From contig NC_015948.1 of assembly GCF_000223905.1 (NCBI RefSeq), forward strand, positions 2,356,001-2,420,000: 64,000 nucleotides of DNA, written 5' to 3'. The notes below the pieces were generated by a model that saw only the letters and a list, made by a program, of their open reading frames with translations, ran no database searches and was not told the origin of the DNA. How positions within the stretch are numbered: the stretch's first letter is position 1; the number at the start of each line of letters is the position of its first letter. Of the stretch, positions 1 through 64,000 are shown piece after piece. Origin of the DNA: Haloarcula hispanica ATCC 33960 (GTDB lineage: Archaea > Halobacteriota > Halobacteria > Halobacteriales > Haloarculaceae). Both the position numbers and the translations under genes were made by a program.

Positions 1-351
1 GACGAACACGTCTGGATCGAGCGCACGCACGCCGGCCACAGAGACGGTGTGTTCGCCGCCGACGACGAGCGGGACGGCCCCCTCGCTCTCGAAATCCGAG
101 AGAGTGCCCTGGAGGAAAGTGAGGTACTCGGCAACGTCGGCCGTGGGGCCGATGTCGCCGTGATCGTAGACGGAACAGTCAGTGAAGTGCTGGTCGGTGC
201 GGTGGTCGTAATCGTCGAACTGCTGGCCGAACTGGCGGACGCGGCGTGGGCCAAAGCGTGCACCGGGGCGAAACGACGTCGACGCGTCGAGTGGCGCGCC
301 CACGAGCGCGTAGTCGGCCGCCCCGCGGTCGGCCCCCGCACCGGGCAACAT
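1..351 (-). CDS. speB: Agmatinase / ureohydrolase family protein (partial, runs off left edge)
   Basis: The first 117 codons of an arginase/agmatinase-family metalloenzyme are present; the rest lies beyond the left edge. The N-terminal half has the family pattern: a substrate-loop stretch (TSFRPGARFGPRRVR, near residues 25-39) and the first metal-ligand motif GGEHTVS near residue 98. The ATG at 351 lies 2 bp after the eIF5A stop codon, so the two genes are almost certainly one transcript. Known: members hydrolyse agmatine to putrescine and urea using two Mn ions. In haloarchaea a homologue beside eIF5A has been proposed to act in hypusine formation on agmatine-modified eIF5A. Which substrate is used cannot be decided here because most of the protein is missing. 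Confidence 0.88.
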   Translation of the reverse strand, partial: MLPGAGADRGAADYALVGAPLDASTSFRPGARFGPRRVRQFGQQFDDYDHRTDQHFTDCSVYDHGDIGPTADVAEYLTFLQGTLSDFESEGAVPLVVGGEHTVSVAGVRALDPDVFV

Positions 352-353
352 CG

Positions 354-734
354 TTACGAGCGTGTGATCTTGCGCTGTTCCTCGTACTGGAGGTACTCGA
401 TTTCGTCGTCAGGCTGGAGGTCGATGTCCTCGGGGACCCGCATCGTGAACGTGTCGTAGGTGTCGAGGTCCATTACCTGGGCGTCGTTGCCGTCGGTCGA
501 GACGACCTGCCCCTGCTTTCGGTTGACAATCGGGACCCAGACCTTCGCGTCGACGGGCTGGGACAGCGAGCGCTTCTTGCCGTCGAAAACGCCCTTGGCG
601 TCGATGCGGGCCTTGGCGCTGCCGTGCTTGCCCGGCTTGGCCGTGCTGTAGGAGTTAATCTTACACGGCGTGTCTTCGATCATGACGTAGCTTCCCTCGT
701 CGAGCTCTCGAACTTCGGTCTGCTCTCTTGCCAT
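354..734 (-). CDS. eif5A: Translation factor aIF5A
   Basis: The 126-residue protein has the eIF5A/EF-P fold signature. The N-terminal SH3-like domain (about 1-70) carries the hypusination loop [12 protein letters not shown], with the expected modified lysine at K36. The C-terminal OB domain (about 72-126) follows. eIF5A relieves ribosome stalling at difficult peptide bonds and needs the lysine modification for function. The length is normal for an archaeal homologue. It is the first gene of a two-gene unit with the agmatinase-family gene, whose ATG follows 2 bp after the stop. The ATG at 734 gives the conserved [11 protein letters not shown] start. Confidence 0.97.
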
Positions 735-917
735 ACCGCCGGATTACCCCTGTTTGGGTATAAACGGTTTGGAATGCCGCAGGCCAGGTCCATCGCTGGG
801 CTCGTCCGAAGAAACGAGTCCTCCAGCGCCCGGAACTCCTCGACAGCAGCCCGACTCCCACAGCAGTTCCCACGTCTACCCCCACAGTTCAAGTGAGCTT
901 GCACTAACCACACAGAT
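735..917. other. Divergent intergenic region between eif5A and the cobalamin operon
   Basis: These 183 bp separate the divergent eif5A and HAD-hydrolase genes and should hold both promoters. Just upstream of eif5A, a minus-strand TTTATAC-like element near 755-762 lies about 25 bp from the ATG, fitting a leaderless promoter. I could not place a convincing TATA box for the HAD gene, and I see no further gene. Confidence 0.4.
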
Positions 918-1556
918 GTGGCACTCTCGTTCGACCTGTTCGGGACGCTCGTAGCGGCAGACCGGCCGTCAGAGCCGTGGGACGCCATTGCGGAGACGCT
1001 TTCGGCCCAGTCGGTTCGGGTGCCGGACGACTGGGAGGACGCCTATCGCTCGGCCCACCGCGAGTACGACCGCGGCCGGGAAGCGCCGCTGGACGAACAC
1101 GTTCGACTGGCGCTTGCCAGCCGCGGAGTCGAGGTTGCCGAGGAGACGGCGACCGAGGTCGTCCTCGATGCCTTCGACAGCCCGGTGACGGTCCGCGAGG
1201 GAGCCATCGAAGCGCTGGACGCCGCAGCACAGCGTGGCCCGGTCGCTGTCTGTTCGAACTGCAGTGTCCCTGGATTGGTCGAGCGAACGCTGGAGCGAGC
1301 GGCCATCGAGAATCAGAGCGGCCACGCGTTCGACGCCGTCGTCACCAGCGTCGACTGCGGCTGGCGGAAACCGCACCAGCGCATCTTCGAGGTAACTGCT
1401 GACGCGCTCGACGCGGAGCTTTCTGACCTCGTCCACGTTGGCGACGACGCCCGAACGGACGGCGGCGCGGGCCGCGTGGGCGCGCAGTCGATGTTACTGG
1501 AAGACCACCCGCTACCGGCGATAGCCGAGAAGCTCCGGGAGGGAACGCTGTGTTGA
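918..1556 (+). CDS. HAD-superfamily hydrolase at the head of the corrinoid operon
   Basis: A 212-residue HAD-like hydrolase starting at GTG 918; the ATG two bases earlier is in another frame. Motif I is SFDLFGTL, with the nucleophile Asp at residue 6; the usual second Asp is a Phe (DxF). Motif II is around VCSNCS, motif III the lysine in CGWRKPHQ, motif IV HVGDDARTD. The gene overlaps cbiB by 7 bp and so is translationally coupled to cobalamin assembly genes. Inference: it could supply the alpha-ribazole-phosphate or cobalamin-5'-phosphate phosphatase step, for which no CobC or CobZ is seen here. The missing second Asp weakens a simple phosphatase call, because DxF/DxY enzymes include dehalogenases. 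Confidence 0.75.
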   Translation: MALSFDLFGTLVAADRPSEPWDAIAETLSAQSVRVPDDWEDAYRSAHREYDRGREAPLDEHVRLALASRGVEVAEETATEVVLDAFDSPVTVREGAIEALDAAAQRGPVAVCSNCSVPGLVERTLERAAIENQSGHAFDAVVTSVDCGWRKPHQRIFEVTADALDAELSDLVHVGDDARTDGGAGRVGAQSMLLEDHPLPAIAEKLREGTLC

Positions 1557-2473
1557 GCGCGCTGGCGGTGGCCGTCGCCGGCGGGCTGGAACTCGCAATC
1601 GGTGAGCCACCGACCCGATTGCATCCCGTTGCGTGGTTCGGACGACTCGTCGGGGCGGTCGACCGCGAGTGGGACCACCCGCTTGCGGTCGGGGCGCTCG
1701 CCGCGGCGCTGTTGCCGCTCGGAGCCGCCACGGTGGTCGGCGCGACTGTCGCGCTCGCCGCCGGCCGCGCGCCCCTCGCCGCCGTCGCGCTCGCCGGCCT
1801 CGCGCTGTTCCTGACCACGAGCCTCCGCAGTCTCCTCTCGACCGCTCGGGGCGTCATCGCCGACACCGAGGCCGACCTCGCGGCTGCTCGGGACGGGCTG
1901 CTCGCACTCGCTGGCCGCGACGCCAGCGCGCTCTCTGCGGGCGAGGTTCGCAGCGCCGCCGTCGAGAGCGCGTCGGAGAACCTCGCCGACGGCCTCGTCG
2001 CGTCGCTGGCCGCGTTCGTCCTGGGCGGGCTCGCCGCTGCGGGCGTCGGCCTTCTACCGCTTCCCGTCGCTGCCGGGACAGCGGCGTGGATCAAGGCCGT
2101 CAACACGATGGACTCGATGCTTGGCTACCGCTCGAAACGCGTCGGGACGCCTGCGGCGCGGCTCGACGACGCCGTGATGTGGCTCCCGGCGCGGGCGAGT
2201 GCGCTCCTGCTCGCCGTCGCCTGCGGGTCGCCCCGGTCGGTGGCCCAGGCCCGGGACTGGCTGGACGGCGTTCCCTCGCCGAACTCCGGGTGGCCGATGG
2301 GGACGGCCGCCGCGGCGCTGGACGTTCGACTCGAAAAGCCCGGCGTGTACGTCCTCAACCCCACGAGACACCTCCCCGATGTGGCGACAGCCCAGCGTAG
2401 CGTCACGCGGGTTGGCGTCGCCGGGGTGCTGGCGTATCTGCTGGCCGGTCTGGGGGTGCTCGCGTGGTTCTGA
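1550..2473 (+). CDS. cbiB: Adenosylcobinamide-phosphate synthase CbiB
   Basis: A 307-residue integral membrane protein of the CbiB/CobD family, which joins adenosylcobyric acid to (R)-1-amino-2-propanol phosphate. The start has the family motif GEPPTRLHPVAWFGR. Several hydrophobic spans follow, with the conserved segments SASENLADG, IKAVNTMDSMLGY and the C-terminal NSGWPMGTAAAAL. Length matches the family (about 300-320). The GTG at 1550 overlaps the upstream HAD stop, and the 3' end overlaps cobS by 10 bp, indicating tight coupling. The aminopropanol phosphate substrate would be made by the downstream CobD-like enzyme. Confidence 0.95.
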   Translation: MLSALAVAVAGGLELAIGEPPTRLHPVAWFGRLVGAVDREWDHPLAVGALAAALLPLGAATVVGATVALAAGRAPLAAVALAGLALFLTTSLRSLLSTARGVIADTEADLAAARDGLLALAGRDASALSAGEVRSAAVESASENLADGLVASLAAFVLGGLAAAGVGLLPLPVAAGTAAWIKAVNTMDSMLGYRSKRVGTPAARLDDAVMWLPARASALLLAVACGSPRSVAQARDWLDGVPSPNSGWPMGTAAAALDVRLEKPGVYVLNPTRHLPDVATAQRSVTRVGVAGVLAYLLAGLGVLAWF

Positions 2474-3267
2474 CCGCGGTCCGGGGGGCGCTCGGCTTCC
2501 TCTCACGGCTCCCGGTCGGCCACAGCGAACGGGCATGGGACGCCTTCGTCGGGACACCGGCGGCGTTCCCGATGGCCGGCTACGTCGTCGGCGGCCTCGT
2601 CGCGCTCCCGTTCCTCGCCGCCGGCCTGCTCCCGGCCCCGGTCGTCGCCGCGGCCTACCTCGGAGCCGTCGTCCTCGTCGCCGGCGTCAACCACGCCGAC
2701 GGCCTCGCGGACCTCGGGGACGCCGCCGTCGTCCACGGCGACCCCGCGGAGCGCCGCGACGTGATGCGGGACACGACTGTCGGCGTCGGGGCCGTCCTCG
2801 CGCTGGGGACCGTCCTCCTCGCGCTGGCGTTTGGCGCGCTGGCCGCTGCCGGGCTCCCGCCGCTGGTCGCTGTCGCGCTGGTCCTCGCCGCCGAGGTGGG
2901 GGCGAAACTCGCGATGGCGACGCTGGCCTGCGTCGGACGCCCGAGCCACGAGGGTTTCGGGTCGACGGTTATCAACGGGAACAGCCCACGCCACCTCGTC
3001 GGCTCGCTCGCCGTCGCGCTCCCGGCCGCTGTCGTCGCCGTTCCGTCCACTGCAGTCGCAGTTCTGACCGGCCCGCTGCTCGCTCTCGGCCTCTCTGGCT
3101 GGGCTGACCGGCGACTGGGCGGCGTCAGCGGCGACACGTTCGGCGCGGCCAACGAACTCACGCGCGCCGTCGCGCTCCACATCAGCGTCGCCACATGGTC
3201 GCTGTTCGGTGGTGCCTGGCCGGTGCCGCTTGTCGACTGGGAGGTGCTCGCATGGACGCTCTCGTGA
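2464..3267 (+). CDS. cobS: Cobalamin-5'-phosphate synthase CobS
   Basis: A 267-residue hydrophobic protein of the CobS family, which joins GDP-cobinamide to alpha-ribazole (phosphate) at the membrane. The N-terminus shows the family pattern GALGFLSRLPVG; the catalytic Asp-rich loop NHADGLADLGDA lies near residues 77-88, followed by GDPAERRDVMRD. About six to seven hydrophobic spans are visible. The GTG at 2464 sits inside the end of cbiB. Its last codons overlap the start of cobY, continuing the chain of coupled late cobalamin genes. Length is normal. Confidence 0.95.
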   Translation: MVLTAVRGALGFLSRLPVGHSERAWDAFVGTPAAFPMAGYVVGGLVALPFLAAGLLPAPVVAAAYLGAVVLVAGVNHADGLADLGDAAVVHGDPAERRDVMRDTTVGVGAVLALGTVLLALAFGALAAAGLPPLVAVALVLAAEVGAKLAMATLACVGRPSHEGFGSTVINGNSPRHLVGSLAVALPAAVVAVPSTAVAVLTGPLLALGLSGWADRRLGGVSGDTFGAANELTRAVALHISVATWSLFGGAWPVPLVDWEVLAWTLS

Positions 3268-3806
3268 TGTGTGGCGGGCGCGGGACGCGGCTGGACACCG
3301 AGGCCGAGAAACCGCTCTTTCGGGTCGGCGGTGTCCCGATGGTCGACCGGGTCGTCGGCGCACTGGAAGACAGTTCCGTCGAAAGAGTTATCGCTGTAAC
3401 GTCGCCGAACGCACCGGAAACGCAGTCACATCTGGACGTGCCCTGTATCGAGACGCCGGGTGAGGGGTACGTCGCCGACCTCGACGCGGCGCTGGCCGAC
3501 GGCCGACTCGCCCGGCCGGTGCTGACCGTCGCCGCCGACCTGCCGCTGCTTGACGGCGAGATAGTGGACCGCGTGCTCGACGAGCACAACGGGGGCTCGC
3601 TGACGGTCCTGGTCCCGGCTTCGCTGAAGCGTGCCCTCGGCGTGAGCGACGACCCGACGTTCGACAACGGAGGTCGGGAGGTCGCGCCGACAGGCGTCAA
3701 CGTCGTCGGCGACGGCCCCGACGACGCCTGGCTCACGCGGGACCGACGCGTCGCGGTCAACGTCAACACGCTCGCTGACGCGCGCGTGGCTGAGCAATGG
3801 CTGTAA
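3252..3806 (+). CDS. cobY: Adenosylcobinamide-phosphate guanylyltransferase CobY
   Basis: A 184-residue nucleotidyltransferase with the archaeal CobY pattern: N-terminal GTP-binding signature MCGGRGTRL (residues 6-14), EKPLFRVGG shortly after, and AADLPLL in the middle. It transfers GMP from GTP to adenosylcobinamide phosphate, the archaeal replacement for bacterial CobU. I chose ATG 3252 because it places the GGRGTR motif at the usual distance from the N-terminus; an in-frame codon further upstream would add cobS-encoded sequence. It overlaps the end of cobS by 16 bp. Confidence 0.93.
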   Translation: MDALVMCGGRGTRLDTEAEKPLFRVGGVPMVDRVVGALEDSSVERVIAVTSPNAPETQSHLDVPCIETPGEGYVADLDAALADGRLARPVLTVAADLPLLDGEIVDRVLDEHNGGSLTVLVPASLKRALGVSDDPTFDNGGREVAPTGVNVVGDGPDDAWLTRDRRVAVNVNTLADARVAEQWL

Positions 3807-3870
3807 CGACGTGGGGCGGAGGCCGAACGCCGCGAAACCTTCTCCACACCGCCCGCCGTAGCCCCCGTCA

Positions 3871-4929
3871 ATGGACCCTGATTCGGTCGAGGGCTTGCGG
3901 GCGAGTGGCGGCAACGGGGCCGAGGACGCCATCGGGCCGGACGGGCGCGTCCCACACGGCAGCAGCGACGACCCGGACCTGCTGGATTTCAGCGCGAACA
4001 CGAACCCCCGCGTCCCGCCGGACGCCGCGAAGACGTACCGGGAAGCGTTCGAGGCCGCCCGCTCGTATCCGGCGGACGACTACCCCGAGTTCCGGGCGGC
4101 CGCGGCGTCCTTTGTCGACTGCGAACCGGAACAGGTGATACCCACGGCCGGCGGCCTCGAAGCCATACGTCTGGCGATCCAGACGACAGTTCGGACTGAC
4201 GACAGCGTGCTCGTCCCGTATCCCAGTTTCGGTGAGTACGCCCGCGAGGTCCGGCTCCAGGGCGGGACGCCGGAGTTCGTCCCACACGACGACCTGCTGA
4301 CCGCCGACCCGGACGGTCATGCGCTCGCCATCGTCTGCAACCCGAACAATCCGACCGGCGAAGCGGCCGACCCGTCGGCGCTCCGGGCCTTCGCCGACGA
4401 CTGTCTCTCTGCTGGGACGACACTGCTGGTCGACGAAGCCTTTCTCGGCTTTACCGACGAGCAGTCGCTGGCGGGCCGTGAGGGCATCATCGTCGCGCGC
4501 TCGCTGACGAAACTGTTCGGCCTCCCCGGCGTCCGGATGGGCTACGCCGTCGGAGCGGGCGCGGCCAGGGACCGCCTCGCCACCGCGCGACGCGCCTGGT
4601 CGATGAGCGCGCCGGCGGCCGCGGTCGGCACGCACTGCTACGGGCAACGCGAGTTCGTTGCGGAGACGAAGGCCCGTGTCGCCGACGAGCGAGCCCGTAT
4701 GCGGGACCGACTCGCGGCGCGGTTCGACGTGTTCCCCTCCGATGCGCCGTTCCTGTTGTTGTCGGTCAGCGACGCCGACGAGTCTGTCGACGACATCCTT
4801 GCCTCGGCTCGCGAGGCTGGTATCGCACTCCGGGACGCCCGAACCTTCCGCGGGCTGGACTCGCACATCCGCGTCGCCGTCAGAGCCCCCGAAGAAAACG
4901 ACCGGCTGCTGGACGCGCTGGATGTTTGA
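3871..4929 (+). CDS. cobD: CobD-like PLP-dependent aminotransferase / threonine-phosphate decarboxylase
   Basis: A 352-residue class I/II fold PLP enzyme. Landmarks are LDFSANTNP near the start, the AGGLEAIRLAI segment, NPNNPTG, VDEAFLGF, and the Schiff-base lysine at K214 in SLTKLFGLPGVRMGY. It resembles histidinol-phosphate aminotransferases, but in this operon it is best read as CobD, making (R)-1-amino-2-propanol phosphate from threonine phosphate for CbiB. A 64-bp gap separates it from cobY, and its stop overlaps the cbiZ start. The L-threonine kinase that would make the substrate is not in the window. HisC-like activity is the main alternative. Confidence 0.88.
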   Translation: MDPDSVEGLRASGGNGAEDAIGPDGRVPHGSSDDPDLLDFSANTNPRVPPDAAKTYREAFEAARSYPADDYPEFRAAAASFVDCEPEQVIPTAGGLEAIRLAIQTTVRTDDSVLVPYPSFGEYAREVRLQGGTPEFVPHDDLLTADPDGHALAIVCNPNNPTGEAADPSALRAFADDCLSAGTTLLVDEAFLGFTDEQSLAGREGIIVARSLTKLFGLPGVRMGYAVGAGAARDRLATARRAWSMSAPAAAVGTHCYGQREFVAETKARVADERARMRDRLAARFDVFPSDAPFLLLSVSDADESVDDILASAREAGIALRDARTFRGLDSHIRVAVRAPEENDRLLDALDV

Positions 4930-5638
4930 GACGACCGTCGAAGATGGTGTCTGTCAGGTCCGCCGCGAGGGTGCCAACTGGCTCTCGACGGCGTGGGACG
5001 GGGGCTACCGGACCGCAGACGCCGTCTACAACGTCACCGTACCCGAGGGGTTCGAGCGGACCGACCTCGACGCCTACCGCGCGGAGCGACTGTCCGCGAC
5101 CGGTTTCCCCCTCGGCCCGGCGCTGCTCACCGGCGTGCATATGGAGCACGCCCGCTGTGTCCGGAGCGGCCCGGTGTCGGTGTTGGCGACCGCGGGCCTC
5201 TCGAACCCCGCGGCGTTACCGATGTCGGGAGAGGGGACAGCGGACGACTCCGACGGAACAGCATCGAATCCGGCAGACAGCCCCGACTGGCGTCCCGGCA
5301 CGGTCAATCTCGTCGTCGGCGTCGACCGAGCGCTGGACAGCGGCGCGCTGGCAACGCTACTCGCCACGGCTGTCGAAGCGAAGGCCGCGACGCTACTCGA
5401 CGCAGCGGGCGTGCCCGGAACCACCTCGGACGCAGCCATCATCGGCTGTGTCCCGAGCGCTGAGTCCGCACCGTTCGCCGGCAGCGCAACAGAAATCGGG
5501 GCCGCCGCTCGCGTCTGTGTCCGCGACGCTATCCGGTCGAGTCTCGCCGCCCGCTACGACGGCGACAGCCTGCCGACCGTCGACGACGCGGCGTACGGCG
5601 TCGTCACCGACCGTGAGACGGAGGTGTTCGAGCCGTGA
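4922..5638 (+). CDS. cbiZ: Adenosylcobinamide amidohydrolase CbiZ
   Basis: The 238-residue protein matches the CbiZ family: WLSTAWDGG near residue 21, YNVTVP, FPLGPALLTGVHM, then SVLATAGLSNPA. CbiZ removes the aminopropanol side chain from adenosylcobinamide to give adenosylcobyric acid, which archaea use to salvage imported cobinamide. The ATG at 4922 overlaps the cobD stop by 8 bp. A Ser/Asp/Gly-rich loop (about residues 100-120) is inserted after the conserved N-terminal part and looks like a haloarchaeal surface insert. Together with cobA and cbiB this gives a salvage loop in one operon. Confidence 0.93.
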   Translation: MFETTVEDGVCQVRREGANWLSTAWDGGYRTADAVYNVTVPEGFERTDLDAYRAERLSATGFPLGPALLTGVHMEHARCVRSGPVSVLATAGLSNPAALPMSGEGTADDSDGTASNPADSPDWRPGTVNLVVGVDRALDSGALATLLATAVEAKAATLLDAAGVPGTTSDAAIIGCVPSAESAPFAGSATEIGAAARVCVRDAIRSSLAARYDGDSLPTVDDAAYGVVTDRETEVFEP

Positions 5639-5707
5639 AAAAGCCGTTTATCACACGACATTCCCGGAGACCAAACGGCTAAACAGAATCCGGTCGAACA
5701 GACGGGT

Positions 5708-6358
5708 ATGAGCGATAACACGGCCGGACCGACCGCCGAGCCCATCAGTCCAAGCGCGCCCGAGGAGTTCGGACTGGTCCAGGTCTGGTGGGGCGATGGC
5801 AAGGGCAAGACGACCGCGGCGCTTGGGATGGCGACCCGCGCCGTCGGCCACGGCTACCGCGTCCACCTCCTGCAGTTCATGAAGGGCGGGACCAGCACCG
5901 TCGAAGACGTGCGCGGCGAGTACAACGCGATTGCCGCCCTGCCGGGCTTCTCATACGAGAACGCGGGCCACTACGGCTGGCACGGCTTCCTCGACGGCAG
6001 CGAGGACGACGAGCACGAGGCCCGTGCGAAAGGCGCACTCGACCGGGCACAGGAACTCGTTCAGGCCAGCGCCGACGCCGACCTCTCGACGCCGCGGGAC
6101 GCCGACGGGCCGCCAGAGGAGGGCGTCAATATGCTCGTCTTCGACGAGATTCTCTACGCCGCGAACCGCGGCCTCGTCGATCCGGCGGACGTGATTGGGC
6201 TCATCGAAGCAAAGCCCGACGACCTCGAACTGGTCCTGACGGGCGGGCACGAGCGACCAGAATTTCTGACCGACCATGCCGATCTCATAACGGAAGTCAA
6301 CAAGGAGAAACACCCCATCGACGCCGGGCAGGGCGCGCGGAAGGGAACGGAGTTCTAG
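5708..6358 (+). CDS. cobA: Cob(I)alamin adenosyltransferase (CobA/CobO type)
   Basis: A 216-residue P-loop protein of the CobA/CobO/BtuR family with an unusual Walker A, WGDGKGKTTAALG (K34), then LLQFMKGG, VFDEI and LVLTGGHE near the C-terminus. It adenosylates the cobalt of reduced corrinoids using ATP. A short acidic N-terminal extension (about 20 residues) precedes the fold. The gene lies 69 bp after cbiZ and has its own upstream AT-rich stretch, so it may have a separate promoter. It is convergent with the small membrane protein gene downstream, overlapping by 4 bp. Confidence 0.95.
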   Translation: MSDNTAGPTAEPISPSAPEEFGLVQVWWGDGKGKTTAALGMATRAVGHGYRVHLLQFMKGGTSTVEDVRGEYNAIAALPGFSYENAGHYGWHGFLDGSEDDEHEARAKGALDRAQELVQASADADLSTPRDADGPPEEGVNMLVFDEILYAANRGLVDPADVIGLIEAKPDDLELVLTGGHERPEFLTDHADLITEVNKEKHPIDAGQGARKGTEF

Positions 6359-6795
6359 AGGGTTCCAAGCAGATAGTCAAGACAGACGCCGAAGACTAGC
6401 GAGTACGTCACGTTGGCGATACTCCCTGTGAGATAATACGTCGTGTTCCCACTGGAGATGTCTTGCCAGCGGACAATTGACTTTGCAGTGAACACCAGCC
6501 CTAGTGCCGTGTATGCGCCGAGTAGCGTCAACGTGAGTATCAGAATATTCTCTACTTTCCCGACCGCACGTCCCGTATCCGCTTCTTTTTCACTCACATC
6601 GGCACCGGCATATTGGAGAGCAGCGGATACCATGGTCCCACTTGTCGACAGCAACAGAGCGTACCCGGCACCAACTACGACCGCTGAGCGAAATGAGATA
6701 GACGAAATCAAATCACCGGTCGCCCAGACAAGACCAAGAATAGCACCGACTGTGACTACGGCCGACGCTGGTGTCCGCCAACTCACAGAACTCAT
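6355..6795 (-). CDS. Small multi-spanning membrane protein next to SatD-like gene
   Basis: A 146-residue hydrophobic protein with about four predicted membrane spans (near 10-27, 36-58, 83-107 and 122-144). No enzymatic motif is seen and I do not recognise a named family. The ATG overlaps the stop of the SatD-like gene (ATGA), so they form a two-gene operon running against the surrounding cobalamin genes. By analogy with bacterial sat loci, where a SatD protein sits beside a small membrane protein, it may be the partner of the upstream gene. Base composition is visibly less GC-rich than the flanking genes. Confidence 0.7.
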   Translation of the reverse strand: MSSVSWRTPASAVVTVGAILGLVWATGDLISSISFRSAVVVGAGYALLLSTSGTMVSAALQYAGADVSEKEADTGRAVGKVENILILTLTLLGAYTALGLVFTAKSIVRWQDISSGNTTYYLTGSIANVTYSLVFGVCLDYLLGTL

Positions 6796-7439
6796 TCCCA
6801 GACCTCTGTCATGGCCGCTTCAAGATTTGCTTCGGTTGACAGTACCATCTCCGCCTTTGCCCGCGAAAGCGTCTGTGAGACGGCCTGAATCGAGACGTCT
6901 CGGTCGTCAGCCAACGCCTGCATACTCTTTCTTTCGCGGTACTCACGGACGATCGACGCCTGGTGTGGCGTCCATTCCTGTTTCCACGCAAACAGCAGGT
7001 GTATCTGGTCGGCAAGCAGCGAAAGTAGCCAAGACTTCACGACAGGATCGTGCAGCGCAACGGCCCGACCGTTTTCCGTGATGTCAGCTAGCAACGTATC
7101 TGCTTTGTGGAACGCAGGGCCATCCATCTCTGAAACCTCGCTCGTTGTCATCCCCACGTCAACTTCTCCGTGGACAACCGCAAACCGAATCGCAGTCGGG
7201 TGTATCGATTCGGTGATTTCCCGGATAGCGCGGTAAGCATGTCCAGGGTTTCTGATGACTCCTCCGACCTCGTCAACCCCCTTCAACACCGAGAACGGCG
7301 CAACCGTCTGGTCGGCGAGTGCGTCGGTCGCTCGTGACACACCCTGATTGAGCGCCGCTCGCAACGCCTCTCTATCTGTGACCGACCGTGACTCGATGAC
7401 ATCACCGATGATGACGCACCATCGCTCCGCCATAGTCAT
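6792..7439 (-). CDS. SatD-family-like protein with C-terminal helix-turn-helix
   Basis: A 215-residue protein beginning with a SatD-like pattern (CVIIGDVIESR near residue 8) and ending in a sigma-region-4-like HTH, with the recognition-helix region ALADDRDVSIQAVSQTL near residues 176-192. SatD-family proteins are poorly understood; a regulatory role is inferred from the HTH. Two possible starts, ATG 7439 and ATG 7433, differ by two residues. It is coupled to the membrane protein by an ATGA overlap. The pair interrupts the corrinoid genes on the opposite strand and has lower GC, so insertion by transfer is plausible. Confidence 0.7.
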   Translation of the reverse strand: MTMAERWCVIIGDVIESRSVTDREALRAALNQGVSRATDALADQTVAPFSVLKGVDEVGGVIRNPGHAYRAIREITESIHPTAIRFAVVHGEVDVGMTTSEVSEMDGPAFHKADTLLADITENGRAVALHDPVVKSWLLSLLADQIHLLFAWKQEWTPHQASIVREYRERKSMQALADDRDVSIQAVSQTLSRAKAEMVLSTEANLEAAMTEVWE

Positions 7440-7601
7440 CGACTCAACCCGATATCGTTTACTTGTTTCGGTTAAACCGTTTCACGTTGAGTACCGTGTG
7501 AACGGCTAATCCGGATTCAGTTGATTGGGCAGTGTTAAATCGATATGGGTTTAGTGATCTGAGCGAAAGACACCAGTGCGTTCGTCTCCCAACACAGCCT
7601 A
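7440..7601. promoter_or_regulatory. Divergent promoter region satD-like / cbiP
   Basis: The 162 bp between two divergent genes contain an 11-bp perfect palindrome, cggttaaaccg (7469-7479), upstream of the SatD-like gene, and a gtttag element near 7548 that could serve cbiP. No cobalamin-riboswitch-like structure is evident, consistent with the rarity of that element in archaea. The palindrome is a plausible operator, but no regulator can be assigned. Confidence 0.35.
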
Positions 7602-9080
7602 ATGGCCCACACGCTGCTGGTCGCCGGAACGGCGAGCCACGTCGGCAAGTCGACCGTCGCGGCCGGGCTCTGTCGCTATCTGGCCGACCGTGGTGTCTCG
7701 GTCGCACCGTTCAAAGCCCAGAATATGAGCAACAACGCCCGGGCGACACCCGGCGGCGAAGTCGGCGTCTCGCAGTACGTTCAGGCCCGCGCGGCCGGCG
7801 TCGCGCCGTCAACCGACCACAATCCGGTACTCCTGAAACCGCGAGGGGACGGCGAATCCCAGCTCATTCTGGATGGCGAGGCGGTCGGGCATTTCGAGGC
7901 CCGTGGATACTACGACGAGCACTGGGAGGACGCGCTGGACACCGCCCGCGCGGCCCACGACCGACTCGCCCGGTCCCACGACGTGATTGTCGCCGAGGGC
8001 GCGGGATCGATTGCCGAAATCAATCTGCACGACCGCGACCTGGCGAACGTCGAGACGGCGCGTTTCGCCGACGCCGACATCCTCCTCGTCGCCGACATCG
8101 AGCGCGGCGGCGTGTTCGCCTCGCTCGTCGGGACGTTGGAACTGGTTCCCGACGACATCCGGGACCAGGTGGCCGGCGCGGTCATCACGAAGTTCCGCGG
8201 CGACCGCTCGCTGCTTGACCCCGGCATCGACGAGTTCGAGGACCGGACCGGCGTGCCCGTCGTCGGCGTGATTCCCTACGACGACCCCGGACTCCCCGAA
8301 GAGGACAGCGTTGCGCTGCCGCCGGTCGGCGAGCGGTCCGTCGTCGGCGCTGACGATGGCGTCCCCGACGACGGGAGTGTTACTGTCGCCGTGCCGCGAC
8401 TCCCGCGCATCTCGAACTTCACTGACCTCCAGCCACTCGCCCGCGAACCCGGCGTCAGGGTCGCGTACGTCCCACCCGAAGCCGCCCTCGACGACGCCGA
8501 CGCGGTGGTCCTGCCGGGGAGCAAGAACACGGTCGACGACCTGCTGACGCTCACCGACGCTGGCTTTGATGGCCGCCTCCAGTCGTTCGACGGCCCCGTC
8601 GTCGGCCTCTGTGGCGGCTACCAGATGCTCGGGGAGGAAATCACGAACGCCGCAATCGAGGGGACCGGCGACGCGGACCGCGTCGAGGGTCTGGGCTTGC
8701 TCCCGGTGACGACGGAATTCAGCGAGTCGAAGACAGTCGAACACGTCCGGCGGGACCTCCGTGGCGTCGGCCCGCTTTCCGGGGCGAGCGGGACTGTCGA
8801 GGGCTACGAGATCCACATGGGCGACTCGACGCTGACCGACGAGGCGGCCCGGCCGTTCGACGGCGACGGGGCGGCGACCGACAGCGTTCTCGGCACATAC
8901 CTCCACGACCTCTTCGTCAACGAGAGTGCCAGAGGTGCCTTCGTGCGAAATGCGTTCGAGAGTGCTGGTGTTAACTCCCCAGCGGCAAACGAGCGAGAGA
9001 GCGGCGACCCGTACGAGCGAGCCGCCGGCCTCGTCGCCGACCACGTCGACCTCGGCCCGCTCGGACTGGCCGATTGGTGA
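7602..9080 (+). CDS. cbiP: Adenosylcobyric acid synthase CbiP
   Basis: A 492-residue glutamine amidotransferase of the CobQ/CbiP family, which amidates four side chains of adenosylcobyrinic diamide. The N-terminal ATPase domain has the P-loop [10 protein letters not shown] (residues 9-18) and KAQNMSNNA. The C-terminal class I glutaminase domain has the nucleophile C337 in [10 protein letters not shown] and a catalytic His near 435 in GTYLHDLF. Length is normal. It is separated from cobA by the opposed SatD-like pair but belongs functionally with the upstream corrinoid genes. CbiZ and CbiP products meet at adenosylcobyric acid, the substrate of CbiB. Confidence 0.96.
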
Positions 9081-9109
9081 CCGTTTGATACTTCTTCAAA
9101 TTCCGGAAA

Positions 9110-9117
9110 TTTATATA
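9110..9117 (+). promoter_or_regulatory. TATA box of the MinD-like gene
   Basis: The sequence tttatata is centred 27 bp before the ATG at 9141, the spacing expected for a leaderless haloarchaeal transcript. An 8-bp palindrome, ttccggaa (9101-9108), sits directly upstream in the BRE region. Confidence 0.7.
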
Positions 9118-9140
9118 CATCTAGCTCGCAATATTCTCCA

Positions 9141-9908
9141 ATGGTCGAAGTGTTCGCGGTCGCCAGTGGGAAGGGCGGGACTGGCAAGACGACGAGCACC
9201 GTCGCCCTCGGGATGGCGCTGGCCGACCGCTACGACGTGACGGTGGTCGACGCCGACACGGGGATGGCGAACCTCCTCTTTCACGCCGGCCTCTCCGACG
9301 CCGAGACGACGCTGCACGACGTCTTGGCCGACGACGCGCCCGTTGAGGCGGCCACGTACGACCGGTTCGGGCTGACCGTCGTTCCCTGTGGAACGAGCCT
9401 GGACGGTTTCAGAGACGCCGACCCGGACCGCCTTCGAGACGTGGTTGCGACGCTTGCAGAAGATACTGACATCATCCTCCTCGATTCGCCGCCAGCGCTC
9501 GACAGCCGGACCGCCGTCCTTCCCATCGTGCTAGCCGACCGCATCGTCGTCGTCCTCCAGCCGACGATCCCCGCCATCTCGGACGGGCTGAAGGTCCAGG
9601 AGTACGCGACGACCTACGACACGGACGTTGCGGGCCTCCTGTTCAACAAGGTCCGCGAGTCCGAATCCATCGAACAAGTCTCAGAGAAGACCGAACGGTA
9701 CTTCGACGGGCCGACGCTGGCCGCGGTCCCCGAAAGCGAGCGGGCCCGTGAGGCACGCCGTGCTGGCCGGCCGCTCCTTGCCCACGCCCCCGAATGCGAG
9801 GCGTCGACGGCCTACCGAGAGGCCGCCGAATCGCTTACCGTGCGGGATGGGGCGGCCGCCGACGCCGCCGACCGGTTCCAGAGCGCCGTCATCCCCGAGT
9901 CACTATGA
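9141..9908 (+). CDS. MinD/ParA-like P-loop ATPase
   Basis: A 255-residue deviant-Walker-A ATPase: SGKGGTGKTT at residues 9-18 with the signature lysine K11, switch-region VDADTGMANL near 36-45, and LLDSPPAL. Haloarchaea carry several MinD paralogues with roles in positioning archaella, chemosensory arrays and other assemblies; which one this is cannot be read from sequence. I see no clear amphipathic membrane-targeting helix at the C-terminus. The next gene starts in an ATGA overlap, so the two products probably act together. Confidence 0.9.
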   Translation: MVEVFAVASGKGGTGKTTSTVALGMALADRYDVTVVDADTGMANLLFHAGLSDAETTLHDVLADDAPVEAATYDRFGLTVVPCGTSLDGFRDADPDRLRDVVATLAEDTDIILLDSPPALDSRTAVLPIVLADRIVVVLQPTIPAISDGLKVQEYATTYDTDVAGLLFNKVRESESIEQVSEKTERYFDGPTLAAVPESERAREARRAGRPLLAHAPECEASTAYREAAESLTVRDGAAADAADRFQSAVIPESL

Positions 9909-10462
9909 AGTTGCCCCGCGGCCGACTCGACAAGTCCCGCGTCGTCACGGACCCGCGGGACACGCTCGCCGACGTGCTCGACCGCGAACTGACCGGCTAT
10001 GCCGTCTTCGAGTCCCAGGAGACGCTCCTGCTTGACGGCGAGGGCCGGGGCGTCATCACGTTCACCGACGGCGTGCCGGTGCTGGCCTACCACACCGGCA
10101 CGGACCGCGGCGGTCCGCCGGCGCTCGCGGACCTCGCCATTCCCGGGCCGTACCACGTCTCGTTGTACACGCTTGACGCCGCTGACCTCGAATCGGCACA
10201 CGAAGCAGCCGACCTCCGAGTCCCACCCGGGATGCCCGCCGAACGGCTGGGCGGCGACCCGGCGCTGGCCGACAGTACGCGACGGGCGGCTCCCGACGAG
10301 CGGCTGCCAGCGATGGGCGACGGCGACGCGGCAGCAGCCGAGGACGGAACCACCGAACAGAGTGCCGTCGAAGCGTTCCTTGACGACGCCGAGAAAATCG
10401 AAGCCATCAAACAGCAGGCGCGCTCGGAGGCCCGCGAACGTGCTCAGCAGTGGGAGTTCTGA
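9905..10462 (+). CDS. Conserved haloarchaeal-type protein partnered with the MinD-like ATPase
   Basis: A 185-residue protein, start ATG 9905 overlapping the ATPase stop. The N-terminal part (about 1-110) looks like a small mixed alpha/beta domain (ELTGYAVFESQETLLL, VITFTDGVPVLAY). The C-terminal part is an acidic, Ala-rich linker ending in a charged helix (KIEAIKQQARSEARERAQQ). I do not recognise a family with a known function. The overlap with a MinD-type ATPase suggests a cargo adapter or regulator; this is inference from position only. Confidence 0.8.
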   Translation: MKLPRGRLDKSRVVTDPRDTLADVLDRELTGYAVFESQETLLLDGEGRGVITFTDGVPVLAYHTGTDRGGPPALADLAIPGPYHVSLYTLDAADLESAHEAADLRVPPGMPAERLGGDPALADSTRRAAPDERLPAMGDGDAAAAEDGTTEQSAVEAFLDDAEKIEAIKQQARSEARERAQQWEF

Positions 10463-10669
10463 ATGGTCCCGCTTGCGTGGGGTTCTATACAGCCAGCCAT
10501 GAGATCAGTCTGCTTTGCTACAGGTCTTCAGTGTGTCCGTCGTGACACGGCCCCAATCCCACTCCAAGAGTAAACCGCCTGACGGCACCGTCGCATAGTT
10601 GTAGCGATGTACCGATCTGTGTCGACTCCGAAGTCGGTACTATCGGGAAATAGTCGACAACAATCCGCA
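10463..10669. other. Intergenic region, no gene seen
   Basis: These 207 bp lie between the convergent MinD-partner gene and the wHTH gene. I see no plausible coding sequence, RNA gene or strong terminator hairpin. Confidence 0.4.
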
Positions 10670-10924
10670 TCAATCCGCTCGCACGGGGATCCACCACACC
10701 CGCGACCGGCCCCCGACTTTCTTGCTCGTGATATCCGTCTCCGATTCGAGGTCGTGGAGTTTGTTCAGCGCAGTCCGTCGCGAACAGCCGAGTCTGTCCG
10801 CCACCTCCGACGCCGTGAGTGGCTCCGCGTAATCATTTCGGTGTCTGAACACCTCGATAACGTCCGATTCAGTGTACTGAATCTCCCGTCCAGGCGGAGA
10901 CATACTTCTGTCAACGATTGCCAC
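10670..10924 (-). CDS. Small winged-helix DNA-binding protein
   Basis: An 84-residue protein that is almost entirely a winged HTH: helices around VIEVFRHRNDY and TASEVADRLGCSRRTALNKL, then a wing ending RSRVWWIPV. This is a common haloarchaeal small-regulator architecture (ArsR/MarR-like). ATG 10924 and an internal ATG at 10903 (MSPPGR) are both possible starts. No ligand domain is present. Its target is unknown; the inverted repeat about 115 bp upstream of its start is a candidate binding site. Confidence 0.75.
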   Translation of the reverse strand: MAIVDRSMSPPGREIQYTESDVIEVFRHRNDYAEPLTASEVADRLGCSRRTALNKLHDLESETDITSKKVGGRSRVWWIPVRAD

Positions 10925-11215
10925 ATACTTATACTGTCGGCTATTATTTCATTCTGGGTGAAAGTATAGAAACACAGCCCGTTGTTGTCGCAAAACGAAC
11001 CCGGACGTCGGATCAGAATAGCATGAACGTTCTAAGCTGTTACAGCCCCTGTAACATGTGTTGTGTCCCGAAACAGTTACAGCGAATAAGTATAGGCCCC
11101 CACCGGCTATACCATGCTCCGGGGATACGCCATCCCGCCCTCCAGTGAGTGCTGGCGCGCCGACCAGTGCTCCCTTCGGCCCTTCCACACCGGATTCCAT
11201 CCGTGAGCGACTGGA
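10925..11215. other. Intergenic region with palindrome and a possible very small ORF
   Basis: This 291-bp region contains a perfect inverted repeat (TGTTACAG, 3 bp, CTGTAACA at 11038-11056) and a further GTTACAG half-site at 11076-11082. Next comes a TATA-like element (near 11089-11094), then a 30-codon plus-strand reading frame (11114-11206). The peptide has no recognisable motif; I treat it as unproven. Confidence 0.35.
11038..11056. repeat. Perfect 8-3-8 inverted repeat, candidate operator
   Basis: The arms TGTTACAG and CTGTAACA are separated by CCC. A third half-site, GTTACAG, lies 20 bp further on. The site is upstream of a minus-strand wHTH gene and of a plus-strand TATA-like sequence. 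The arrangement is typical of a dimeric regulator binding site. Confidence 0.6.
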
Positions 11216-12052
11216 TCATTGCTTGTTTTCTTGCACCGACAGGACCGATTCAAGCGGCTGTGACCGCGCTCTGTATCGGTCGAACACCGTCTCAGCCCAG
11301 CTATACACCGCTGTGGCGTCGGATTCGGCTATCGCCCGGACGTTGTTCCGGTCGTCGTAGGCCGCCAGACAGACCCGCGAGCGGTCCAGTGCGAGGCCGA
11401 TATCAAGCGGAGTATCGTGGACGTACGTGTCGATGTTCTCGTGTTCGACGCCTCGTTCCAGCGCGTCTGCGAAGTCCGACGCTGACCGTTCGAGGACGCT
11501 GTGATCGATGATGAACTCGATACGCGTCCCCGTTTCGAGCAGGTCCACCGCGACGTCGTTGAACACCGATGTAACGATAGGCGAGATGGCCCGAACGTCG
11601 CCGTCGACCTCGTGCAGCCAGTCCGTGAACCGATCAATCGCGGCCAGCGGGTTCTGTTCGGAACTCGTCGTGAGACAATTGGGGTCTAACAGCTCCGCCG
11701 GGAGATCCGCCGCGATGGAACCGAGGTGGGCGGCCAGCGGACCGACCGCCCGAGCCCGTTCGATCTCGCTCATGAGTGCCGTGTACTGGTCCAACACCCG
11801 CTGTCCAGTCACCGTGAGCCGGTACTCGCCGTCCCGTTTGACGACCCACTGCCGCTCGGAGAAGCCCGCGAGTATCCGCTGGATCGTGGTCCGAGTCGCG
11901 TCCACCGCATCGCACAGATCGGTGGGCCGTGCCGGACGCTCCCGGAGCTGGGCCAGTACTGCGAACCGCTGTGGTGACCCAGTAAGGAACTGGCAGTCCT
12001 CGAAAACGGTGTCGTCCGGACCCTCCGCCATTGGATACGTCTGCGTGGGCAA
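11216..12052 (-). CDS. HTH transcriptional regulator with FilR1-type middle domain
   Basis: A 278-residue protein with an N-terminal winged HTH (about 20-95: PTDLCDAVDATRTTIQRIL, then wing RDGEYRLTVTGQRVLDQY). A C-terminal regulatory domain (about 130-255) resembles the methanogenesis regulatory protein FilR1 middle domain found in many haloarchaeal predicted regulators (ISPIVTSVFNDVAVDLL, DIGLALDRSRVCLAAYD). The ligand and targets are unknown. Two ATGs are possible (12052 and 12031). It is a single gene with its own promoter region, upstream of the convergently placed small intergenic region. Confidence 0.82.
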   Translation of the reverse strand: MPTQTYPMAEGPDDTVFEDCQFLTGSPQRFAVLAQLRERPARPTDLCDAVDATRTTIQRILAGFSERQWVVKRDGEYRLTVTGQRVLDQYTALMSEIERARAVGPLAAHLGSIAADLPAELLDPNCLTTSSEQNPLAAIDRFTDWLHEVDGDVRAISPIVTSVFNDVAVDLLETGTRIEFIIDHSVLERSASDFADALERGVEHENIDTYVHDTPLDIGLALDRSRVCLAAYDDRNNVRAIAESDATAVYSWAETVFDRYRARSQPLESVLSVQENKQ

Positions 12053-12099
12053 CCGTCTTAGCCTCTTTGGCGTTTGGCAACACTGAACGAATTGTGGAG

Positions 12100-13764
12100 C
12101 TACTCGTCGCCGAACGAGCCGAGGGTGCTTTGGGTCCCGCCGTCTTCCGCGCCGTTCGACGCATCCGTCCCGTGTTCCGCGGCGATGCGTGCAGCGGCTT
12201 CGCGGCCGCCGGAGAAGGAGGCACGGCGCGCAATAGCCGAGTCCTGCAGGGCGTCGGCCGCGTCAGCGCGGACCTCCTCGTAACGCCTGCGGAACGCCTG
12301 TCTAGCCGCGTCGTAGTCGACGACCGGGTGCGGGTAGTCTTCGCCAATGCTGACGCCACAGGACGCCTGTACGTGGACCGGCGTCCCCTCGGGCCGGTCG
12401 AGGTACTCGTCGGGGAGCGAATCGAGTTCGGGCACCCACCGACGAATGAACTCGCCGTCCGGGTCCTGGTCACGGACCTGCTTTCGAGGATTGTACAGCC
12501 GGAGCGTCGGTTTGCCGATCAGTCCACATTGTGATTGCCACTGTGTGTAGTTGATCGCCGCCGAGGCGTCGATGAGATGGTGGTAGAACCAGTCCGCGCC
12601 GATCCGCCAGGGCTGCTGGAGCAAGTGGTAGTAGACCGAGGCACACATCGCCCGCATCCGGAAGTTGAGCCAGCCCGTCTCCTTGAGACACCGCATCGAC
12701 GCGTCGACCATCGGGAACCCGGTCCGTCCGTGCTTCCAAGCGGCCACCAGATCGGGGTCATACTGTGCCGTGTTGAACCCCTCGAACACCGGGTTCACCG
12801 CCGTATCGAGCCAGCCGGGCCAGTCTTCGAGTTTCTGTTCGTAGTGTTTGTTCCAGAACAGCCGCGAGACGAACATCTCTTTCCCGCGGCCGTCGGGCGC
12901 GTGGGCCTCGATGTACTGGATGACCTGCCGCACGGAGAGACAGCCGAAGGCGAGGTACGGCGAGAGCCCGCTGGTCCCGTCCCGCGCGTCCGTCGGCGCG
13001 GAGATGTTCCCCGGGTAGTCGTCGATCCGCTCGGCGAACGCAGACAGCCGTTTGCGTGCTGGCCCGGTTCCGCCGCGCGGCACCGCAGATTTCGACGGCG
13101 TGAGGTCGTAGTGGTCCTCAATCGTGCTGATGTCGATGCCGCTATCGAAGCTCCGAGAGGTGACCGTGCTCGGGTCCCAGTCGTACTGGTCGGCGGAGAA
13201 CCACGCCGAGACGTCGTCCTGCCACCCGTTGCGGGTCTCCGCTCGGTCCCGAACCAGCCCGTCGCCGTCGACGAATGTGACGCCACACTGTTCCCGAACG
13301 CGGCGGTCCCGCTCCCGGCCGTAGCGTCCGGTCGGAACGGCCATCGTCACGATGTCCCAGCCGGCCTCGCGGAACCGCCCCAGCACGTCCACCGGGTCCC
13401 CGTGGGCGTAAGTGAGCCCGCGGCCGGTCACAGTGTGGTACTGGTCTGCGAGGTCGGCCAGACAGTCGTGCAGGAAGCGGATACGGCTGTCACAGGCGAG
13501 GCCGTCCGCGCCGTAGAACGCCGGGTCGAACACGAACAGCGGGAGCATATACTCGGACGTTGCAGCCCTCGCTACCGCGGCCTGATCGCGAATCCGAAGG
13601 TGTTCGCGATGCCAGACGACTGTGCCGGATACATCGCTCTCAAGCGTCGGAATCGCGTCCTGTCGTGGCGCGTCCAGCGTCTCGTCTGACTCCAGTCCCG
13701 GCATACGCGCTATTGATTCGTCATTGGACCACAGGCACCACTGTCTTTCGTCTCTCGAAGCCAC
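12100..13764 (-). CDS. phr: Deoxyribodipyrimidine photolyase / cryptochrome family protein
   Basis: A 554-residue flavoprotein. The N-terminal alpha/beta antenna domain (about 40-190) begins GTVVWHREHLRIRDQ. The C-terminal all-helical FAD domain has TGFPMVDASMRCLKETGWL, NFRMRAMCASVYYHLLQQPW and INYTQWQSQCG. Known members repair cyclobutane dimers or (6-4) products with light, or sense light. The segment NPRKQVRDQDPDGEFIRRW differs from the classical class I enzymes, so I do not assign a lesion type. The acidic Ala-rich tail ends QSTLGSFGDE, which resembles a PCNA-binding peptide. The start may instead be ATG 13704. Confidence 0.88.
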   Translation of the reverse strand: MASRDERQWCLWSNDESIARMPGLESDETLDAPRQDAIPTLESDVSGTVVWHREHLRIRDQAAVARAATSEYMLPLFVFDPAFYGADGLACDSRIRFLHDCLADLADQYHTVTGRGLTYAHGDPVDVLGRFREAGWDIVTMAVPTGRYGRERDRRVREQCGVTFVDGDGLVRDRAETRNGWQDDVSAWFSADQYDWDPSTVTSRSFDSGIDISTIEDHYDLTPSKSAVPRGGTGPARKRLSAFAERIDDYPGNISAPTDARDGTSGLSPYLAFGCLSVRQVIQYIEAHAPDGRGKEMFVSRLFWNKHYEQKLEDWPGWLDTAVNPVFEGFNTAQYDPDLVAAWKHGRTGFPMVDASMRCLKETGWLNFRMRAMCASVYYHLLQQPWRIGADWFYHHLIDASAAINYTQWQSQCGLIGKPTLRLYNPRKQVRDQDPDGEFIRRWVPELDSLPDEYLDRPEGTPVHVQASCGVSIGEDYPHPVVDYDAARQAFRRRYEEVRADAADALQDSAIARRASFSGGREAAARIAAEHGTDASNGAEDGGTQSTLGSFGDE

Positions 13765-13846
13765 AGTGTTCGAGAGGGCAGCCCAGTGGAGTGAGCCGCG
13801 GTCGGCTACCAGAAGGGTTACACCGCGAGACCCGCGCTAGTCGATA

Positions 13847-14359
13847 ATGGAATTCGAGTCCACACGCCGACGATTCATGGAACTCGCCGGAGCGAGCGCG
13901 ACAGTGTCGCTCGCTGGCTGTAACGCCCTTCAGGGAGGCGACAGCGACGGAACGAACACGGGTACAGGGCCACAGAGCCAGAGCGCGGACGCGGACTCCG
14001 CGACCGTGACGGTCGTGGTTGAACCGGACCAGACACAGTTGCGGGAACGACAGCAGGAGATCCAATCTGAACTCCAGGCAGGGAATCTCACACAAAGCGA
14101 GGCACAGGCGGAATACCGTACCGCACAGGGGAACCTTGGCGAAGACGCAATCAGTTCTTTCGAGGAGCGTGCGACAGCAGACTTCGGTCTCACTGTCGAC
14201 GATTCTGTTCCCGAAGCGAGTGCGCTGTTGGTCACTGGCCCACCAGCCGGCCTCATTGGTACCCTTTCAATCGAAAGTGTCACCGGGATCCTCTCGCAAG
14301 CGACGTTCGAACAGATCCGGTCGCAGGTTCGGACCGAGACGCCGGGTGCGACGGAGTAA
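13847..14359 (+). CDS. Tat-exported lipoprotein of unknown function
   Basis: A 170-residue protein with a twin-arginine signal (TRRRFMELAG near residue 6) and a lipobox LAGC, giving a lipidated Cys near residue 25. Its mature N-terminus is Ser/Gly/Asp-rich, as in haloarchaeal surface lipoproteins. The rest (about 50-130) is a Gln/Glu-rich, probably helical region (LRERQQEIQSELQAGNL) followed by a compact C-terminal part. I do not recognise the domain. It would be anchored outside the cell. It is a single gene, convergent with the pilin-like operon. Confidence 0.82.
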   Translation: MEFESTRRRFMELAGASATVSLAGCNALQGGDSDGTNTGTGPQSQSADADSATVTVVVEPDQTQLRERQQEIQSELQAGNLTQSEAQAEYRTAQGNLGEDAISSFEERATADFGLTVDDSVPEASALLVTGPPAGLIGTLSIESVTGILSQATFEQIRSQVRTETPGATE

Positions 14360-14418
14360 CGAACGCTACGGACCGTCTCCTGATTTGCGGCGAGGGGTGC
14401 AGCTTTTGTTCCGGACTC

Positions 14419-14952
14419 TCACCACGAGGACCGACCGCTGGTCTCCAGAACCACGGTGACGGTGGTTTCGCCGCGTTCGGTCGTCGTCGTCACGTCGAAG
14501 CCGACGGCGAGGACGTGCGTGCGGCCGACCCGGTCCTGAGCGACGACGCCGCGGTCGGCGACGCAGTCCCCGAACTGGCGGTCCGGCCCGGACGGACAGT
14601 TCGCGTCTTTCCACTGCCGCGTTGCAGTGCCGTTGTAGGTTATATTGTAGTGAACACCGTCTTCGATTCGGGAGGTCTGGAGTCGGTCGAGCCGAGGCTG
14701 CAACCCCGTCCGAACGGCCGTCACTGCCGAATCGTTCGCGGCCCAGGCGTACTGGCTCGGGATGGACGTGCTCTCCGTCGCGACGGCTCGCTCAAGCACC
14801 CGAAGCGCGTCAGCAGACGGGTCGTCGTCGTAGTCTGCCGTCGCCCGAACGTCGTCGTGATAGCCCAGTTGGAGTGAGGCGAGCACGATTGGGACCAGCG
14901 CTACAGCGATGACCGTGGCCGCAACGAGGACTAGCTGTCCGCGCCGGGTCAT
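14419..14952 (-). CDS. Pilin-like protein, last gene of the tad operon
   Basis: A 177-residue protein with a short positively charged N-terminus (MTRRGQLVLVAATVIAV), one hydrophobic segment (about 6-27) and a hydrophilic, probably external remainder with two Cys (about 125 and 132) that could form a disulfide. It belongs with the haloarchaeal pilin-like proteins of unknown function that accompany TadA/TadC (DUF726x-type families, by memory). I chose ATG 14952 because it overlaps the upstream stop (ATGA); a GTG at 14961 would add three residues. Confidence 0.8.
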   Translation of the reverse strand: MTRRGQLVLVAATVIAVALVPIVLASLQLGYHDDVRATADYDDDPSADALRVLERAVATESTSIPSQYAWAANDSAVTAVRTGLQPRLDRLQTSRIEDGVHYNITYNGTATRQWKDANCPSGPDRQFGDCVADRGVVAQDRVGRTHVLAVGFDVTTTTERGETTVTVVLETSGRSSW

Positions 14953-15353
14953 GTGTACCACACGATGATTTGGACACTCCCGTGTCCCGTCGGCACAGTT
15001 GCGGTCCCAGTGCTGACGCCCTGTGGCGTCGGTGTTCCGACCGCTCCGTGCGGTGTTTCGACCCGGAAGAGGACGTTGTCGGGCAGGATACGGGCGACCC
15101 GGTTCGAAAGCGCGTCCCGCTCGCGGTCGAATGCCGCTGGACTCGAAACGACCTCCTGCAGTCGCGTTGCACCGTCGTGTCGCGGCGAGTCGTTAGCGAG
15201 GAGTGCCGCCGTATCCGAGGCGTAGGCGTCGAGTTGTGGCTCCCGGGTGTCCGGCGCTGGAGTCCCAAGAGCAAATCCCAGCGCGACGCCGAGAATCAGC
15301 ACTGTCCCGAGGGCAACTTCCACGAGCGACAGCGGCAACTGGGCTCTACGCAT
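14949..15353 (-). CDS. Pilin-like protein of the tad operon
   Basis: A 134-residue protein starting MRRAQLPLSLVEVALG, a type IV pilin-like N-terminus with one hydrophobic helix (about 8-28) preceded by basic residues, and an extracytoplasmic C-terminal domain. ATG 15353 overlaps the upstream gene by 8 bp. The upstream TTG adds one residue only. Like its neighbours it is presumably a minor pilin or pseudopilin; no specific function is known. Coupled to the next gene by ATGA. Confidence 0.8.
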   Translation of the reverse strand: MRRAQLPLSLVEVALGTVLILGVALGFALGTPAPDTREPQLDAYASDTAALLANDSPRHDGATRLQEVVSSPAAFDRERDALSNRVARILPDNVLFRVETPHGAVGTPTPQGVSTGTATVPTGHGSVQIIVWYT

Positions 15354-16050
15354 CAACGGTCACCACCAGGGTTTCCTTCGTCGACCGCGGGGCATCGTAG
15401 CTGACGGTCACGTTCCCAGGTTCGAGTTGCCCGGCCCGCTGGAAGCGCAGTTCCGTCGTCTCGTAAGGGACCAGTGGGACCTCGTAGCTGCCGTCCAGCC
15501 CGCTTCGGTTATGCAGGACGACCCGGTCGTTAGCGCGGACCGTCCAGACGGTCGTGCCGGCCGGCGGGTCGATAGTTACTGTGGCCTGCGCGCTCCGGCG
15601 AGGGAGCGTCACCGCGTCGGTCGTTGCCAGATCAGGCGTGAGGGTGCGTTGCTCCTGAGACTTGACTACGACGAGACGGCTGATTCGCGTGCCGCCGTGA
15701 ACCGTACCGCTGCGTGCGATCTCCTCGTCAGCCACCGCGACGCTGACCGCGTACTCACCGGCCGGCGGTGCGCTCCCCTCCAGCGCCGACTGGTCGAAGT
15801 CGTCCACCCGAGATTTGTTGAGGACGTTGCTCCGGGCGGCCAGTGGACCGCCCGCCGCGACGAGTCGGTCAGCGATAGCGGCGGCGACCCGACGCTCGTC
15901 GGGGGCCCTGTCTGCGCCGGCAATCGCGGTGTCGGCCATGGCGACACCCAGTCCGGTGACGACGGTCAGCAATACAAGCGCGATGCCCAGCGCTGGTAGC
16001 GACGTCTGTGCGCGAGTAGAATGGGCACAGCGACGGTTCGACAGGGTCAT
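15346..16050 (-). CDS. Pilin-like protein of the tad operon
   Basis: A 234-residue protein with a hydrophobic helix near residues 20-42 (LPALGIALVLLTVVTGLGVAMA), followed by a long external domain with several Asn-x-Ser/Thr sites and a beta-rich C-terminus. The ATG at 16050 is chosen because it overlaps the upstream stop (ATGA); a longer frame upstream would run through the preceding gene. Part of the five-gene pilin-like block downstream of the TadC remnant. Confidence 0.8.
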   Translation of the reverse strand: MTLSNRRCAHSTRAQTSLPALGIALVLLTVVTGLGVAMADTAIAGADRAPDERRVAAAIADRLVAAGGPLAARSNVLNKSRVDDFDQSALEGSAPPAGEYAVSVAVADEEIARSGTVHGGTRISRLVVVKSQEQRTLTPDLATTDAVTLPRRSAQATVTIDPPAGTTVWTVRANDRVVLHNRSGLDGSYEVPLVPYETTELRFQRAGQLEPGNVTVSYDAPRSTKETLVVTVDA

Positions 16051-16493
16051 CGCTCCGCCTCCAGTGTCACCGTCACGCTCCCCCGTGTTCCGGAGACAGC
16101 GACGACGGTCGGACTGCCGCTCTGCCACTCGCCTTCGAAGGTATCGACTCTGTCGGGCAACAATGGCTGTGTTCGGCCGCCGATTTCGGGGTCGGGATGG
16201 TCGAGGACGAGAGCATCCCCGTCAGTCCGGATGCTGTATCCTGCGCCGTCGATGGTCTCCGGCAGCGAAACCCGAACAGTGGCCGAGACGGCCCGAGCAT
16301 CCGGCGGGATAGCCTGCTCGACGCGGGCCGTGGCTTCGGCGAGCGTCCGGTCGCCGAGTTCCGCCCCAACGGCGGATTGGTACGCTGGGACAGTGCCGCC
16401 GTACAGCGTAGTCGTCACTAGTCCGATGTACAGCAGCACCAGTCCCATGCTCAGCAGTTTCTCGACGACGGTGCTGAGCGCACGGTTATCCAT
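16047..16493 (-). CDS. Pilin-like protein of the tad operon
   Basis: A 148-residue protein, MDNRALSTVVEKLLSMG at the start, with one hydrophobic helix (about 9-32) and a small external domain. The N-terminal ALSTVVEK pattern resembles the cleavage region of archaeal type III-signal (pilin-like) proteins. ATG 16493 overlaps the previous gene by 8 bp, matching the rest of the operon. Function not known beyond its link to the pilus-like machinery. Confidence 0.8.
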   Translation of the reverse strand: MDNRALSTVVEKLLSMGLVLLYIGLVTTTLYGGTVPAYQSAVGAELGDRTLAEATARVEQAIPPDARAVSATVRVSLPETIDGAGYSIRTDGDALVLDHPDPEIGGRTQPLLPDRVDTFEGEWQSGSPTVVAVSGTRGSVTVTLEAER

Positions 16494-17211
16494 GCCCCAC
16501 CTCCGTCCGCATATCGTGGCGGACCAGATACAGCGTCCGGCGGCCCGGGAACGTCGCCACGACGCTCTGAACGCCGTCGCCGTCGATATCCCTGACTCGC
16601 GTGGTTGCGCCGACACGCTGGAAGGACTCGGTAAACGGACGGGGCGTCTCCGTCTCGATAGCCACGCTATAGTTGTCGGCCGGGAGCCGTTCGCGTTCGT
16701 GGCTGACGTTCTGGCGGATATGTGCGGAGACGCCGCCCGTTCCGGACACCGTGCCGCCGCTGGCGTTGACGAGCGGTGCACCGACGATGACCGCCGTGTC
16801 GTCCCGCGTCGCCGTCACCGGCGGGTCCGATTCGAGCCAGGCGTTGCCCGCTGTCCCGCGGACGACACTGCCCCCGAGAAACCGAACGCGGCTGTCGCCG
16901 GAGTCGTACACTATCGCGTCGATGGGAACCGTCCGCTGAACTCCCGAATCGTTGAGGACTCGGAGTTCCCGCTCCGCAGTGGTCAGCCGCCCCGCAGTAA
17001 ACCGGACGCGAGCAGTCTGGTGGCCCGTCTGCTCGACCGGCCGGAACGTCGTCTCGAACGTGTTGGCGACGCGGGTCTCATCGGCAGTCGCAGTGTGGCC
17101 GTCGACGACGGTCCCGACGACAGCCGTCAGTCCACCGAGCGCGACGACGGTCAGTCCCAGCAGCAACACCACGCCGACGACGTGTGACTGAGCGTCGGTG
17201 TCGGGAATCAA
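16486..17211 (-). CDS. Type IV pilin-like protein, first of the pilin block
   Basis: A 241-residue protein with an archaeal pilin N-terminus: DAQSHVVGVVLLLGLTVVALGG followed by a large external domain (about 45-241). The charged stretch before the hydrophobic helix fits class III signal cleavage by a PibD-type peptidase. It is the largest pilin-like product here and may be the main subunit. The ATG at 17211 overlaps the TadC remnant stop. If TadA and TadC are non-functional it cannot be assembled by this locus alone. Confidence 0.82.
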   Translation of the reverse strand: MIPDTDAQSHVVGVVLLLGLTVVALGGLTAVVGTVVDGHTATADETRVANTFETTFRPVEQTGHQTARVRFTAGRLTTAERELRVLNDSGVQRTVPIDAIVYDSGDSRVRFLGGSVVRGTAGNAWLESDPPVTATRDDTAVIVGAPLVNASGGTVSGTGGVSAHIRQNVSHERERLPADNYSVAIETETPRPFTESFQRVGATTRVRDIDGDGVQSVVATFPGRRTLYLVRHDMRTEVGHG

Positions 17212-18568
17212 ATCAGACCAGCCCCCGCGAAAACGACGTAGGCGACGAGTACCAGCCCCGAGGAGTGTAACAGCGCTTCGTAGACGCCGCGACTCGCCGT
17301 GCCGGCGAACCAGCCACAGGCCAGCATCGTCGCCTGCGTGACGACGTAGAACCGATGTTGCTCCCGTGCGGGTTTGATTGCGGTCGGGTCGAAGGCGATG
17401 TTGGCACCGCCCGAGACGGCAGATAGTTGCGCGAAGCTATCGAGGACGGAAACGTTGACAGCGACGGTGATCCCGATGACGAGCAGCGCCGTCGTCCAGC
17501 CGACCGCAACGTAGACGAGCAGGGCCGATCGGATTGATTTCCGGAGGTGATAGAGCTGGCCGATTTCGGTCTGGAGCGTTTCGAACACGTCCTCCGCGTC
17601 ACTCCCCGTATCCAGTGCGCCGACGACCAGCCCGATGGTCTGTTCGGCCATCGGCGTGCCGACGCGGTCGACGAACTGGTCTAGCGCCGCAGCCCGGCGG
17701 TCAGCCGCGGCGTCGCCGGGGCTATCGCCCAGCGACAGTGTGAACGCGAGCGACTGGACATCGCTGGCGAGCGCACCGAGTTCCACGTCGTCGGCGACGC
17801 GTCGGACCGCCTCTGGAAACGGGCGGCCCAGCGCGACGTGGCCGGCGACGGCGTGAACGAAGTCCTGAATCTCCCTGTCTTTCGCGTCGTCCGCTCTGGC
17901 CCGGCGGACCGTCACCACGCCGACGGGGACGCCAACGGTAGCATACGAGAGGAGCGCGACGTTGACCGGCCGGTAGCCCAGTGACCAGAGGCCTGCCGCG
18001 ACGACCGCACCCAGCGGCGCGCAGGCGAGAAGCGCGCTCGCAGGGTTCGAGGGGATCGAGGTGAGTATTGCCACGGGACCGTCCGGGAGGCTGTAACTCG
18101 GGGCAGCCGTGTTCCGTGGTCGGAGCGTAGCGACGACAAAGGCTGCCAGCAGCCCAGCAGCCATCACGAACGCCGCGCTCCCGTAGACGACGATGGCACG
18201 GACAGTCGTCTCGCCCAGCGGCGTCGCAACGGGCTCAGAGAGGCCGGGCGCGAGAATACCCATCACGGTGACGATGAGCACCACGAGCGCCGGCAACACC
18301 AGCAACACGACGAATAGCTCCGCAAGCAGTTCGAGATAGCCGGTCGCCCGCTCGTGCTGCCGGCTCTGCTCGTGGGAGAGCAAGCGGCCCTCCATCTCCA
18401 AGTACCCCTCAAGCGCCTCGGCGCTCTGGTTCGCGTGTTCGCGGAACTTCAGCAGAAACGGTGCAAGCAGGTCCCGTGAAGGGGTTTCGCTAGCGACTCG
18501 TTCGATACCGGTGTCGAGACTGCCGGTGAGAATGCCCTGATTGAGTGCGCGCCGGAAGGCGGTGGTAA
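17208..18568 (-). pseudogene. tadC: 5'-truncated TadC-like membrane protein (type II/IV secretion system F family)
   Basis: The reading frame encodes the C-terminal part of an archaeal TadC/GspF-like platform protein. It has two T2SSF regions, one ending VKFRE-like (seen here as LLKFREHANQSAEALEGYLEM-side sequence, 18396-18470) and one around FVHAVAGHVALGRPFPEAVRR, plus about seven hydrophobic spans. Homologous-looking sequence continues in frame upstream of any good start, to about 18568 (TTAFRRALNQGILTGSL), then hits AT-rich DNA and a stop at 18597-18599. The only in-frame starts left are weak (TTG 18401, ATG 18395). I read this as a gene whose 5' end was removed when the Hachiman island arrived. 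Confidence 0.82.
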
Positions 18569-18591
18569 AAAAGGATAAGCTTGATCCAGTT

Positions 18592-21198
18592 CTACTTTAA
18601 TATTCCTTGTTTCTTTAAATGTGTTTCATAGAAATCTGGAATCTTATCTTTGTTAGAGTTCAAATATTGGGTTACGTCATCAACATTTGATGGTATATAT
18701 ACATCTACTGCGACGGAGCGATCAACCCCTTTTGTAATCAGAGTTATTTCATTAGTATCCATCGTTCCCAAATCAAGCATCTGATCAAATTTTTGCATCC
18801 ATTGAGTGTCATCCCTATCCAAACTCTCTAAAACCTTCACTAAAATACTGAAATACTTCACGAGGACGAACTGAATGTCATTATCCACTAATTCAAAAAG
18901 GTTAGATATGGAATCATTAACCCCTTTATCATCAACAGCATCTGAGTCTATTCGATTCTGAACCATTCGCTTATACGATTTCCCTTGTAACCATTGATTA
19001 GCCGCAAAAATTATTGGCCCAATCTGGTTCTCGGCTTCATTCTCCGGAGGATCAATACCGTTAGATCGATCGTACGTGAATTTAAATATCCGATTCAATT
19101 CCTTACAAATCTTCTCTAATTTCTCATAGCTAAACCCTCCCCTTCCCTTAGCAACTATCCAATCAGTAGGATTTTCTTTCACTTGTTTATATAATTGATT
19201 CTGTAATATTGGATCGGTAGTTGGGGACTTTTTTGCAATTTCTTTTGGTATTTCAATAGATTTGAGAGTTTCCTCAAGTACAAACCGTATTTTCTCTCTA
19301 TCGTTTTGATTCACACCATTTTCTTCTAAATACCTATCAACGCTGTCAGGGTCTCTTAAAAACCGATTTCTCAGTAATATTCCAGTGTAGCGCAAACTAC
19401 CATCATCTTCTTCAATTATATTCTCTTTGGTTAATGTATCAATCAGTTCATCTGGCCGATTTAGAGCATTTTCAGTAACTGGTTCTACTTCCTTTTCTTC
19501 AGCGTTCTCAAATTGTTCTTGAGCCCACTCATCGTCCTCTGTTGTTATGCAGTATATTGAACCATACAGTTTGGTGTCTAACCTGCCGACACGACCAATT
19601 AGGTTATTAAAGTCAAAGCTAGTGAGGTCATCTTGCCCTTTTTTATCCCCTACCAAAAAGATCTTTTCTGCGGGTAGGCTAACACCTTGCAGTAGCGTTG
19701 GTGTACTTACAATTGTATCCAGAGAATCTTCCTCTCTGTATATTCTCTCAATTTCTTCCCGAGCAATTTTTGGGACCATTCCATGATGATATGCTAATCC
19801 GGATTCGACACAGTTCGCAAGCGAGTATTCCTCATGGATACTATCTCTGAGAAATTGGACAAGATCGTCAATATCTTCTGAGTCAGCAGTATTCTTTCGG
19901 TTTTCGGCTATCTTGGTAGCCCGATCTTCGGCGAAATCACGCCTACTTGCATAAATTATATTTTTAGAGTTGCTTGCAAATTCATCTAAGATGTGAGGTA
20001 ACGAGTTCTTTTTATTGTCATTGAAATCTGAGAAAGTAACTTGTTCAGGCTCCGGTACTTTAGTTGTCAGCGGTTCACCAGAAGGGCTATAAATGGTAGC
20101 ATTCATCAATCTTTGGCCTGGTGCATTCCCTCCGCCCCTCTGAAACTCAAGTATAGCTTTTAATTGTAAAACCGGAGCGAATTTTGTTTCGATTTCTTTC
20201 ACATCACGGTCAGTGAGTGATGATAAAGTGACGCCAGAATTTTTTAAATATGGTCCTGCGGCTACTATTTGGGCGCGGGGCCAGTATGTAGTCAATGACT
20301 CAATAATACTCTCGAAGATAACGCCTCTTTCTCCAGATTCAAGATTTTGAATTTCATCAAAGAACACAAGCGATGGGGATATTGATGACCGGTTTTCTTC
20401 CGAAAGTAAATTCAGACATCTCTCTGGCGTAACTACAAGAAAGGTTGTTTCGTTATTTTTTTCTTCGTTAGTTTCAGTAAAATGCGCACCTGTTTCGATA
20501 CTTGCATCTGGGAATCTCTCAGATAATTTTCGACAAACCTCGCTGATTAGTGCTTTAGTCGGGACAACATAAATTGTGTCAAATTTATTTTGCTCGCTAA
20601 TTTTAGAATTTATGTATTCACGAATTATAAAAGACTTGCCAGAAGATGTTGGCCCTGAAATTGCCACATCTTTTCCCTTATTCAGCGAATCATAGATTTC
20701 ATTTTGAAAGGCTGAGAGAACAGTGTCCCGATCGATCTGATATTCTTGTTTGCTAGTCTGTAATTCAGCATTAAGAATTGGATCATATGAGTTGAAGATC
20801 CCCGTTTCAAAGGAATTAGTCTGGATATGTCCATTATTTTCATAAGAATCTGATCCTTGTATTTCCCCTCCTTCTTCATCACGCACATTCTCAAATGCTG
20901 GTAAGTTTCCAAGCCTGGATAGGACGATATATAAGTACTGTTTATAAACACTTTTATCGGGGCTATTTTTATTTCTTATGTAAGAAAGAGTTGCTAATGC
21001 TAAGGCTTTTTTCCTATCGTTTTCGTCATCGCTATTTGCTAAGTAGGAAGCTAACCAGACTGACCTATGTAGTTCTTCATCAGTTACTGGATATAGAGTA
21101 GAATATGGGACTCCTAAATCATTTTTTAATAATTCTTCTATAAGCTTATCAATTGTAGAATTAAAGAATTCGGCCTCTGCAGGGCTATTTTCGGTCAT
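18592..21198 (-). CDS. hamB: HamB-like DEAD/DEAH-box helicase of a Hachiman system
   Basis: An 868-residue superfamily 2 helicase. Visible motifs: Walker A SGPTSSGKS (181-189), motif Ia VVPTKALISEV (211-221), TPERCLNLL (257-265), DEIQ box (281-284), YHHGMV (470-475), motif V STPTLLQGVSLPA (498-510) and motif VI NLIGRVGRLD (532-541). The C-terminal 300 residues are helical and carry no known catalytic motif. Size and order after a HamA gene fit HamB, which in characterised Hachiman systems senses phage DNA damage and controls the HamA nuclease. Its ATG overlaps the hamA stop. Codon use is strongly AT-biased compared with the flanking genes. A related AbpB-type call is the alternative. Confidence 0.85.
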   Translation of the reverse strand: MTENSPAEAEFFNSTIDKLIEELLKNDLGVPYSTLYPVTDEELHRSVWLASYLANSDDENDRKKALALATLSYIRNKNSPDKSVYKQYLYIVLSRLGNLPAFENVRDEEGGEIQGSDSYENNGHIQTNSFETGIFNSYDPILNAELQTSKQEYQIDRDTVLSAFQNEIYDSLNKGKDVAISGPTSSGKSFIIREYINSKISEQNKFDTIYVVPTKALISEVCRKLSERFPDASIETGAHFTETNEEKNNETTFLVVTPERCLNLLSEENRSSISPSLVFFDEIQNLESGERGVIFESIIESLTTYWPRAQIVAAGPYLKNSGVTLSSLTDRDVKEIETKFAPVLQLKAILEFQRGGGNAPGQRLMNATIYSPSGEPLTTKVPEPEQVTFSDFNDNKKNSLPHILDEFASNSKNIIYASRRDFAEDRATKIAENRKNTADSEDIDDLVQFLRDSIHEEYSLANCVESGLAYHHGMVPKIAREEIERIYREEDSLDTIVSTPTLLQGVSLPAEKIFLVGDKKGQDDLTSFDFNNLIGRVGRLDTKLYGSIYCITTEDDEWAQEQFENAEEKEVEPVTENALNRPDELIDTLTKENIIEEDDGSLRYTGILLRNRFLRDPDSVDRYLEENGVNQNDREKIRFVLEETLKSIEIPKEIAKKSPTTDPILQNQLYKQVKENPTDWIVAKGRGGFSYEKLEKICKELNRIFKFTYDRSNGIDPPENEAENQIGPIIFAANQWLQGKSYKRMVQNRIDSDAVDDKGVNDSISNLFELVDNDIQFVLVKYFSILVKVLESLDRDDTQWMQKFDQMLDLGTMDTNEITLITKGVDRSVAVDVYIPSNVDDVTQYLNSNKDKIPDFYETHLKKQGILK

Positions 21199-22106
21199 TG
21201 ATTGGTATAAGGGTAAATTTGCTGTTTTAGCGTCTCTTGGAGGTTTGTTGTATCATCAACGGGCATCAACATCATGATAGCCCAGTGCTTGTTTACATTA
21301 GGATAATTTTCTTCAATCTTCTCTTCAATGTATTCACCTACGTCGTATTTTTTAATTTCAGATATAATCTCATCTCTTAATTCTGATCTTGTCAAGTTAG
21401 ATTCTTGGACATTTTGTAATTTGGCAGATTCATAACAAATAAACATTGGGTGAATAGTTCTATGTTCGCCTGGTCCTGAAGTTAAAACCTTGCTTAGTTC
21501 TTTTACTTCTTCTTTATTCAAATCCTGAGGTAAATTATTGGAAGCAACCGTTAATTCATGTTTACGCATCTGAGTTCCTTCAGGACTATAAAATCTATTG
21601 ATACTGTTCAATGAGTCTTTTATCGCTTCTGATCGCTGACCCTTGATTTTCGACTCACCGATTGCGAGGGATTTTTCACCATCAAAGTGGCCGTAAAACA
21701 GACCATCGGAACCCTTCACTTCATCGTTTGCATTTTGCGTCCATGCGACTTTGTGACTTGCGATTGGCAGGTCAAGAAGGGCTTCAACAAATGCAAATAG
21801 AATCAGTTCTCCATAGATTCCTTCATTCTCTGCGTTTAATTTGTAAGCAGACTTTGTTTGTGCTTCATAGTGTGCATCTTCCGTTTGTTTCACTTCTTCC
21901 TCAGATAAGACATAGTACTTGAATTTCTTTCTTAAGAAATTTATAAACGACGTATAATCTAGTGTATCTACACCTGGGGAAACACAATATCTGCTAATTC
22001 TTATATTATCTGATGTTTTCTCATCAACTTCAAATATATGTTCAAGCAATTCTGCCTCCTGAATGACTGTTTTAGAGGCCCAGTGGTCATCAGGAAGTTG
22101 AGACAT
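21195..22106 (-). CDS. hamA: HamA-like nuclease (DUF1837) of a Hachiman system
   Basis: A 303-residue protein with the DUF1837/HamA pattern. NEGIYGELILFAFVE (94-108) is followed by a PD-(D/E)xK-like nuclease core: D134 in GSDGLFYG and the E-x-K pair E151/K153 in AIGESKIKG. A helical C-terminus follows. HamA is the effector nuclease of Hachiman and is held in check by HamB. The order HamA then HamB with an ATGA overlap is the standard layout. Start ATG 22106 fits a TATA box 27-30 bp upstream and lies inside an inverted repeat. AT-rich composition indicates recent acquisition. The E. coli AbpA family is a close alternative name for the same kind of protein. Confidence 0.85.
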   Translation of the reverse strand: MSQLPDDHWASKTVIQEAELLEHIFEVDEKTSDNIRISRYCVSPGVDTLDYTSFINFLRKKFKYYVLSEEEVKQTEDAHYEAQTKSAYKLNAENEGIYGELILFAFVEALLDLPIASHKVAWTQNANDEVKGSDGLFYGHFDGEKSLAIGESKIKGQRSEAIKDSLNSINRFYSPEGTQMRKHELTVASNNLPQDLNKEEVKELSKVLTSGPGEHRTIHPMFICYESAKLQNVQESNLTRSELRDEIISEIKKYDVGEYIEEKIEENYPNVNKHWAIMMLMPVDDTTNLQETLKQQIYPYTNQ

Positions 22107-22120
22107 ATCGCATGATATGT
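22103..22120. repeat. Perfect inverted repeat over the hamA start codon
   Basis: The arms ACATATC and GATATGT are separated by GCAT and include the hamA ATG (22104-22106). With a leaderless start, a protein bound here would block transcription initiation; alternatively the repeat could form a small RNA hairpin at the 5' end. Confidence 0.6.
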
Positions 22121-22130
22121 ATACTCTTAT

Positions 22131-22138
22131 GTATTAAA
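22131..22138 (-). promoter_or_regulatory. TATA box of hamAB
   Basis: On the minus strand the sequence TTTAATAC is centred about 28 bp upstream of the hamA ATG, the spacing for a leaderless haloarchaeal promoter. The island therefore carries its own promoter. Confidence 0.6.
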
Positions 22139-22149
22139 ACATGGGCAAT

Positions 22150-23496
22150 TCAGACATACGCTTTCATTCGCAAGCTTGCTTTGGTTTCGAGGGTATACAT
22201 TCGAATTGCATCGCCCGACTGTTTCCGGATGGAGATGTGTGGACCGCCTTCGCTAATAGTCGGCAAGGCAACTGCACAGCGGATGGTGTCGTCGGCGTCG
22301 TGGAGGCTGTCCCCGTCCGGGTCGATGTTGACCTTCGCGCTCGGGTTCGAGGCGTTGAGTTCGACGCCGTCGTCGGCGGCCAGTTGCGTGACGACGTTGA
22401 CGAAGGCCGCCTCGGAGTCGAAGGCGAGGTTGGTCGGCACCCGGCCGTCGTGGCCGAGATCGGCGCGTGGGAGGACCTTCACGCGCTCGTCGACGCGGTT
22501 CGCCTCGATGTCTTCCAGCGTGTGGTCCCGGATGGGAACGGTGAGCTTTCCGTAGCCGACGAGGTCTCGAAGCACGTAGTACAGCAGGTCGTCGAGGCGG
22601 TCGTCGGCGAACCGATGGTCGACCGGCGGCACGGCCAGGTCGAGTTCGGCCAGCGCCGACCGCAGCCGGTAGCGGGCGGCGTCGACCCACTCGGTCGTGT
22701 TGCGGACGGTTAGCTGCCGGGCCAGGAGCGAGCGGGCACGCTCCCGCACGAACTCGACACGGTCCTGAACGACGCCGTCGACGCCGGTTTCCCAGACGCG
22801 CTCCTTGCACACCTCGATGAGTTGCTCGTCGCCGGGGAGCAGGTCCGGCTCTCGAACCGCGTACTTCGTCGTGAACGGGTCGGCACCGAGGAGATGCTCG
22901 CGGTAGACGACGACCGGAATCTCGAAGCCCTGAAAACGGACGGTGTGGCGCTCGACACGCTCGCTCGCGAACCGGTTAAGATACGCCGGGTCCGGGCCAA
23001 GGTCAGTCTCCGCCGGAGCGTAATCGTCAGTGTGGACGACGACGCCGTCGTCGGTCACGTCAGCAACGTCGATGCGGGAATCCAGCGCGTATGGGGTCAG
23101 GTCGTCGAAACACGCCAGCGACGAGAGCGCATGGTACTCGATTCGACGGCGGCTCGCTGGCGACGCGTCGATCAGTCGGTCGATTACCCGGCGGTGTTTC
23201 GCGTCGAACCCCCCGTTCATCCGCTCGACGGCCCCCTCACGCGTCCGCGGTCGCTCGATGTTCGCACCTGCGAAGTGTGATTCGACAGTCGACAGTGCGT
23301 CAGCCTCTGCCGCTGAAAGTACCGGATCACGGACATCGTACCGGAACCCGCTGCGTTCCCGTCGGACGGTCACGACGACGCCCGGATACACCTCGTCTTG
23401 CTCACGAACGTCCGGCGCGTACCAGGCGTCGGCGGCGTCCGGTGGCGTCGGTGCGGGAACCACCGGTGCGGTCTCCGTGCCAGCCTGTGCGGTCAT
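22150..23496 (-). pseudogene. tadA: 3'-truncated TadA-like secretion ATPase lacking its catalytic core
   Basis: The frame encodes 448 residues. Residues 1-431 match the N-terminal part of archaeal type II/IV secretion (TadA/GspE-like) ATPases, ending with the conserved approach to the ATPase core (GGPHISIRKQSGDAI). Immediately after this, where the Walker A, Asp box, Walker B and His box should follow, the frame runs 17 residues of unrelated sequence and stops at 22150. No P-loop is present anywhere in it. The promoter side is intact, with a TATA box 27 bp before ATG 23496. I conclude the catalytic half was lost at the island junction, so the product should be inactive. Confidence 0.85.
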
Positions 23497-23780
23497 ACGC
23501 AGTTTTAAACTAGCTATTGTACTTAAAGTTGTAGACTTAGTTTTGCGGAATTTAATTAAAATATAATCTCCCTATATGGAGAATGTGAGTTGGAGTACAG
23601 ACCATGAAAACACTCTGTCAGCATAGAGGCATACGAGCACAATAGGGGTGTCTGATAACATCAAAAAACCACTAATTAGGAGATATGATCCCGCTTTCGG
23701 GTCCGCTCTCTCCCATAACTCGGTGTTTCGAGATATGCACCAGAATTATCATAACTGTGCCAGCGGATCAGTTCACGTGG
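23497..23780. other. AT-rich divergent intergenic region
   Basis: This 284-bp region separates the tadA remnant from the Tat-exported protein gene. It contains the tadA TATA box and an AT-rich stretch with a CTCC-CTATAT-GGAG inverted repeat near 23570. The plus-strand frame open here upstream of 23781 does not look coding. Confidence 0.4.
23521..23528 (-). promoter_or_regulatory. TATA box of the tadA remnant
   Basis: CTTTAAGT on the minus strand is centred 28 bp upstream of the ATG at 23496. It probably still drives transcription through the remnant into hamAB. Confidence 0.55.
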
Positions 23781-24395
23781 ATGAAAGGAAAGGAGTCAGC
23801 GACGAGCAACGATAGCACAAAATCGGCAACTACCACACGACGACGGCTCCTCAAAGGAACACTTGGCACAGCAGTGACCGCGGCCGCGGTTCCGAGCCTG
23901 AGCGGCGTCGCGGCGGCCCACTTCCCGGTCGAGATCACGGTCGACGTCCAGCCCGAGAACGCGGAGAACTTCATCGACCTGTCGGAACACGACACCATCA
24001 CCGTCGCAGTCGAGCAGTCAGAGTTCGTCAACAGCGACGGGGACAGCGAGACCTTCGACCCCACGGAGCGGGCCGTCCGCTATCGGTTCGGCTCGCGTCT
24101 CGCGCTGGAAGACGGCGAGGGGGCGCGTCCCGTCGAGGATGGCGAGATCAGGGAACCGGACGACGATGCTGCGGACGGCCAGGCGTCGCTCGTTCTCACA
24201 TTCCCAGTCGATGAGATGGGCTTCGATGGTGGGGAGGAGACAGCATGGCTGTACTGGGAGCGGGACGAATCCGGGAACCACGGGTACGCGGGCTTCGATT
24301 CCGTGCGGGTGTATCGTGGGCAGCCCGCAAGCCGCTCGTTAATCGAACAGCTACAGCGATTGCTGGGTGGTGAGACAGCGTCCAGTTCTGACTGA
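23781..24395 (+). CDS. Tat-exported protein of unknown function
   Basis: A 204-residue protein with a twin-arginine signal (TTRRRLLKGTLGTAVTAAAV, about residues 17-36) and a probable signal peptidase I site after GVAAA, since no lipobox Cys follows. The mature part is acidic and beta-rich (ITVDVQPENAENFIDLSEHD, then VRYRFGSRLALEDG) and ends with a short helix. I do not recognise a family; the pattern of repeated beta segments could be a small extracellular binding domain. ATG 23781 is chosen because it directly precedes the Tat signal; the longer frame adds a non-native leader. Confidence 0.78.
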   Translation: MKGKESATSNDSTKSATTTRRRLLKGTLGTAVTAAAVPSLSGVAAAHFPVEITVDVQPENAENFIDLSEHDTITVAVEQSEFVNSDGDSETFDPTERAVRYRFGSRLALEDGEGARPVEDGEIREPDDDAADGQASLVLTFPVDEMGFDGGEETAWLYWERDESGNHGYAGFDSVRVYRGQPASRSLIEQLQRLLGGETASSSD

Positions 24396-24478
24396 GCGGC
24401 TGCGAACCGGAGCGGGGCTGTCAGTGCGCCTGTAATCGCAATGCTGGCGACTATATACGTCGACTCCGATGGCACGCT

Positions 24479-25156
24479 ATGGCCATCGTTGCTGAAATCC
24501 TCCTCGCGGACGAGACGCTTCCGCTGGTCGGCGTGGCGGACTCGATTCCGAGCGGCGAACTCTCGATTTCGAACGCCGTCGGCCTCGAAGACGGACGACT
24601 GCTGCTTACAGTTAGCGTCGACGCTGGCTCCCGCGACGCCTTCGAGCGAGAACTCGACGCGCGGCCACAGATCACCGACGCGGCGGATATCGGGCAGACG
24701 GCCGATGGCTGGTTCTACAAGGTGGTCGTCGACAACGCACCGGATCTCATCGCGTCACACGACCCGGAGGAGTTCGAGGGCGTTGCGATGGACGCGACGG
24801 TCACCGGCGACGGGATACGGGAACAGAAGGTGTTCTCCGACTACGACGCGTTCAGTGCGCTACGGGACCGGTGTGCGGTCAACGACATCCCGCTCGAACT
24901 ACTGCACATCGCTTCGGACCCCGAGAACCCCGGGGAACGCGACCAGTTCGGACTCACGGACAGGCAGTATCGGGCGATGTCCGTCGCCCTCTCCTCGGGG
25001 TACTACGACTCACCGCGTCGCTGTTCGACGGCGGAACTCGCCGACAAGCTCGATGTGTCGGCCGCCGCGGCCTCTGACCTCTTGCGTCGAGCCGAAAAAC
25101 AACTCATCAGTTCGACAGTCGGCCCCGACCAGTTCCGGAACGCGCTCGCACAGTAG
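24479..25156 (+). CDS. Bat-type HTH (bacterio-opsin activator-like) regulator
   Basis: A 225-residue protein of the haloarchaeal HTH-10 group. The N-terminal 150 residues form a sensor-like domain of the kind found in Bat-related proteins. The C-terminal HTH runs from FGLTDRQYRAMSVALSSGYY (about 160) through CSTAELADKLDVSAAAASDLLRRAEKQLI. The pattern 'LTDRQ-x-x-A-x-x-GYYDSPR' is diagnostic. The regulated genes are unknown; the neighbours do not suggest a pathway. It stands alone with a short upstream region and likely a leaderless start at ATG 24479. Confidence 0.88.
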   Translation: MAIVAEILLADETLPLVGVADSIPSGELSISNAVGLEDGRLLLTVSVDAGSRDAFERELDARPQITDAADIGQTADGWFYKVVVDNAPDLIASHDPEEFEGVAMDATVTGDGIREQKVFSDYDAFSALRDRCAVNDIPLELLHIASDPENPGERDQFGLTDRQYRAMSVALSSGYYDSPRRCSTAELADKLDVSAAAASDLLRRAEKQLISSTVGPDQFRNALAQ

Positions 25157-25252
25157 CCGCCAGCCTGTGCGACTGCGCTGTTGCAGCCAGTATATAAATG
25201 GGCTTATCAGTAAGCAAAGGACGCTCGTGGCTGTCGCACTGACTAAACAGCG

Positions 25253-26026
25253 ATGTCAGACGAATCTGCAGCAGACGATCAGGACGCACAGCGGCTTGCA
25301 GGCGACGTGGCGATTGTAACCGGCGCATCGTCGGGAATCGGTGAGGCAACCGCGGAGGCGCTGGCCGACGCGGGCGCGAGCGTGGCGCTGGCGGCCCGCC
25401 GCGCTGACGAGCTAGAGGCTCTGGCGGACCGAATCGAGTCGGCTGGCGGGGATGCGCTGGTTGTGCCGACCGACGTGACCGACGAAGACGACATCGACTC
25501 GCTGGTCGACGCGACGACCGACGAGTACGGTCGCATCGACATCCTCGTCAACAACGCCGGCGTGATGCTCCTCGAACCACTGGAGCGGGCAGATCGCTCG
25601 AACCTCCGGCAGATGGTCGAGGTGAACCTGCTCGGACTGATGAACCTCACCCACGCAGTGCTTCCGGTCATGCAAGAGCAGGAGAGCGGCCACATCGTCA
25701 ACGTCTCCTCCGTCGCGGGACGCCGGGCCTCGGCCGATTCGAGCGGCTACAACGCGACAAAGTTCGGTGTGAACGCGTTCACCGAGGCAGTCCGGCAGGA
25801 AGTGACGACACAGGGCATCCGGACGACGGTTATCGAACCGGGTGCTGTCGATACGGAACTCGCGACACACGTTCCGGACGAGCAAGTGCTTGAGCGGTTC
25901 GCGGAGATGGACCTCCCAATGCTCCACCCCGACGATATCGCTCGCGGCATCGTGTACGCGACGAGCCAGCCCGCCCGCGTGGACGTGAACGAACTCCTGA
26001 TCAGGCCGACCGGGCAGGATATCTGA
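25253..26026 (+). CDS. Short-chain dehydrogenase/reductase
   Basis: A 257-residue classical SDR oxidoreductase: Rossmann motif VTGASSGIGEAT (residues 23-34), VNNAGVM, catalytic Ser in NVSSVAGRRAS and the YxxxK pair in SGYNATKFG. RRADELEAL after beta-2 favours NADP(H) binding. The C-terminus is typical in length. The substrate cannot be inferred. It is a single gene between the Bat-type regulator and the GlpA-like gene, with a 235-bp gap after it. Confidence 0.9.
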   Translation: MSDESAADDQDAQRLAGDVAIVTGASSGIGEATAEALADAGASVALAARRADELEALADRIESAGGDALVVPTDVTDEDDIDSLVDATTDEYGRIDILVNNAGVMLLEPLERADRSNLRQMVEVNLLGLMNLTHAVLPVMQEQESGHIVNVSSVAGRRASADSSGYNATKFGVNAFTEAVRQEVTTQGIRTTVIEPGAVDTELATHVPDEQVLERFAEMDLPMLHPDDIARGIVYATSQPARVDVNELLIRPTGQDI

Positions 26027-26261
26027 TCGAGGCAGGTCTTGCGAGTGGGAGACAACGGAGAAACGGAGCAGCCACCATTTACGCGGTCACACAGCCGACG
26101 ACAACGGCTACTGGAACCGTGTCTCACTCGTTCGATCCGGTAGCACTTTACCGGGTTCGTGTCCACCGGCCGCGGTCAGTTTCCGGGGGTGAAACTGGAC
26201 GCACAGTTGTCGAAACCCCCGGTATCGGAGGAACCTTACGTCAGCTACCCTAATCAAATAC

Positions 26262-27485
26262 ATGGCAATTGAGACGGATGTCCTCGTCGTCGGTGGTGGC
26301 GCGACCGGCGCTGGCGTCGCTCGTGACCTCGCACTCCGTGGCATCGACGTGACGCTTGTCGAGCGTGACGGGCTGACAAGCGGTACCTCCGGACGCTCGC
26401 ACGGGTTGCTGCACAGCGGTGCCCGCTACGCCGAGGCAGACCGGGTCGGTGCCGAGGAGTGCATCACCGAAAACCGGATACTCAAGGACATCGCCGGGGC
26501 CTGCATCCGCGACACCGGGGGCCTGTTCGTCCAACTCGCCGGGGACGACCCCGACTACTTCGAGGCCAAACGGGCGGCCTGTGAAGACATCGGCATCCCC
26601 GTCGAGACGCTGGACAGCGATGCAGCCCAAGAGCGGGTGCCCGACCTCGCCGCGGAGGTCGAGCGCGCGTTCGAGGTCCCTGACGCCGTCATCTACCCGT
26701 CGCGCCTGGTCGCCGCGAACGCCGCCGATGCTCGCGACCACGGCGCAACGATACACCCGCACGCACCTGTCGAGGACGTGCTCGTCGAGGACGGACAGGT
26801 GACCGGCGTGCGGGTCGGTGGGGCAATCAACGACACTATCGAGGCCGACTACGTCGTCAACGCGACCGGTGCCTGGGCGGGCCAGTTCGCCGCGATGGCC
26901 GACCTCGACGTCGAGATGCAACCGACGCGGGGCGTGATGGTCTCCGTCGAGTACGACGACCTCGGGCCGGTACTCAACCGCTGCCGGGACCCCGACGACG
27001 GCGACATCGTCGTGCCACACGAGCGCGAGGCCGTCCTCGGGACGACGAGCGTGCCGGTCCGCGACCCGGACGAGTACGAGACGGAGCAGTGGGAAATCGA
27101 AGAGAGCATCGAAGAGTGTGCGGCGATGCTGCCGCCAGTTGCAGACGCCCCCGAGGTCCGAACCTGGTGGGGCGTCCGGCCGTTGTACGCCCCAGACGAG
27201 GACGAGCGCGGCGGCCGCGGCATCTCGCGTGGCTTCTTCCTGCTCGACCACGCCGACGACGGCGTCGACAACATGGCGAGCATCGTCGGCGGTAAACTGA
27301 CCACCTACCGGCAGATGGCCGAGGCGACGGCCGACCTCGTCTGTGACGGCATCGGCGTCGATGCGGACTGTCGGACTGCGGACCGAAGGCTCCCGAGCGT
27401 CGACGACCCGGCGCAGTTGGACGCGCTCGTGGCCGAGTTCGACGGTCAGGGACCGACCGACGAGGACGTGGTCGGGTCGGTGTGA
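26262..27485 (+). CDS. GlpA-like FAD-dependent glycerol-3-phosphate dehydrogenase, short form
   Basis: A 407-residue FAD oxidoreductase of the DAO superfamily with an N-terminal dinucleotide fold (LVVGGGATGAGVARDLALRG, residues 8-27) and the GlpA/GlpD features SGRSHGLLHSGARY and ATGAWAGQ. Near the C-terminus it has WWGVRPLY and SIVGGKLTTYRQMAE. It stops about 40 residues after this point. Complete archaeal GlpA proteins are about 550-580 residues and carry a further [2Fe-2S] BFD-like domain, which is absent here; no glpB or glpC follows. It may be a stand-alone oxidoreductase with a different electron acceptor. Start ATG 26262. Confidence 0.8.
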   Translation: MAIETDVLVVGGGATGAGVARDLALRGIDVTLVERDGLTSGTSGRSHGLLHSGARYAEADRVGAEECITENRILKDIAGACIRDTGGLFVQLAGDDPDYFEAKRAACEDIGIPVETLDSDAAQERVPDLAAEVERAFEVPDAVIYPSRLVAANAADARDHGATIHPHAPVEDVLVEDGQVTGVRVGGAINDTIEADYVVNATGAWAGQFAAMADLDVEMQPTRGVMVSVEYDDLGPVLNRCRDPDDGDIVVPHEREAVLGTTSVPVRDPDEYETEQWEIEESIEECAAMLPPVADAPEVRTWWGVRPLYAPDEDERGGRGISRGFFLLDHADDGVDNMASIVGGKLTTYRQMAEATADLVCDGIGVDADCRTADRRLPSVDDPAQLDALVAEFDGQGPTDEDVVGSV

Positions 27486-27572
27486 CCACGCCCGTCGTGG
27501 CCCGTTGCAAGCCGCGGGAACGGGCTGTCAGCCGGCTGTAGCGTTATAAGGGAGGCAACCGCACGTACACTC

Positions 27573-28424
27573 ATGATAAACGAGACCGTGCGGCAGATCG
27601 AGGAGATGGAGACACAGAGTTCCTCGATTGCCGCCGTGAAAGCTGCGAAGGCGCTCCGCGAGCTAACAGACCGCGAGTGCCACACGGTCGAGGACTTCCT
27701 CCGCGTGGTCGAGCGCAACAGTAGTGCGCTCCAGCGGGCGAACCGCTCGCACGCGCCGCTGTACACCACACAGCAGCGTATCGTCACGGACCTGAAAGAC
27801 GCCGACCTCGACTCCGTCTCAGAGGCCAAGGAGCGATTGCTCGACACAATCGACGAGGTCGTCACGGAAATCGAGACCAGCAAGGACCGCGCGGCGGAGC
27901 GGGCGGCGACGCTCATCGACGACGGCGACGTGCTGGTGACTCACGAGAACTCCTCGACGGTGATGGCGACGCTCATGGCGGCGCTTGACGACGGCAAGGA
28001 GTTCCACCTGTACGCCAGAGAGTCGCGGCCGCATTTCCTGGGCCGGCGAACCGCCCGCCAGTTGGCCGACCGGGACGGGGCCGACGTGACGCTCATCGTC
28101 GACGGTGCGGCGGGCCACTACCTCTCGGAGGCCGACCGCGTGTTCGTCGGCATGAACTGCCTCATCGACGACACGGTGTACAACCGTATCGGGACGTTGC
28201 CACTGGCCGCGACGGCCAACGAGATGGACGTCCCCGTGACCGTCGTCGGGACCTCGTCGAAGTTCATCGGGAGCGGCTTCACCTTCAGGAACACGTTCCG
28301 GCAAGGGTCGGACGTGATGCTCGAACCCCCGGAGGGGTTCGATATCGGGAACCCGGGCTACGACGCGACGCCGACCCGCCTGCTCGATACGGTCGTCACG
28401 GAAGACGGTATCCTGCAGTTCTGA
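27573..28424 (+). CDS. Ribose-1,5-bisphosphate isomerase family (eIF2B-like) protein
   Basis: A 283-residue member of the eIF2B alpha/beta/delta-like superfamily, the group that includes archaeal ribose-1,5-bisphosphate isomerase and methylthioribose-1-phosphate isomerase. The N-terminal helical region is followed by a Rossmann-like half with VLVTHENSSTVMATL (near 122-136), YARESRPHFLGRRTAR and VFVGMNCLIDD. The length matches archaeal R15P isomerase, the enzyme linking AMP salvage to RuBisCO. The other pathway genes (AMP phosphorylase, RuBisCO) are not in the window, so the family assignment is firmer than the reaction. Confidence 0.85.
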   Translation: MINETVRQIEEMETQSSSIAAVKAAKALRELTDRECHTVEDFLRVVERNSSALQRANRSHAPLYTTQQRIVTDLKDADLDSVSEAKERLLDTIDEVVTEIETSKDRAAERAATLIDDGDVLVTHENSSTVMATLMAALDDGKEFHLYARESRPHFLGRRTARQLADRDGADVTLIVDGAAGHYLSEADRVFVGMNCLIDDTVYNRIGTLPLAATANEMDVPVTVVGTSSKFIGSGFTFRNTFRQGSDVMLEPPEGFDIGNPGYDATPTRLLDTVVTEDGILQF

Positions 28425-28430
28425 AGGTAC

Positions 28431-29921
28431 TCAGCGGATCGTTCTGTCGGTGACCTGTCTGAGCCGTTCGGCGACCTCGTCGTTGATGGCGTCTTCGGTC
28501 ACCCGCCACTGCCAGTTCCCGGTCGCCGTGCCGGGGACGTTGAACCGGGCGTCGCTGTCGAGGCCGAGCAGGTCTTGCATGGTCGTCATCGCGACGACGG
28601 CGTTCGAGTTCCACACCGCCTCGATGAGGTCCCAGTTGATCTCGTCTCCGTCGGTGCCGAGGTTGTAGTGGAGGCAGTCCCGTTGCCGGTCCGCGAGGTC
28701 GCGGTAGTAGCCGACGATAGTGTCCGTATCGTGGGTCGAGGTGTAGCCGACGGCCGACTCCGGGTAGTGCATCGGCTGGTACATATGCCCCTCCTCGCAC
28801 CAGTCGGCGTACTGTGGCACGCGCATGCCGGGGAAGCCGAACCGGTCCCGAAGCGCGACGATGCTCTCGTCGAGAAAGCCCAGATCCTCGACGAAGAACG
28901 GCAGTTCGCCGAGCCGGTCTCTGACCGTCTCGAAGAAGTGCGCGCCGGGGCCGTCCCGCCACTGCCCGGCGGCCGGGTCGTCCGCCTCGGCCGGAATCGA
29001 CCAGAACTCGTCGAAGCCCTTGAAGTGGTCGATGCGGGCGATGTCGACGAGGTCGAACAGCCGCTCGAACCGGTCGACCCACCAGCCGTAGTCGTTCGCA
29101 CGGAGGGCGTCCCAGTCGTAGACGGGATTCCCCCATCGCTGGCCGTCGTCGCCGGGATTGGGCGGGACGCCGGCCACCTCTGCAGGGTGGTGGTCGTCGT
29201 CGAGTCGGAACACCTCTGGATACGCCCAGACGTCCGCCGAGTCGAGGCCGACGTAGATGGGGAGGTCGCCGACGAGGCCGATGTCCCGTTCGGCCGCGTA
29301 CTCGGCCAGCGCCTGCCACTGGCTGTCGAAGCACCACTGGACGAACTTGTGGTAGCGAATATCGTCGGCCAGTTCGTCCCGGTATCGCTCCACGGCCGCC
29401 GGCTCTCGCGTTCTGATATCGTCCGGCCAGTCCATCCAGCCGGCATCGTCGAACTCGGCTTTCAGCGCCGTGAACAGCGCGTAGTCGTCCAGCCAGCCGG
29501 CCTCGCGCTCGCAGAACTCGGCGAACGACTGCTGGTCCGCATCGCTTGCGCTCTCGTCGAAGCGCTCGTACGCGGTCCGGAGCCGGCGCTCCTTGAACTC
29601 GGTCACGCGGTCGTACTTGACGTGCTGTTGTGAGAAATCCTCGGGCGGGTCGACCTCGTCCGCTGTGAGATAGCCGCGGTCGACGAGGTCGCGGAGGTCG
29701 ATGAGCAGCGGGTTTCCGGCGAAGGCGGACGACGACTGGTACGGGGAGTTCCCGTGGATGCTCGCCGTGGGACCGAGCGGACAGAACTGCCACAGCGACT
29801 GGTCGGCCCGGTCGAGAAAGTCGACGAACGCCCGCGCGCCGGCACCGAGGTCGCCGATACCGTGTGGCCCCGGGAGCGACGTTTGGTGGAGAAACACGCC
29901 ACTCTGCCGTTCGAATTGCAT
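28431..29921 (-). CDS. malQ: 4-alpha-glucanotransferase (amylomaltase) MalQ
   Basis: A 496-residue GH77 enzyme, which moves alpha-1,4-glucan segments between chains. Landmarks are SGVFLHQTSLPGPHGIGDLG at the N-terminus, GDLPIYVGLDSADVW near the first third, RIDHFKGFDEFW (nucleophile Asp region), FFVEDLGFL (acid/base Glu) and TSTHDTDT toward the end. ATG 29921 is chosen because it begins the conserved MQFERQSGVFLHQ; the longer frame overlaps the divergent gene's promoter. It is convergent with the R15P isomerase gene and divergent from the glycosyltransferase, and starts a glucan cluster. Confidence 0.94.
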   Translation of the reverse strand: MQFERQSGVFLHQTSLPGPHGIGDLGAGARAFVDFLDRADQSLWQFCPLGPTASIHGNSPYQSSSAFAGNPLLIDLRDLVDRGYLTADEVDPPEDFSQQHVKYDRVTEFKERRLRTAYERFDESASDADQQSFAEFCEREAGWLDDYALFTALKAEFDDAGWMDWPDDIRTREPAAVERYRDELADDIRYHKFVQWCFDSQWQALAEYAAERDIGLVGDLPIYVGLDSADVWAYPEVFRLDDDHHPAEVAGVPPNPGDDGQRWGNPVYDWDALRANDYGWWVDRFERLFDLVDIARIDHFKGFDEFWSIPAEADDPAAGQWRDGPGAHFFETVRDRLGELPFFVEDLGFLDESIVALRDRFGFPGMRVPQYADWCEEGHMYQPMHYPESAVGYTSTHDTDTIVGYYRDLADRQRDCLHYNLGTDGDEINWDLIEAVWNSNAVVAMTTMQDLLGLDSDARFNVPGTATGNWQWRVTEDAINDEVAERLRQVTDRTIR

Positions 29922-30012
29922 ACGCACCTGTTGCCCTGACAGGCATTTCAATGGGCGGGGTCGGTGACTGCCATCGTGTCTGCTTGCGGGGCCGGAGAAG
30001 AGCGCACGCAAA

Positions 30013-30020
30013 CATATATA
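30013..30020 (+). promoter_or_regulatory. TATA box of the GT4 glycosyltransferase
   Basis: The sequence catatata is centred about 23 bp before ATG 30039, close to but slightly short of the usual spacing. It leaves open a start at the downstream ATG 30063. Confidence 0.45.
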
Positions 30021-30038
30021 TTGTATCCATTTGATGCT

Positions 30039-31118
30039 ATGGTGAGAGAGCCAGTTACAGAGATGCCACCGAACGTTCTGATGCTTGGCTGGGGGTTCCC
30101 ACCCAACATCACCGGCGGGCTTGATACCGCTATCGGGGAGCTGTTCGAACAGCTTGAACCGAGAGACGACGTCGAGTTCGAGTTGGTGTTGCCCGCGGAG
30201 TACGCGCCGCCGGACCGCGACGGCATCCACGGCGTCTCGACGGGAAGCGGCGACATCGTCACTCGCATCGGCCGGCTGGCTGGAGAGTTCGCCGACGAGG
30301 CGGCCGATGCCGACATTATCCACACGAACGACTGGTTCGGCTACAACCCCGGTTCGCGAGCCAAATCAGCCCACGACGTCGAATGGATCTCGACCTTCCA
30401 CTCGCTGTCGGCGGACCGGAACGTGACGCCGCCACAGCGGGAAGTCGAGACGGAACAGCGGGTCGCCAACCGCTCGGACCACCTCGTCGCGGTGAGTGAG
30501 TTTACCCAGCGACGGATACGCGAGCAGTACGACGCCGACTCGACGGTCATCTACAACGGGTTCTCGTCGGTGGAGCCGACGGGCCGGGACATCAAAGCGG
30601 AACTCGGTATCGACGGAAAGATGCTGTTTTTCGTCGGCCGACACACCGACCAGAAAGGGCTGTCGTACCTGCTGTACGCGCTCTCGAAGCTCGGTCGGGA
30701 CGACGTGAGCCTGGTACTCGGTGGCTCGGGGCATCTCACTGAACAGCTCGAACGGTTCGCGGAGCTGCTGGGCGTCGAGGACCGGGTCTACTTCCCGGGG
30801 TATCTCCCCCAGTCGGAGCTCGGAGACTACTACAACAGCGCAGACCTGTTCGTCTCGCCCTCGCTGGCGGAGCCGTTCGGCATCACCATCGTCGAAGCGC
30901 TATCGGTCGGGACGCGCGTCGTCGCCTGCGAGAGCGGGGCGGCGGAACTCCTCAACGAGGACTGCGTCATCGAGGTCGAACCCGATTCGGACTCTATCGC
31001 CGAAGGGATCGAGCGCGCTCTATCGCTGTCGACGCCCATCGACTACGATGTTCGGACCTGGGAGGAAGTAGCCGACGAACACGTCGAGTTCTACCACGAG
31101 GTTCTCGACGAAGCCTGA
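30039..31118 (+). CDS. GT4-family glycosyltransferase (glycogen/starch synthase-like)
   Basis: A 359-residue retaining GT-B glycosyltransferase. The N-terminal domain begins VLMLGWGFPPNITGGLDT; the C-terminal domain has FFVGRHTDQKGLSYLL and the donor-site motif SPSLAEPFGITIVEAL with the conserved E-x7-E pair. In a cluster of glucan enzymes it probably builds a storage or structural alpha-glucan, with a nucleotide sugar from the nearby nucleotidyltransferase as donor. The start is ATG 30039 or 30063 (the latter gives MPPNVLML). It is divergent from malQ. Confidence 0.88.
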   Translation: MVREPVTEMPPNVLMLGWGFPPNITGGLDTAIGELFEQLEPRDDVEFELVLPAEYAPPDRDGIHGVSTGSGDIVTRIGRLAGEFADEAADADIIHTNDWFGYNPGSRAKSAHDVEWISTFHSLSADRNVTPPQREVETEQRVANRSDHLVAVSEFTQRRIREQYDADSTVIYNGFSSVEPTGRDIKAELGIDGKMLFFVGRHTDQKGLSYLLYALSKLGRDDVSLVLGGSGHLTEQLERFAELLGVEDRVYFPGYLPQSELGDYYNSADLFVSPSLAEPFGITIVEALSVGTRVVACESGAAELLNEDCVIEVEPDSDSIAEGIERALSLSTPIDYDVRTWEEVADEHVEFYHEVLDEA

Positions 31119-31132
31119 CGACGACCGAACGC

Positions 31133-31462
31133 TTACCGGAGGAAGCGAACGTCAGTGACCGGTTCCGGGTGAACGATGAGGTAGCCGTCGGCGGTCGGCT
31201 CCAGCCCTGTCACGGACGTCGTATCGGTTTGTGTCCGGTACGGGCTGTCTGCGGTCCCGTCAGCCGACTGGTAGGGGCTGTCGTACGGTGTCTGCCTGTC
31301 CTCTGGGGGGCGGTCGAAGTCCTCCGGCGGCAGGTATATCTTCTCGCCCGATTTCGAGCGGACCACGACGGCCGTGTCGCGGTCGCCCGAGACGTCGATT
31401 CTGGTCCGGCCGTCGTCGATTGTCATCTCGAACGTGACTGGCTCCGTTTCTGGTTGTGCCAT
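31133..31462 (-). CDS. Small haloarchaeal protein of unknown function
   Basis: A 109-residue acidic protein with a beta-rich N-terminal part (VTFEMTIDDGRTRIDVSGD), a Pro/Asp/Tyr-rich middle (about 45-75) and a short beta C-terminus. It resembles small uncharacterised haloarchaeal proteins with no known domain. ATG 31462 gives MAQPETEP, a typical acidic start; the frame continues 15 codons upstream without clear coding character. It is placed between the GT4 gene and the nucleotidyltransferase, in the same orientation as the latter. Confidence 0.65.
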   Translation of the reverse strand: MAQPETEPVTFEMTIDDGRTRIDVSGDRDTAVVVRSKSGEKIYLPPEDFDRPPEDRQTPYDSPYQSADGTADSPYRTQTDTTSVTGLEPTADGYLIVHPEPVTDVRFLR

Positions 31463-31591
31463 GTTGTCAGATAACTTTCGTACGGCGAGTAGACGGCGCT
31501 GTGTCACTTAGTCCTTCGCCAGCAGTGCGGTGGCTGGCGGCGAATCGTGTCGCGTCCTGCACTCGAACGGTGGCCCCATCGCCGCGAGCCA

Positions 31592-32536
31592 TCAGCGGTT
31601 GATGATGAGCGACCCGGACATGTTGTACCCCTCGACGTGGACGTTCTCGCCGAGAATCGTTTCGTCGATATCACAGTCGTGGACCTCGGCGTCCGGGAAG
31701 ACGATGGACCGGTCGAGGCTGCTGTCGGTCACTTCCGCCCCAGCCATCACATGGACGGTGTCACCGATCTCGGAGTTCTCGACGGTCGCGTCGGGGTGGA
31801 TGAGCGACCCGCCGTCGAGTTTCCACTCGACCGTTTCGAAATACGAGTCGGGCGTTCCGATGTCGAACCAGACGTCGTCGAACGTGAACGCGGACACCGG
31901 CTCCTGCTGTTGCAGCCAGTCGATGTACCAGCCCGGTTCGTCGGGGTTGTTGTCGCCCGAGAGGTACTCCTCAAAGCGGAGCGAGTCGGCCGGGAAGGCG
32001 TAACAGGCAATCGAGACGAGCGTGCTCTTGGGGTTGTCGGGCTTCTCCTGAAAGTCGACGACGCGCTCGCCGTCGAGTTCGACGAGCCCGTAGGACTTGG
32101 CTTTCTCCCGTGAGCCCACGTCGTAGGCGGCGAGTGCCGGCCCGTCGCGCTCCTCGAAGAAATCCAGAAACTCCGAGGGGTCGAAGCCGATGAGGTTGTC
32201 GCCGCCGATGACAAACAGGTCGTCGTCGATGCCCTCGCGGTCGATCAGTTGCGCGAGCGCGCCGACGACGCCGAACTTCTCGTCTTCGTCCGCCGTACTC
32301 TCGACGGAGAGCTGGACCTTCTCGTAGCCCATCTCGTCGATGTGAGCCTCGAACTCGTCGGCGAAGGCCTCGTTCGTGCTCAGGTACGTCGTCTCGATTC
32401 GGTCGTCGGCTTCCAGTGATTGCAGGACTCCATCGATAACCGTCGTCTCGCCGACCGGGAGCAGCATCTTCGGTCGACGACGGGTGATCGGCCACAGCCG
32501 TGTCGCGTAGCCGCCAGCTAGAACTATCGCGTCCAT
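31592..32536 (-). CDS. Sugar-phosphate nucleotidyltransferase
   Basis: A 314-residue protein of the NDP-sugar pyrophosphorylase family. The N-terminal Rossmann-like domain has the signature AGGYATRLWPITRRRPK (residues 7-23) with LLPVGETT next, and VIGGDNLIGF near 110. The C-terminal part is a short left-handed beta helix (hexapeptide-like repeats from about 245). It would convert a sugar-1-phosphate and NTP to an NDP-sugar. In this cluster it is a likely supplier of NDP-glucose for the GT4 enzyme, but the exact sugar is not readable from the sequence. Confidence 0.9.
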   Translation of the reverse strand: MDAIVLAGGYATRLWPITRRRPKMLLPVGETTVIDGVLQSLEADDRIETTYLSTNEAFADEFEAHIDEMGYEKVQLSVESTADEDEKFGVVGALAQLIDREGIDDDLFVIGGDNLIGFDPSEFLDFFEERDGPALAAYDVGSREKAKSYGLVELDGERVVDFQEKPDNPKSTLVSIACYAFPADSLRFEEYLSGDNNPDEPGWYIDWLQQQEPVSAFTFDDVWFDIGTPDSYFETVEWKLDGGSLIHPDATVENSEIGDTVHVMAGAEVTDSSLDRSIVFPDAEVHDCDIDETILGENVHVEGYNMSGSLIINR

Positions 32537-32586
32537 ATCCCACAGTCAGACCCGAGTTATAAAGTGGTAACTACTTGTTGGAGTGG

Positions 32587-35500
32587 CTAGAGGTTGAGCT
32601 GCCAGACGGTTGTCCCGGCGGTGACCAGATCCTCGTCGTCCGCGGCGGCGACGATCACCTGGTTCTCACCGGGGTCGACGTCGACTGCGACCTCGAACTC
32701 ACGTTCCTCGACGGGGATGTACGTGATATCAGCGGGCGTTTTGACGACGACACAGACGCCGGTCGTCTCGCCGGAGACGACCAGTTCGTTCCCGCGGAAC
32801 TGCGTGTCGACGCGGAGCGCGGGGCTGCGGTCGGGCGTGTGGGCCCGCCGCTTGCGGTAGCGGTCGTCGACGAACGCGGGCGTTTCGACCGGTTCACCGG
32901 CGCTGATGCCGTGGGCCAGCCGCACGTACTGGGCCATCGACCACGCCAGCGGCGTCGCCGAGCCGGTCCCTTCGGCGAACTCCCAGTCGTAGTCGGTCGC
33001 GTGGCCCCGGTCCCAGATCTGTTCGGCGATCATCCGTCCCGAGTTCGCCACGTCCTGCATCATCTGGAGGGCGTTCTCCGGCGGGATGTCCGGGTCGTCA
33101 CGGTGGAGTTCGTACTCGGCGCGCTCGCCGGTGAGCAGCGGCCAGAGGCGGCCCTTCCCTTTGTGTTCGACCGTCCACGGCGCGCCCTGGTCGTCCCGGC
33201 CGCGTTCGCCGTAGCCGTCGCCGTTGTACCGGTAGAACCCGGGCGCGTACTCCGTGTCGACGCTGATGGTGTCGTCGACCTCGACGAGCGAGTTCCGGAT
33301 GGTCTCGTCGTCGTCGGGCTTGATACCCAGCCGGACGAGTTCGAGGAAGCCGCCATCGATGATGTTCCGTTCGTCCAGCGTCGGGCCGTCGTTAGCAAGC
33401 GTGCGGAGGTGCCCCATCTCGGGGTTCCCATCGAGCGTGACCCGCGTGTAGTAGGGCGTGTTGGTGTGGCGCTCGGTCCCGGTCTCGGTCGCGGTCCAGG
33501 CCTCGACGTTGTTCGCCCACTGGTCGGCCAGCGACAGCCAGACAAGCGCGTCGGCCTCGTGGCCGGTGTCGAGTGCGAGCTTCGCCGCACACGCGAGCCC
33601 CGCGATTTCGGCCGCAATCGAGGACGGCGAGAAGCCGGCCTCCTCTTCCCAGCGCTCCTGTGCCGTTTCGGGGCCGTGGCGGACGACGTACTCGGCCGAC
33701 CGCCGGACGTTCTCGTAGCTGTACTCGACGTCCTCGAAGTCGACGCCGCCCTCGGCGAGGCGGTACGCCATCACCTGCGGGAACGAGATGTTGTCCATCT
33801 GCTCGCCGCCCCAGCGGGTCGTCCCGTTGACGTAGGTGTTTTGCGGGATGAAGCCGGCCTCGTCCTGCTGGTACTCGTAGATGTACTCCAGTTGCTCCGT
33901 GGCGATATCTAGCGACCCGATAGCGTCGAATACGCTGAACACCTGGTACAGGTCCCGGGACCAGACGAAGTTGTAGCCGTAGCCCTTGGGCTCCTCGGCG
34001 TGGACGGCCTCGCCCCACGGCACGGACGGCGAGGCGATGGACGCGCCGCGGTAGGTCTTGTCCTCGACCGCTAACAGCGTCATCAGCGCTGTCCTGTACT
34101 GGTTTGCCAGTGCCTCGTCGTCGGCAACCGACTCCGGAAGTTGCTTGTCCGAAAGGAAGTCACCCCAGCTGTCGGCGTACTCCGCGCTGACCGTCTCGTA
34201 GCCGCGGTCGAGCGCCCCGTCGGCTTCGCCCAGCGCGGCGGCGGTGTCAGCCTGTCGCGCGAAGCCGAGCGCGACCGTGTCGCTGACTCTGGTCCCCGAG
34301 TCCAGCCGGCCGATGAGGACGAGGTTCGTCCCGTCGATGGATTCGACCGGGTTCGGGAGGTCTCCGTCGGAGTACAGCCCATCGAGGTGGTCGCTGCCGG
34401 CCGCGCCGACGGTGGCCCAGTCGAAACGCCCGGCCGCGGCCATCGCCACGGCGATGGAGTATGCGTCGCCGTTCTCGTCGACGAGCAAGTCGTTGTCCGT
34501 CTGATCGGTGTAGGCGCGAGGGTTCCGGCCCACGAGGTGGTAGCTCCCGGGCTGGCCGTATCTGATGGCGCGGTCCTCGGTGACCGTGCTGGTGAGCGCG
34601 ATGTCCGCGACCGAGAACACGTCGTATGATTTGCCGTCCTTGGCGCTGAAGGACACGTCGGCGACGATGGCGTCGTGCTCGGGGTCGGTCGCGTAGTCGA
34701 CGGTCAGCGTCCACTCGTGGCCCCGGCCGTCGCCGGTCTCGGTGAAGACGTGGCGATAGAGGAGCGCCTCATCGTCGACCGGTTCGACGCGTCGCCTGAC
34801 GCTGTCGTCGGTCCGGCGGTTCTCGCGATGGGTCCGGACGGCGTAGTCCGTCTCGTCCGTACACCGGACCAGAAAATCCAGCGTCCGCAGGTTCATCAGG
34901 TCGACCTGCGGGTAGCGAGCCTCTGTCAGCGCGCCCTCTGTGAGCGTGAACCAGACGCGCGAGGGGTCCGGTTCGTCGTGGTCGGCGACGGTGCCGACGC
35001 CGTACTTCTCCCCGGTCGTCCAGGTCGGGCGCTCGCTCGGCCCCTCGGTTCCCGCCGATGTCGTCGGGAGCGCGTTTAGCTCACCCAGCCGGGCCGTCGC
35101 GTGGAGCCGCAACGCGTGGGACCAGCCAAGCGGCGTCGCGCTGTCGAGGTCGCCGTCGTCGAAGGCCTGTTCGGCGAGGTAGCCGGCGTCGGTCGTGAGC
35201 GGCCCGTCGTCCTCGAGCAGTTCGTACAGGTCGCTCGCGCGGTCGAGGTAGGCGTCGCCGCTCCCGTCGCGGTCGTTCAGCATATCGCCGACGCGGGCGG
35301 CGGCGAGGGCCCCCATCGCCGTCGTAACCGTCCAGACCTTCTCGCTGTCCTGATGACCGGTCCGCCAGCGGTCGCCCTCGTAGCGGGCCAGTCCCGCAAC
35401 CTGGCTCTCGGTGGGGTTCCGAAAGAGTGTATCGAGCGTCGTGCTCACATGATCGGCCAGGCGGATGATGTGCTGGTCAGCAAGCGTGGTCGACTCGACG

Positions 35501-37122
35501 CTGTCGTACTCCTGCAGCGCGTCCGCGAGGTGGAGCCCCGCGGCGTCGATGCGGTGGTCCGGCGTCCCGTTTGTCAGCCCCATCACGTACACGCCCAGAT
35601 CACTGTCCCAGAGCGTATCCAGCCCGTCTAGCAACCGGTCGGCTGCCGCCAGACTCTGCTCACAGACCGATTCGGGCATCGGGGCGCGGGTCACCGCGGC
35701 GAAGGCCTCGATGAACGTCGCAGTGGTGTGCGTGAACTGGCCGACCGAGTCCTCCCAGACGTTCTGACACGGCTCGGGCAGGTCGTTGGCCGCGATGTCT
35801 TCGATGAGCGTGTCGACGGCCGCATCGATTGTCTCCCGAACCATCGCCGTCAGTTCGGCGTCCATCTTGCCGCGGTGTGTTCGCAGCAGCGTCGCGAGGA
35901 AGGCGGTGACGGTCGCGGTCTGGTCGGCCTGGTACTCCGGCGATTCGGCGTTGTGCTCGACTCTGGCGTTGGCCCAGCCCGGCGCGATAGCCCCGGTATC
36001 GGCCCAGACGCGGTGGGGCCACCGCCCGTCGGAAAGCTGGCTGTCACAGAGGAACGCCGCGCTCTCGGTCAACATTTCGACGGTGTCGATATCGAGTCGG
36101 TCGCCGGCTTCGAGCAGATGCCGGGAGACCGAGGCGTCGTCGCGGAACCAGACGTAGCCGTAGCCGCCGGAGTTCGAGTAGAACGGGTCGAACTCCGGGG
36201 CGGCGATGCGACCGCCGGTCGGCGAGGACAGCAGGTCAAGCACCCGCAGGTCCATCCGTATCGAATCTGACCGCGGCGTCGATTCGGCCACGTCGATGCG
36301 CGTTCGCTCCCGCCCGGCCTGCCGGAGATCGTCAGACGTCGTGTGCTCCGTCACACAGTCGGCGAGGTCGAGGAGTGCCGTCTCCCGGTCGACCTCGTCG
36401 TGGTTCGAGAGCTGACTGACCAGCGTCGTGTCCTTGCTGCGTCCGGACCGGTCAAGCGGCGCGGTCACGAGGAAGTCACCGGTGAGGCGGGTCTGGTCGC
36501 GTCGCTCGACTGGCTCCGACCGCGGGAACGCAATCGGGCTGCCGTCGAGTATCTCCGCGAGGCGTTCCGGCCGCTGTCCGGCGACGGCGTCCAGCCCGGT
36601 CGACGAGGCGAGGTAATCGTGCTCTCGCCGATGGTACACCTCCAGTACGCGCGAGTCGTCTGGCCCGGCGTCTTCGTGAATCAGCGAGCCGACGCCGCTG
36701 TCGCTGCTGTCGGGGGCCAGCGTGACGAACGCCACGAGCTTGGCGTCCTGTGGAACCGCCCCGCGCATCGCGACGTGCGTGACGTGGGCCCGGCCCAGCG
36801 TCAGATCGTACTGGTGGACCGTGAACGACCCCGCGTCGTATTCGGTCTCGACGAGCCGCGTCTCGCGGTAGTAGTGCTGTCTGATCGTTTCCAGGTCACT
36901 GAACCACCGTGTTTCGTCCCCAAGCATAACCCCGAGCCTGGAGCGGTCAATACCGGAGAGCCCGGAGAGCGAATCGGAATAGTCCTTCAGCGTGCCGTCT
37001 TCGCCGACGTGTACGAGCCGATCACCGTGCCCGGAGAAAGAGCCTGAAACAGTCCTGCGTTCTTCTGGAAAGCGCTCGTGACGAGTCCGCTTGTATTCGT
37101 TGAGCGCTGTCGAAAGCCGCAT
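32587..37122 (-). CDS. Double glucoamylase: two tandem GH15 modules in one chain
   Basis: A protein of about 1,511 residues built of two glucan 1,4-alpha-glucosidase (GH15) modules. Module 1 (about 1-680) has an N-terminal beta domain and an (alpha/alpha)6 barrel with GGYGYVWFRDDASV near 320. Module 2 (from about 695) has a glucodextranase-type N domain and a barrel with KGYGYNFVWSRDLYQ near 1048, TRWGGEQMDNISFPQ and HKGKGRLWPLLTGERAEYE. Single GH15 proteins are about 650-850 residues. There is no signal peptide, so it acts in the cytoplasm, releasing glucose from maltodextrins. ATG 37122 is 26-27 bp from a TATA box; ATG 37128 is an alternative. Confidence 0.92.
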   Translation of the reverse strand: MRLSTALNEYKRTRHERFPEERRTVSGSFSGHGDRLVHVGEDGTLKDYSDSLSGLSGIDRSRLGVMLGDETRWFSDLETIRQHYYRETRLVETEYDAGSFTVHQYDLTLGRAHVTHVAMRGAVPQDAKLVAFVTLAPDSSDSGVGSLIHEDAGPDDSRVLEVYHRREHDYLASSTGLDAVAGQRPERLAEILDGSPIAFPRSEPVERRDQTRLTGDFLVTAPLDRSGRSKDTTLVSQLSNHDEVDRETALLDLADCVTEHTTSDDLRQAGRERTRIDVAESTPRSDSIRMDLRVLDLLSSPTGGRIAAPEFDPFYSNSGGYGYVWFRDDASVSRHLLEAGDRLDIDTVEMLTESAAFLCDSQLSDGRWPHRVWADTGAIAPGWANARVEHNAESPEYQADQTATVTAFLATLLRTHRGKMDAELTAMVRETIDAAVDTLIEDIAANDLPEPCQNVWEDSVGQFTHTTATFIEAFAAVTRAPMPESVCEQSLAAADRLLDGLDTLWDSDLGVYVMGLTNGTPDHRIDAAGLHLADALQEYDSVESTTLADQHIIRLADHVSTTLDTLFRNPTESQVAGLARYEGDRWRTGHQDSEKVWTVTTAMGALAAARVGDMLNDRDGSGDAYLDRASDLYELLEDDGPLTTDAGYLAEQAFDDGDLDSATPLGWSHALRLHATARLGELNALPTTSAGTEGPSERPTWTTGEKYGVGTVADHDEPDPSRVWFTLTEGALTEARYPQVDLMNLRTLDFLVRCTDETDYAVRTHRENRRTDDSVRRRVEPVDDEALLYRHVFTETGDGRGHEWTLTVDYATDPEHDAIVADVSFSAKDGKSYDVFSVADIALTSTVTEDRAIRYGQPGSYHLVGRNPRAYTDQTDNDLLVDENGDAYSIAVAMAAAGRFDWATVGAAGSDHLDGLYSDGDLPNPVESIDGTNLVLIGRLDSGTRVSDTVALGFARQADTAAALGEADGALDRGYETVSAEYADSWGDFLSDKQLPESVADDEALANQYRTALMTLLAVEDKTYRGASIASPSVPWGEAVHAEEPKGYGYNFVWSRDLYQVFSVFDAIGSLDIATEQLEYIYEYQQDEAGFIPQNTYVNGTTRWGGEQMDNISFPQVMAYRLAEGGVDFEDVEYSYENVRRSAEYVVRHGPETAQERWEEEAGFSPSSIAAEIAGLACAAKLALDTGHEADALVWLSLADQWANNVEAWTATETGTERHTNTPYYTRVTLDGNPEMGHLRTLANDGPTLDERNIIDGGFLELVRLGIKPDDDETIRNSLVEVDDTISVDTEYAPGFYRYNGDGYGERGRDDQGAPWTVEHKGKGRLWPLLTGERAEYELHRDDPDIPPENALQMMQDVANSGRMIAEQIWDRGHATDYDWEFAEGTGSATPLAWSMAQYVRLAHGISAGEPVETPAFVDDRYRKRRAHTPDRSPALRVDTQFRGNELVVSGETTGVCVVVKTPADITYIPVEEREFEVAVDVDPGENQVIVAAADDEDLVTAGTTVWQLNL

Positions 37123-37145
37123 ACACATCAAAGCAGACCAATCTC

Positions 37146-37151
37146 TATAAA
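37146..37151 (-). promoter_or_regulatory. TATA box of the double GH15 gene
   Basis: TTTATA on the minus strand is centred 27 bp upstream of ATG 37122, supporting that codon as a leaderless start. Confidence 0.65.
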
Positions 37152-37248
37152 CTCCTGTGGTTCGGACAAATTAGTGATACTTCGAGGGAGTGGCTGCATA
37201 TCCCGGGAGAACGGGGCCGCTGATGCCGAACAGATCCGCGCGCTCGGT

Positions 37249-39243
37249 CTACTGGTTTAGAGCGCTCTCGTCAGCCGGGAACACGGCGGCGCTGTCGACG
37301 GTGACTGCTGTGTCCCCGTCATCAGCAGCTCCACGATGCTCCCCAGAAACGAGGTCGGTATCATCGGTCCCGGCTGGTAGCCCGACCGTCGACGGTTCAC
37401 TACTGAAGTTGAGCACGACGACAGCCGCGTCCCCCGCAGTTGTCCGCGCGTACGCGACGACGCGGTCGGACGGGCCGTCACGGACCTCGTACGGGATTCG
37501 GAGGAGGTCCGCGTCGGCCGACAGCGCCGGCTGGTCGTGTCTGACCGCGGAGAGGTCACTGACGAACGACTGGAGCGCCTCGTCGGCGTGGTCCCACGCG
37601 AGGTCGTCGCGCCGGCCGCGCTGTCCGAACTCCTGGCCGGCGTACAGCAGCGGCGCGCCCGGGAGCGTGAACAGCGCACCCGCGGCGGCCTCGGCGGCGC
37701 CCCGCCCGTAGTCGACGACGTAGCGCGTCTCGTCGTGGTTCTCCGCGTACAGCATGAACGACGCGTGCTCCGGGAAGCCGATCTCCGCCCGCCCCTCGAT
37801 AGCACCGAGGACGGCCTCGGCATCGCCGCCGTCGCCGACCTGCCGGAGCGCGGCGTAGGTCGTCGAGTCGAAGTGCATATCGAACAGTCCGGCCTGAAAG
37901 TCTGGGATGTACGGGATGGTCTCGTCCAGCAGCAGGAACTCGCTGTCGCGGTCCTTGCAGTAGTCGTGGATCTCGCGCCAGAAGCTGTTCGGGACGGCCC
38001 AGGCCATGTCACACCGGAACCCGTCGACCAGTTCGGCCCACTGGGCGACCGCATCGAGCAGGTGCCGGCGGACCGGCAGGTGGTCGAAGTCGAAGTTCGC
38101 GATGTGCTCCCATTCGAAGTACGTCTCTGGCTCGGTCTCGGTGCGCCACTCGTACCAGTCGCGGTACTCGCTGGCCGGGTTGTTGACGGCGGACTCGAAG
38201 TAGGGGTGGGTCCGCGCCGAGTGGTTACACACCAGGTCGAACAGCACCTTGAACCCGCGGTCGTGGGCCGCCTCGACGAACCGCTCGTAGTCCGCGCGGG
38301 TGCCGAGGTCCGACGCGATTTCGAAGAAGTCGGTGATGTTGTAGCCGTGGGGCGCGTGGTCGTTCTGTAACACCGGCGTGAGCCAGATGGCGTCGACGCC
38401 GAGCGAGTCGAGGTAATCCAGACGGTCGATGATCGCGTCGAAGGGCGATTCGTCGCTATCGCCGGCGAACGTGCGAACGTAAATCTCGTAGATGACCGAG
38501 TCCTCGGCCCAGGCCGGCGCGTCGTACGGTCGACTGGCAGCGACCCCGTCGCCGCTCGTCACGGTCTCGATGCCGCCCCCGTCGCGGCTAAACTCGACGG
38601 CGTCGGGCACGCTGTAGCCGTGGTCTCCGATGGCAACGGCGTGGATGCGAGCGCGGTCCGGGAGCGCGTCCAGCGGAATCCGGAGAGCCGTCCCGTCCCG
38701 GGTCACCGCGTCGGCGTCGATATCATCACGGTCGTCCAGCAGGAACTCGACGGCGAGGTCGGCGGCCGTCTCGGTCCCCTCGGGATGGGGACTGCAATCG
38801 GCGCGAACGACGGCTTCGTCGCCCTCAATGTCCGGCCGCAGAGTCAGGCGTGGCTGGCCGCCGCCACTGCCGCCGTCGCCGCCGTCCCCTGCCTCGGTGT
38901 ACTCGCCGCTCCCGCTGCGGCCGGAACCGCTTTGCCCGCCGGAGACGCCACCGCTGTGACCGCCAGAGCGGCCGGACGTGTGTGTCCCGCTCGATTCGAG
39001 GGTCCCCGGGAACGCGCGGACAGTAAGGTCGTGTTCGCCGTCCGGTGCGGTGAGTCGGACGACGTATCTGCCCGGCGCGTCGGGGACGAGGTGTTCGACC
39101 GGGCCGTCTCCGAGCGATACCGTTGATTGCGCCGGTGCCTGCGTCAGTCGCCAGGTGTAGGTCGCCGACGGGTCCGGGTCGCGGGGCGCGAGTTCGACCT
39201 CGTCACCCGTCGCCACGAACCGCGGCGGTCCAGGATGGTGCAT
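37249..39243 (-). CDS. GH13 alpha-amylase / maltodextrin hydrolase
   Basis: A 664-residue cytoplasmic GH13 enzyme. The N-terminal beta domain (about 1-85) is joined by a low-complexity Ser/Gly linker (about 88-128) to a second beta domain (to about 245) and a (beta/alpha)8 barrel starting SVIYEIYVRTFAGD. Conserved regions are FDLVCNHS (region I), DGFRCDMAW with the nucleophile Asp near 409, LLLDE acid/base Glu near 440 and ENHDE near 501-505. It resembles cyclomaltodextrinase/neopullulanase types rather than secreted amylases, because no Tat or Sec signal is present. Adjacent to the double GH15 gene in the same direction with 127 bp between them. Confidence 0.92.
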   Translation of the reverse strand: MHHPGPPRFVATGDEVELAPRDPDPSATYTWRLTQAPAQSTVSLGDGPVEHLVPDAPGRYVVRLTAPDGEHDLTVRAFPGTLESSGTHTSGRSGGHSGGVSGGQSGSGRSGSGEYTEAGDGGDGGSGGGQPRLTLRPDIEGDEAVVRADCSPHPEGTETAADLAVEFLLDDRDDIDADAVTRDGTALRIPLDALPDRARIHAVAIGDHGYSVPDAVEFSRDGGGIETVTSGDGVAASRPYDAPAWAEDSVIYEIYVRTFAGDSDESPFDAIIDRLDYLDSLGVDAIWLTPVLQNDHAPHGYNITDFFEIASDLGTRADYERFVEAAHDRGFKVLFDLVCNHSARTHPYFESAVNNPASEYRDWYEWRTETEPETYFEWEHIANFDFDHLPVRRHLLDAVAQWAELVDGFRCDMAWAVPNSFWREIHDYCKDRDSEFLLLDETIPYIPDFQAGLFDMHFDSTTYAALRQVGDGGDAEAVLGAIEGRAEIGFPEHASFMLYAENHDETRYVVDYGRGAAEAAAGALFTLPGAPLLYAGQEFGQRGRRDDLAWDHADEALQSFVSDLSAVRHDQPALSADADLLRIPYEVRDGPSDRVVAYARTTAGDAAVVVLNFSSEPSTVGLPAGTDDTDLVSGEHRGAADDGDTAVTVDSAAVFPADESALNQ

Positions 39244-39340
39244 AGGTTCACTGCGATTGACAGTGTCTTTGTACTTGGGGTAGCCGCGAGCGTGCCGCCG
39301 CCGGCAGCATCGCTTTCCGGCTACGGCGTGTACCTCCGCT

Positions 39341-39676
39341 GTGCCCGACTACCGACGCGACGCCGGGTTTGCGCTGCTCTGTGGACTGGCACTCGTCGCG
39401 TATCTCCGACAGACGGGCGCAGTTGAGACGTTCTGGTCCGAGTCCGCCATCGCCGTCGGCGTGGCCGTCGCACTGTGTGTCGAGGCGCTGTTCGTTCTCG
39501 ACACGCCCGTCGCGGCGCTGTGGCAGCGCCGCGGCGTCCGGACGGCGTCGGCAGTCGTACTCCTGGGTGTTGCCGGCGGACTCGCCGTCTTTCTGGGCCC
39601 GGTCGTCGTCGCCGCGGCGTGCTGGGGACTCGTGACGTACTTCGGCATCCTCGCTGTGTGCCTGTGTTACCGGTGA
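39341..39676 (+). CDS. Small membrane protein of unknown function
   Basis: A 111-residue protein with about four predicted membrane spans (near 8-22, 36-55, 66-85 and 86-108) and no catalytic motif. The GTG at 39341 is the best start (MPDYRRDAGFALLCG). It is divergent from the GH13 gene. I do not recognise the family; short four-span proteins of this kind are common and poorly studied in haloarchaea. Confidence 0.65.
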   Translation: MPDYRRDAGFALLCGLALVAYLRQTGAVETFWSESAIAVGVAVALCVEALFVLDTPVAALWQRRGVRTASAVVLLGVAGGLAVFLGPVVVAAACWGLVTYFGILAVCLCYR

Positions 39677-40036
39677 GCGTTCACCCTCGCGGGGACGACA
39701 CCGGTCGATGACCGTAGTAACCACCTACAACTATACGCTCCAAGCTAGTACTGTAATAGAATTATATAACTACTGCTTGCGCTACTCGGAGTTGTTTTTG
39801 AGTTTTCGAACTTAAATAGAAGATACTATATTTGAAAAGAGTTGAAGTAGCCCGATTATGGAGCTAAATGAGGGTATCGAGGGCGGAGTATTTCTCTACA
39901 GTAGCCAGACTTGTCCACCACGGACAGCGGGTATTCGGCCGTCGAATAACAACTGTACTGGTATTAGATTCTGCCAGTACCGGCCAACCGTTGGCGACGG
40001 AACTCGGTGTATCTGTCGAGACAACAGACGGAGCGG
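39677..40036. other. AT-rich intergenic region
   Basis: These 360 bp between the small membrane protein and the IclR gene are clearly more AT-rich than their surroundings, especially 39740-39870. A plus-strand frame at 39868-40065 encodes 65 codons but overlaps the end of iclR and matches nothing I recognise. No RNA gene or repeat was found. Confidence 0.4.
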
Positions 40037-40801
40037 TTATTCGTGAGCCAGATTCACTTCGATGACGTTAGCGGCCTGTTGCACCGTGTCGATGAGTTGT
40101 GCTTTGCGGCCCGGCGACTGCAACCGGTTGATGGGCGCGGTGATGCTGATGGCGGCCTCGCGCCGGTCGCCGGTGTCGATGGGGACCCCGACACAACCGG
40201 TTCCGTCGACCCGTTCCTCGGTGTCATCGGCGACCCCGCGCTCCCGGATCGTCTCCAGTTCCGCAAACAGCGTCTCGCGGTCTGTGATGGTGTTGTCCGT
40301 CTCGGCCGGCAGCCCGCGGGTCTCGATGATTTCCGCGACCCGCTCATCGTCGAAACTCGACAGGAGCGCTTTGCCGATAGCGGTCTTGTGGAGGTGGATG
40401 CGCTTCCCGAGGCGCGTATCGAGCGCGACCGCCTGGTCGCCGCTGGTGGTGTGGATGTAGATGCCGTAGCCCTGCTCCTCAATCATCAGGTTCGCCAGTT
40501 CGCCGGTCTCGACGGCCATCCGTCTGACCTCGGGCTTTGCCACCTCGTAGATGCCGTCGTAGCGCTGTGCCATGCCGCCGAACTCCAGCCACCGGAGCCC
40601 GATGCGGTACTCGCCGTCCCGTTCCACGACCAGTCCCTCGTCTTCTAGCGTCACCAGGTGTTTGTATATCGTGCTCTTGGCCGGGTCCAGCGAGTCGGCG
40701 AGTTCGACCAGCGTGGCGCTCCCGCCGAGGTCTTTGATTCCCGAGAGGACCGACAGCGAGGTCTGCGTCGCCCGGACCGAGTCCGTTTTTGCCCGTGTCA
40801 T
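40037..40801 (-). CDS. IclR-family transcriptional regulator
   Basis: A 254-residue regulator with an N-terminal winged HTH (about 12-75: SATLVELADSLDPAKSTIYKHLVTLED) and the C-terminal IclR effector domain (about 85-245: LANLMIEEQGYGIYI, RIHLHKTAIGKALLSS, GTGCVGVPI). It is divergent from malate synthase aceB with a 414-bp intergenic region that contains paired sites resembling IclR operators. Its own promoter has a palindrome between TATA box and start codon, which suggests negative autoregulation. A role in acetate/glyoxylate control is inferred from position only. Confidence 0.9.
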   Translation of the reverse strand: MTRAKTDSVRATQTSLSVLSGIKDLGGSATLVELADSLDPAKSTIYKHLVTLEDEGLVVERDGEYRIGLRWLEFGGMAQRYDGIYEVAKPEVRRMAVETGELANLMIEEQGYGIYIHTTSGDQAVALDTRLGKRIHLHKTAIGKALLSSFDDERVAEIIETRGLPAETDNTITDRETLFAELETIRERGVADDTEERVDGTGCVGVPIDTGDRREAAISITAPINRLQSPGRKAQLIDTVQQAANVIEVNLAHE

Positions 40802-40803
40802 TA

Positions 40804-40821
40804 GGCACCAGTTCTGGTGCC
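40804..40821. repeat. Perfect inverted repeat in the iclR promoter, candidate operator
   Basis: The arms GGCACCAG and CTGGTGCC flank TT. It lies between the TATA box (40827-40834, minus strand) and the iclR ATG at 40801. Binding here would block initiation; autoregulation is likely. Confidence 0.7.
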
Positions 40822-40826
40822 GCTCG

Positions 40827-40834
40827 AATAAAAT
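40827..40834 (-). promoter_or_regulatory. TATA box of the IclR-family gene
   Basis: The sequence ATTTTATT on the minus strand is centred about 29 bp from the ATG, so the transcript is leaderless and the 18-bp palindrome sits in between. Confidence 0.65.
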
Positions 40835-40927
40835 TGCCGTATCGGTTGTGACAATCGCTCTACGGTAGCTTCCGAGGCTTGACGCACGGCGAAGTGGGCG
40901 TCACCAGTCTCTACAACCGTCACAGGC

Positions 40928-41119
40928 ATTCGGAAATACGAAACGGAAAGGTGGGTTCAATAGCGCGAAGCCAGCGACCGAAGTCGCCGGGGGCTCCGTG
41001 ATGTGGCGACTGAACGGTCGCGAGATATCGACAGAGCGGTGTGCACCGCCGACCGTTGTGTCGTCCGGGCGCACGAGTAGTGAAAGAAAATATAGCATAC
41101 ATATTTCGTATTTCCGAAT
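40928..41119. repeat. Perfect 16-bp inverted repeats bounding 192 bp upstream of aceB
   Basis: ATTCGGAAATACGAAA at 40928-40943 is repeated as its exact reverse complement at 41104-41119. Each copy contains TTCG-N6-CGAA and is therefore a quasi-palindrome on its own. This can be two sites for one dimeric regulator, or the terminal repeats of a small MITE-like element. I see no flanking direct duplication. Confidence 0.75.
40974..41021. repeat. Nested hairpin upstream of aceB
   Basis: Two stems are in register: GCGACCG (40974-40980) pairs with CGGTCGC (41015-41021), and GTCGCC (40983-40988) pairs with GGCGAC (41005-41010). A further hairpin, GCGGTG-TG-CACCGC, follows at 41036-41049. The potential to fold is strong in DNA or RNA. 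Confidence 0.6.
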
Positions 41120-41180
41120 CCGCTGAAAGACGGTGGAACGACCGCTCTCGTCGATGTTTCGGTCGATAGTGGACGGTAGA

Positions 41181-41186
41181 TTTAAG
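41181..41186 (+). promoter_or_regulatory. TATA box of aceB
   Basis: The sequence tttaag is centred about 32 bp before ATG 41216, predicting a leader of only about five bases. Confidence 0.55.
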
Positions 41187-41215
41187 CGGTTCCGTCGGGT
41201 TCTTTGAGACGAGTT

Positions 41216-42523
41216 ATGAGTGTGAAACGACACTACGACCGCGAGTTCGTCAGAACGTTCTTTACCTCTCCAACAGCAGTCGACGGGGAGGACGATTCAG
41301 CGAAGATGCTGCGAAGCGCGGGCCAGCTCCGCGGCCTGCAGGCCCCGGATGTCTGGGTCCCGGACAACGAGGACGCGACGGCACCGAACATGCGCGAGGA
41401 GGGCGTCGAGAACATCATCGAAGTGGTCTCAGAACAGGGTGCCGAGTTCCCCGGCGAGATCCACCCGCGCGTCGTCTGGCACCGCGAGTCCCCGACGACC
41501 CGCTATCAGGGCTTCCAGCAGATGCTCGAAATTACCGACCCCGAAAACGGTGCGGTCGAGCACATCGACGGCTTCGTCATCCCGGAGGTCGGCGACATCG
41601 ACGACTGGAAGAAGGCCGACGAGTTCTTCACCATCATCGAGCACGAGCACGGACTGGAGGAGGGGAGCCTCTCCATGTCGGTCATCGTCGAGAGCGGCGA
41701 GGCCGAACTGGCGATGGGCGACCTGCGCGAGGAGATGGGCAAGCCCTCGAACAACCTCGAACGTATGTTCCTGCTCGTCGACGGCGAGGTCGACTACACG
41801 AAGGATATGCGCGCGATGACGCCTACCGGCGAACTCCCGCCGTGGCCGGAACTGCGCCACAACACCTCCCGCGGTGCCAGCGCCGCCGGCCTTATCGCCG
41901 TCGACGGCCCCTACGACGATATCCGCGACGTCGAGGGGTACCGCGAGCGGATGAAGGACAACCGCGCGAAGGGGATGACTGGCATCTGGTCGCTGACACC
42001 GGGGCAAGTCGTGGAGGCGAACACGGCCCCGCTCCCGCCAAAGACCGGGAGCTGGCTGCTCGACGTCGGCGGTCAGGAGGTCGAACTCGACGCACAGGAC
42101 GGCAAGCAGGTGTACGACGGCGACGACCTCTCGCTGGAAACGGACGGCGAGGGCGGCTACGTCCTGCAGGCGGGCGGTGACCGGCTGGAACTGGACGAGG
42201 ACGAACTCACCGAGGAACTGCTCGACCGCACCGCGTACATCCCCAGCATGACCGACATCGTCGACTCGATGGAGGAGTTCGAGGCCGCGAAGGAGGCCGG
42301 CAAGGGAGCCATCGCGATGACTCAGGCCGCGACGCTGGTCATCGACGGCGTCGAAGTCGAGGTCAGTAAAGACCGGATGTGGGACGAAGCGACCTACCAG
42401 GCCGCCCAGACACCCATCACGCTGTTCCAGGACGTGTACGAGCACCGCCCGGACCAGCACGAGGAACTGGCGGAGATGTACGGCACTGACATCGTCGAAC
42501 GCGCCACGGCTGTCGGCAACTAA
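41216..42523 (+). CDS. aceB: Malate synthase, haloarchaeal type
   Basis: A 435-residue enzyme condensing glyoxylate with acetyl-CoA to malate. It belongs to the distinct short haloarchaeal malate synthase (MSH), related to the citrate lyase beta/HpcH fold, and its sequence is close to the Haloferax enzyme as I recall it (DREFVRTFFTSPTAV at the start, WVPDNEDATAPNMR, EIHPRVVWHR, LRHNTSRGASAAGL). Start ATG 41216 gives MSVKRHYDREF. No isocitrate lyase gene is adjacent. In Haloarcula the glyoxylate may come from the methylaspartate cycle rather than the glyoxylate shunt. Divergent from an IclR-type gene. Confidence 0.95.
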   Translation: MSVKRHYDREFVRTFFTSPTAVDGEDDSAKMLRSAGQLRGLQAPDVWVPDNEDATAPNMREEGVENIIEVVSEQGAEFPGEIHPRVVWHRESPTTRYQGFQQMLEITDPENGAVEHIDGFVIPEVGDIDDWKKADEFFTIIEHEHGLEEGSLSMSVIVESGEAELAMGDLREEMGKPSNNLERMFLLVDGEVDYTKDMRAMTPTGELPPWPELRHNTSRGASAAGLIAVDGPYDDIRDVEGYRERMKDNRAKGMTGIWSLTPGQVVEANTAPLPPKTGSWLLDVGGQEVELDAQDGKQVYDGDDLSLETDGEGGYVLQAGGDRLELDEDELTEELLDRTAYIPSMTDIVDSMEEFEAAKEAGKGAIAMTQAATLVIDGVEVEVSKDRMWDEATYQAAQTPITLFQDVYEHRPDQHEELAEMYGTDIVERATAVGN

Positions 42524-42568
42524 CGGCCGTCCTCAGTATTTCGTCACTCGAAACGCCGCGGGCGTGGT

Positions 42569-42949
42569 TCAGTCTTCCAGCGGTTCGATGAGTTCGACGT
42601 GGTGGCCGTCGGGGTCCGCGACGAAGGCCGTGTACGCGCCGGCCTCCGGCTGTGGGCCGGGCTCTTTGACGACGCCGTGATGATCGATGCGGTCGACCGT
42701 CGCGTCGACATCGTCCACGCCGAGAGCGAGATGGTCCCAGCCGGACCCCATCTCGAAGCTCGTCTCCCCGTCCGTTTCTGCCAGTTGCAGTTCGACGCCG
42801 CTGTCGTCGGCCACGTAGTAGTTCGTCGTCTCGCCGTCGGGCGTGGTGAACTGCCAGGACTCCTCGAAGCCGAACTGCTCGTAGAACGCGATCGATGCTG
42901 TGGCGTCGGCCACGTTCAGGCACATATGAAGGATGCTTGCATTGCCCAT
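42569..42949 (-). CDS. Glyoxalase/VOC-family protein
   Basis: A 126-residue vicinal-oxygen-chelate protein with two beta-alpha-beta-beta-beta modules: HMCLNVADATASIAFYEQFG (about 8-27) and HLALGVDDVDATVDRIDHHG, ending DPDGHHVELIEPLED. The typical metal ligands His (residue 8), Glu and His/Glu near the end are visible. It resembles lactoylglutathione lyase-type proteins, but haloarchaea lack glutathione, so the substrate is uncertain. ATG 42949 fits the fold; a longer frame adds a poor leader. Divergent from the YdiJ-like gene. Confidence 0.88.
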   Translation of the reverse strand: MGNASILHMCLNVADATASIAFYEQFGFEESWQFTTPDGETTNYYVADDSGVELQLAETDGETSFEMGSGWDHLALGVDDVDATVDRIDHHGVVKEPGPQPEAGAYTAFVADPDGHHVELIEPLED

Positions 42950-43022
42950 ACATCGCTTCCAGTGCCCTGCGTCAAATAGCTGGCGGGCTACGTAAAGCGA
43001 ATTGTGACCGCATGCCACAGAC

Positions 43023-43028
43023 TTTAAT
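43023..43028 (+). promoter_or_regulatory. TATA box of the YdiJ-like gene
   Basis: The sequence tttaat is centred 27 bp before ATG 43052, marking a leaderless start. Confidence 0.65.
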
Positions 43029-43051
43029 GATTATTACTCCTGAATGCTCGT

Positions 43052-46000
43052 ATGGCGATCGAAAATGTCGAGGACACCTGGTCAGCACAGGAACTGGACC
43101 TCGACCGACCGGACGTGGATGCGTACCGGGACCTGGCGGAAGCGCTTCGCTCGCGGGTCTCGGGTGGGGTCGAGTTCGACGAATACGCCCGGATTCTGTA
43201 CGCAACGGACGGGAGCATCTATCGCGCCGAACCAGCCGGGGTCGTGTACCCGACTGATACCGACGACGTGCGGGCGGCCGTCGAGGTGGCGACGAGCCAC
43301 GGCGTCCCGATCATGCCCCGCGGGACCGGGTCGTCGCTCGCCGGACAGACCGTCGGTCCGGGCTGTGTCGTGCTAGACCTGTCCCGGCACATGGACGGTA
43401 TCCTCGATATTCGGCCGGGCGAGCAGACGGCGCACATCCAGCCCGGCGTGGTGCAGGACGACCTGGACGACACGCTGGCCGAGTACGGCCTGAAGTTCGC
43501 GCCGGATCCGGCATCGTCGAACCGCGCCTCTGTCGGCGGCGGCATCGGAAACAACTCCACCGGCGCACACTCCGTCAGGTACGGCATCACCGACGCCTAC
43601 ACAGATGCGGTGAAAGCTGTCCTCTCTGACGGCTCACTCATCCACGCCCGCGAGGTCGTCATCGACTCGCCGGAGTGGGACGACATCGTGAGCAAAGACG
43701 ACCGCGAGGCCGACATCTATCAGACGGTCCGCGAAGTCGTCGAGGAGAACGCAAGCGAAATCGAGGACCGCTACCCTGACCTCAAGCGCCGGGTGTCTGG
43801 CTACAACCTCGACCGCGTTATCTACGAAAACGACGACGGCGAGCGCGTGCTGAACCTCGCGAAGCTGTTTGTCGGGAGCGAGGGGACCCTCGGGGTCATT
43901 GTCGAAGCCGAACTTTCGCTGGTGACCGTCCCCGAGGAGACCGCGCTGGCGCTGTACTGCTTTGACACGCTTCCCGATGCGATGCGGGCTGTCCCGGTCG
44001 CGCTTGACTACGATGTCAGCGCGGTCGAGTTGATGGACGACGAGATGTTCAGGCTCGCAGCCGGCTCCGACGGCTACGCCGAGTACGTCGACCCGATTCC
44101 GGACCGAGCGGCCGCGGCGTTGATGCTCGAATACGACTCGGAATTGCACGATGACTTCGAGGCGGCCATCGCGCGGACCAACGAACGGTTCCTCGATAAC
44201 GGAGCGGCCTTTGACGTGGTGGAAGCCTACACCGACGCCGACCAGGCTGACCTCTGGAAGCTCCGCAAAGCCGCGATTCCGCTCCTGATGTCCATGGACG
44301 GCGACCCCAAACCGTACCCGTTCATCGAGGACGCGACGGTCCCGCCCGCCGAACTGGCCGAGTACGTCGAGAAGTTCGAGGAGGTGCTGGCCGACCACGA
44401 CACCTCGGCCGCGTACTTCGCCCACGCCGGCTCCGGAACACTCCACATCCGCCCGATTCTCAACCTGAAGGAGGAATCCGGTATCGAAGACATGCACTCC
44501 ATCACCGACGACGTGACCGACCTCGTGCTCGAACACAATGGGTCGTTCTCCGGTGAGCACGGCGACGGGATGGCCCGGACGGAGTTCACGCCCAAGATGT
44601 ACGGCGAGGACCTCTGGGACGCGTTCAAGCAGGTCAAGACGGCCTTCGACCCGCAGTGGTGGATGCACCCGGGCAACGTCGTCTACCGCGATGACCCGGA
44701 CGATATCGGCCCAGACGCTGACCGGGGTGTCGGCGCGGACATGCGCGAGAATCTCCGGTACGGTCCTGACTACCAGTCCCTGGAGCCACAGACGACGCTC
44801 GACTTCGCGGACGAGGGCGGCTTCTCCGAGCTGGTCGAACTGTGTAACGGCTGTGGGACCTGCCGACAGACCGACGGGGACGTGATGTGTCCAACGTACC
44901 GCGCCTCGGAGGAGGAGGTCCAGACGACGCGCGGCCGTGCGAACCTCCTCCGGTCGGCTATCAGCGGCGACCTCAGCGAGGACGAGATTCACTCCGACCG
45001 CTTCCAGGAGGAAGTGCTCGACCTCTGTGTCGGCTGCAAGGGCTGCAAGAGCGACTGCCCGACCGGCGTCGACATGGCGAAACTCAAAACCGAGCTGAAA
45101 CACCAGCACCACGAAGCGGAGGGGGCCAGCCGCCGGGAGCGCCTGTTCGCCAACATCGACACGGCCTCGAAGGTCGGGTCGGCGCTGGCACCGGTCTCGA
45201 ACTGGGCGACGGACATCCCGGGCGCGCGGACCGTTATGCAGAAACTGTTCGGCATCGCGCCGGAGCGCGAACTCCCCACCTTCAGCCGGGAGACATTCCA
45301 AGACTGGTTCGATGCACGCGGTGGCTCGACCGTCTCGCGGGCCGAAGCCGACCGCAAAGTCCTGCTGTTCCCCGATACGTACACGAACTACTCGTACCCG
45401 ACGGCCGGCAAGGCCGCCGTCGAAACGCTGGAAGCCGCAGGCGTCCACGTCACCATTCCGGACAACACCGCGCCGTCCGGGCGAGCGGCTTACTCCACCG
45501 GAATGCTGGACCTGGCTCGCGAGCGGGCCGAGACGAACGCGAATCGGCTGTCGGATCGCGTCGCGGAGGGGTGGGACATCGTGTTCGTCGAGCCCTCCGA
45601 TGCCGTGATGTTCCAGGACGAGTACCGCGACCTGCTCGACGGCCCCGAAGTCTCGCGGGTGGCTGAGAGCGCCTACGGCGTGCTGGAGTATCTCGATACC
45701 TTCCGGCTCGACGACGCGCTGCCGGTCGAGGACCGGTCGCTCGGGGCCGCCGGCGCGGTCAGCTATCACGGCCACTGCAACCAGAAGGGGACCAACAAGG
45801 ATCACCACGCCGTCGGCGTCATGCGTCGCGTCGGCTACGAGGTCGACCCGCTCGATTCGACGTGCTGTGGCATGGCCGGAAGCTTCGGCTACCACGACGA
45901 GCACTACGATCTCTCGAAGACTATCGGCCGGCTGCTGTTCGATAAGGTCGAGGAGAGCGACGGCGACCGCGTCGTTGCCCCTGGTGGGTCCTGCCGCTCG

Positions 46001-46102
46001 CAGTTGGGTGACCGCGACGGCGTCGACGAGCTCCCGCCCCATCCTATCGAAGTTGTCGCCGAGCGACTACCAGACACAGCGACGACCTCACGGTCGGCGT
46101 GA
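43052..46102 (+). CDS. FAD-linked and Fe-S 2-hydroxyacid dehydrogenase (YdiJ/GlcD-GlpC type)
   Basis: A 1,016-residue fusion. The N-terminal FAD-binding PCMH domain (about 40-270) has MPRGTGSSLAGQTVG near 88-102; a FAD-oxidase C domain follows (to about 540). Next come two [4Fe-4S] motifs, CNGCGTCRQTDGDVMC near 597-612 and CVGCKGCKSDC near 661-671, and C-terminal CCG-type cysteine domains (GHCNQKG, TCCGMAGSFGYH near 936). The length and order equal those of E. coli YdiJ. Such enzymes oxidise D-lactate or D-2-hydroxyglutarate and pass electrons to the membrane. The LarA-like gene downstream favours a 2-hydroxyacid substrate. Confidence 0.93.
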   Translation: MAIENVEDTWSAQELDLDRPDVDAYRDLAEALRSRVSGGVEFDEYARILYATDGSIYRAEPAGVVYPTDTDDVRAAVEVATSHGVPIMPRGTGSSLAGQTVGPGCVVLDLSRHMDGILDIRPGEQTAHIQPGVVQDDLDDTLAEYGLKFAPDPASSNRASVGGGIGNNSTGAHSVRYGITDAYTDAVKAVLSDGSLIHAREVVIDSPEWDDIVSKDDREADIYQTVREVVEENASEIEDRYPDLKRRVSGYNLDRVIYENDDGERVLNLAKLFVGSEGTLGVIVEAELSLVTVPEETALALYCFDTLPDAMRAVPVALDYDVSAVELMDDEMFRLAAGSDGYAEYVDPIPDRAAAALMLEYDSELHDDFEAAIARTNERFLDNGAAFDVVEAYTDADQADLWKLRKAAIPLLMSMDGDPKPYPFIEDATVPPAELAEYVEKFEEVLADHDTSAAYFAHAGSGTLHIRPILNLKEESGIEDMHSITDDVTDLVLEHNGSFSGEHGDGMARTEFTPKMYGEDLWDAFKQVKTAFDPQWWMHPGNVVYRDDPDDIGPDADRGVGADMRENLRYGPDYQSLEPQTTLDFADEGGFSELVELCNGCGTCRQTDGDVMCPTYRASEEEVQTTRGRANLLRSAISGDLSEDEIHSDRFQEEVLDLCVGCKGCKSDCPTGVDMAKLKTELKHQHHEAEGASRRERLFANIDTASKVGSALAPVSNWATDIPGARTVMQKLFGIAPERELPTFSRETFQDWFDARGGSTVSRAEADRKVLLFPDTYTNYSYPTAGKAAVETLEAAGVHVTIPDNTAPSGRAAYSTGMLDLARERAETNANRLSDRVAEGWDIVFVEPSDAVMFQDEYRDLLDGPEVSRVAESAYGVLEYLDTFRLDDALPVEDRSLGAAGAVSYHGHCNQKGTNKDHHAVGVMRRVGYEVDPLDSTCCGMAGSFGYHDEHYDLSKTIGRLLFDKVEESDGDRVVAPGGSCRSQLGDRDGVDELPPHPIEVVAERLPDTATTSRSA

Positions 46103-46427
46103 TAGGAACATGGGCTGTTTGTCTGGACTCATACCCGAATAGGATGTTGTTTTCGGATATTTGGAGGTATATTTGGCAAAACACTTCGATATAACCGTTC
46201 GACAACTACAATCGGGATATATCTCCAGATAGTACGATGATAGCGCTCGAATATCACAGTATATAGAGTTTTATCAGCAGCTCTGCCTGTATTCAGGTCC
46301 ACCGCTTGTTCGGATCGAATCACATGCCCAAAGTAATACTGGTATAATATGTTGTAGTCGGAGAAACGGATGTACAGTTGTTAGAAATTGTTCCAGATGC
46401 ATGACGGGGACCGTCGTCACCCGACTG
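46103..46427. other. AT-rich convergent intergenic region
   Basis: These 325 bp are AT-rich. An imperfect inverted repeat (tggaggtatat at 46162-46172 and atatatctcca at 46217-46227, 10 of 11 pairs) and tandem copies of a TATTTGG-like word are present. A short minus-strand frame (46129-46323) has the wrong composition for a gene here. It may be the scar of an old insertion; no transposase sequence is recognisable. Confidence 0.4.
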
Positions 46428-47726
46428 TCAGTCCCGGGTAAACGACGCGGTGCCGTCGGTGAACGTGAGCGACTCGCGGCCGGTAACCTCGGCGGCGGTC
46501 GGCAGGTCCTCGACGAGCGGCTCGGAGACGTGCAGTTCGGACAGGTCCTGCGTGGTCTGTATCCAGACGATCCGGACGGTGTCGGGGTCGTAGCCACCGA
46601 GCGCGGACAGCGCCGTCCGGATGGCGAACTCATCGTCCGGCGCAACGAGGGGGAGCTTCGCCTTCGCCGTTGACCCGCTGGTGAGCGCGTTCGCGTACGT
46701 CTTCTGCAGGTCCAGCTGGTCAACCGCAGCCTGGCGGGTGATATCGGCCAAGCCGATGCCGTTGCCGTTGCCCTTCGTCGCCTCGGTGAGCCCGCGAGCG
46801 TACAGCAGTTTGATCGCCGGCTCGTCGGGGTCCGGCGCGTTGAGGACGCGGTAGCGGCCGATGACGTTCGTGTCCATCCCCGCGCCGGAGACGTCCTTAC
46901 CGAGTTCGTCGACGACGAGCAGGTCGATGTCGTCGACCGGAAGCGTCGCCATCTCGTCGTAGGCCTGCTCCAGCAACGCTGGCTCGCGGTCGGTGAACGA
47001 GCCCGCGGGAATCGCTTCGACGTGGGCCGTCTCCTCGTGGAAGTTCTCGACCAGCGCCACGCCGCCGACAAGCGGCAGTGCCGACTCGACAACCGGGAGT
47101 GCGGTTTCCAGCGCCTCCACGTACCCCTCCTTGATGGCTGTCGAGTGGAACGCTTTCGCGCCGTGTTGCTTCCCCAGCCCGACGACGGTCATTTTCGTCA
47201 GGCCGCTCTCGATGCGGCCGCTGTAGTTGGTGTGGGGCTTCACCCGGTTCACGACGACCACGGCATCCGCTTCCTGTGCCGCCGTCGAGACGTGGACCGG
47301 AAACTCGGTGTCACCGACAGTAACGGTGTCGACCTGTGCAGTGTCCATCCGGGCGTCGATGGGGGCATCCAGGCGTGATTCGGTGATACCAAGACTTTCC
47401 AGCACTTCGCGCTGGCCCTCGGGCGTTGCCCCGCCGTGGCTCCCCATCGCCGGGACGACGACTGGTTCGAAGCCCCGATCACGGATATCCGAAACGACAG
47501 TCTCGACGATGTCGTCGATACGGTGGATGCCACGGCTGCCGACGGCAACGGCAACAGTCGCACCCGCTTCCAGCCCGTCAAAGTCGAGGCGGTCGAGTTC
47601 GGTCCGCGCCGCGGCCGACGGGTCGTCGACGGCGGCCGTCTCCGGCTCGTACCGGACGCGAGCGAAGCCCGGCAGCGGCTGTGGGTCGATAAGGTGGTCC
47701 ACGTCGCCTCGGTCGGGGAAGTTCAT
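46428..47726 (-). CDS. LarA-like (lactate racemase domain, DUF2088) protein
   Basis: A 432-residue protein with the LarA N-domain pattern: VAVAVGSRGI near 60, VPAMGSHGGATPEGQ near 92 with a likely metal/cofactor His, and VVVNRVKPHTNYSG near 160 with a Lys-Pro-His, followed by a C-terminal LarA-like domain. LarA enzymes use a nickel-pincer cofactor to racemise or epimerise 2-hydroxyacids. The nickel-pincer biosynthesis genes (larB, larC, larE) are not in the window. Convergent with a 2-hydroxyacid dehydrogenase, it could feed the D-isomer to that enzyme. Substrate unproven. Confidence 0.8.
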   Translation of the reverse strand: MNFPDRGDVDHLIDPQPLPGFARVRYEPETAAVDDPSAAARTELDRLDFDGLEAGATVAVAVGSRGIHRIDDIVETVVSDIRDRGFEPVVVPAMGSHGGATPEGQREVLESLGITESRLDAPIDARMDTAQVDTVTVGDTEFPVHVSTAAQEADAVVVVNRVKPHTNYSGRIESGLTKMTVVGLGKQHGAKAFHSTAIKEGYVEALETALPVVESALPLVGGVALVENFHEETAHVEAIPAGSFTDREPALLEQAYDEMATLPVDDIDLLVVDELGKDVSGAGMDTNVIGRYRVLNAPDPDEPAIKLLYARGLTEATKGNGNGIGLADITRQAAVDQLDLQKTYANALTSGSTAKAKLPLVAPDDEFAIRTALSALGGYDPDTVRIVWIQTTQDLSELHVSEPLVEDLPTAAEVTGRESLTFTDGTASFTRD

Positions 47727-47849
47727 ATCGGAGGATCAGTGCCGAGCCATACAAAGACCGGGGTCGCCCAGCTCTATGGTGACCGGGGATACGGACATCG
47801 ACCCGAACGATCAGGAATGCCTACGACGGCAACCCCCAGACCGGCGCAG

Positions 47850-48980
47850 TCAGTCCTGTAACAGCAGTCGGACGGCGTCGGAAAGCTGGCCGACGCGGGC
47901 GGCGTGTTCGAAGGACTCGTCGCGGATACCGTTCGTGACGAGCGCGAACCCGACGTTCAGTTCGGGGTCGGCCCAGCCGAACGAACTCCCGAGGCCGGCG
48001 TGGCCGAACATGCGCTCTTTGCTGGCGGCCCCGAACATATCGGCGGCCAGCCCGCCGGTCCAGACGCCAAGGCCGTAGCGGGCCGGGCGCGATAGCGTGC
48101 CGTCGGACTCGGTTTCGGCGTGAGTCGTGGTCGCCTCGTCGACAGTCGCTTCGGTCAGCAGTTGCGTCCCGTCCAGCGACCCGCCGTTGGCGAGACAGGC
48201 GTAGAACCGGGCCATGTCCCGGGCCGTACCGATGCCGTTAGCCGCGGGGATCACTGCCCGGCGCATCGCTTCCTGATTAAATGCCCCGGCGGACGCGGCG
48301 GGGTCATCGAGCCCCTCGTCGACATCGTGACACCGCTCGAACGCCTCGTAGCCGGCCAGGGTCGCCACGTCGTCGGGCTCGTCATCCCGCAGACCGATAC
48401 CGGTGTGGTCCATCCCCAGCGGCTCGAACACGTTCTCCGCGACGTATGCTTCGACCGGCTGGCCGCTACAGCGGCGGATGAGTTCACCGACCAGCCAGCC
48501 GTAGTTGATAGCGTGATACGCCGGCGTCGTTCCGGGCTCGAACACGGGGTCGATGTCTTCCATCGCCGCGACGACGGCGTCCCAGTCGCCCCAGCTTTCG
48601 TACTGTTCGTCGAACGCACCGAAGGGGAGGCCGGCGGTGTGGCTGAGTACCTGCCGGACTGTAATCGATGCTTTCTGCGTGCCGTCGTCGGCAAACTCCG
48701 GCCAGTGCTCGACGACCCGGTCGTCGTAGTCGAGTTCGCCCTGCTCGACGAGCTGGTGCAGGCCGACACCGACGAACGGCTTCGTACAGGAGAACAGCAC
48801 GTGGCGCGTCTCGGGCGTCGTTTCGTCACCGTCGGGACCCGTGGAACCGCCGGCGAAGTCGACGACGAGGTCCCCGTCGACGTACACCGCCAGCTGTGCG
48901 CCGTGGTGCAGTCCGACCTCGAGTTGTCGGTCGAACTGAGCCCGGAGCTGTTCGATGGCGTCTGCGCTGAGTTGTGGCAT
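47850..48980 (-). CDS. Serine hydrolase, beta-lactamase/EstB family
   Basis: A 376-residue class C beta-lactamase-like hydrolase. The nucleophile is S64 in SCTKP (SxxK motif), the second motif is Y155 in YHAINYG, and GHAGLGSSFGW near the C-terminus replaces the KTG box. There is no signal peptide, so it probably acts in the cytoplasm as an esterase or peptidase. Length is normal for EstB-type esterases. It starts at ATG 48980, divergent from an IclR-family regulator; the shared region is 111 bp, so co-regulation is possible. The substrate is unknown. Confidence 0.88.
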   Translation of the reverse strand: MPQLSADAIEQLRAQFDRQLEVGLHHGAQLAVYVDGDLVVDFAGGSTGPDGDETTPETRHVLFSCTKPFVGVGLHQLVEQGELDYDDRVVEHWPEFADDGTQKASITVRQVLSHTAGLPFGAFDEQYESWGDWDAVVAAMEDIDPVFEPGTTPAYHAINYGWLVGELIRRCSGQPVEAYVAENVFEPLGMDHTGIGLRDDEPDDVATLAGYEAFERCHDVDEGLDDPAASAGAFNQEAMRRAVIPAANGIGTARDMARFYACLANGGSLDGTQLLTEATVDEATTTHAETESDGTLSRPARYGLGVWTGGLAADMFGAASKERMFGHAGLGSSFGWADPELNVGFALVTNGIRDESFEHAARVGQLSDAVRLLLQD

Positions 48981-49074
48981 ACCTTGTCTTGGCTCCGGCG
49001 AGATAATAGAAGTTAGGTTCTGTTCGGTCGCGGAATCGAGCAGCGGACGGCTATTGATTGCGTTCGAGCTGTCA

Positions 49075-49087
49075 GACCATCATGGTC
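49075..49087. repeat. Palindrome directly upstream of the second IclR gene
   Basis: The arms GACCAT and ATGGTC flank one base and end 4 bp before ATG 49092. Its position fits an operator for autoregulation, as for the first IclR gene, but the sequence is different. Confidence 0.55.
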
Positions 49088-49091
49088 GATT

Positions 49092-49901
49092 ATGCGAAAC
49101 GTTGATGTCACTAAGCGGTCACAACTCCGTATGCTCGAAAACAAGAACGGAACGTCCGAGGTATCAACGACCCGGACGTCGTTCGAGATTCTGGCGCTGA
49201 TTCGGGACGCGGGAGGCGCGACAATTGCGGAGATTCGGGCGGAGACGGACCTGGCCAAGAGCACGGTGTATCGGCACCTCAAGACGCTGCACGACATGGA
49301 CTATCTCGTCGAGGAGGACGGGGAGTACCGGCTCTCGCTGCGGTTTCTGCAACTCAGCGAACCGCCGCGGATACGGCGGCCGGGCTATATCGTCGCCAAA
49401 CAGAAAGTCATCGAACTGGCGATAGAGACCGACGAGCGGGCGCTGTTTCTGGTCGAAGAGGGCTTCGAGGGCGTGTATCTCCATCGAGCCGGCGGCCGGA
49501 ATCCCCTGCAGAGCGACACGATGATCGGCAAACGCCGGCCGCTGCACGCGCTCGCCTCGGGAAAAGCCATCCTCGCGGAGTGGCCCGACGAACGCATCGA
49601 GGAGTTCGTCGAAACCACTGCCCTCGAAGAGTTGACGGCGAACACGATTACCGACCGGGACGCGCTGTTCGAGGAACTCGAACAGGTCCGCGAGCGGGGT
49701 TATGCGACCAACATGTCAGAACATATGGACGGCCTGCGGGCGGCTGGCGTGCCGGTGTACAACCACGAGGACGACCTCATCGGCGCGTTGAGCGTCTTCG
49801 GGCCGAATGGCCGGGTGAGCCAGGACGACATCGAATCGACGTACCCCGATCTGCTGGAACGGAAAGCCAGCGAGTTGAAGATCGACCTCACGTACGATTG
49901 A
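49092..49901 (+). CDS. IclR-family transcriptional regulator
   Basis: A 269-residue regulator with an N-terminal HTH (TIAEIRAETDLAKSTVYRHLKTLHDMDYL, about 44-72) and IclR effector domain (about 95-262: FLVEEGFEGVYLHRAG, GKRRPLHALASGKAIL, GLRAAGVPVYN). It is distinct from the regulator near aceB. ATG 49092 or ATG 49131 (MLENKNG) may be used. Neighbours are a serine hydrolase (divergent) and a glutaryl-CoA dehydrogenase-like gene (convergent), so control of acyl-CoA or ester catabolism is plausible but not shown. Confidence 0.88.
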   Translation: MRNVDVTKRSQLRMLENKNGTSEVSTTRTSFEILALIRDAGGATIAEIRAETDLAKSTVYRHLKTLHDMDYLVEEDGEYRLSLRFLQLSEPPRIRRPGYIVAKQKVIELAIETDERALFLVEEGFEGVYLHRAGGRNPLQSDTMIGKRRPLHALASGKAILAEWPDERIEEFVETTALEELTANTITDRDALFEELEQVRERGYATNMSEHMDGLRAAGVPVYNHEDDLIGALSVFGPNGRVSQDDIESTYPDLLERKASELKIDLTYD

Positions 49902-49961
49902 GAAGTACTGTTTCGAGTCAGCGGGGCCGTTCCGTATACCGGAAGAGATTCGACGGCCGCC

Positions 49962-51125
49962 CTACTCGAACGCCGGAATGCCGGTCAGATCGTGTCCGAG
50001 GATGAGCGAGTGGATGTCGTGCGTCCCCTCGTAGGTGTAGACGGTTTCGAGGTTCGTCAGGTGCCGCATCGGGGAGTAATCAGCAGTGATGCCGTTGCCG
50101 CCGAGCATCTCGCGGGCCACCCGTGACTGCTCGCGGGCCATCCGCGCGTTGTTGCGCTTGGCCATCGACACCTGTTCCGGGCGGAGGTCGCCGCGTTCCT
50201 TCAGGTCAGAGAGCCGGTGAGCGAGCAACTGGCCCAGCGATATCTGGGTCGCCATCTCCGCGAGCTTCTCCTGCTGGAGCTGGTAGCCGGCGATGGGCTT
50301 CCCGAACTGCTCGCGGTCAGTGGCGTACTCGTGGGCGGTCTCGAAACAGTCCATCGCGGCCCCGACCGTCCCCCAAGCGATGCCGTAGCGGGCCTGCGTG
50401 AGACAGGACAGCGGCCCCTTCATGCCCTCGACGCCCGGCAAAACGTTCTCCTCGGGGACGCGGGCGTTCTGGAGGCTGATCTCGCCCGTAATTGACGCGC
50501 GCAGCGAGAGCTTCTCGTCGATCTTGTTCGTCGTCACGCCGTCGCGGTCAGTCTCGACGAGGAAGCCCCGCACGGGGTCGCCGTCGGCGGACGTGACTTT
50601 TGCCCAGACCACTGCGAGGTCGCTGATGGGCGCGTTCGTAATCCATGTCTTCGAGCCGTTCAGGACGTAGCCGTCGGCGTCGCGCTCGGCCGTCGTCTCC
50701 ATCGCCGACGGGTTCGACCCGTGTTCGGGCTCGGTCAGACCGAAACAGCCCACCCGCTCGCCGCTGCCGAGCGCCGGCAACCACTCCTCCTTCTGGGCAT
50801 CGCTGCCGTAGGCGTGAATCGGGTACATGACGAGCGCACCCTGAACGCTGGCCATCGAGCGCAGGCCGCTGTCGCCGGCCTCCAGTTCCTGTAACAAGAG
50901 GCCGTAGGCTGTCTCGCTGAGTCCAGGCAACCCGTACCCGTCGAGGTTCGGTGCGTAGAACCCGAGTTCACCCATCTCGGTGATGAGGTCCGTCGGGAAC
51001 GTCCCGTCGATCCAGTGCTGGCCGACGTCCGGTTTGACTTCGTTCTCGACGAAGTCCCGGGCCGTGTCACGGACCATCCGCTCTTCCTCGCCGAGGTCGC
51101 CTTCGAGACCGAGGTAATCGATCAT
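49962..51125 (-). CDS. gcdH: Glutaryl-CoA dehydrogenase-like acyl-CoA dehydrogenase
   Basis: A 387-residue flavoenzyme. The acyl-CoA dehydrogenase fold is complete: N-terminal helices, the beta domain with GCFGLTEPEHGSNPSAME and GSKTWITNAP, and the C-terminal helices ending YEGTHDIHSLILG, which holds the catalytic Glu. The segment LTQARYGIAWGTVGAAMDC and the overall pattern match glutaryl-CoA dehydrogenases, which oxidise and decarboxylate glutaryl-CoA to crotonyl-CoA. The ATG at 51125 (MIDYLGLEG) is favoured over the frame's earlier codon because it begins the conserved region. It is divergent from the aldehyde dehydrogenase. Confidence 0.88.
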   Translation of the reverse strand: MIDYLGLEGDLGEEERMVRDTARDFVENEVKPDVGQHWIDGTFPTDLITEMGELGFYAPNLDGYGLPGLSETAYGLLLQELEAGDSGLRSMASVQGALVMYPIHAYGSDAQKEEWLPALGSGERVGCFGLTEPEHGSNPSAMETTAERDADGYVLNGSKTWITNAPISDLAVVWAKVTSADGDPVRGFLVETDRDGVTTNKIDEKLSLRASITGEISLQNARVPEENVLPGVEGMKGPLSCLTQARYGIAWGTVGAAMDCFETAHEYATDREQFGKPIAGYQLQQEKLAEMATQISLGQLLAHRLSDLKERGDLRPEQVSMAKRNNARMAREQSRVAREMLGGNGITADYSPMRHLTNLETVYTYEGTHDIHSLILGHDLTGIPAFE

Positions 51126-51207
51126 ATAGGATCTGTGGCCGGGGTTCAATTAAGCGTTTGCCTGCTGCCAAAGTGCTAAAAGTCCGTAGCGCTGTCGACA
51201 GCATGGA

Positions 51208-52677
51208 ATGTCACAACCAGATAGCCAGACGGCGTGGAGCCAACTGTACATCGACGGCGAGTGGCGCGACGCCGGAGCGTCTGATACGATTCCGGTGACT
51301 AACCCCGCGACGGGCGAGGAAATCGCGGCGGTGCCCGCCGGGACAGAGGGGGACGTCAACGACGCCTATCAGGCCGCCGAAGCGGCCCAGTCCGACTGGG
51401 CGGCGCTGTCGCGCGAGGAACGCAACGAGTACGTTCAGGCGATGATCGGGATAATGCAGGAACGACTCGACGAGATCGTCGAACTGCTCGCGACGGAGTC
51501 GGGCAGTGTTCAGGCCAAAGCGACTGCCGAGGCCAACTTCGCCATGGCGGACTTCCAGAGCGCACTGGAAATGGTCCCGCCGGAGGAAGAGGTCCGCGAT
51601 TCGATGTATCACGAAGATAAGGACCATCACATCGTCCGCGAGCCCGCTGGCGTCGTCGGGATTATTTCGCCGTGGAACTTCCCGCTACACCTCACGACGC
51701 GGGCGCTCGGTCCCGCGCTCGCACTGGGGAACACCGTCGTCATCAAGCCCGCGACGGACACGCCGATTACCGGCGGGCTCCTGCTGGCCGACATTGCCGA
51801 GGAAGCCGGTCTCCCGGACGGCGTCGTCAACGTCGTCACGGGCCACGGCTCCGACATCGGCGACCGGATGGCCGGCCATCCGACCGCCCGCGTGATGTCG
51901 TTCACCGGGTCGACGGCGGTCGGCAGGTCTGTGGCCAGTCAGGCCGGGGACGCGCTCGCCCTCCCGGCGCTTGAACTCGGTGGCAACGGACCGTTCGTCG
52001 TCACCGAGGACGCCGACATCGAGGCAGCCGCCAAGGCCGGCTCCGTCGGTGCCTTCGGCCATCAGGGACAGGTGTGTATCTCGATTAACCGCCACCTCGT
52101 CCACGAGGATGTCTACGATGAGTACGTCGAGAAGCTCGTCGAACACGCGGAGTCACTGACTATCGGGAACCCGCTGGACGAGGACGTGGAGTTCGGCCCG
52201 ATCATCAACGAGAGTCAGGTCGACCAGCTTACCTCGTTCATCGAACAGACTGTCGATGCCGGCGCGACGCTGGAAACGGGCGGCGAGGTCGAGGACCTGT
52301 TCCTCGAACCGACCGTCCTCTCGGGGTGTACCAACGATATGTCCGCGGCCTGTAACGAGCACTTCGGCCCCGTCGCTCCGGTCATCCCGTTCGAGTCCGA
52401 CGAGGAAGCTGTCGAACTCGCCAACGACACCGAGTACGGCCTCGCCGCGGGCGTCTACAGCGGTGATGTCGAACACGGTCGTTCCATCGCCGACCAGATC
52501 GACGCCGGGATGGTCCACGTCAACGACCACCCGATTCAGGACGAACCCAACGCCCCGTTCGGCGGGATGAAAAACTCCGGCCTCGGCCGGTACAACGGCG
52601 AGTGGATCATGGACGAACTGACCGAGACCAAGTGGATCTCCGTCCAGCACGAAGAGCGCGACTACCAGCTGCTGTAA
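51208..52677 (+). CDS. Aldehyde dehydrogenase
   Basis: A 489-residue NAD(P)-dependent aldehyde dehydrogenase. The start has LYIDGEWRDAG; SPWNFPLHLTTRALGPALA, the catalytic Glu E256 in LELGGNGP and the nucleophile Cys C290 in GQVCISINR are present; the end reads MKNSGLGRYNGEW. The family broadly oxidises semialdehydes or aldehydes to acids. Next to a glutaryl-CoA dehydrogenase, an aldehyde feeding dicarboxylate or fatty acid breakdown is possible, for example glutarate semialdehyde, but I do not assign a substrate. Confidence 0.92.
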   Translation: MSQPDSQTAWSQLYIDGEWRDAGASDTIPVTNPATGEEIAAVPAGTEGDVNDAYQAAEAAQSDWAALSREERNEYVQAMIGIMQERLDEIVELLATESGSVQAKATAEANFAMADFQSALEMVPPEEEVRDSMYHEDKDHHIVREPAGVVGIISPWNFPLHLTTRALGPALALGNTVVIKPATDTPITGGLLLADIAEEAGLPDGVVNVVTGHGSDIGDRMAGHPTARVMSFTGSTAVGRSVASQAGDALALPALELGGNGPFVVTEDADIEAAAKAGSVGAFGHQGQVCISINRHLVHEDVYDEYVEKLVEHAESLTIGNPLDEDVEFGPIINESQVDQLTSFIEQTVDAGATLETGGEVEDLFLEPTVLSGCTNDMSAACNEHFGPVAPVIPFESDEEAVELANDTEYGLAAGVYSGDVEHGRSIADQIDAGMVHVNDHPIQDEPNAPFGGMKNSGLGRYNGEWIMDELTETKWISVQHEERDYQLL

Positions 52678-52856
52678 CGTCCGAGCGAAGCGGCTGGTCG
52701 CTGGTCAAATCGATTGCGAAGGCCTATCGCCACGCAGAGGCTGAACTGTCGGACAGCGCGTCGTCCATGTGCTGGCCGCTGTAGCAGGTAGACGGAACTG
52801 GGATGCGGAGTCCGCACAGCACCTCTGAATCGCCGGTTCGACCGGCTATATCGTCA
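52678..52856. other. Convergent intergenic region, no gene seen
   Basis: The 179 bp between the aldehyde dehydrogenase and the acyl-CoA synthetase contain a weak palindromic stretch with CTGTCGGACAGCG near 52747 and a GCTACAG repeat, consistent with termination. No coding sequence is plausible. Confidence 0.35.
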
Positions 52857-54512
52857 TCACGTCGACGGGGCGTTCTCGGCGACAGTTTCGATGACCGACT
52901 CGTCGACGTACTCGTCACGGAGCGTCTGCTTGGAGAACTTGCCGGTCGCGCCCTTGGGAATCCCGTCGACCAGACGGATGGCGTCGGGGACCCACCACGA
53001 CGGGTACGACTCGGCGACGAGGTCTTTGATCTCCTGGCGCAGCGCGGCTTCGTCGGACACAGCGTCGCGTGTGACGACGAACGCGGCGGGGCGCTCGTCC
53101 CACCGCTCGTGGGGGACCGGGACAACTGCGGCTTCGACGACCTCGTCGTGACCCATGACGGCGTTTTCGACCTCGACGCTTGCTATCCACTCGCCGCCGC
53201 TCTTGACGAGGTCGTCCATCCGGTCGACCACGTCGACGTACCCCTCCGGACTCACCCGGACGATGTCACCGGTCTTGAACCAGCCGTCGTCGGTGACAGC
53301 CTGTTCGGTCGCGTCGGGGGCGTTGTAGTACTCCTGTGTAACCCACGGGCCGCGCATCCAGAGTTCGCCCAGCGACTCGCCGTCCCAGGGCACTTCCTCG
53401 CCGTCGGTGTTGACGACTTTGAACTCCAGGCCGGCAATCGGAAGCCCCGCGGAGTGGCTCCGCAGGTCGAACAGCTCCTCCTCCGGAAGGTCCGCCAGCC
53501 CGGGCTTTGGCTCGTAGGCGTGGGTGACCGGCGACGTTTCGGTCATACCGTAGCCGGAGATGAGGTCCACGTCGAACTCCTGCTTGTAATCCTCCATCAG
53601 TGACCGCGGCGTCGCGGACCCGCCGCTGGTAAAGTACCGAACCGACGAGAAGTCCACGTCGCTCTCGCGGGCGTACTCCAGCAGGTCCATGAAGACGGTC
53701 GGGACCGCTGCCGAGACGGTCACGTCCTCTTCCTCGATGAGCCTCGCCAGGTCCTCAGCCGACGGGTTTGGCCCGGGGAGGACCGTCTTGGCTCCGGCGG
53801 CGATAGTCGTGAACGGGCGACACCAGCCGCTGACGTGGAACATCGGGACGTACGTCAGTTCCACGTCGTCGGTCTTGATACCGGCCTCGCTGGTCATCAG
53901 CGACATGACCTGCGTCCAGTACATCTTCTGGGTGTACTCGACGCCTTTGGGCTTGCCTGTTGTCCCGGACGTGTAGCACATCCCCGCGGGCTGGTCCTCG
54001 GGCAGTTGCGGGAAGGAGTAGTCGGGGTCGCCGTCGGCGATGAACGATTCGTAGTCGACGACTGGCCCCAGCGACGTCTCCGGTACCTGCTCTCCCATCA
54101 CGATGTACTGCTCGACGGAGGCGAACGCCTCCTCGTCGTACGCCGCTTCGAGCTTCTCCAGCATGACGGGGTCGACGATGAGGATCTCGTCCTCGGCGTC
54201 GGCCACGATGTGCTGGATGTGCTCGTCGGGGAGGAGGAGGTTAATCATGTGTACCTGCGCACCCATGCAGGCGACGCCGTAGTAGGCCTCCTGATGCCAG
54301 TGGTTGTTCCAGGCGAAGGTCCCGACTCTGTCGCCGCGTTCGATGCCCGCCTGTTCGAGCGCTGAGGCCAGTTTCCGCACGCGCTCGGCGTACTCCGCTA
54401 TTGTGTATCGGTGAATCCCCTGGTGTGTCCGCGAGACGATCTCGCTGTCGGGGAACACGTTTTCGCCACGCCACAGGAATGACCGGAGGTTGAGTGGTGC
54501 ACCACCTGGCAT
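52857..54512 (-). CDS. Long-chain/medium-chain acyl-CoA synthetase (AMP-binding)
   Basis: A 551-residue ANL-superfamily enzyme. The AMP-binding motif is YTSGTTGKPKGV (near 186), followed by SGYGMTETSPVTH and the linker region GWFKTGDIVRVSPEGYVDVVDR; the C-terminal Lys is in IPKGATGKFSK. It activates a carboxylic acid to its CoA thioester. The start is ATG 54512: the frame is open further but has no TATA-supported start, while TTTTAACAT sits 28 bp upstream of 54512. It faces the enoyl-CoA hydratase and APH kinase genes and may supply their substrate. Confidence 0.93.
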   Translation of the reverse strand: MPGGAPLNLRSFLWRGENVFPDSEIVSRTHQGIHRYTIAEYAERVRKLASALEQAGIERGDRVGTFAWNNHWHQEAYYGVACMGAQVHMINLLLPDEHIQHIVADAEDEILIVDPVMLEKLEAAYDEEAFASVEQYIVMGEQVPETSLGPVVDYESFIADGDPDYSFPQLPEDQPAGMCYTSGTTGKPKGVEYTQKMYWTQVMSLMTSEAGIKTDDVELTYVPMFHVSGWCRPFTTIAAGAKTVLPGPNPSAEDLARLIEEEDVTVSAAVPTVFMDLLEYARESDVDFSSVRYFTSGGSATPRSLMEDYKQEFDVDLISGYGMTETSPVTHAYEPKPGLADLPEEELFDLRSHSAGLPIAGLEFKVVNTDGEEVPWDGESLGELWMRGPWVTQEYYNAPDATEQAVTDDGWFKTGDIVRVSPEGYVDVVDRMDDLVKSGGEWIASVEVENAVMGHDEVVEAAVVPVPHERWDERPAAFVVTRDAVSDEAALRQEIKDLVAESYPSWWVPDAIRLVDGIPKGATGKFSKQTLRDEYVDESVIETVAENAPST

Positions 54513-54535
54513 ACTCCGTGTCAACACACACCGAT

Positions 54536-54544
54536 ATGTTAAAA
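54536..54544 (-). promoter_or_regulatory. TATA box of the acyl-CoA synthetase
   Basis: TTTTAACAT on the minus strand is centred about 28 bp from ATG 54512, indicating a leaderless transcript. Confidence 0.6.
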
Positions 54545-54683
54545 CTAGCCCTGCTCGCTGTGGTAACACTTGACGTGCCACCCACAGTTCGTGGCCAGCG
54601 CTGTCTGAAACTGTGAACCAGCGGTAAATTTATACCGGAACCATGTGAAGCGACCCCATGCAGCGACAACGGAGTGATATCCA

Positions 54684-55478
54684 GTGAGCGAGTCCGTACT
54701 GCTCTCCATCACCGACGGCATCGCCACGCTGACGCTGAACGAACCGGAAACGCGGAACGCACTCACACAGCCCGTATACGACGCCTTGGAGCGCCACCTC
54801 GACACTATCGAGACAGCGTCCGATGTTCGATGTGTCGTCATCGAGGGCACTGGCGAGTCGTTCTCGGCCGGCGGCGACATCGAGGGGATGAGCGAGCGGC
54901 TCACGAACGACGACCCGACTGACGACGCCGTCAGCGAACTGGCCCGGCGGACCCGCGACACCATCGCCAGAGTCGTCGCGCTGCCGGTCCCGACCGTCGC
55001 GAAGGTCGACGGGTCAGCCGTCGGGGCCGGCGCGAACCTCGCTATCGCCTGTGACATCCAGCTGGCGAGCGAGTCGGCCAGCATCGGCTTCGTCTTCCGG
55101 CAGGTCGGCCTCAGCGTCGACGCCGGCACCTCGTACCTGCTCCCCCGCATTGTCGGGATCAACGTCGCAAAGGAACTCGTGTTCACCGGCGAGATTCTGG
55201 GCGCCGAGCGAGCCGCGGAGCTGGGCCTGTTCAACCACGTCTACGACGCCGAGGCGTTCGAATCAGAAGTCGCGGCGACCGTCAGCCGCATCGCCGATGG
55301 GCCGACCGTCGCCCTCCGGCACTCGAAGCGACTGCTTCAGGACGGGCTGGAGAAGTCCTTCGACCGCGCCCAGCGCGATGAGGCGACGGCTCAGGGCATC
55401 GTCTTCGAGACCGCCGACCACGAGGAGGGTGTCGAGGCGTTCCTGACCGACCGCCGGCCGGAGTTCGTCGGACGATGA
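54684..55478 (+). CDS. Enoyl-CoA hydratase/isomerase family protein
   Basis: A 264-residue crotonase-fold protein. The oxyanion-hole motifs are SFSAGGDIEGM (near 60-70) and KVDGSAVGAGANLAIACD (near 106-123); the end resembles hydratases (EGVEAFLTDRRPEF). It could hydrate 2-enoyl-CoA or isomerise double bonds. The GTG at 54684 is the best start; no ATG lies in register nearby. It begins the run of genes with the APH kinase in the same orientation. Confidence 0.9.
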   Translation: MSESVLLSITDGIATLTLNEPETRNALTQPVYDALERHLDTIETASDVRCVVIEGTGESFSAGGDIEGMSERLTNDDPTDDAVSELARRTRDTIARVVALPVPTVAKVDGSAVGAGANLAIACDIQLASESASIGFVFRQVGLSVDAGTSYLLPRIVGINVAKELVFTGEILGAERAAELGLFNHVYDAEAFESEVAATVSRIADGPTVALRHSKRLLQDGLEKSFDRAQRDEATAQGIVFETADHEEGVEAFLTDRRPEFVGR

Positions 55479-55521
55479 CACGACCCGCAGTTTTTCATGA
55501 GATGGACGCGAAACGACGACC

Positions 55522-56592
55522 ATGACTGAACGCAGCACCGACTACTACCAGCGGCTGGTCGACGAAAGTGCGCTCGAAGAGTTCCTCGCGAGGGAGATAG
55601 GCCCGGCCGAGACGTTCGACGTTGCGCGCCACGAACAGGGCCACTCCAACGAGACGCTGTTTGTCACCTGGGGCGACCGGGAACTGGTTGTCAGGCGACC
55701 CCCGCCGGGCCAGACCGCCGAGACGGCCCACGACGTATTACGGGAGTATCGCGTCATCGACGCGCTACAGGACACAGCCGTGCCGGTCCCGCCGACGGTG
55801 ACGGCCTGTGACGACCAGACGATCATCGGCAGCGATTTCTACGTGATGGCCCGCGTCGAGGGGACCGTCATCCGAGACGAAGAACCGGAGCGCTTCACGA
55901 ACGACGATGCCCGAGAGGCCGTCGGCACCGAACTGGTGGACACCCTCGCGGCCATCCACGAAGTAGACCCCGAATCCGTCGGCCTGTCCGACCTCGGCCG
56001 TGCAAGAGGGTATGCGAAGCGCCAGGTCACGCGCTGGGGGAAACAACTGGCGTGGGCGTTCGAGCGGACGGCCGAATCCCGAACCATCCCTGAACTGGAG
56101 CGGGTTGGCTCGTGGTTACAGGACGAGTGCCCCGACGACCATCCGGAGACACTGGTTCACGGCGATTACAAACTCGACAACGTGATGTTCGGCCCCGGTG
56201 CTGACCCCGAACTCGCCGCTGTCTTCGACTGGGAGATGGCGACACTGGGCGACCCACGGGCCGACCTCGGCTGGCTGCTCTCGTACTGGCGCGACGCCAA
56301 GGACCCGAAGCCGGAGATTCCCGACCTCGCGATGGAGTTCATCGAAGCGCCGGGGTATCTGACCCGGCAAGACCTGGTCGACCGCTGGGAAGCCCAGACC
56401 GGCCTGACGTTCGAACACGAGCGGTTCTACCGCACGCTCGCCGTGTACAAGCTCGCCGCTCTCGGCGAGATGTTCTACCGCCGCTATCTGGAAGGTAACG
56501 CCGACGACCCGTTCTATCCCCTGATGGAGAACCGCGTCCCGGCGCTGGCCGACCGCGCGATTCGGATTATCGAGGGCGACGAACCGCTCTGA
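55522..56592 (+). CDS. APH-type kinase of the ACAD10/ACAD11 (LvaA-like) family
   Basis: A 356-residue aminoglycoside-phosphotransferase-fold kinase. Catalytic motif LVHGDYKLDNVMF (near 212-224) and metal-binding VFDWEMATLGDPRADLGW (near 233-250). The stretches FYVMARVEGTVIRD and RGYAKRQVTRWGKQ match the kinase domain of animal ACAD10/ACAD11 closely as I recall them. That kinase domain, and bacterial LvaA, phosphorylate 4-hydroxyacyl-CoA so that the phosphate can leave. The gene lies 43 bp after the enoyl-CoA hydratase and near an ACAD10/11-type dehydrogenase. Confidence 0.85.
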   Translation: MTERSTDYYQRLVDESALEEFLAREIGPAETFDVARHEQGHSNETLFVTWGDRELVVRRPPPGQTAETAHDVLREYRVIDALQDTAVPVPPTVTACDDQTIIGSDFYVMARVEGTVIRDEEPERFTNDDAREAVGTELVDTLAAIHEVDPESVGLSDLGRARGYAKRQVTRWGKQLAWAFERTAESRTIPELERVGSWLQDECPDDHPETLVHGDYKLDNVMFGPGADPELAAVFDWEMATLGDPRADLGWLLSYWRDAKDPKPEIPDLAMEFIEAPGYLTRQDLVDRWEAQTGLTFEHERFYRTLAVYKLAALGEMFYRRYLEGNADDPFYPLMENRVPALADRAIRIIEGDEPL

Positions 56593-56761
56593 AAACGAAG
56601 ATAGACGATTGAGATTATCTGCCGAGCAAGTAGACGGTTTTTCTGAAGTGGATTGAAACAGCCAGAAAGCCCCGACTGGCTGATGACACCGTGACCAACA
56701 CCACCAGCCACGATTGCTGCTAGGGGGATGATTGATATGTGTTGCAGTAGACACTACGCGT

Positions 56762-58726
56762 ATGCGAGCAGAGCAGACAGAGATAGCGACAGTTGCAGTG
56801 CTCGGTGCGGGAACAATGGGTCACGGTATCGCCGAGGTCACGGCTATCGCCGGCTACGACGTCGTGTTGCGTGACATCGATGCAGACATCGTCGAAGACG
56901 GCTACGACGAAATCGAGTGGTCGCTCGAAAAGCTCGCCGAGAAGGGGCGACTCGACGAGGACCCCGACGACGTGGCGGCGCGGGTCGCGACGACGACCGA
57001 TCTGGAGGCGGCGGTCAGCGACGCGGACCTGGTCATTGAGGCCGGGCCGGAACAGCTCTCGGTGAAGCAGGACATCTTCGAGTCCGTCGACGCCGCCGCG
57101 CCGGAGGACGCCCTGCTGGCGACCAACAGCTCCTCGCTCTCGATTACGAAAATCGCCGCGGCGACGGAGCGGCCGGAATCGGTGCTGGGTCTGCACTTCT
57201 TCAATCCGCCGGTGAAGATGGACCTCGTCGAGGTCATCTACGGCGAGGCGACGACCGACGAGACGGCTGAGGCCGGCTACGAATTCGTCGAGTCCATCGG
57301 CAAGACGCCGATTTACGTCCGCAAGGACGTGCGCGGGTTCGTCGTCAACTCCGTCCTCGGGCCGTTCATGAGCGAGCCGGCCTGGATGGTCTCGGCGGGC
57401 GAGGCGACCATCCGTCAGGCCGACGCCGCGATGGTCCACGAACGGGGCTACCCGATGGGGCCGTTCGAACTCGGCGACCTGACCGGCATCGACATCGGTT
57501 ACCACGTCCGGAAGGAGGCCGGGACGCCGATTCCGCCACTCATGGAAGAGAAGGTCGAGAACGAGACCCTCGGCCGCAAGACCGGCGAAGGGTACTACGA
57601 ATACGACGACGGCGACGGGCCGGACTACGGTCCAGAGGACGCCGACGGCTTTGACCATCTCCGCGTCGAGTCGGTGATGGCAAACGAGGCCGCGAAGCTC
57701 GTCGGCGACGACGTGGCGACGCCGGAAGCCATCGACACGGGGATGCAACTCGGCGCGGGCTTCCCCGAAGGGACCTGCCGACGGGCCGACGACATCGGTC
57801 TCGACACCGTCCTCGACAAGCTCCGGACGCTCCACGACGAACACGGCGACGACCGCTACGAGCCGGCCGACTACCTCGTCGAACTCGTCGAGGCCGGCCA
57901 TACCGGCACGGAAGCGGGCCGGGGCTTCCACGAGAACGACACCGGCGACGGCCCGGGCGACTACCACACCATCAACTGGGCTCTCGACGACAACGGCCTG
58001 CTGGAAGTGGAACTCGACCGGCCATCGCGGATGAACGCCATCAGCGAAACGCTCGCCGACGAGGTCGTCGACCTGCTCTCGTCGGTCGATGATGACGAAG
58101 TCCGAGCCGTCGTGTTCGAAGGGGCCGGCGACCGCGCCTTCTCCGCCGGGGCCGACATCTCCGGCTTCGCGGACCGTGACCCCGCACAGACTTCGGAACC
58201 GACGGAAGTGTTCACGACCGTCGCCGAGTACCCGCGGCCGACGTTGGCGCGCCTCGACGGCTACTGTCTCGGGGCGGGCCTGGAGCTTGCCCTCGCCTGT
58301 GACCTCCGGCTGGCGACGACCGACTCGGAGTTCGGCTTCCCCGAAATCACGCTCGGCCTGCTGCCCGGGGGCGGCGGGACCCAGCGCGCGATTCGGATGT
58401 TGACCGACGCCCGAGCGAAGGAACTCGTCTTCCGCGGCGAGCACATCTCCGCCGAGCGGGCGGCCGACTGGGGACTCATCAACCGGGCTGTCGACGCCGA
58501 CGAATTCGACAGCGTAGTCGGGGCGTTCGTCGAGGACCTCGTCTCCGGGCCGCCGATTGCCCTCCGGAAGGCCAAGCGCGTGATGAACGAGGGGGCCGAC
58601 GAGAGCCTCGACGCCGGCCTCGAAATGGAGAGCCAGGCCTTCGCGCTCCTGCTGACGACCGACGATGTGAAAGAAGGGACGGCGGCCTTCGCGGCCGACC
58701 GCGAACCGGAGTTCGAGGGGCAATAG
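56762..58726 (+). CDS. 3-hydroxyacyl-CoA dehydrogenase fused to enoyl-CoA hydratase
   Basis: A 654-residue bifunctional beta-oxidation protein. The N-terminal NAD-dependent dehydrogenase has GAGTMGHGIAEV (near 15-26) and the catalytic His in LGLHFFNPP; two C-terminal HCDH helical domains run to about 400. The C-terminal crotonase domain follows (FSAGADISGF near 463, DGYCLGAGLELALACD near 500). This order (HCDH first, ECH last) is reversed from bacterial FadB, a typical haloarchaeal arrangement. ATG 56762 is chosen; an earlier in-frame codon has no promoter support. Both activities are needed downstream of enoyl-CoA formation. Confidence 0.94.
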   Translation: MRAEQTEIATVAVLGAGTMGHGIAEVTAIAGYDVVLRDIDADIVEDGYDEIEWSLEKLAEKGRLDEDPDDVAARVATTTDLEAAVSDADLVIEAGPEQLSVKQDIFESVDAAAPEDALLATNSSSLSITKIAAATERPESVLGLHFFNPPVKMDLVEVIYGEATTDETAEAGYEFVESIGKTPIYVRKDVRGFVVNSVLGPFMSEPAWMVSAGEATIRQADAAMVHERGYPMGPFELGDLTGIDIGYHVRKEAGTPIPPLMEEKVENETLGRKTGEGYYEYDDGDGPDYGPEDADGFDHLRVESVMANEAAKLVGDDVATPEAIDTGMQLGAGFPEGTCRRADDIGLDTVLDKLRTLHDEHGDDRYEPADYLVELVEAGHTGTEAGRGFHENDTGDGPGDYHTINWALDDNGLLEVELDRPSRMNAISETLADEVVDLLSSVDDDEVRAVVFEGAGDRAFSAGADISGFADRDPAQTSEPTEVFTTVAEYPRPTLARLDGYCLGAGLELALACDLRLATTDSEFGFPEITLGLLPGGGGTQRAIRMLTDARAKELVFRGEHISAERAADWGLINRAVDADEFDSVVGAFVEDLVSGPPIALRKAKRVMNEGADESLDAGLEMESQAFALLLTTDDVKEGTAAFAADREPEFEGQ

Positions 58727-58753
58727 CGACCCGTTCCGCTGGCGGCCCGCGTT

Positions 58754-59971
58754 CTACTCCCGGTAGCGACGGACTGGCTCCAGTTCCTCGCTGTCCACGT
58801 CCTCGAACGCCTCGCGGGCGATGGTACGCAGGTGAACCTCGTCGGCCCCGTCGACGATGCGGAACGTCCTGACCAGTTCGTAGAAATCCGCCAGCGGGAG
58901 GTCCCGGCCGATGCCGTTGCCGCCACAGAACTGGACCGCGGTGTCGATGGCGTCCTGTGTCGCCCGGGCGGCGAACACCTTGCTCATCGACACCTCGACG
59001 CGGGCCTCCTGCCCGGCGGAGATGGCGTCCGCGGCGGCCCGGACCAGCGCCCGCGCGGCCTGAATCTGTGTCTCCTGTTCGGCGATTTCAAAGCGGACGT
59101 GCTGTTTGTCGGCCACGGAGTCGCCGAAGGCCTGCCGTTCGGTGGTGTAGGCCTTGGCGATGGACAGCGCCCGCTCGGCCATCCCCGAGAAGCGCATACA
59201 GTGGGTGAGTCGCGCCGGGCCGAGGCGTTGCTGGACGTGCTGGAAGCCGTTGCCTTCCTCGCCCAGCAGGTGCTCCTCGGGGACGCGAACGCCGTTGAAC
59301 TCGATTTCGGCGTGGCCCTTCGGGTCGCCCTGGCTGCCCATGTGCGGGACGTTCCGAACGATGTCCACGCCGTCGGCGTCGGCCGGGACGATGAACACTG
59401 AACACCCTTCATACGGGTGCACGTCCTCGTCCGTCCGGGCAAAGACGAGCAGGATGTCGGCGTCGACGCCACCGGTCGTCCACCACTTGTGGCCGTCGAT
59501 GACCCACTCGTCGCCATCCTTCTGCGCCGTGGTGCGTATCATCTTCGGGTCAGAGCCCGCGCCCTGCATCGGCTCCGTCATCGCGAAGCCGGACTGTATC
59601 TCGCCCTCGACGAGCGGGTCGAGGTACTCCGATTTCTGGAGGTCCGTCCCTTGCATCTCCAGCAGGTGCATGTTCCCCTCGTCGGGCGCGTCCACCCGCA
59701 TCGCAATCGGGCCGAGGAGGCTTCGACCCGCTTCCTCGAACGTCGGCAACACGTCCCGGAAGTCATAGCCCATACCACCGTGTTCCTCGGGGATTTGGGG
59801 GGCGTACACGTCGTACTCTCGCGCGGCCGCGCGGAGGTCCCGAACCGTCGCGTCCGAGATCGCGGTCCCGCCTGCGAGTTCGCGCTCCCGCGGAATGACG
59901 ACCTCGTCCATCAACGCTCTGGCGCGCTCGGCGAGTTCAGTCGCGGCCTCGGAATCGGTGAACGATATCAT
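58754..59971 (-). CDS. ACAD10/ACAD11-type acyl-CoA dehydrogenase
   Basis: A 405-residue acyl-CoA dehydrogenase-fold flavoprotein. The C-terminal half carries the ACAD10/11 signatures RLGPARLTHCMR (near 260) and CGGNGIGRDLPLADFYELVR followed by DGADEVHL, in place of the YEGTSEI-type catalytic segment of ordinary dehydrogenases. The region KWWTTGGVDADILLVFARTD is also typical. Known members act on phosphorylated 4-hydroxyacyl-CoA, eliminating phosphate to give an enoyl-CoA. It is convergent with the fused dehydrogenase/hydratase gene and divergent from the HAD gene. The start is ATG 59971, with the longer frame being antisense to the HAD gene. Confidence 0.85.
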   Translation of the reverse strand: MISFTDSEAATELAERARALMDEVVIPRERELAGGTAISDATVRDLRAAAREYDVYAPQIPEEHGGMGYDFRDVLPTFEEAGRSLLGPIAMRVDAPDEGNMHLLEMQGTDLQKSEYLDPLVEGEIQSGFAMTEPMQGAGSDPKMIRTTAQKDGDEWVIDGHKWWTTGGVDADILLVFARTDEDVHPYEGCSVFIVPADADGVDIVRNVPHMGSQGDPKGHAEIEFNGVRVPEEHLLGEEGNGFQHVQQRLGPARLTHCMRFSGMAERALSIAKAYTTERQAFGDSVADKQHVRFEIAEQETQIQAARALVRAAADAISAGQEARVEVSMSKVFAARATQDAIDTAVQFCGGNGIGRDLPLADFYELVRTFRIVDGADEVHLRTIAREAFEDVDSEELEPVRRYRE

Positions 59972-60139
59972 GGCACACTTTCGTTCTCGTACGTCGACAG
60001 CATAAGTGTTGGAGCACAGCGAACGCGTGGTCGGCCGTTTATTTGCCGGAATCGTGTTCCGGTACGTCATCACGGCGTCCCCACCACGACACCGAGCGTC
60101 GGCGGTAGTTTCATACCCGGGCCAGTCCAAGCCGCTGCC

Positions 60140-60841
60140 GTGAGCGAGAGTCCAGACGTCGAGGCCGTCTTCTGGGACATCGGGGGCGTCATCCTTCGGA
60201 TGGAGTCCGTCCGGGCGGCCCACCGCGAGTTTGTCGAGCGCCTGTGTGCGGAGTACCCGGCGACTGCTGCTGCCGACGCGGCCCTCGAACAGTGGCGGTC
60301 GGTCCTCGGAACGTACTTCGGCGAGCGCGACGGGACGGCGTTCCGGCCGGCCCGCGAGGGCTACCGGCTGGCAGTCGACGAGATTCTGACAGTCAGCCCC
60401 GAGGAAACCGAGTGGGAATCGCTGTTCCGGAGAATCCGCGACGAACGGGCCGAACCCAACCCCGATGCCGTCGCGGCCATCGGGACGCTGGCGGACGCGC
60501 CGCTGCATCAGGGCGTCATCAGCGACGTGGACGACGCCGAGGGCGAACAACTGTTGCGGACCTTCGGGGTCTGGGACGCGATGGATTCGTACACCGCCTC
60601 GGAGGCCGTCGGTCGGACCAAGCCCGACCCGGCGATGTTCGAAACGGCACTGACAAAGGCCGGGGTCGAACCGGCACAGGCCGTGATGATCGGTGACCGC
60701 TACGAGCACGACATGGACGGCGGGACGGAGGCCGGACTGTGGACGGCCGCCTACGGGGCTGAGGACGGACCCGCCGTGGATATCGCGCTCGACGACCTCC
60801 GGGAATTGCCGGACTGGCTCGGAATCTCGGACGGGGAGTGA
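60140..60841 (+). CDS. HAD-family phosphatase, possibly partner of the kinase/dehydrogenase
   Basis: A 233-residue HAD hydrolase, GTG start at 60140. Motif I VFWDIGGVIL has the nucleophile Asp at residue 13 with Gly in place of the second Asp; GVISDVDDAEGEQLL is motif II, GRTKPDPAMF carries the motif III Lys and MIGDRYEHDMDGG motif IV. It resembles the N-terminal HAD domain of animal ACAD10 (FDMGGVL pattern as I recall it). Its place next to an ACAD10/11-type dehydrogenase and near an APH kinase is therefore notable. The substrate is not known. Confidence 0.8.
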   Translation: MSESPDVEAVFWDIGGVILRMESVRAAHREFVERLCAEYPATAAADAALEQWRSVLGTYFGERDGTAFRPAREGYRLAVDEILTVSPEETEWESLFRRIRDERAEPNPDAVAAIGTLADAPLHQGVISDVDDAEGEQLLRTFGVWDAMDSYTASEAVGRTKPDPAMFETALTKAGVEPAQAVMIGDRYEHDMDGGTEAGLWTAAYGAEDGPAVDIALDDLRELPDWLGISDGE

Positions 60842-60877
60842 CACCGCGGTCCCAGCCGTCGGTACTGGTCCCGGCGC

Positions 60878-61666
60878 TCAGATGTCGGGCGTCTCTTCGA
60901 GCCGCGGGACGCCGGCGGCGGTGATGGTCTGGCCGACGATGTACGACGACGCCGGGCTGGCGAGGAACCGCGCGATGTCGGCGATTTCCTCGGAGAGGCC
61001 GATGCGGCGCTCGACGGCCTCGCGGTCGATGTTGTCGGCGCTGACGCCCATCTGTGACTCGACGCCCGGCGTGGCGACGAAGCCCGGTGCGATGCAGTTG
61101 ATCCGGATATCGCGGTCAGCCCACTCCGCCGACAGCGTCGACGTGAGGTTGCTGACGCCGGCCTTGGCGGCCCCGTAGTGGCTCATGTACGGCGCGCCCT
61201 GTTCGCCGGCGACGCTGGAGAGATTGATGACCGCCCCGCCGTCGCCGTCGGCCAGCGCGTCGCCGGCCGCCTGCGTGCAGTGGTAGGTCCCGTGGAGGTT
61301 GATGTCGACGATGGTCTTCCAGCCGTTCTCGCTGATGTCGTCGAACCCGGCCATGAAGCTCGCGCCGGCGTTGTTCACGAGCACGTCCAGCCCGCCGAAC
61401 TCGTCGACGGTCGCCTCCACCAGCGCCTCGACGGCCTCGCGGTCTGTCACGTCGCATTCGATAGCGACCGCCTCGCCGGGCCGGTCGCTGTCGTTGATCT
61501 CGTCGGCGACGGGGCCGACGTTGTCCTGCTCGCGCGAGCAGACAACCACGTCGGCCCCGTCGGCAGCGAACTCCTCCGCGATTGCTCGGCCGATGCCGCT
61601 CGATGCGCCCGTGATAATCGCCCGCTGACCCTTCAGGCTAAACCGCTCCGTGTGTGGCTTTGACAT
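60878..61666 (-). CDS. Short-chain dehydrogenase/reductase
   Basis: A 262-residue classical SDR: ITGASSGIGRAI near 20-31, VNNAGASF, Ser in NLSSVAGEQG, YxxxK in SHYGAAKAG and a C-terminal glycine-rich end. CSREQDN after beta-2 suggests NADP(H). Three in-frame ATGs lie close together (61666, 61678, 61687); 61666 fits best the minus-strand TTTATT near 61694-61699 for a leaderless transcript. In this acyl-CoA cluster it may oxidise or reduce a hydroxy/keto-acyl-CoA, comparable to LvaD of levulinate breakdown, but this is inference. Confidence 0.88.
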   Translation of the reverse strand: MSKPHTERFSLKGQRAIITGASSGIGRAIAEEFAADGADVVVCSREQDNVGPVADEINDSDRPGEAVAIECDVTDREAVEALVEATVDEFGGLDVLVNNAGASFMAGFDDISENGWKTIVDINLHGTYHCTQAAGDALADGDGGAVINLSSVAGEQGAPYMSHYGAAKAGVSNLTSTLSAEWADRDIRINCIAPGFVATPGVESQMGVSADNIDREAVERRIGLSEEIADIARFLASPASSYIVGQTITAAGVPRLEETPDI

Positions 61667-61963
61667 CGCTTCTGACATCTCGGGCATCCCCAATAAAGCT
61701 ACGTCCTGAGCCCCCTCTGCGGGATTCCGTTGAATATAGTTGAACAGCCAGAACAGGCTGAGGTGCTTCGTATCTTTGCGGTGGTGGTGAGAACGACCGG
61801 AGAACCCCGGTACCATTAACACCGGCGCGGGACACGGTGACGACGTGTATGTCCAGCAACAGTAGCAGACCGCAGTCCCGGAACCGGCAGATGCGGACGC
61901 GGCAGTGGCGACCAGACCAGAAACCGAAGCGTCGTTCCGCAGTCGCTTGCGAGGGACGGTACG
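61667..61963. other. Divergent region upstream of the MaoC-like gene
   Basis: In these 297 bp I see the SDR promoter near 61694-61699 and a plus-strand reading frame starting at 61849. The frame encodes 41 very basic residues and ends at 61974, overlapping the MaoC start by 11 bp. A basic peptide is unusual in this acidic proteome; it may be spurious or a leader peptide. Confidence 0.35.
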
Positions 61964-62407
61964 ATGGCCGGTGAGTTCGAAACCGTCGAGGTTGGCGAGG
62001 GATTCACCACGTCGGGGCGAACCATCACCGAGGCCGACGTGGTCAACTTCGCCGGTGTCAGCGGGGACTTCAATCACCTCCACACGAACGCAGAGCGGAT
62101 GGCCGACTCGGGGTACGGTGAGCGTATCGCCCACGGCGCACTGGTGTTTTCAGTCGTCACCGGACTGCTGTGGCAGGCCCGCGACGAGGCCGAAAAGCGG
62201 CACATGGTCGCGTTCTACGGGCTCGACCGCCTCCGGTTCGTCAAGCCGGTGTTTCTGGGGGATACGGTTCACGTCGAGGCCGAGATCGTCGACAAGGAGC
62301 GGCGAGACCACCCGGTTGCGACGGGCGTCGTCCGGACCGAAGTCACCGCGCTGAATCAGGCCGACGAAGCCGTCTTCTCGGCCGAGTTCCTGACGCTCCG
62401 GCGGTAG
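61964..62407 (+). CDS. MaoC-like (R)-specific enoyl-CoA hydratase
   Basis: A 147-residue hot-dog-fold protein. The MaoC hydratase signature is present: TITEADVVNFAGVSGDFNHLH with the catalytic Asp and His (near 34-40), then RIAHGALVFSVVTGLLW. Such enzymes hydrate trans-2-enoyl-CoA to (R)-3-hydroxyacyl-CoA, feeding polyhydroxyalkanoate synthesis or beta-oxidation. The ATG at 61964 precedes the fold directly. It fits the surrounding acyl-CoA genes. Confidence 0.92.
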   Translation: MAGEFETVEVGEGFTTSGRTITEADVVNFAGVSGDFNHLHTNAERMADSGYGERIAHGALVFSVVTGLLWQARDEAEKRHMVAFYGLDRLRFVKPVFLGDTVHVEAEIVDKERRDHPVATGVVRTEVTALNQADEAVFSAEFLTLRR

Positions 62408-62437
62408 ACTGTGCGGTCTCCCAGCCTCGGTGCAGTC

Positions 62438-63577
62438 TTACAGCACGCGGTCGGCGATGATGTTCTTCTGAATCTCGCTGGTCCCCTCGTAGATTTTGGT
62501 GATTCGGGCGTCGCGGTAGTACCGCTCGACGTTGTGGTCGGTGACGTAGCCCGCACCGCCATGGACCTGAATCGCCTCGTCGGCCACGTCGACGGCGTGC
62601 TCGCTGGCGAAGAGCTTCGCCATGCTGGCCCACTTCGTCGCAACGTCGAGATTGTCCTCGTCGATGGCGCTGGCAGCGCGGTAGGTGAGCGACCGCGCGG
62701 CCTCGACGTTGGTCGCCATCTCAGCGATCTTGTGTTCGATGGCCTGAAACTCACTGATCGGCTGGCCGAACTGCTCGCGCTCGTTCGCGTACTGAACTGA
62801 GTCGTCGATGGCGGCCTGAGCGGTGCCGACAGCCTGTGCGGCGACATTCGCTCGCCCGCTCGCGAAGAAGTCCATCAGCTGGTAGAAGCCAGCGCCCTCC
62901 TCGCCGACGAGGTTCTCCTCGGGCACGCGAACGTCGTCGATGCTGATTTCGGCCAGATCTGACGCGCGGATGCCGAGCTTGTTGTCGATTTTCTCTGCCT
63001 GCAGGCCGTCGGTATCCGTCGGCACGAGGAACGCGCTGATGCCCTCGTGGCCGGCGTCGGGATCGGTCTTGGCCATCACGACCATTACGTCGGCGACGGT
63101 GCCGTTGGTAATCCACATCTTGTTGCCGTTGAGGACCCAGCCGTCAGCGTCGCGCTCGGCGTAGGTCTCGATGCCGGCCACGTTCGAGCCGTGGGCGGGT
63201 TCGCTGATAGCGCTGGCACACGCCGACTCGCCGCTGGTGATTTTCGGCAGCCACTCCTCTTTCATCCACTCGTCGCCGTACTTCTGAATCATGCTCGACC
63301 CGAAGCCACGGGAGCCGATGGCGCTCCCGATACCCGGGTCGGCCCGCCAGAGTTCCTCGGTGACGACGACGCCAGTGAGGCTGTCCATCCCCGCGCCGCC
63401 GTACTTCTCGGGGACTTCCGGCGCGATGAGGTCGTACTGTGCCGCCTGCTCCATCAGTTCCGCCGGGTAGCGCTTCTCCCTGTCGCATTCCTTTCCGAGC
63501 GGCTCGATCTCGTTTTCGCCGAATTCACGCACCGCTTCTCGGACTGCCGTCTGCTCGGCCGTCAAGCTAAACGCCAT
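62438..63577 (-). CDS. Acyl-CoA dehydrogenase
   Basis: A 379-residue acyl-CoA dehydrogenase of the short/medium-chain type: SAISEPAHGSNVAG in the FAD-binding beta domain, GNKMWITNGTVAD, and the catalytic Glu in YEGTSEIQKNIIADR near the C-terminus. It catalyses the first beta-oxidation step, forming 2-enoyl-CoA. Length is normal. The ATG at 63577 gives MAFSLTAEQTAVREAVR, the usual N-terminal helix. Convergent with the MaoC-like gene, it completes a beta-oxidation set. Confidence 0.94.
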   Translation of the reverse strand: MAFSLTAEQTAVREAVREFGENEIEPLGKECDREKRYPAELMEQAAQYDLIAPEVPEKYGGAGMDSLTGVVVTEELWRADPGIGSAIGSRGFGSSMIQKYGDEWMKEEWLPKITSGESACASAISEPAHGSNVAGIETYAERDADGWVLNGNKMWITNGTVADVMVVMAKTDPDAGHEGISAFLVPTDTDGLQAEKIDNKLGIRASDLAEISIDDVRVPEENLVGEEGAGFYQLMDFFASGRANVAAQAVGTAQAAIDDSVQYANEREQFGQPISEFQAIEHKIAEMATNVEAARSLTYRAASAIDEDNLDVATKWASMAKLFASEHAVDVADEAIQVHGGAGYVTDHNVERYYRDARITKIYEGTSEIQKNIIADRVL

Positions 63578-63678
63578 ATTCGATGTGTGACGGCCACCCA
63601 GATATAGATTTGGTCGAATCCTCCCGTATCTTTAATGTGTATGGTTTGGAACATGGTACCACCCACCGAGGGTAAACC

Positions 63679-64000
63679 ATGGCAGACCCAACGAGCACAC
63701 CCAGCGACAGCAGCACAGCATATACCAACAGCATCGGTCGGCGGTCATTCATCAGAGCGACCGGGGCGAGCACGGCGCTCGGACTGTTCGCCGGCTGCAG
63801 CGGTGATGGCGGCGGTGGTGGGGAGAACCCCGATGGAGGTGGTGGCATCTCCGAGACGGTCACCATCGGCCACCTTGCACCGCTGAACAACCCGCTCGGC
63901 GTTGGCTCGAAGCGGTCGGCGGAGATGGCGGTCGCCGAAATCAACGACGACGGTGGTATCGCCGACCAGACCGTCGAACTCGTTACGAAGGACACGCGGG
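63679..64000 (+). CDS. ABC-type branched-chain amino acid/amide substrate-binding lipoprotein (partial)
   Basis: The first 107 codons are present; the gene continues past the right edge. The N-terminus has a twin-arginine signal (GRRSFIRATGAS) and a lipobox FAGC giving a lipidated Cys near residue 35, then a Gly/Asp-rich linker. The mature part begins VTIGHLAPLNNPLGVGSKR, with DGGIADQTVELVTKD, typical of LivJ-type type 1 periplasmic-binding proteins. The rest of the transporter is presumably downstream. The start is ATG 63679; a minus-18 TTTAAT-like element lies near 63631. Confidence 0.88.
   Translation, partial: MADPTSTPSDSSTAYTNSIGRRSFIRATGASTALGLFAGCSGDGGGGGENPDGGGGISETVTIGHLAPLNNPLGVGSKRSAEMAVAEINDDGGIADQTVELVTKDTR

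Follow-up and report, generated by a model that had tools for sequence, protein, structure and literature searches.

The usual view of photolyases is of enzymes that locate their lesions unaided, wherever on DNA these lie. The closest described counterparts of the tail reported here are found among the PIP-carrying clients of haloarchaeal PCNA (RFC-L, PolB, the PolD large subunit, FEN1, RNase HII, and NreA), which, like the photolyase-family protein of this study, carry an extreme C-terminal Q-x-x-L/I-x-x-F/W without a second aromatic residue. The tail here differs from theirs in that it sits on a flavin protein of the photolyase family and in that its binding to PCNA is predicted from sequence. 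In the accessible sections of the relevant literature, the Hfx. volcanii PIP consensus is given as QxxLxxFx (PMC7776575), and a PIP pocket that is shallower and less hydrophobic is described (PMC2737543). The same kind of partial source places A. fulgidus RNase H in a complex with PCNA without a second aromatic residue (PMC3504372), and the consensus peptide cocrystallized with Afu PCNA contains TQSTLDSFF (PMC4929162), from which the photolyase sequence TQSTLGSFG differs at two of nine positions. NreA is, like the protein described here, a repair factor or candidate repair factor with a C-terminal PIP, and removal of its PIP mimics the loss of NreA in vivo, as stated in the available part of PMC4929162. 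According to that part, the NreB genes of several archaea adjoin a gene resembling that of spore photoproduct lyase; in such NreB/SplB pairs the possible PIP is on the partner protein, whereas in the present case the photolyase-family protein bears it. A search of the open-licence PubMed Central literature turned up no paper on a photolyase that binds PCNA, and the accessible portions of PMC7776575, PMC10052015, PMC8305020, PMC3820547, and PMC5333053 contain no mention of one.

The window, a stretch of 64,000 nucleotides from Haloarcula hispanica ATCC 33960, contains a photolyase/cryptochrome-family gene on the minus strand at positions 12100..13764, encoding 554 amino acids from the GTG start as listed. 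Residues 1 to 44 had low pLDDT values in the AlphaFold model and showed little conservation outside the genus in a 17-member alignment; the true start may lie downstream of the listed GTG. The protein has an N-terminal DNA_photolyase domain (PF00875, residues 48 to 164, 13273..13623, minus strand, E 5.2e-18) and a FAD-binding domain (PF03441, residues 298 to 496, 12277..12873, minus strand, E 3.3e-66). AlphaFold, using 13 sequences, modelled the core moderately well (mean pLDDT 69.9, pTM 0.73), and a Foldseek comparison with the PDB identified the fold as that of the photolyase/cryptochrome type; this search of the PDB did not separate the photolyase classes. The core is followed by a tail and linker (residues 506 to 544, 12133..12249, minus strand) that is poorly conserved between genera, apart from the element RRASFSGG (residues 513 to 520, 12205..12228, minus strand), which is conserved in the alignment of members. 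From residue 517 onward the model is disordered, with pLDDT below 50 throughout residues 517 to 554. Past the stop codon by some 50 to 70 bases, and on the same strand, starts a gene for a winged-helix regulator (HVO_A0261_N, FilR1_middle; 11216-12052, minus strand), which possibly shares a transcript with the photolyase gene. A DUF7261 protein is encoded elsewhere in the window at 14419-14961 (minus strand).

The first-pass annotation of this DNA had read the end of the protein as QSTLGSFGDE and likened it to a PIP motif, and positions 12100-12132 of the minus strand indeed comprise exactly ten such codons and the stop. The PIP-box-like motif proper, QSTLGSF (residues 545 to 551, 12112..12132, minus strand), is recognized from the sequence, the tail alignment, and the client profile described below, and it is followed only by GDE and the stop. 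The 26 residues ahead of QSTLGSFGDE (519 to 544) are GGREAAARIAAEHGTDASNGAEDGGT. They are rich in alanine (7 Ala), as had been proposed, but only weakly acidic, with five D/E against two R, so that the description of a long acidic linker was slightly overstated.

Relatives were collected from samples of genomes of the class, order, and phylum. In the class, with the 17-member alignment as the query, 99 of 391 genomes and 33 of 86 genera contained the gene at E <= 1e-100 (103 matches). The family is well delimited: in the phylum sample of 392 genomes, a wide gap separated the weakest member (1.3e-159) from the best next protein (1.9e-78). All members in that sample came from the same order, and the weaker matches were mostly paralogues; one of them, L220 in genome G120, is a fragment of the photolyase family under study. 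C-termini were read at all 103 class matches (99 genomes) and at the loci of further relatives, giving 131 loci with 109 distinct tails. Leaving out four bacterial loci gave 127 haloarchaeal loci and 105 distinct tails, in which identical tails are merged and related species are not independent.

The pattern Q-x-x-[LIVF]-x-x-[FY], starting within the last 20 residues, was present in 100 of these 105 tails. When each tail was shuffled, 0.22 +/- 0.48 tails carried the motif, with a maximum of 2 in 300 repeats, which rules out chance as its origin. Glutamine at position 1 is fixed by the search pattern; position 4 is hydrophobic, mostly of the Leu/Ile/Met type (L in 88, I in 8, F in 3, and V in 1 of the 100 motif-bearing tails), and position 7 is aromatic (F in 97, Y in 3). 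The canonical second aromatic residue at position 8 was found in none of the 100. The motif Phe or Tyr is followed by nothing at all in 29 tails, by E in 27, G in 24, D in 7, S in 6, T in 4, and M, A, or N in one each. The motif thus lies 0 to 8 residues from the C-terminus. Entropy at the Q, L, and F anchors was 0, 0.67, and 0.19 bits, against 2.9 to 3.5 bits over the preceding 14 positions. The first-pass annotation had named a lack of conserved Q-x-x-L-x-x-F at the C-termini of orthologues as a refutation of its reading, and the comparison brought no such refutation: in the class search, motif-bearing members occur in all eight family-level haloarchaeal groups that hold the gene, and a ninth group (f3) has one altered copy only (L036), without the motif. 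Codons were compared in 13 of the 19 genomes of the same genus, the frame-broken L097 and five more distant sequences having been left out. Amino acid changes within the seven-residue motif were confined to the x positions; the Gln codon varied silently, and the Leu and Phe codons were invariant. In these 13 Haloarcula sequences, the motif Phe is followed by GDE or by a comparable ending two or three residues long.

The five tails without the motif are those of L061, L097, L012/L043, L036, and L038. L061 and L097 are frame-broken and still encode the tail motif in another frame. L012/L043 is a frame-broken member that ends within the core. L036, whose genome is 63% complete, and L038 look like the long-linker type described next, minus the distal motif; no copy of the motif was found in other frames of L012/L043, L036, or L038. 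The long-linker subfamily (L034, L037, L039, L122-L129, and L132) has two successive PIP-like motifs. The proximal one lies at about the place of the motif in the short tails and has its aromatic residue replaced (e.g., GTQLSLGEI and VQLSLSDA). Roughly 70 to 110 residues on, at the very end, lies a full distal motif (GQTRFRDFE, EQTTIEGFM), and between the two is a conserved IPTGxGxxAGEPSPDDRxAV-like stretch; L130 has both motifs without this bridging stretch. These tails can be taken as a further sign of selection on the motif, and we infer that the proximal motif is the older of the two.

Among the proteins examined, the motif-bearing tail is confined to this family. The H. hispanica genome encodes two more FAD_binding_7 proteins, L001 and L002, both without the motif. 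Of 40 further photolyase-family stretches taken from the phylum sample, 39 were paralogues, two of them from outside the order; none of the 39 has the motif, and their C-termini lie 0 to 7 residues past the aligned core. The fortieth, the partial family member L220, has QTGLDEFG. The haloarchaeal paralogues (L001, L002, and 37 of the 39 fetched), like class I CPD photolyases (1owl), share the family and the FAD domain with the 554-amino-acid protein; these paralogues stop 0 to 7 residues past the core with no motif, whereas the protein studied here has the motif tail. The motif as a general property of haloarchaeal photolyases is thereby ruled out. Inheritance of the tail from bacteria is also rejected, because none of four bacterial proteins (L013-L016) has it, although only L013 and L014 among them share the arginine discussed below and L016 scores as a DASH protein in the model search.

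For comparison with PCNA clients, a background set of 681 open reading frames was assembled by crude scripted gene calling from 39 stretches of the same genome and the window, together 844 kb rather than the whole genome. Ten of their C-termini matched a loose pattern, against 3.0 +/- 1.7 after shuffling (maximum, 7). The ten were RFC-L, PolB, the PolD large subunit, Mre11, an Orc1/Cdc6 protein, the photolyase, PurQ, and three other open reading frames; PurQ (...QGVLEGFAE) and the last three presumably match by chance. The client ends in this genome are much alike: RFC-L ends in ...QQSGLSDFM, the PolD large subunit in ...KQSGIADFM, PolB in ...EQTGLGSFM, FEN1 in ...VQTGLDRWA, NreA in ...LQSQLSDF, and RNase HII in ...EQASLGDF. 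The first-pass annotation had pointed to Gly in place of the second aromatic residue. The Gly is there, yet it is no disqualification, because established haloarchaeal clients also lack this residue, PolB, PolD, RFC-L, and FEN1 of the same genome among them. NreA was matched in 55 genomes and RNase HII in 59; tails were read at the best 30 loci per search and in the RNase HII of H. hispanica itself, and 30 of 30 NreA and 30 of 31 RNase HII tails carry the motif. Only one of these 60 motifs has a second aromatic residue. We therefore reject the view that a motif without one is not a PIP motif, since 59 of the 60 are of that kind, and, this count being in line with the QxxLxxFx consensus in the accessible part of PMC7776575, the second aromatic residue does not define the haloarchaeal type.

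A profile built solely from the 60 NreA and RNase HII motifs gave the photolyase tail 17.7 bits, third among the 681 C-termini, with RFC-L (21.7) and PolD (18.8) above it, PolB (16.0) below it, and the 99th percentile at 8.0. The other five of the top six were RFC-L, PolD, PolB, Orc1/Cdc6, and Mre11, all replication or repair proteins. Across the photolyase family the median was 15.9 bits, the 5th percentile 6.0, and the minimum 1.7; among 45 tails of paralogues and bacterial proteins the highest score was 2.9, so that some low-scoring members bring the family into slight overlap with the best paralogue. The prospective partner is also encoded: the PCNA of this genome (L077) has Hfx. volcanii PCNA (3hi8) as its best match, at 1.1e-113. 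With positions counted along the alignment and the PIP pocket taken as in the accessible part of PMC2737543, Met46 and Met239 are retained and Leu stands in place of Ile122. A weak second PCNA_N match (L078, G000:C1:86831-87088; 20.6 bits against a cutoff of 20.3) lies in a 321-amino-acid frame on another contig.

We consider it very likely that the C-terminal QSTLGSF is a functional PIP of the haloarchaeal type (Q-x-x-L-x-x-F lacking a second aromatic residue) that would tether the flavoprotein to PCNA. The tether to the replication clamp suggested in the first-pass annotation thus gains support at the sequence level, from conservation and from likeness to known clients. Since the tail is kept in almost all relatives and resembles the hook by which other repair proteins hold the clamp, the 554-amino-acid protein probably travels with the machinery that copies DNA. 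Binding to PCNA, recruitment, and a role in photorepair at the fork are what we infer from this. In the scheme proposed, the enzyme core would hang on the clamp by its tail of about 40 mostly disordered residues, with Gln entering the Gln pocket and Leu and Phe entering the hydrophobic pocket under the interdomain loop of PCNA. The disordered linker would let the flavin core reach nearby DNA. Tethering would place the flavoprotein beside DNA being copied, repaired, or gap-filled and so concentrate light-driven repair there; photolesions that the polymerase meets could be reversed where they are encountered, hand-over taking place on the trimeric ring.

One point against PCNA binding is the Gly-Asp-Glu after the motif, a negatively charged flank. 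An argument based on human PCNA holds that proteins with such flanks probably do not bind (available part of PMC6881253), and in Hfx. volcanii PolY an Asp at position 8 was modelled as unfavourable, though able to flip out (available part of PMC2737543). The tail of RFC-L in the same genome is more acidic than that of the photolyase. The three tails with no copy of the motif in any frame and the family members with low profile scores also count against binding. The conserved motif could also serve another partner or purpose, such as contact with a different protein of the replisome or of repair, tagging for proteolysis, or folding back onto the core. Conservation alone names no partner, and the post-core RRASLSGG element means that the tail has other conserved parts; however, the motif fits the profile of independent PCNA clients, it lies in a disordered part of the AlphaFold model, and the C-termini that rank with it are those of replication and repair proteins, which together make such a use unlikely. 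A likeness arisen by chance or descent and without function is more improbable still. Within Haloarcula, recent descent accounts for much of the conservation in the tail, and the 13 sequences compared share the same Leu and Phe codons, but across genera the linker comes close to randomness and the three anchors do not change, and the long-linker subfamily has a C-terminal copy where the proximal copy lacks its aromatic residue.

Another reading agrees with the PCNA tether on binding and differs on role: the protein would bind PCNA as a cryptochrome-like light sensor or as a competitor for the clamp pocket, and not as a lesion-repairing photolyase. In its favour is residue 301 (codon 12862..12864, minus strand). 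Class I CPD photolyases have Glu at this position, which we take to be their CPD-contacting residue (E283 in A. nidulans, E274 in E. coli), whereas the 554-amino-acid protein has Arg, as judged by counting along alignments with 1owl, L002, L015, and L016. Arg occupies the position in all 17 haloarchaeal members aligned, as it does in L013 and L014, which are relatives from Bacteroidetes; Glu is found in the paralogue L002 and in L015 and L016. Of the features of a class I CPD photolyase, the FAD-binding domain and the photolyase fold are thus present and the dimer-contacting Glu is not. None of the NCBIfam models for class I photolyases, DASH proteins, or plant cryptochromes reached its cutoff (the best, TIGR03556, scored 189.2 against 884.6 bits), which says little because the paralogue L002 is below every cutoff too. 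With Glu replaced by Arg301 and no NCBIfam class model reached, we use "photolyase" as a family name for this protein. Its structure and sequence matches in the PDB are photolyases and cryptochromes alike. Against a sensor or competitor stand, though not strongly, the small weight of the missed cutoffs, the compatibility of the Glu loss with repair of other lesions, and the intact FAD-binding domain. We regard this role as doubtful, though worth keeping in mind. No published phylogeny including the haloarchaeal members was found in the accessible portions of PMC9649867 and PMC7560933.

If the PCNA tether is correct, a clamp-binding tail on one clade of the photolyase family would allow light-driven repair to be coupled to DNA copying, and the haloarchaeal clamp network would gain a client that is directly testable. 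A wider and more speculative picture, which we put forward tentatively and would not expect to hold in full, is that of a distinct haloarchaeal clade of clamp-borne flavoproteins, in which an enzyme related to bacterial ones gained a PIP tail and turned into a light-driven component of the replication fork; with Arg in place of Glu, its lesion specificity would be unlike that of class I CPD enzymes. In the long-linker subfamily, the two motifs with the conserved stretch between them could then bind at two sites on a single PCNA ring or swap from one site to the other.

The form of the haloarchaeal PIP, Q-x-x-L-x-x-F without a second aromatic residue, stands out clearly from this comparison and is useful for finding more clients. 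Two proteins of the background set are candidate PCNA clients: the Orc1/Cdc6 protein (L165:7058-8386, minus strand), which ends in DEQQNLWQFT, and Mre11 (L171:14262-15518, minus strand), which ends in GQASVEEFL. PolB (L171:7543-10473, minus strand) has, besides its C-terminal motif, a second PIP-like stretch near the N-terminus, MSDGTQGTLGDFEQ, and the PolD large subunit (L180:2813-7003, plus strand) carries the intein signature TIGR01445.

Follow-up and report, generated by a model that had tools for sequence, protein, structure and literature searches.

Conserved inverted sites between an IclR-family gene and aceB in Haloarcula are the probable operators of a local archaeal circuit for malate synthase

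Introduction

The literature that we searched has little to say on the operators of archaeal IclR-family regulators, and a short inverted repeat between an iclR-family gene and the malate synthase gene aceB of Haloarcula hispanica ATCC 33960, a genetically tractable species, raises the question of whether its two arms are the binding sites of a regulator and, if so, which metabolism this regulator serves. A first-pass annotation of the stretch of DNA analyzed here (the window, 64,000 nucleotides of contig NC_015948.1) had likened the arms to the E. coli IclR box, GGAAAT/ATTTCC, and suggested an archaeal counterpart of the aceBAK circuit, with a MITE as the alternative. The locus combines a defined 14-bp site with a regulator that can be tested and a pair of predicted promoters, and pattern searches indicate only one target in the genome.

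Results

The repeat itself proved real: the 16-mer ATTCGGAAATACGAAA (40928-40943, plus strand; the putative left operator) and its exact reverse complement (41104-41119, minus strand; the putative right operator) span 192 bp end to end, between the divergent iclR-family gene and aceB. Within this intergenic region of 414 bp the longest exact inverted repeat is 16 bp long, compared to 6-12 bp in 150 Markov shuffles, and the pair is the sole exact 16-mer inverted repeat of the window with arms less than 2 kb apart. Allowing up to three mismatches, no further match to ATTCGGAAATACGAAA was found within the window (0.16 expected, the mean of dinucleotide shuffles of the window), and a search of the whole genome (3,890,005 bases, or 3.89 Mb, in three contigs, the largest of 2,995,271) recovered exactly two copies of the core 14-mer, both in the iclR-aceB gap, and no match at one mismatch. 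The dispersed recurrence that the first-pass annotation had named as refuting its operator idea was thus looked for and not found.

The gene to the left (40037-40801, minus strand) encodes a protein of 254 amino acids, for which we propose the name AceR, with the architecture of the IclR family, namely an N-terminal IclR HTH (PF09339, E=4.5e-6, 26.8 bits, cut-off 22) and a C-terminal IclR effector domain (PF01614, E=1.2e-37, 129.6 bits, cut-off 24). Its best NCBIfam match was BhcR (NF045644), at 149.5 bits under the equivalog cut-off of 350, and it scored 81.9 bits against the E. coli-type IclR equivalog (NF008601), under the cut-off of 380. An orthologue of AceR (71-99% identity) lies beside aceB in 15 of the 32 genomes of the genus that we examined, its own included, and the next best matches reach at most 47% identity.

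To the right, aceB (41216-42523, plus strand) encodes a haloarchaeal malate synthase / malyl-CoA lyase-thioesterase of 435 amino acids that passes the NCBIfam equivalog for this enzyme (NF041315, MSH; 858.9 bits, cut-off 780); between the H. marismortui protein and the H. volcanii MSH, identity is 81% (PMC3112382). A VOC/glyoxalase-family gene (42569-42946, minus strand; PF00903, E=2e-20), a conserved neighbor in Haloarcula, separates aceB from a gene for a GlcD-GlcF-type fusion oxidase of 1016 amino acids (43052-46102, plus strand), made up of FAD domains, a 4Fe-4S part and CCG (PF02913, PF01565, PF13183 and PF02754). The oxidase fell under every NCBIfam equivalog cut-off, and no operator was seen upstream of its gene. 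Among the genomes of the genus that are at least 90% complete, an orthologue of the oxidase (at least 82% identity) was present in 17/17 with aceB versus 2/12 lacking it, and so the oxidase is likely a functional partner of aceB. Adjoining the oxidase gene, and likewise conserved in Haloarcula loci, is a gene for a nickel-pincer-cofactor isomerase of group 22 (46428-47726, minus strand; NF052515, 495 bits, passing the cut-off of 400), which may provide the oxidase with a hydroxyacid of D or L form.

We then compared the iclR-aceB gap across relatives, using 80 named haloarchaeal aceB loci and the 32 Haloarcula genomes. Both sites recurred at near-identical positions in 15/15 of the genomes carrying AceR beside aceB (32 searched), with two TTCG-N6-CGAA-type sites at roughly -286 and -111 relative to the aceB ATG in every such locus. 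Scored against the IUPAC consensus TTCGRAAWDRCGAA, the left site matched at 14/14 positions, and the right site at 13-14 of 14, in each of the 15 species that have the module. The half-sites are near-invariant among these 30 sites (TTCG in 30, C in 28 and GAAA in 30; CGAA(A) in 28), while the six central bases drift, mostly within RAAWDR, and the conserved element reads RTTCG-RAAWDR-CGAAAY. In an alignment of the region, mean pairwise identity in 14-bp windows was 0.93 at the left site and 0.84 at the right, against a regional mean of 0.71, and the top other peaks of conservation were the two promoter regions. Even where AceR is 71% identical (G017), both sites are kept, with the common altered core GAATGG.

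The same comparison revised two features on which the first-pass annotation had relied. The copies, identical in H. hispanica, differ in the core in most relatives, and GGAAAT, which had suggested a likeness to the E. coli IclR boxes, occurs in 5/30 orthologous sites versus 30/30 for TTCG and 28/30 for CGAA; since it is kept in so few, its match to the E. coli box arose by chance in the variable core, and the 30-site comparison rules it out as the recognition word.

The idea that the operators belong to the adjacent IclR gene and to aceB held up better. A 15-bp IUPAC pattern, TTCGRAAWDRCGAAA, matched in exactly the 15 genomes with an AceR orthologue and in 0/17 without one, and a reversed control of the pattern gave no match in the 32 genomes; with genomes at least 90% complete, the 2x2 table of AceR against the site read 15/0/0/14. 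The sites are also absent from G010 and G020, two genomes with aceB that lack AceR. As regulator and sites adjoin, this co-occurrence could reflect joint inheritance of one locus.

Elsewhere in the genus, the pattern searches turned up one coding match and, in six species, a coincidence at a gene start, and no other recurrent noncoding site. The recurrent match, TTCGGAATGACGAAA, was set aside as an extra target, since it falls on the start of a gene and covers an SD/ATG-like sequence, and an AT-rich near-match downstream of an acyl-CoA-synthetase-like gene (C3:1871321) was rejected as well, not being conserved in the relative examined (G024). Upstream of the 10 other IclR paralogues of the genome we found paired sites in none, and a single loose TTCG-N6-CGAA in one. 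Because the site pattern is confined to this locus in genome-wide searches, AceR looks like a local, single-target regulator.

Both sites are accompanied by predicted promoters. A probable TATA box of iclR, AATTTTAT (40828-40835, minus strand), lies ~30 bp before the iclR ATG in windows of 0.90-0.93 mean pairwise identity (14 bp each; regional mean 0.71), and a mostly invariant block, GGACGGTAGATTTAAG (41168-41186, plus strand), constitutes the putative BRE/TATA region of aceB. In the 14-bp windows at 41171 and 41172, identity reaches 100% across 14 sequences, which makes this the most conserved intergenic stretch, and GGACGGTAGATTTAAG may be more than BRE/TATA. A near copy of it, ACGGTAGCTT, is found at 40862-40871.

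With respect to these predicted promoters, the right operator is placed 61 bp upstream of the ATTTAA box of aceB in 14/14 species with the box, and the left operator ~93 bp upstream of the probable iclR TATA box; neither overlaps a TATA box, and both are clear of the likely transcription starts. Distances on the left vary more, with a left-right start spacing of 167-177 bp and a left-site-to-iclR distance of 119-355 bp. Since few indels are expected in 61 bp, the fixed gap is not strong statistically, and as a sign of activation it is suggestive only.

Turning to the metabolic setting, we took a census of gene neighbors at 64 haloarchaeal aceB loci whose flanks are nearly complete, scoring IclR and oxidase genes within 6 kb. 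An isocitrate-lyase-family gene, called by position and by sub-cut-off matches to isocitrate/methylisocitrate lyase models, stands beside aceB in 31 of the 64, and none of these 31 has an IclR or GlcD-GlcF-type oxidase gene within 6 kb. Conversely, 24 loci have an IclR gene, 21 of them together with a GlcD-GlcF-type 2-hydroxyacid oxidase gene and none with isocitrate lyase (Fisher values for these counts ignore relatedness). In four genomes that carry two aceB genes, both kinds occur, one copy of each (L031/L077, L035/L064, L039/L073 and L062/L029); H. volcanii, too, is reported to have two copies, aceB1, assigned from where it lies with respect to isocitrate lyase, and aceB2 (PMC3112382). Within the genus Haloarcula, a haloarchaeal AceA query found no isocitrate lyase relative in the 32 genomes (E<=1e-60), and the same query matches beside aceB at 38 other haloarchaeal loci.

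The proposed parallel with aceBAK and acetate thus stood in part: an IclR-family gene does lie near malate synthase, but no isocitrate lyase was found in the 32 genomes of the genus and the partner is an oxidase. As the linked partner, the GlcD-GlcF-type oxidase points to glycolate/glyoxylate. Judged by gene content, the circuit looks closer to glycolate/glyoxylate assimilation, of the BhcR or malate synthase G kind, than to the glyoxylate shunt, and the oxidase could work alongside the aceB-AceR module as a supplier of glyoxylate. That the haloarchaeal IclR-aceB link goes with the oxidase and not with isocitrate lyase redirects the physiological question, which acetate alone does not cover, toward glycolate and other 2-hydroxyacids.

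We also considered a link to the methylaspartate cycle, of which glutamate mutase is present in most genomes of the genus, and rejected it, as the presence of glutamate mutase tracks neither aceB nor AceR within the genus. Eleven genomes with glutamate mutase (G002, G006, G008, G009, G012, G014, G015, G016, G018, G021 and G022) have a 39-42%-identical lyase relative only, and no AceB orthologue.

The IclR proteins encoded next to aceB fall into separate clades, comprising Haloarcula; Halobellus and Saliphagus; Natrialbaceae; and Haloferax, Haladaptatus and H. salina, some deep branches being weak. The Haloarcula site is absent from the aceB upstream regions of the other IclR clades, those of Halobellus and Natrialbaceae with their other IclRs among them. 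Separate clades and the lack of the site therefore make it likely, to the extent that the weak deep branches can be relied on, that different IclRs were recruited to aceB. The tree of aceB was a quick one. More tentatively, at slightly short of even odds, aceB would come in two genomic classes, one with isocitrate lyase and without IclR, the other with the oxidase and with IclR, where at least four IclR subfamilies were recruited separately, AceR being one; two such classes would be comparable to the bacterial malate synthases A and G. In Natrialbaceae, aceB promoters have a common, strongly conserved block just upstream, TTTAATATTAGAA, unlike the Haloarcula arrangement (L033, L034, L036, L046, L048, L053, L038, L049, L051, L055 and L078).

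Discussion

The sites are conserved, co-occur with AceR, hold near-fixed positions and occupy, by pattern search, a single genomic location, and they are very probably a real operator pair, belonging to what is probably a local IclR circuit that governs malate synthase in this archaeon. The binding, activation and ligand of this circuit we infer from sequence as follows. A dimer of AceR would bind each near-palindrome, TTCG-N6-CGAA; the right site, by its distance from the aceB TATA box, appears placed for activation of aceB, and the left site would serve autoregulation and/or cooperation with the right site via an IclR tetramer. AceR would probably respond to a small acid from the glyoxylate/glycolate branch, of the 2-oxo or 2-hydroxy type, as its ligand, and aceB would be made when glyoxylate must condense with acetyl-CoA. 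We give this reading as a whole a probability of roughly 0.6.

Glyoxylate itself is one candidate for the ligand. Read by eye from an AllR alignment and a published table (PMC11323563), the glyoxylate-pocket positions of AceR (IclR numbering) retain Asp212 and Ser239, with Gly160 replaced by Ala, Ser241 by Thr and Ile at 161. The two retained residues are also found in KdgR, with which AceR has the motif TAIGK in common, and AceR departs from E. coli IclR at 160, 161 and 241.

The strongest competitor, which we consider unlikely yet deserving of attention, is that AceR is a repressor, its tetramer bridging the two sites, looping the 160-bp spacer and shutting both promoters until released by glyoxylate, as modelled on E. 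coli IclR at aceBAK. A two-site inverted layout with fairly stable spacing would also suit a looping repressor, and E. coli IclR and AllR are repressors released by glyoxylate, IclR being tetrameric (PMC11323563). However, neither site covers a TATA box or likely start, and, as the sites are upstream of the TATA boxes and do not overlap them, activation fits better than occlusion. Moreover, the spacing between left and right differs by as much as 10 bp, but the gap from the right site to the TATA box stays constant. Activator roles have been described for the haloarchaeal IclRs XacR, GacR, RhcR and MscR (PMC11519228), and BhcR is an activator in vivo (PMC11323563). Given the placement of the sites and these haloarchaeal precedents, repression of aceB seems less likely than its activation.

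That the sites bind another regulator, either a global factor or an IclR paralogue, is improbable. Adjacency is no proof that AceR binds here, and the ten further paralogues provide candidates, but the pattern is confined to genomes with an AceR orthologue and, barring the coding and gene-start coincidences, to this locus, and a global factor would require more sites.

It is far less probable still that the arms form a conserved stem, as a transcribed hairpin or RNA element. They are perfectly complementary in H. hispanica, but lie 160 nt apart and upstream of both predicted promoters, and we saw no compensatory changes preserving full pairing; because the copies differ in the core in most relatives, pairing is not what is conserved. 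Finally, the MITE or other dispersed element, whose 16-bp terminal inverted repeats would bound the 192 bp and which inverted ends around a short noncoding stretch do resemble, can be given next to no credence and is refuted within this genome, because the core 14-mer has no exact genomic copies beyond these two, and none at one mismatch, its position is the same in 15 species, and the repeats are retained even though the stretch that separates them drifts.

The AceR circuit as proposed here is like E. coli IclR-aceBAK in that an IclR-family regulator gene lies near a malate synthase gene and glyoxylate-linked control is plausible. It is unlike it in its half-site (TTCG/CGAA, not GGAAAT/ATTTCC), in that no isocitrate lyase was found in the 32 Haloarcula genomes, in its isoform of malate synthase (MSH, CitE-like), and in a regulator that is a probable activator and scores far under the IclR equivalog. 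The E. coli glc system likewise links a malate synthase (G) gene to a glycolate-oxidase-type enzyme and not to isocitrate lyase, but its regulator, GlcC, is of the GntR type, not an IclR, and the Haloarcula oxidase, putatively of the glycolate-oxidase type, is a single fusion protein. Another related regulator is BhcR of the beta-hydroxyaspartate cycle in Paracoccus denitrificans, which is AceR's best NCBIfam match and also has Ile at position 161; there too a divergent iclR-family gene lies beside a glyoxylate-assimilation gene, a palindromic site is predicted upstream of the promoter of the target, and both autoregulation and activation are proposed (PMC11323563). BhcR activates its target, is proposed to repress itself, and binds DNA more weakly with glyoxylate (PMC11323563). 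AceR differs from it in falling short of the equivalog cut-off and in having malate synthase, not the BHAC genes, as its presumed target. XacR, GacR, RhcR and MscR likewise belong to the IclR family and regulate carbon catabolism in haloarchaea (PMC11519228), but the compounds whose use they control are sugars or sugar alcohols, unlike those presumed for AceR. Overall, the switch resembles those by which bacteria handle two-carbon foods, with a docking sequence and gene partners of its own.

A second IclR-family gene of the window (49092-49901, plus strand) lies 9 kb from the first. Its product is 40% identical to AceR and has the PcaR/PcaU family as its best NCBIfam match, below cut-off, and it is located near beta-lactamase-fold, acyl-CoA dehydrogenase-like and aldehyde dehydrogenase-like genes.
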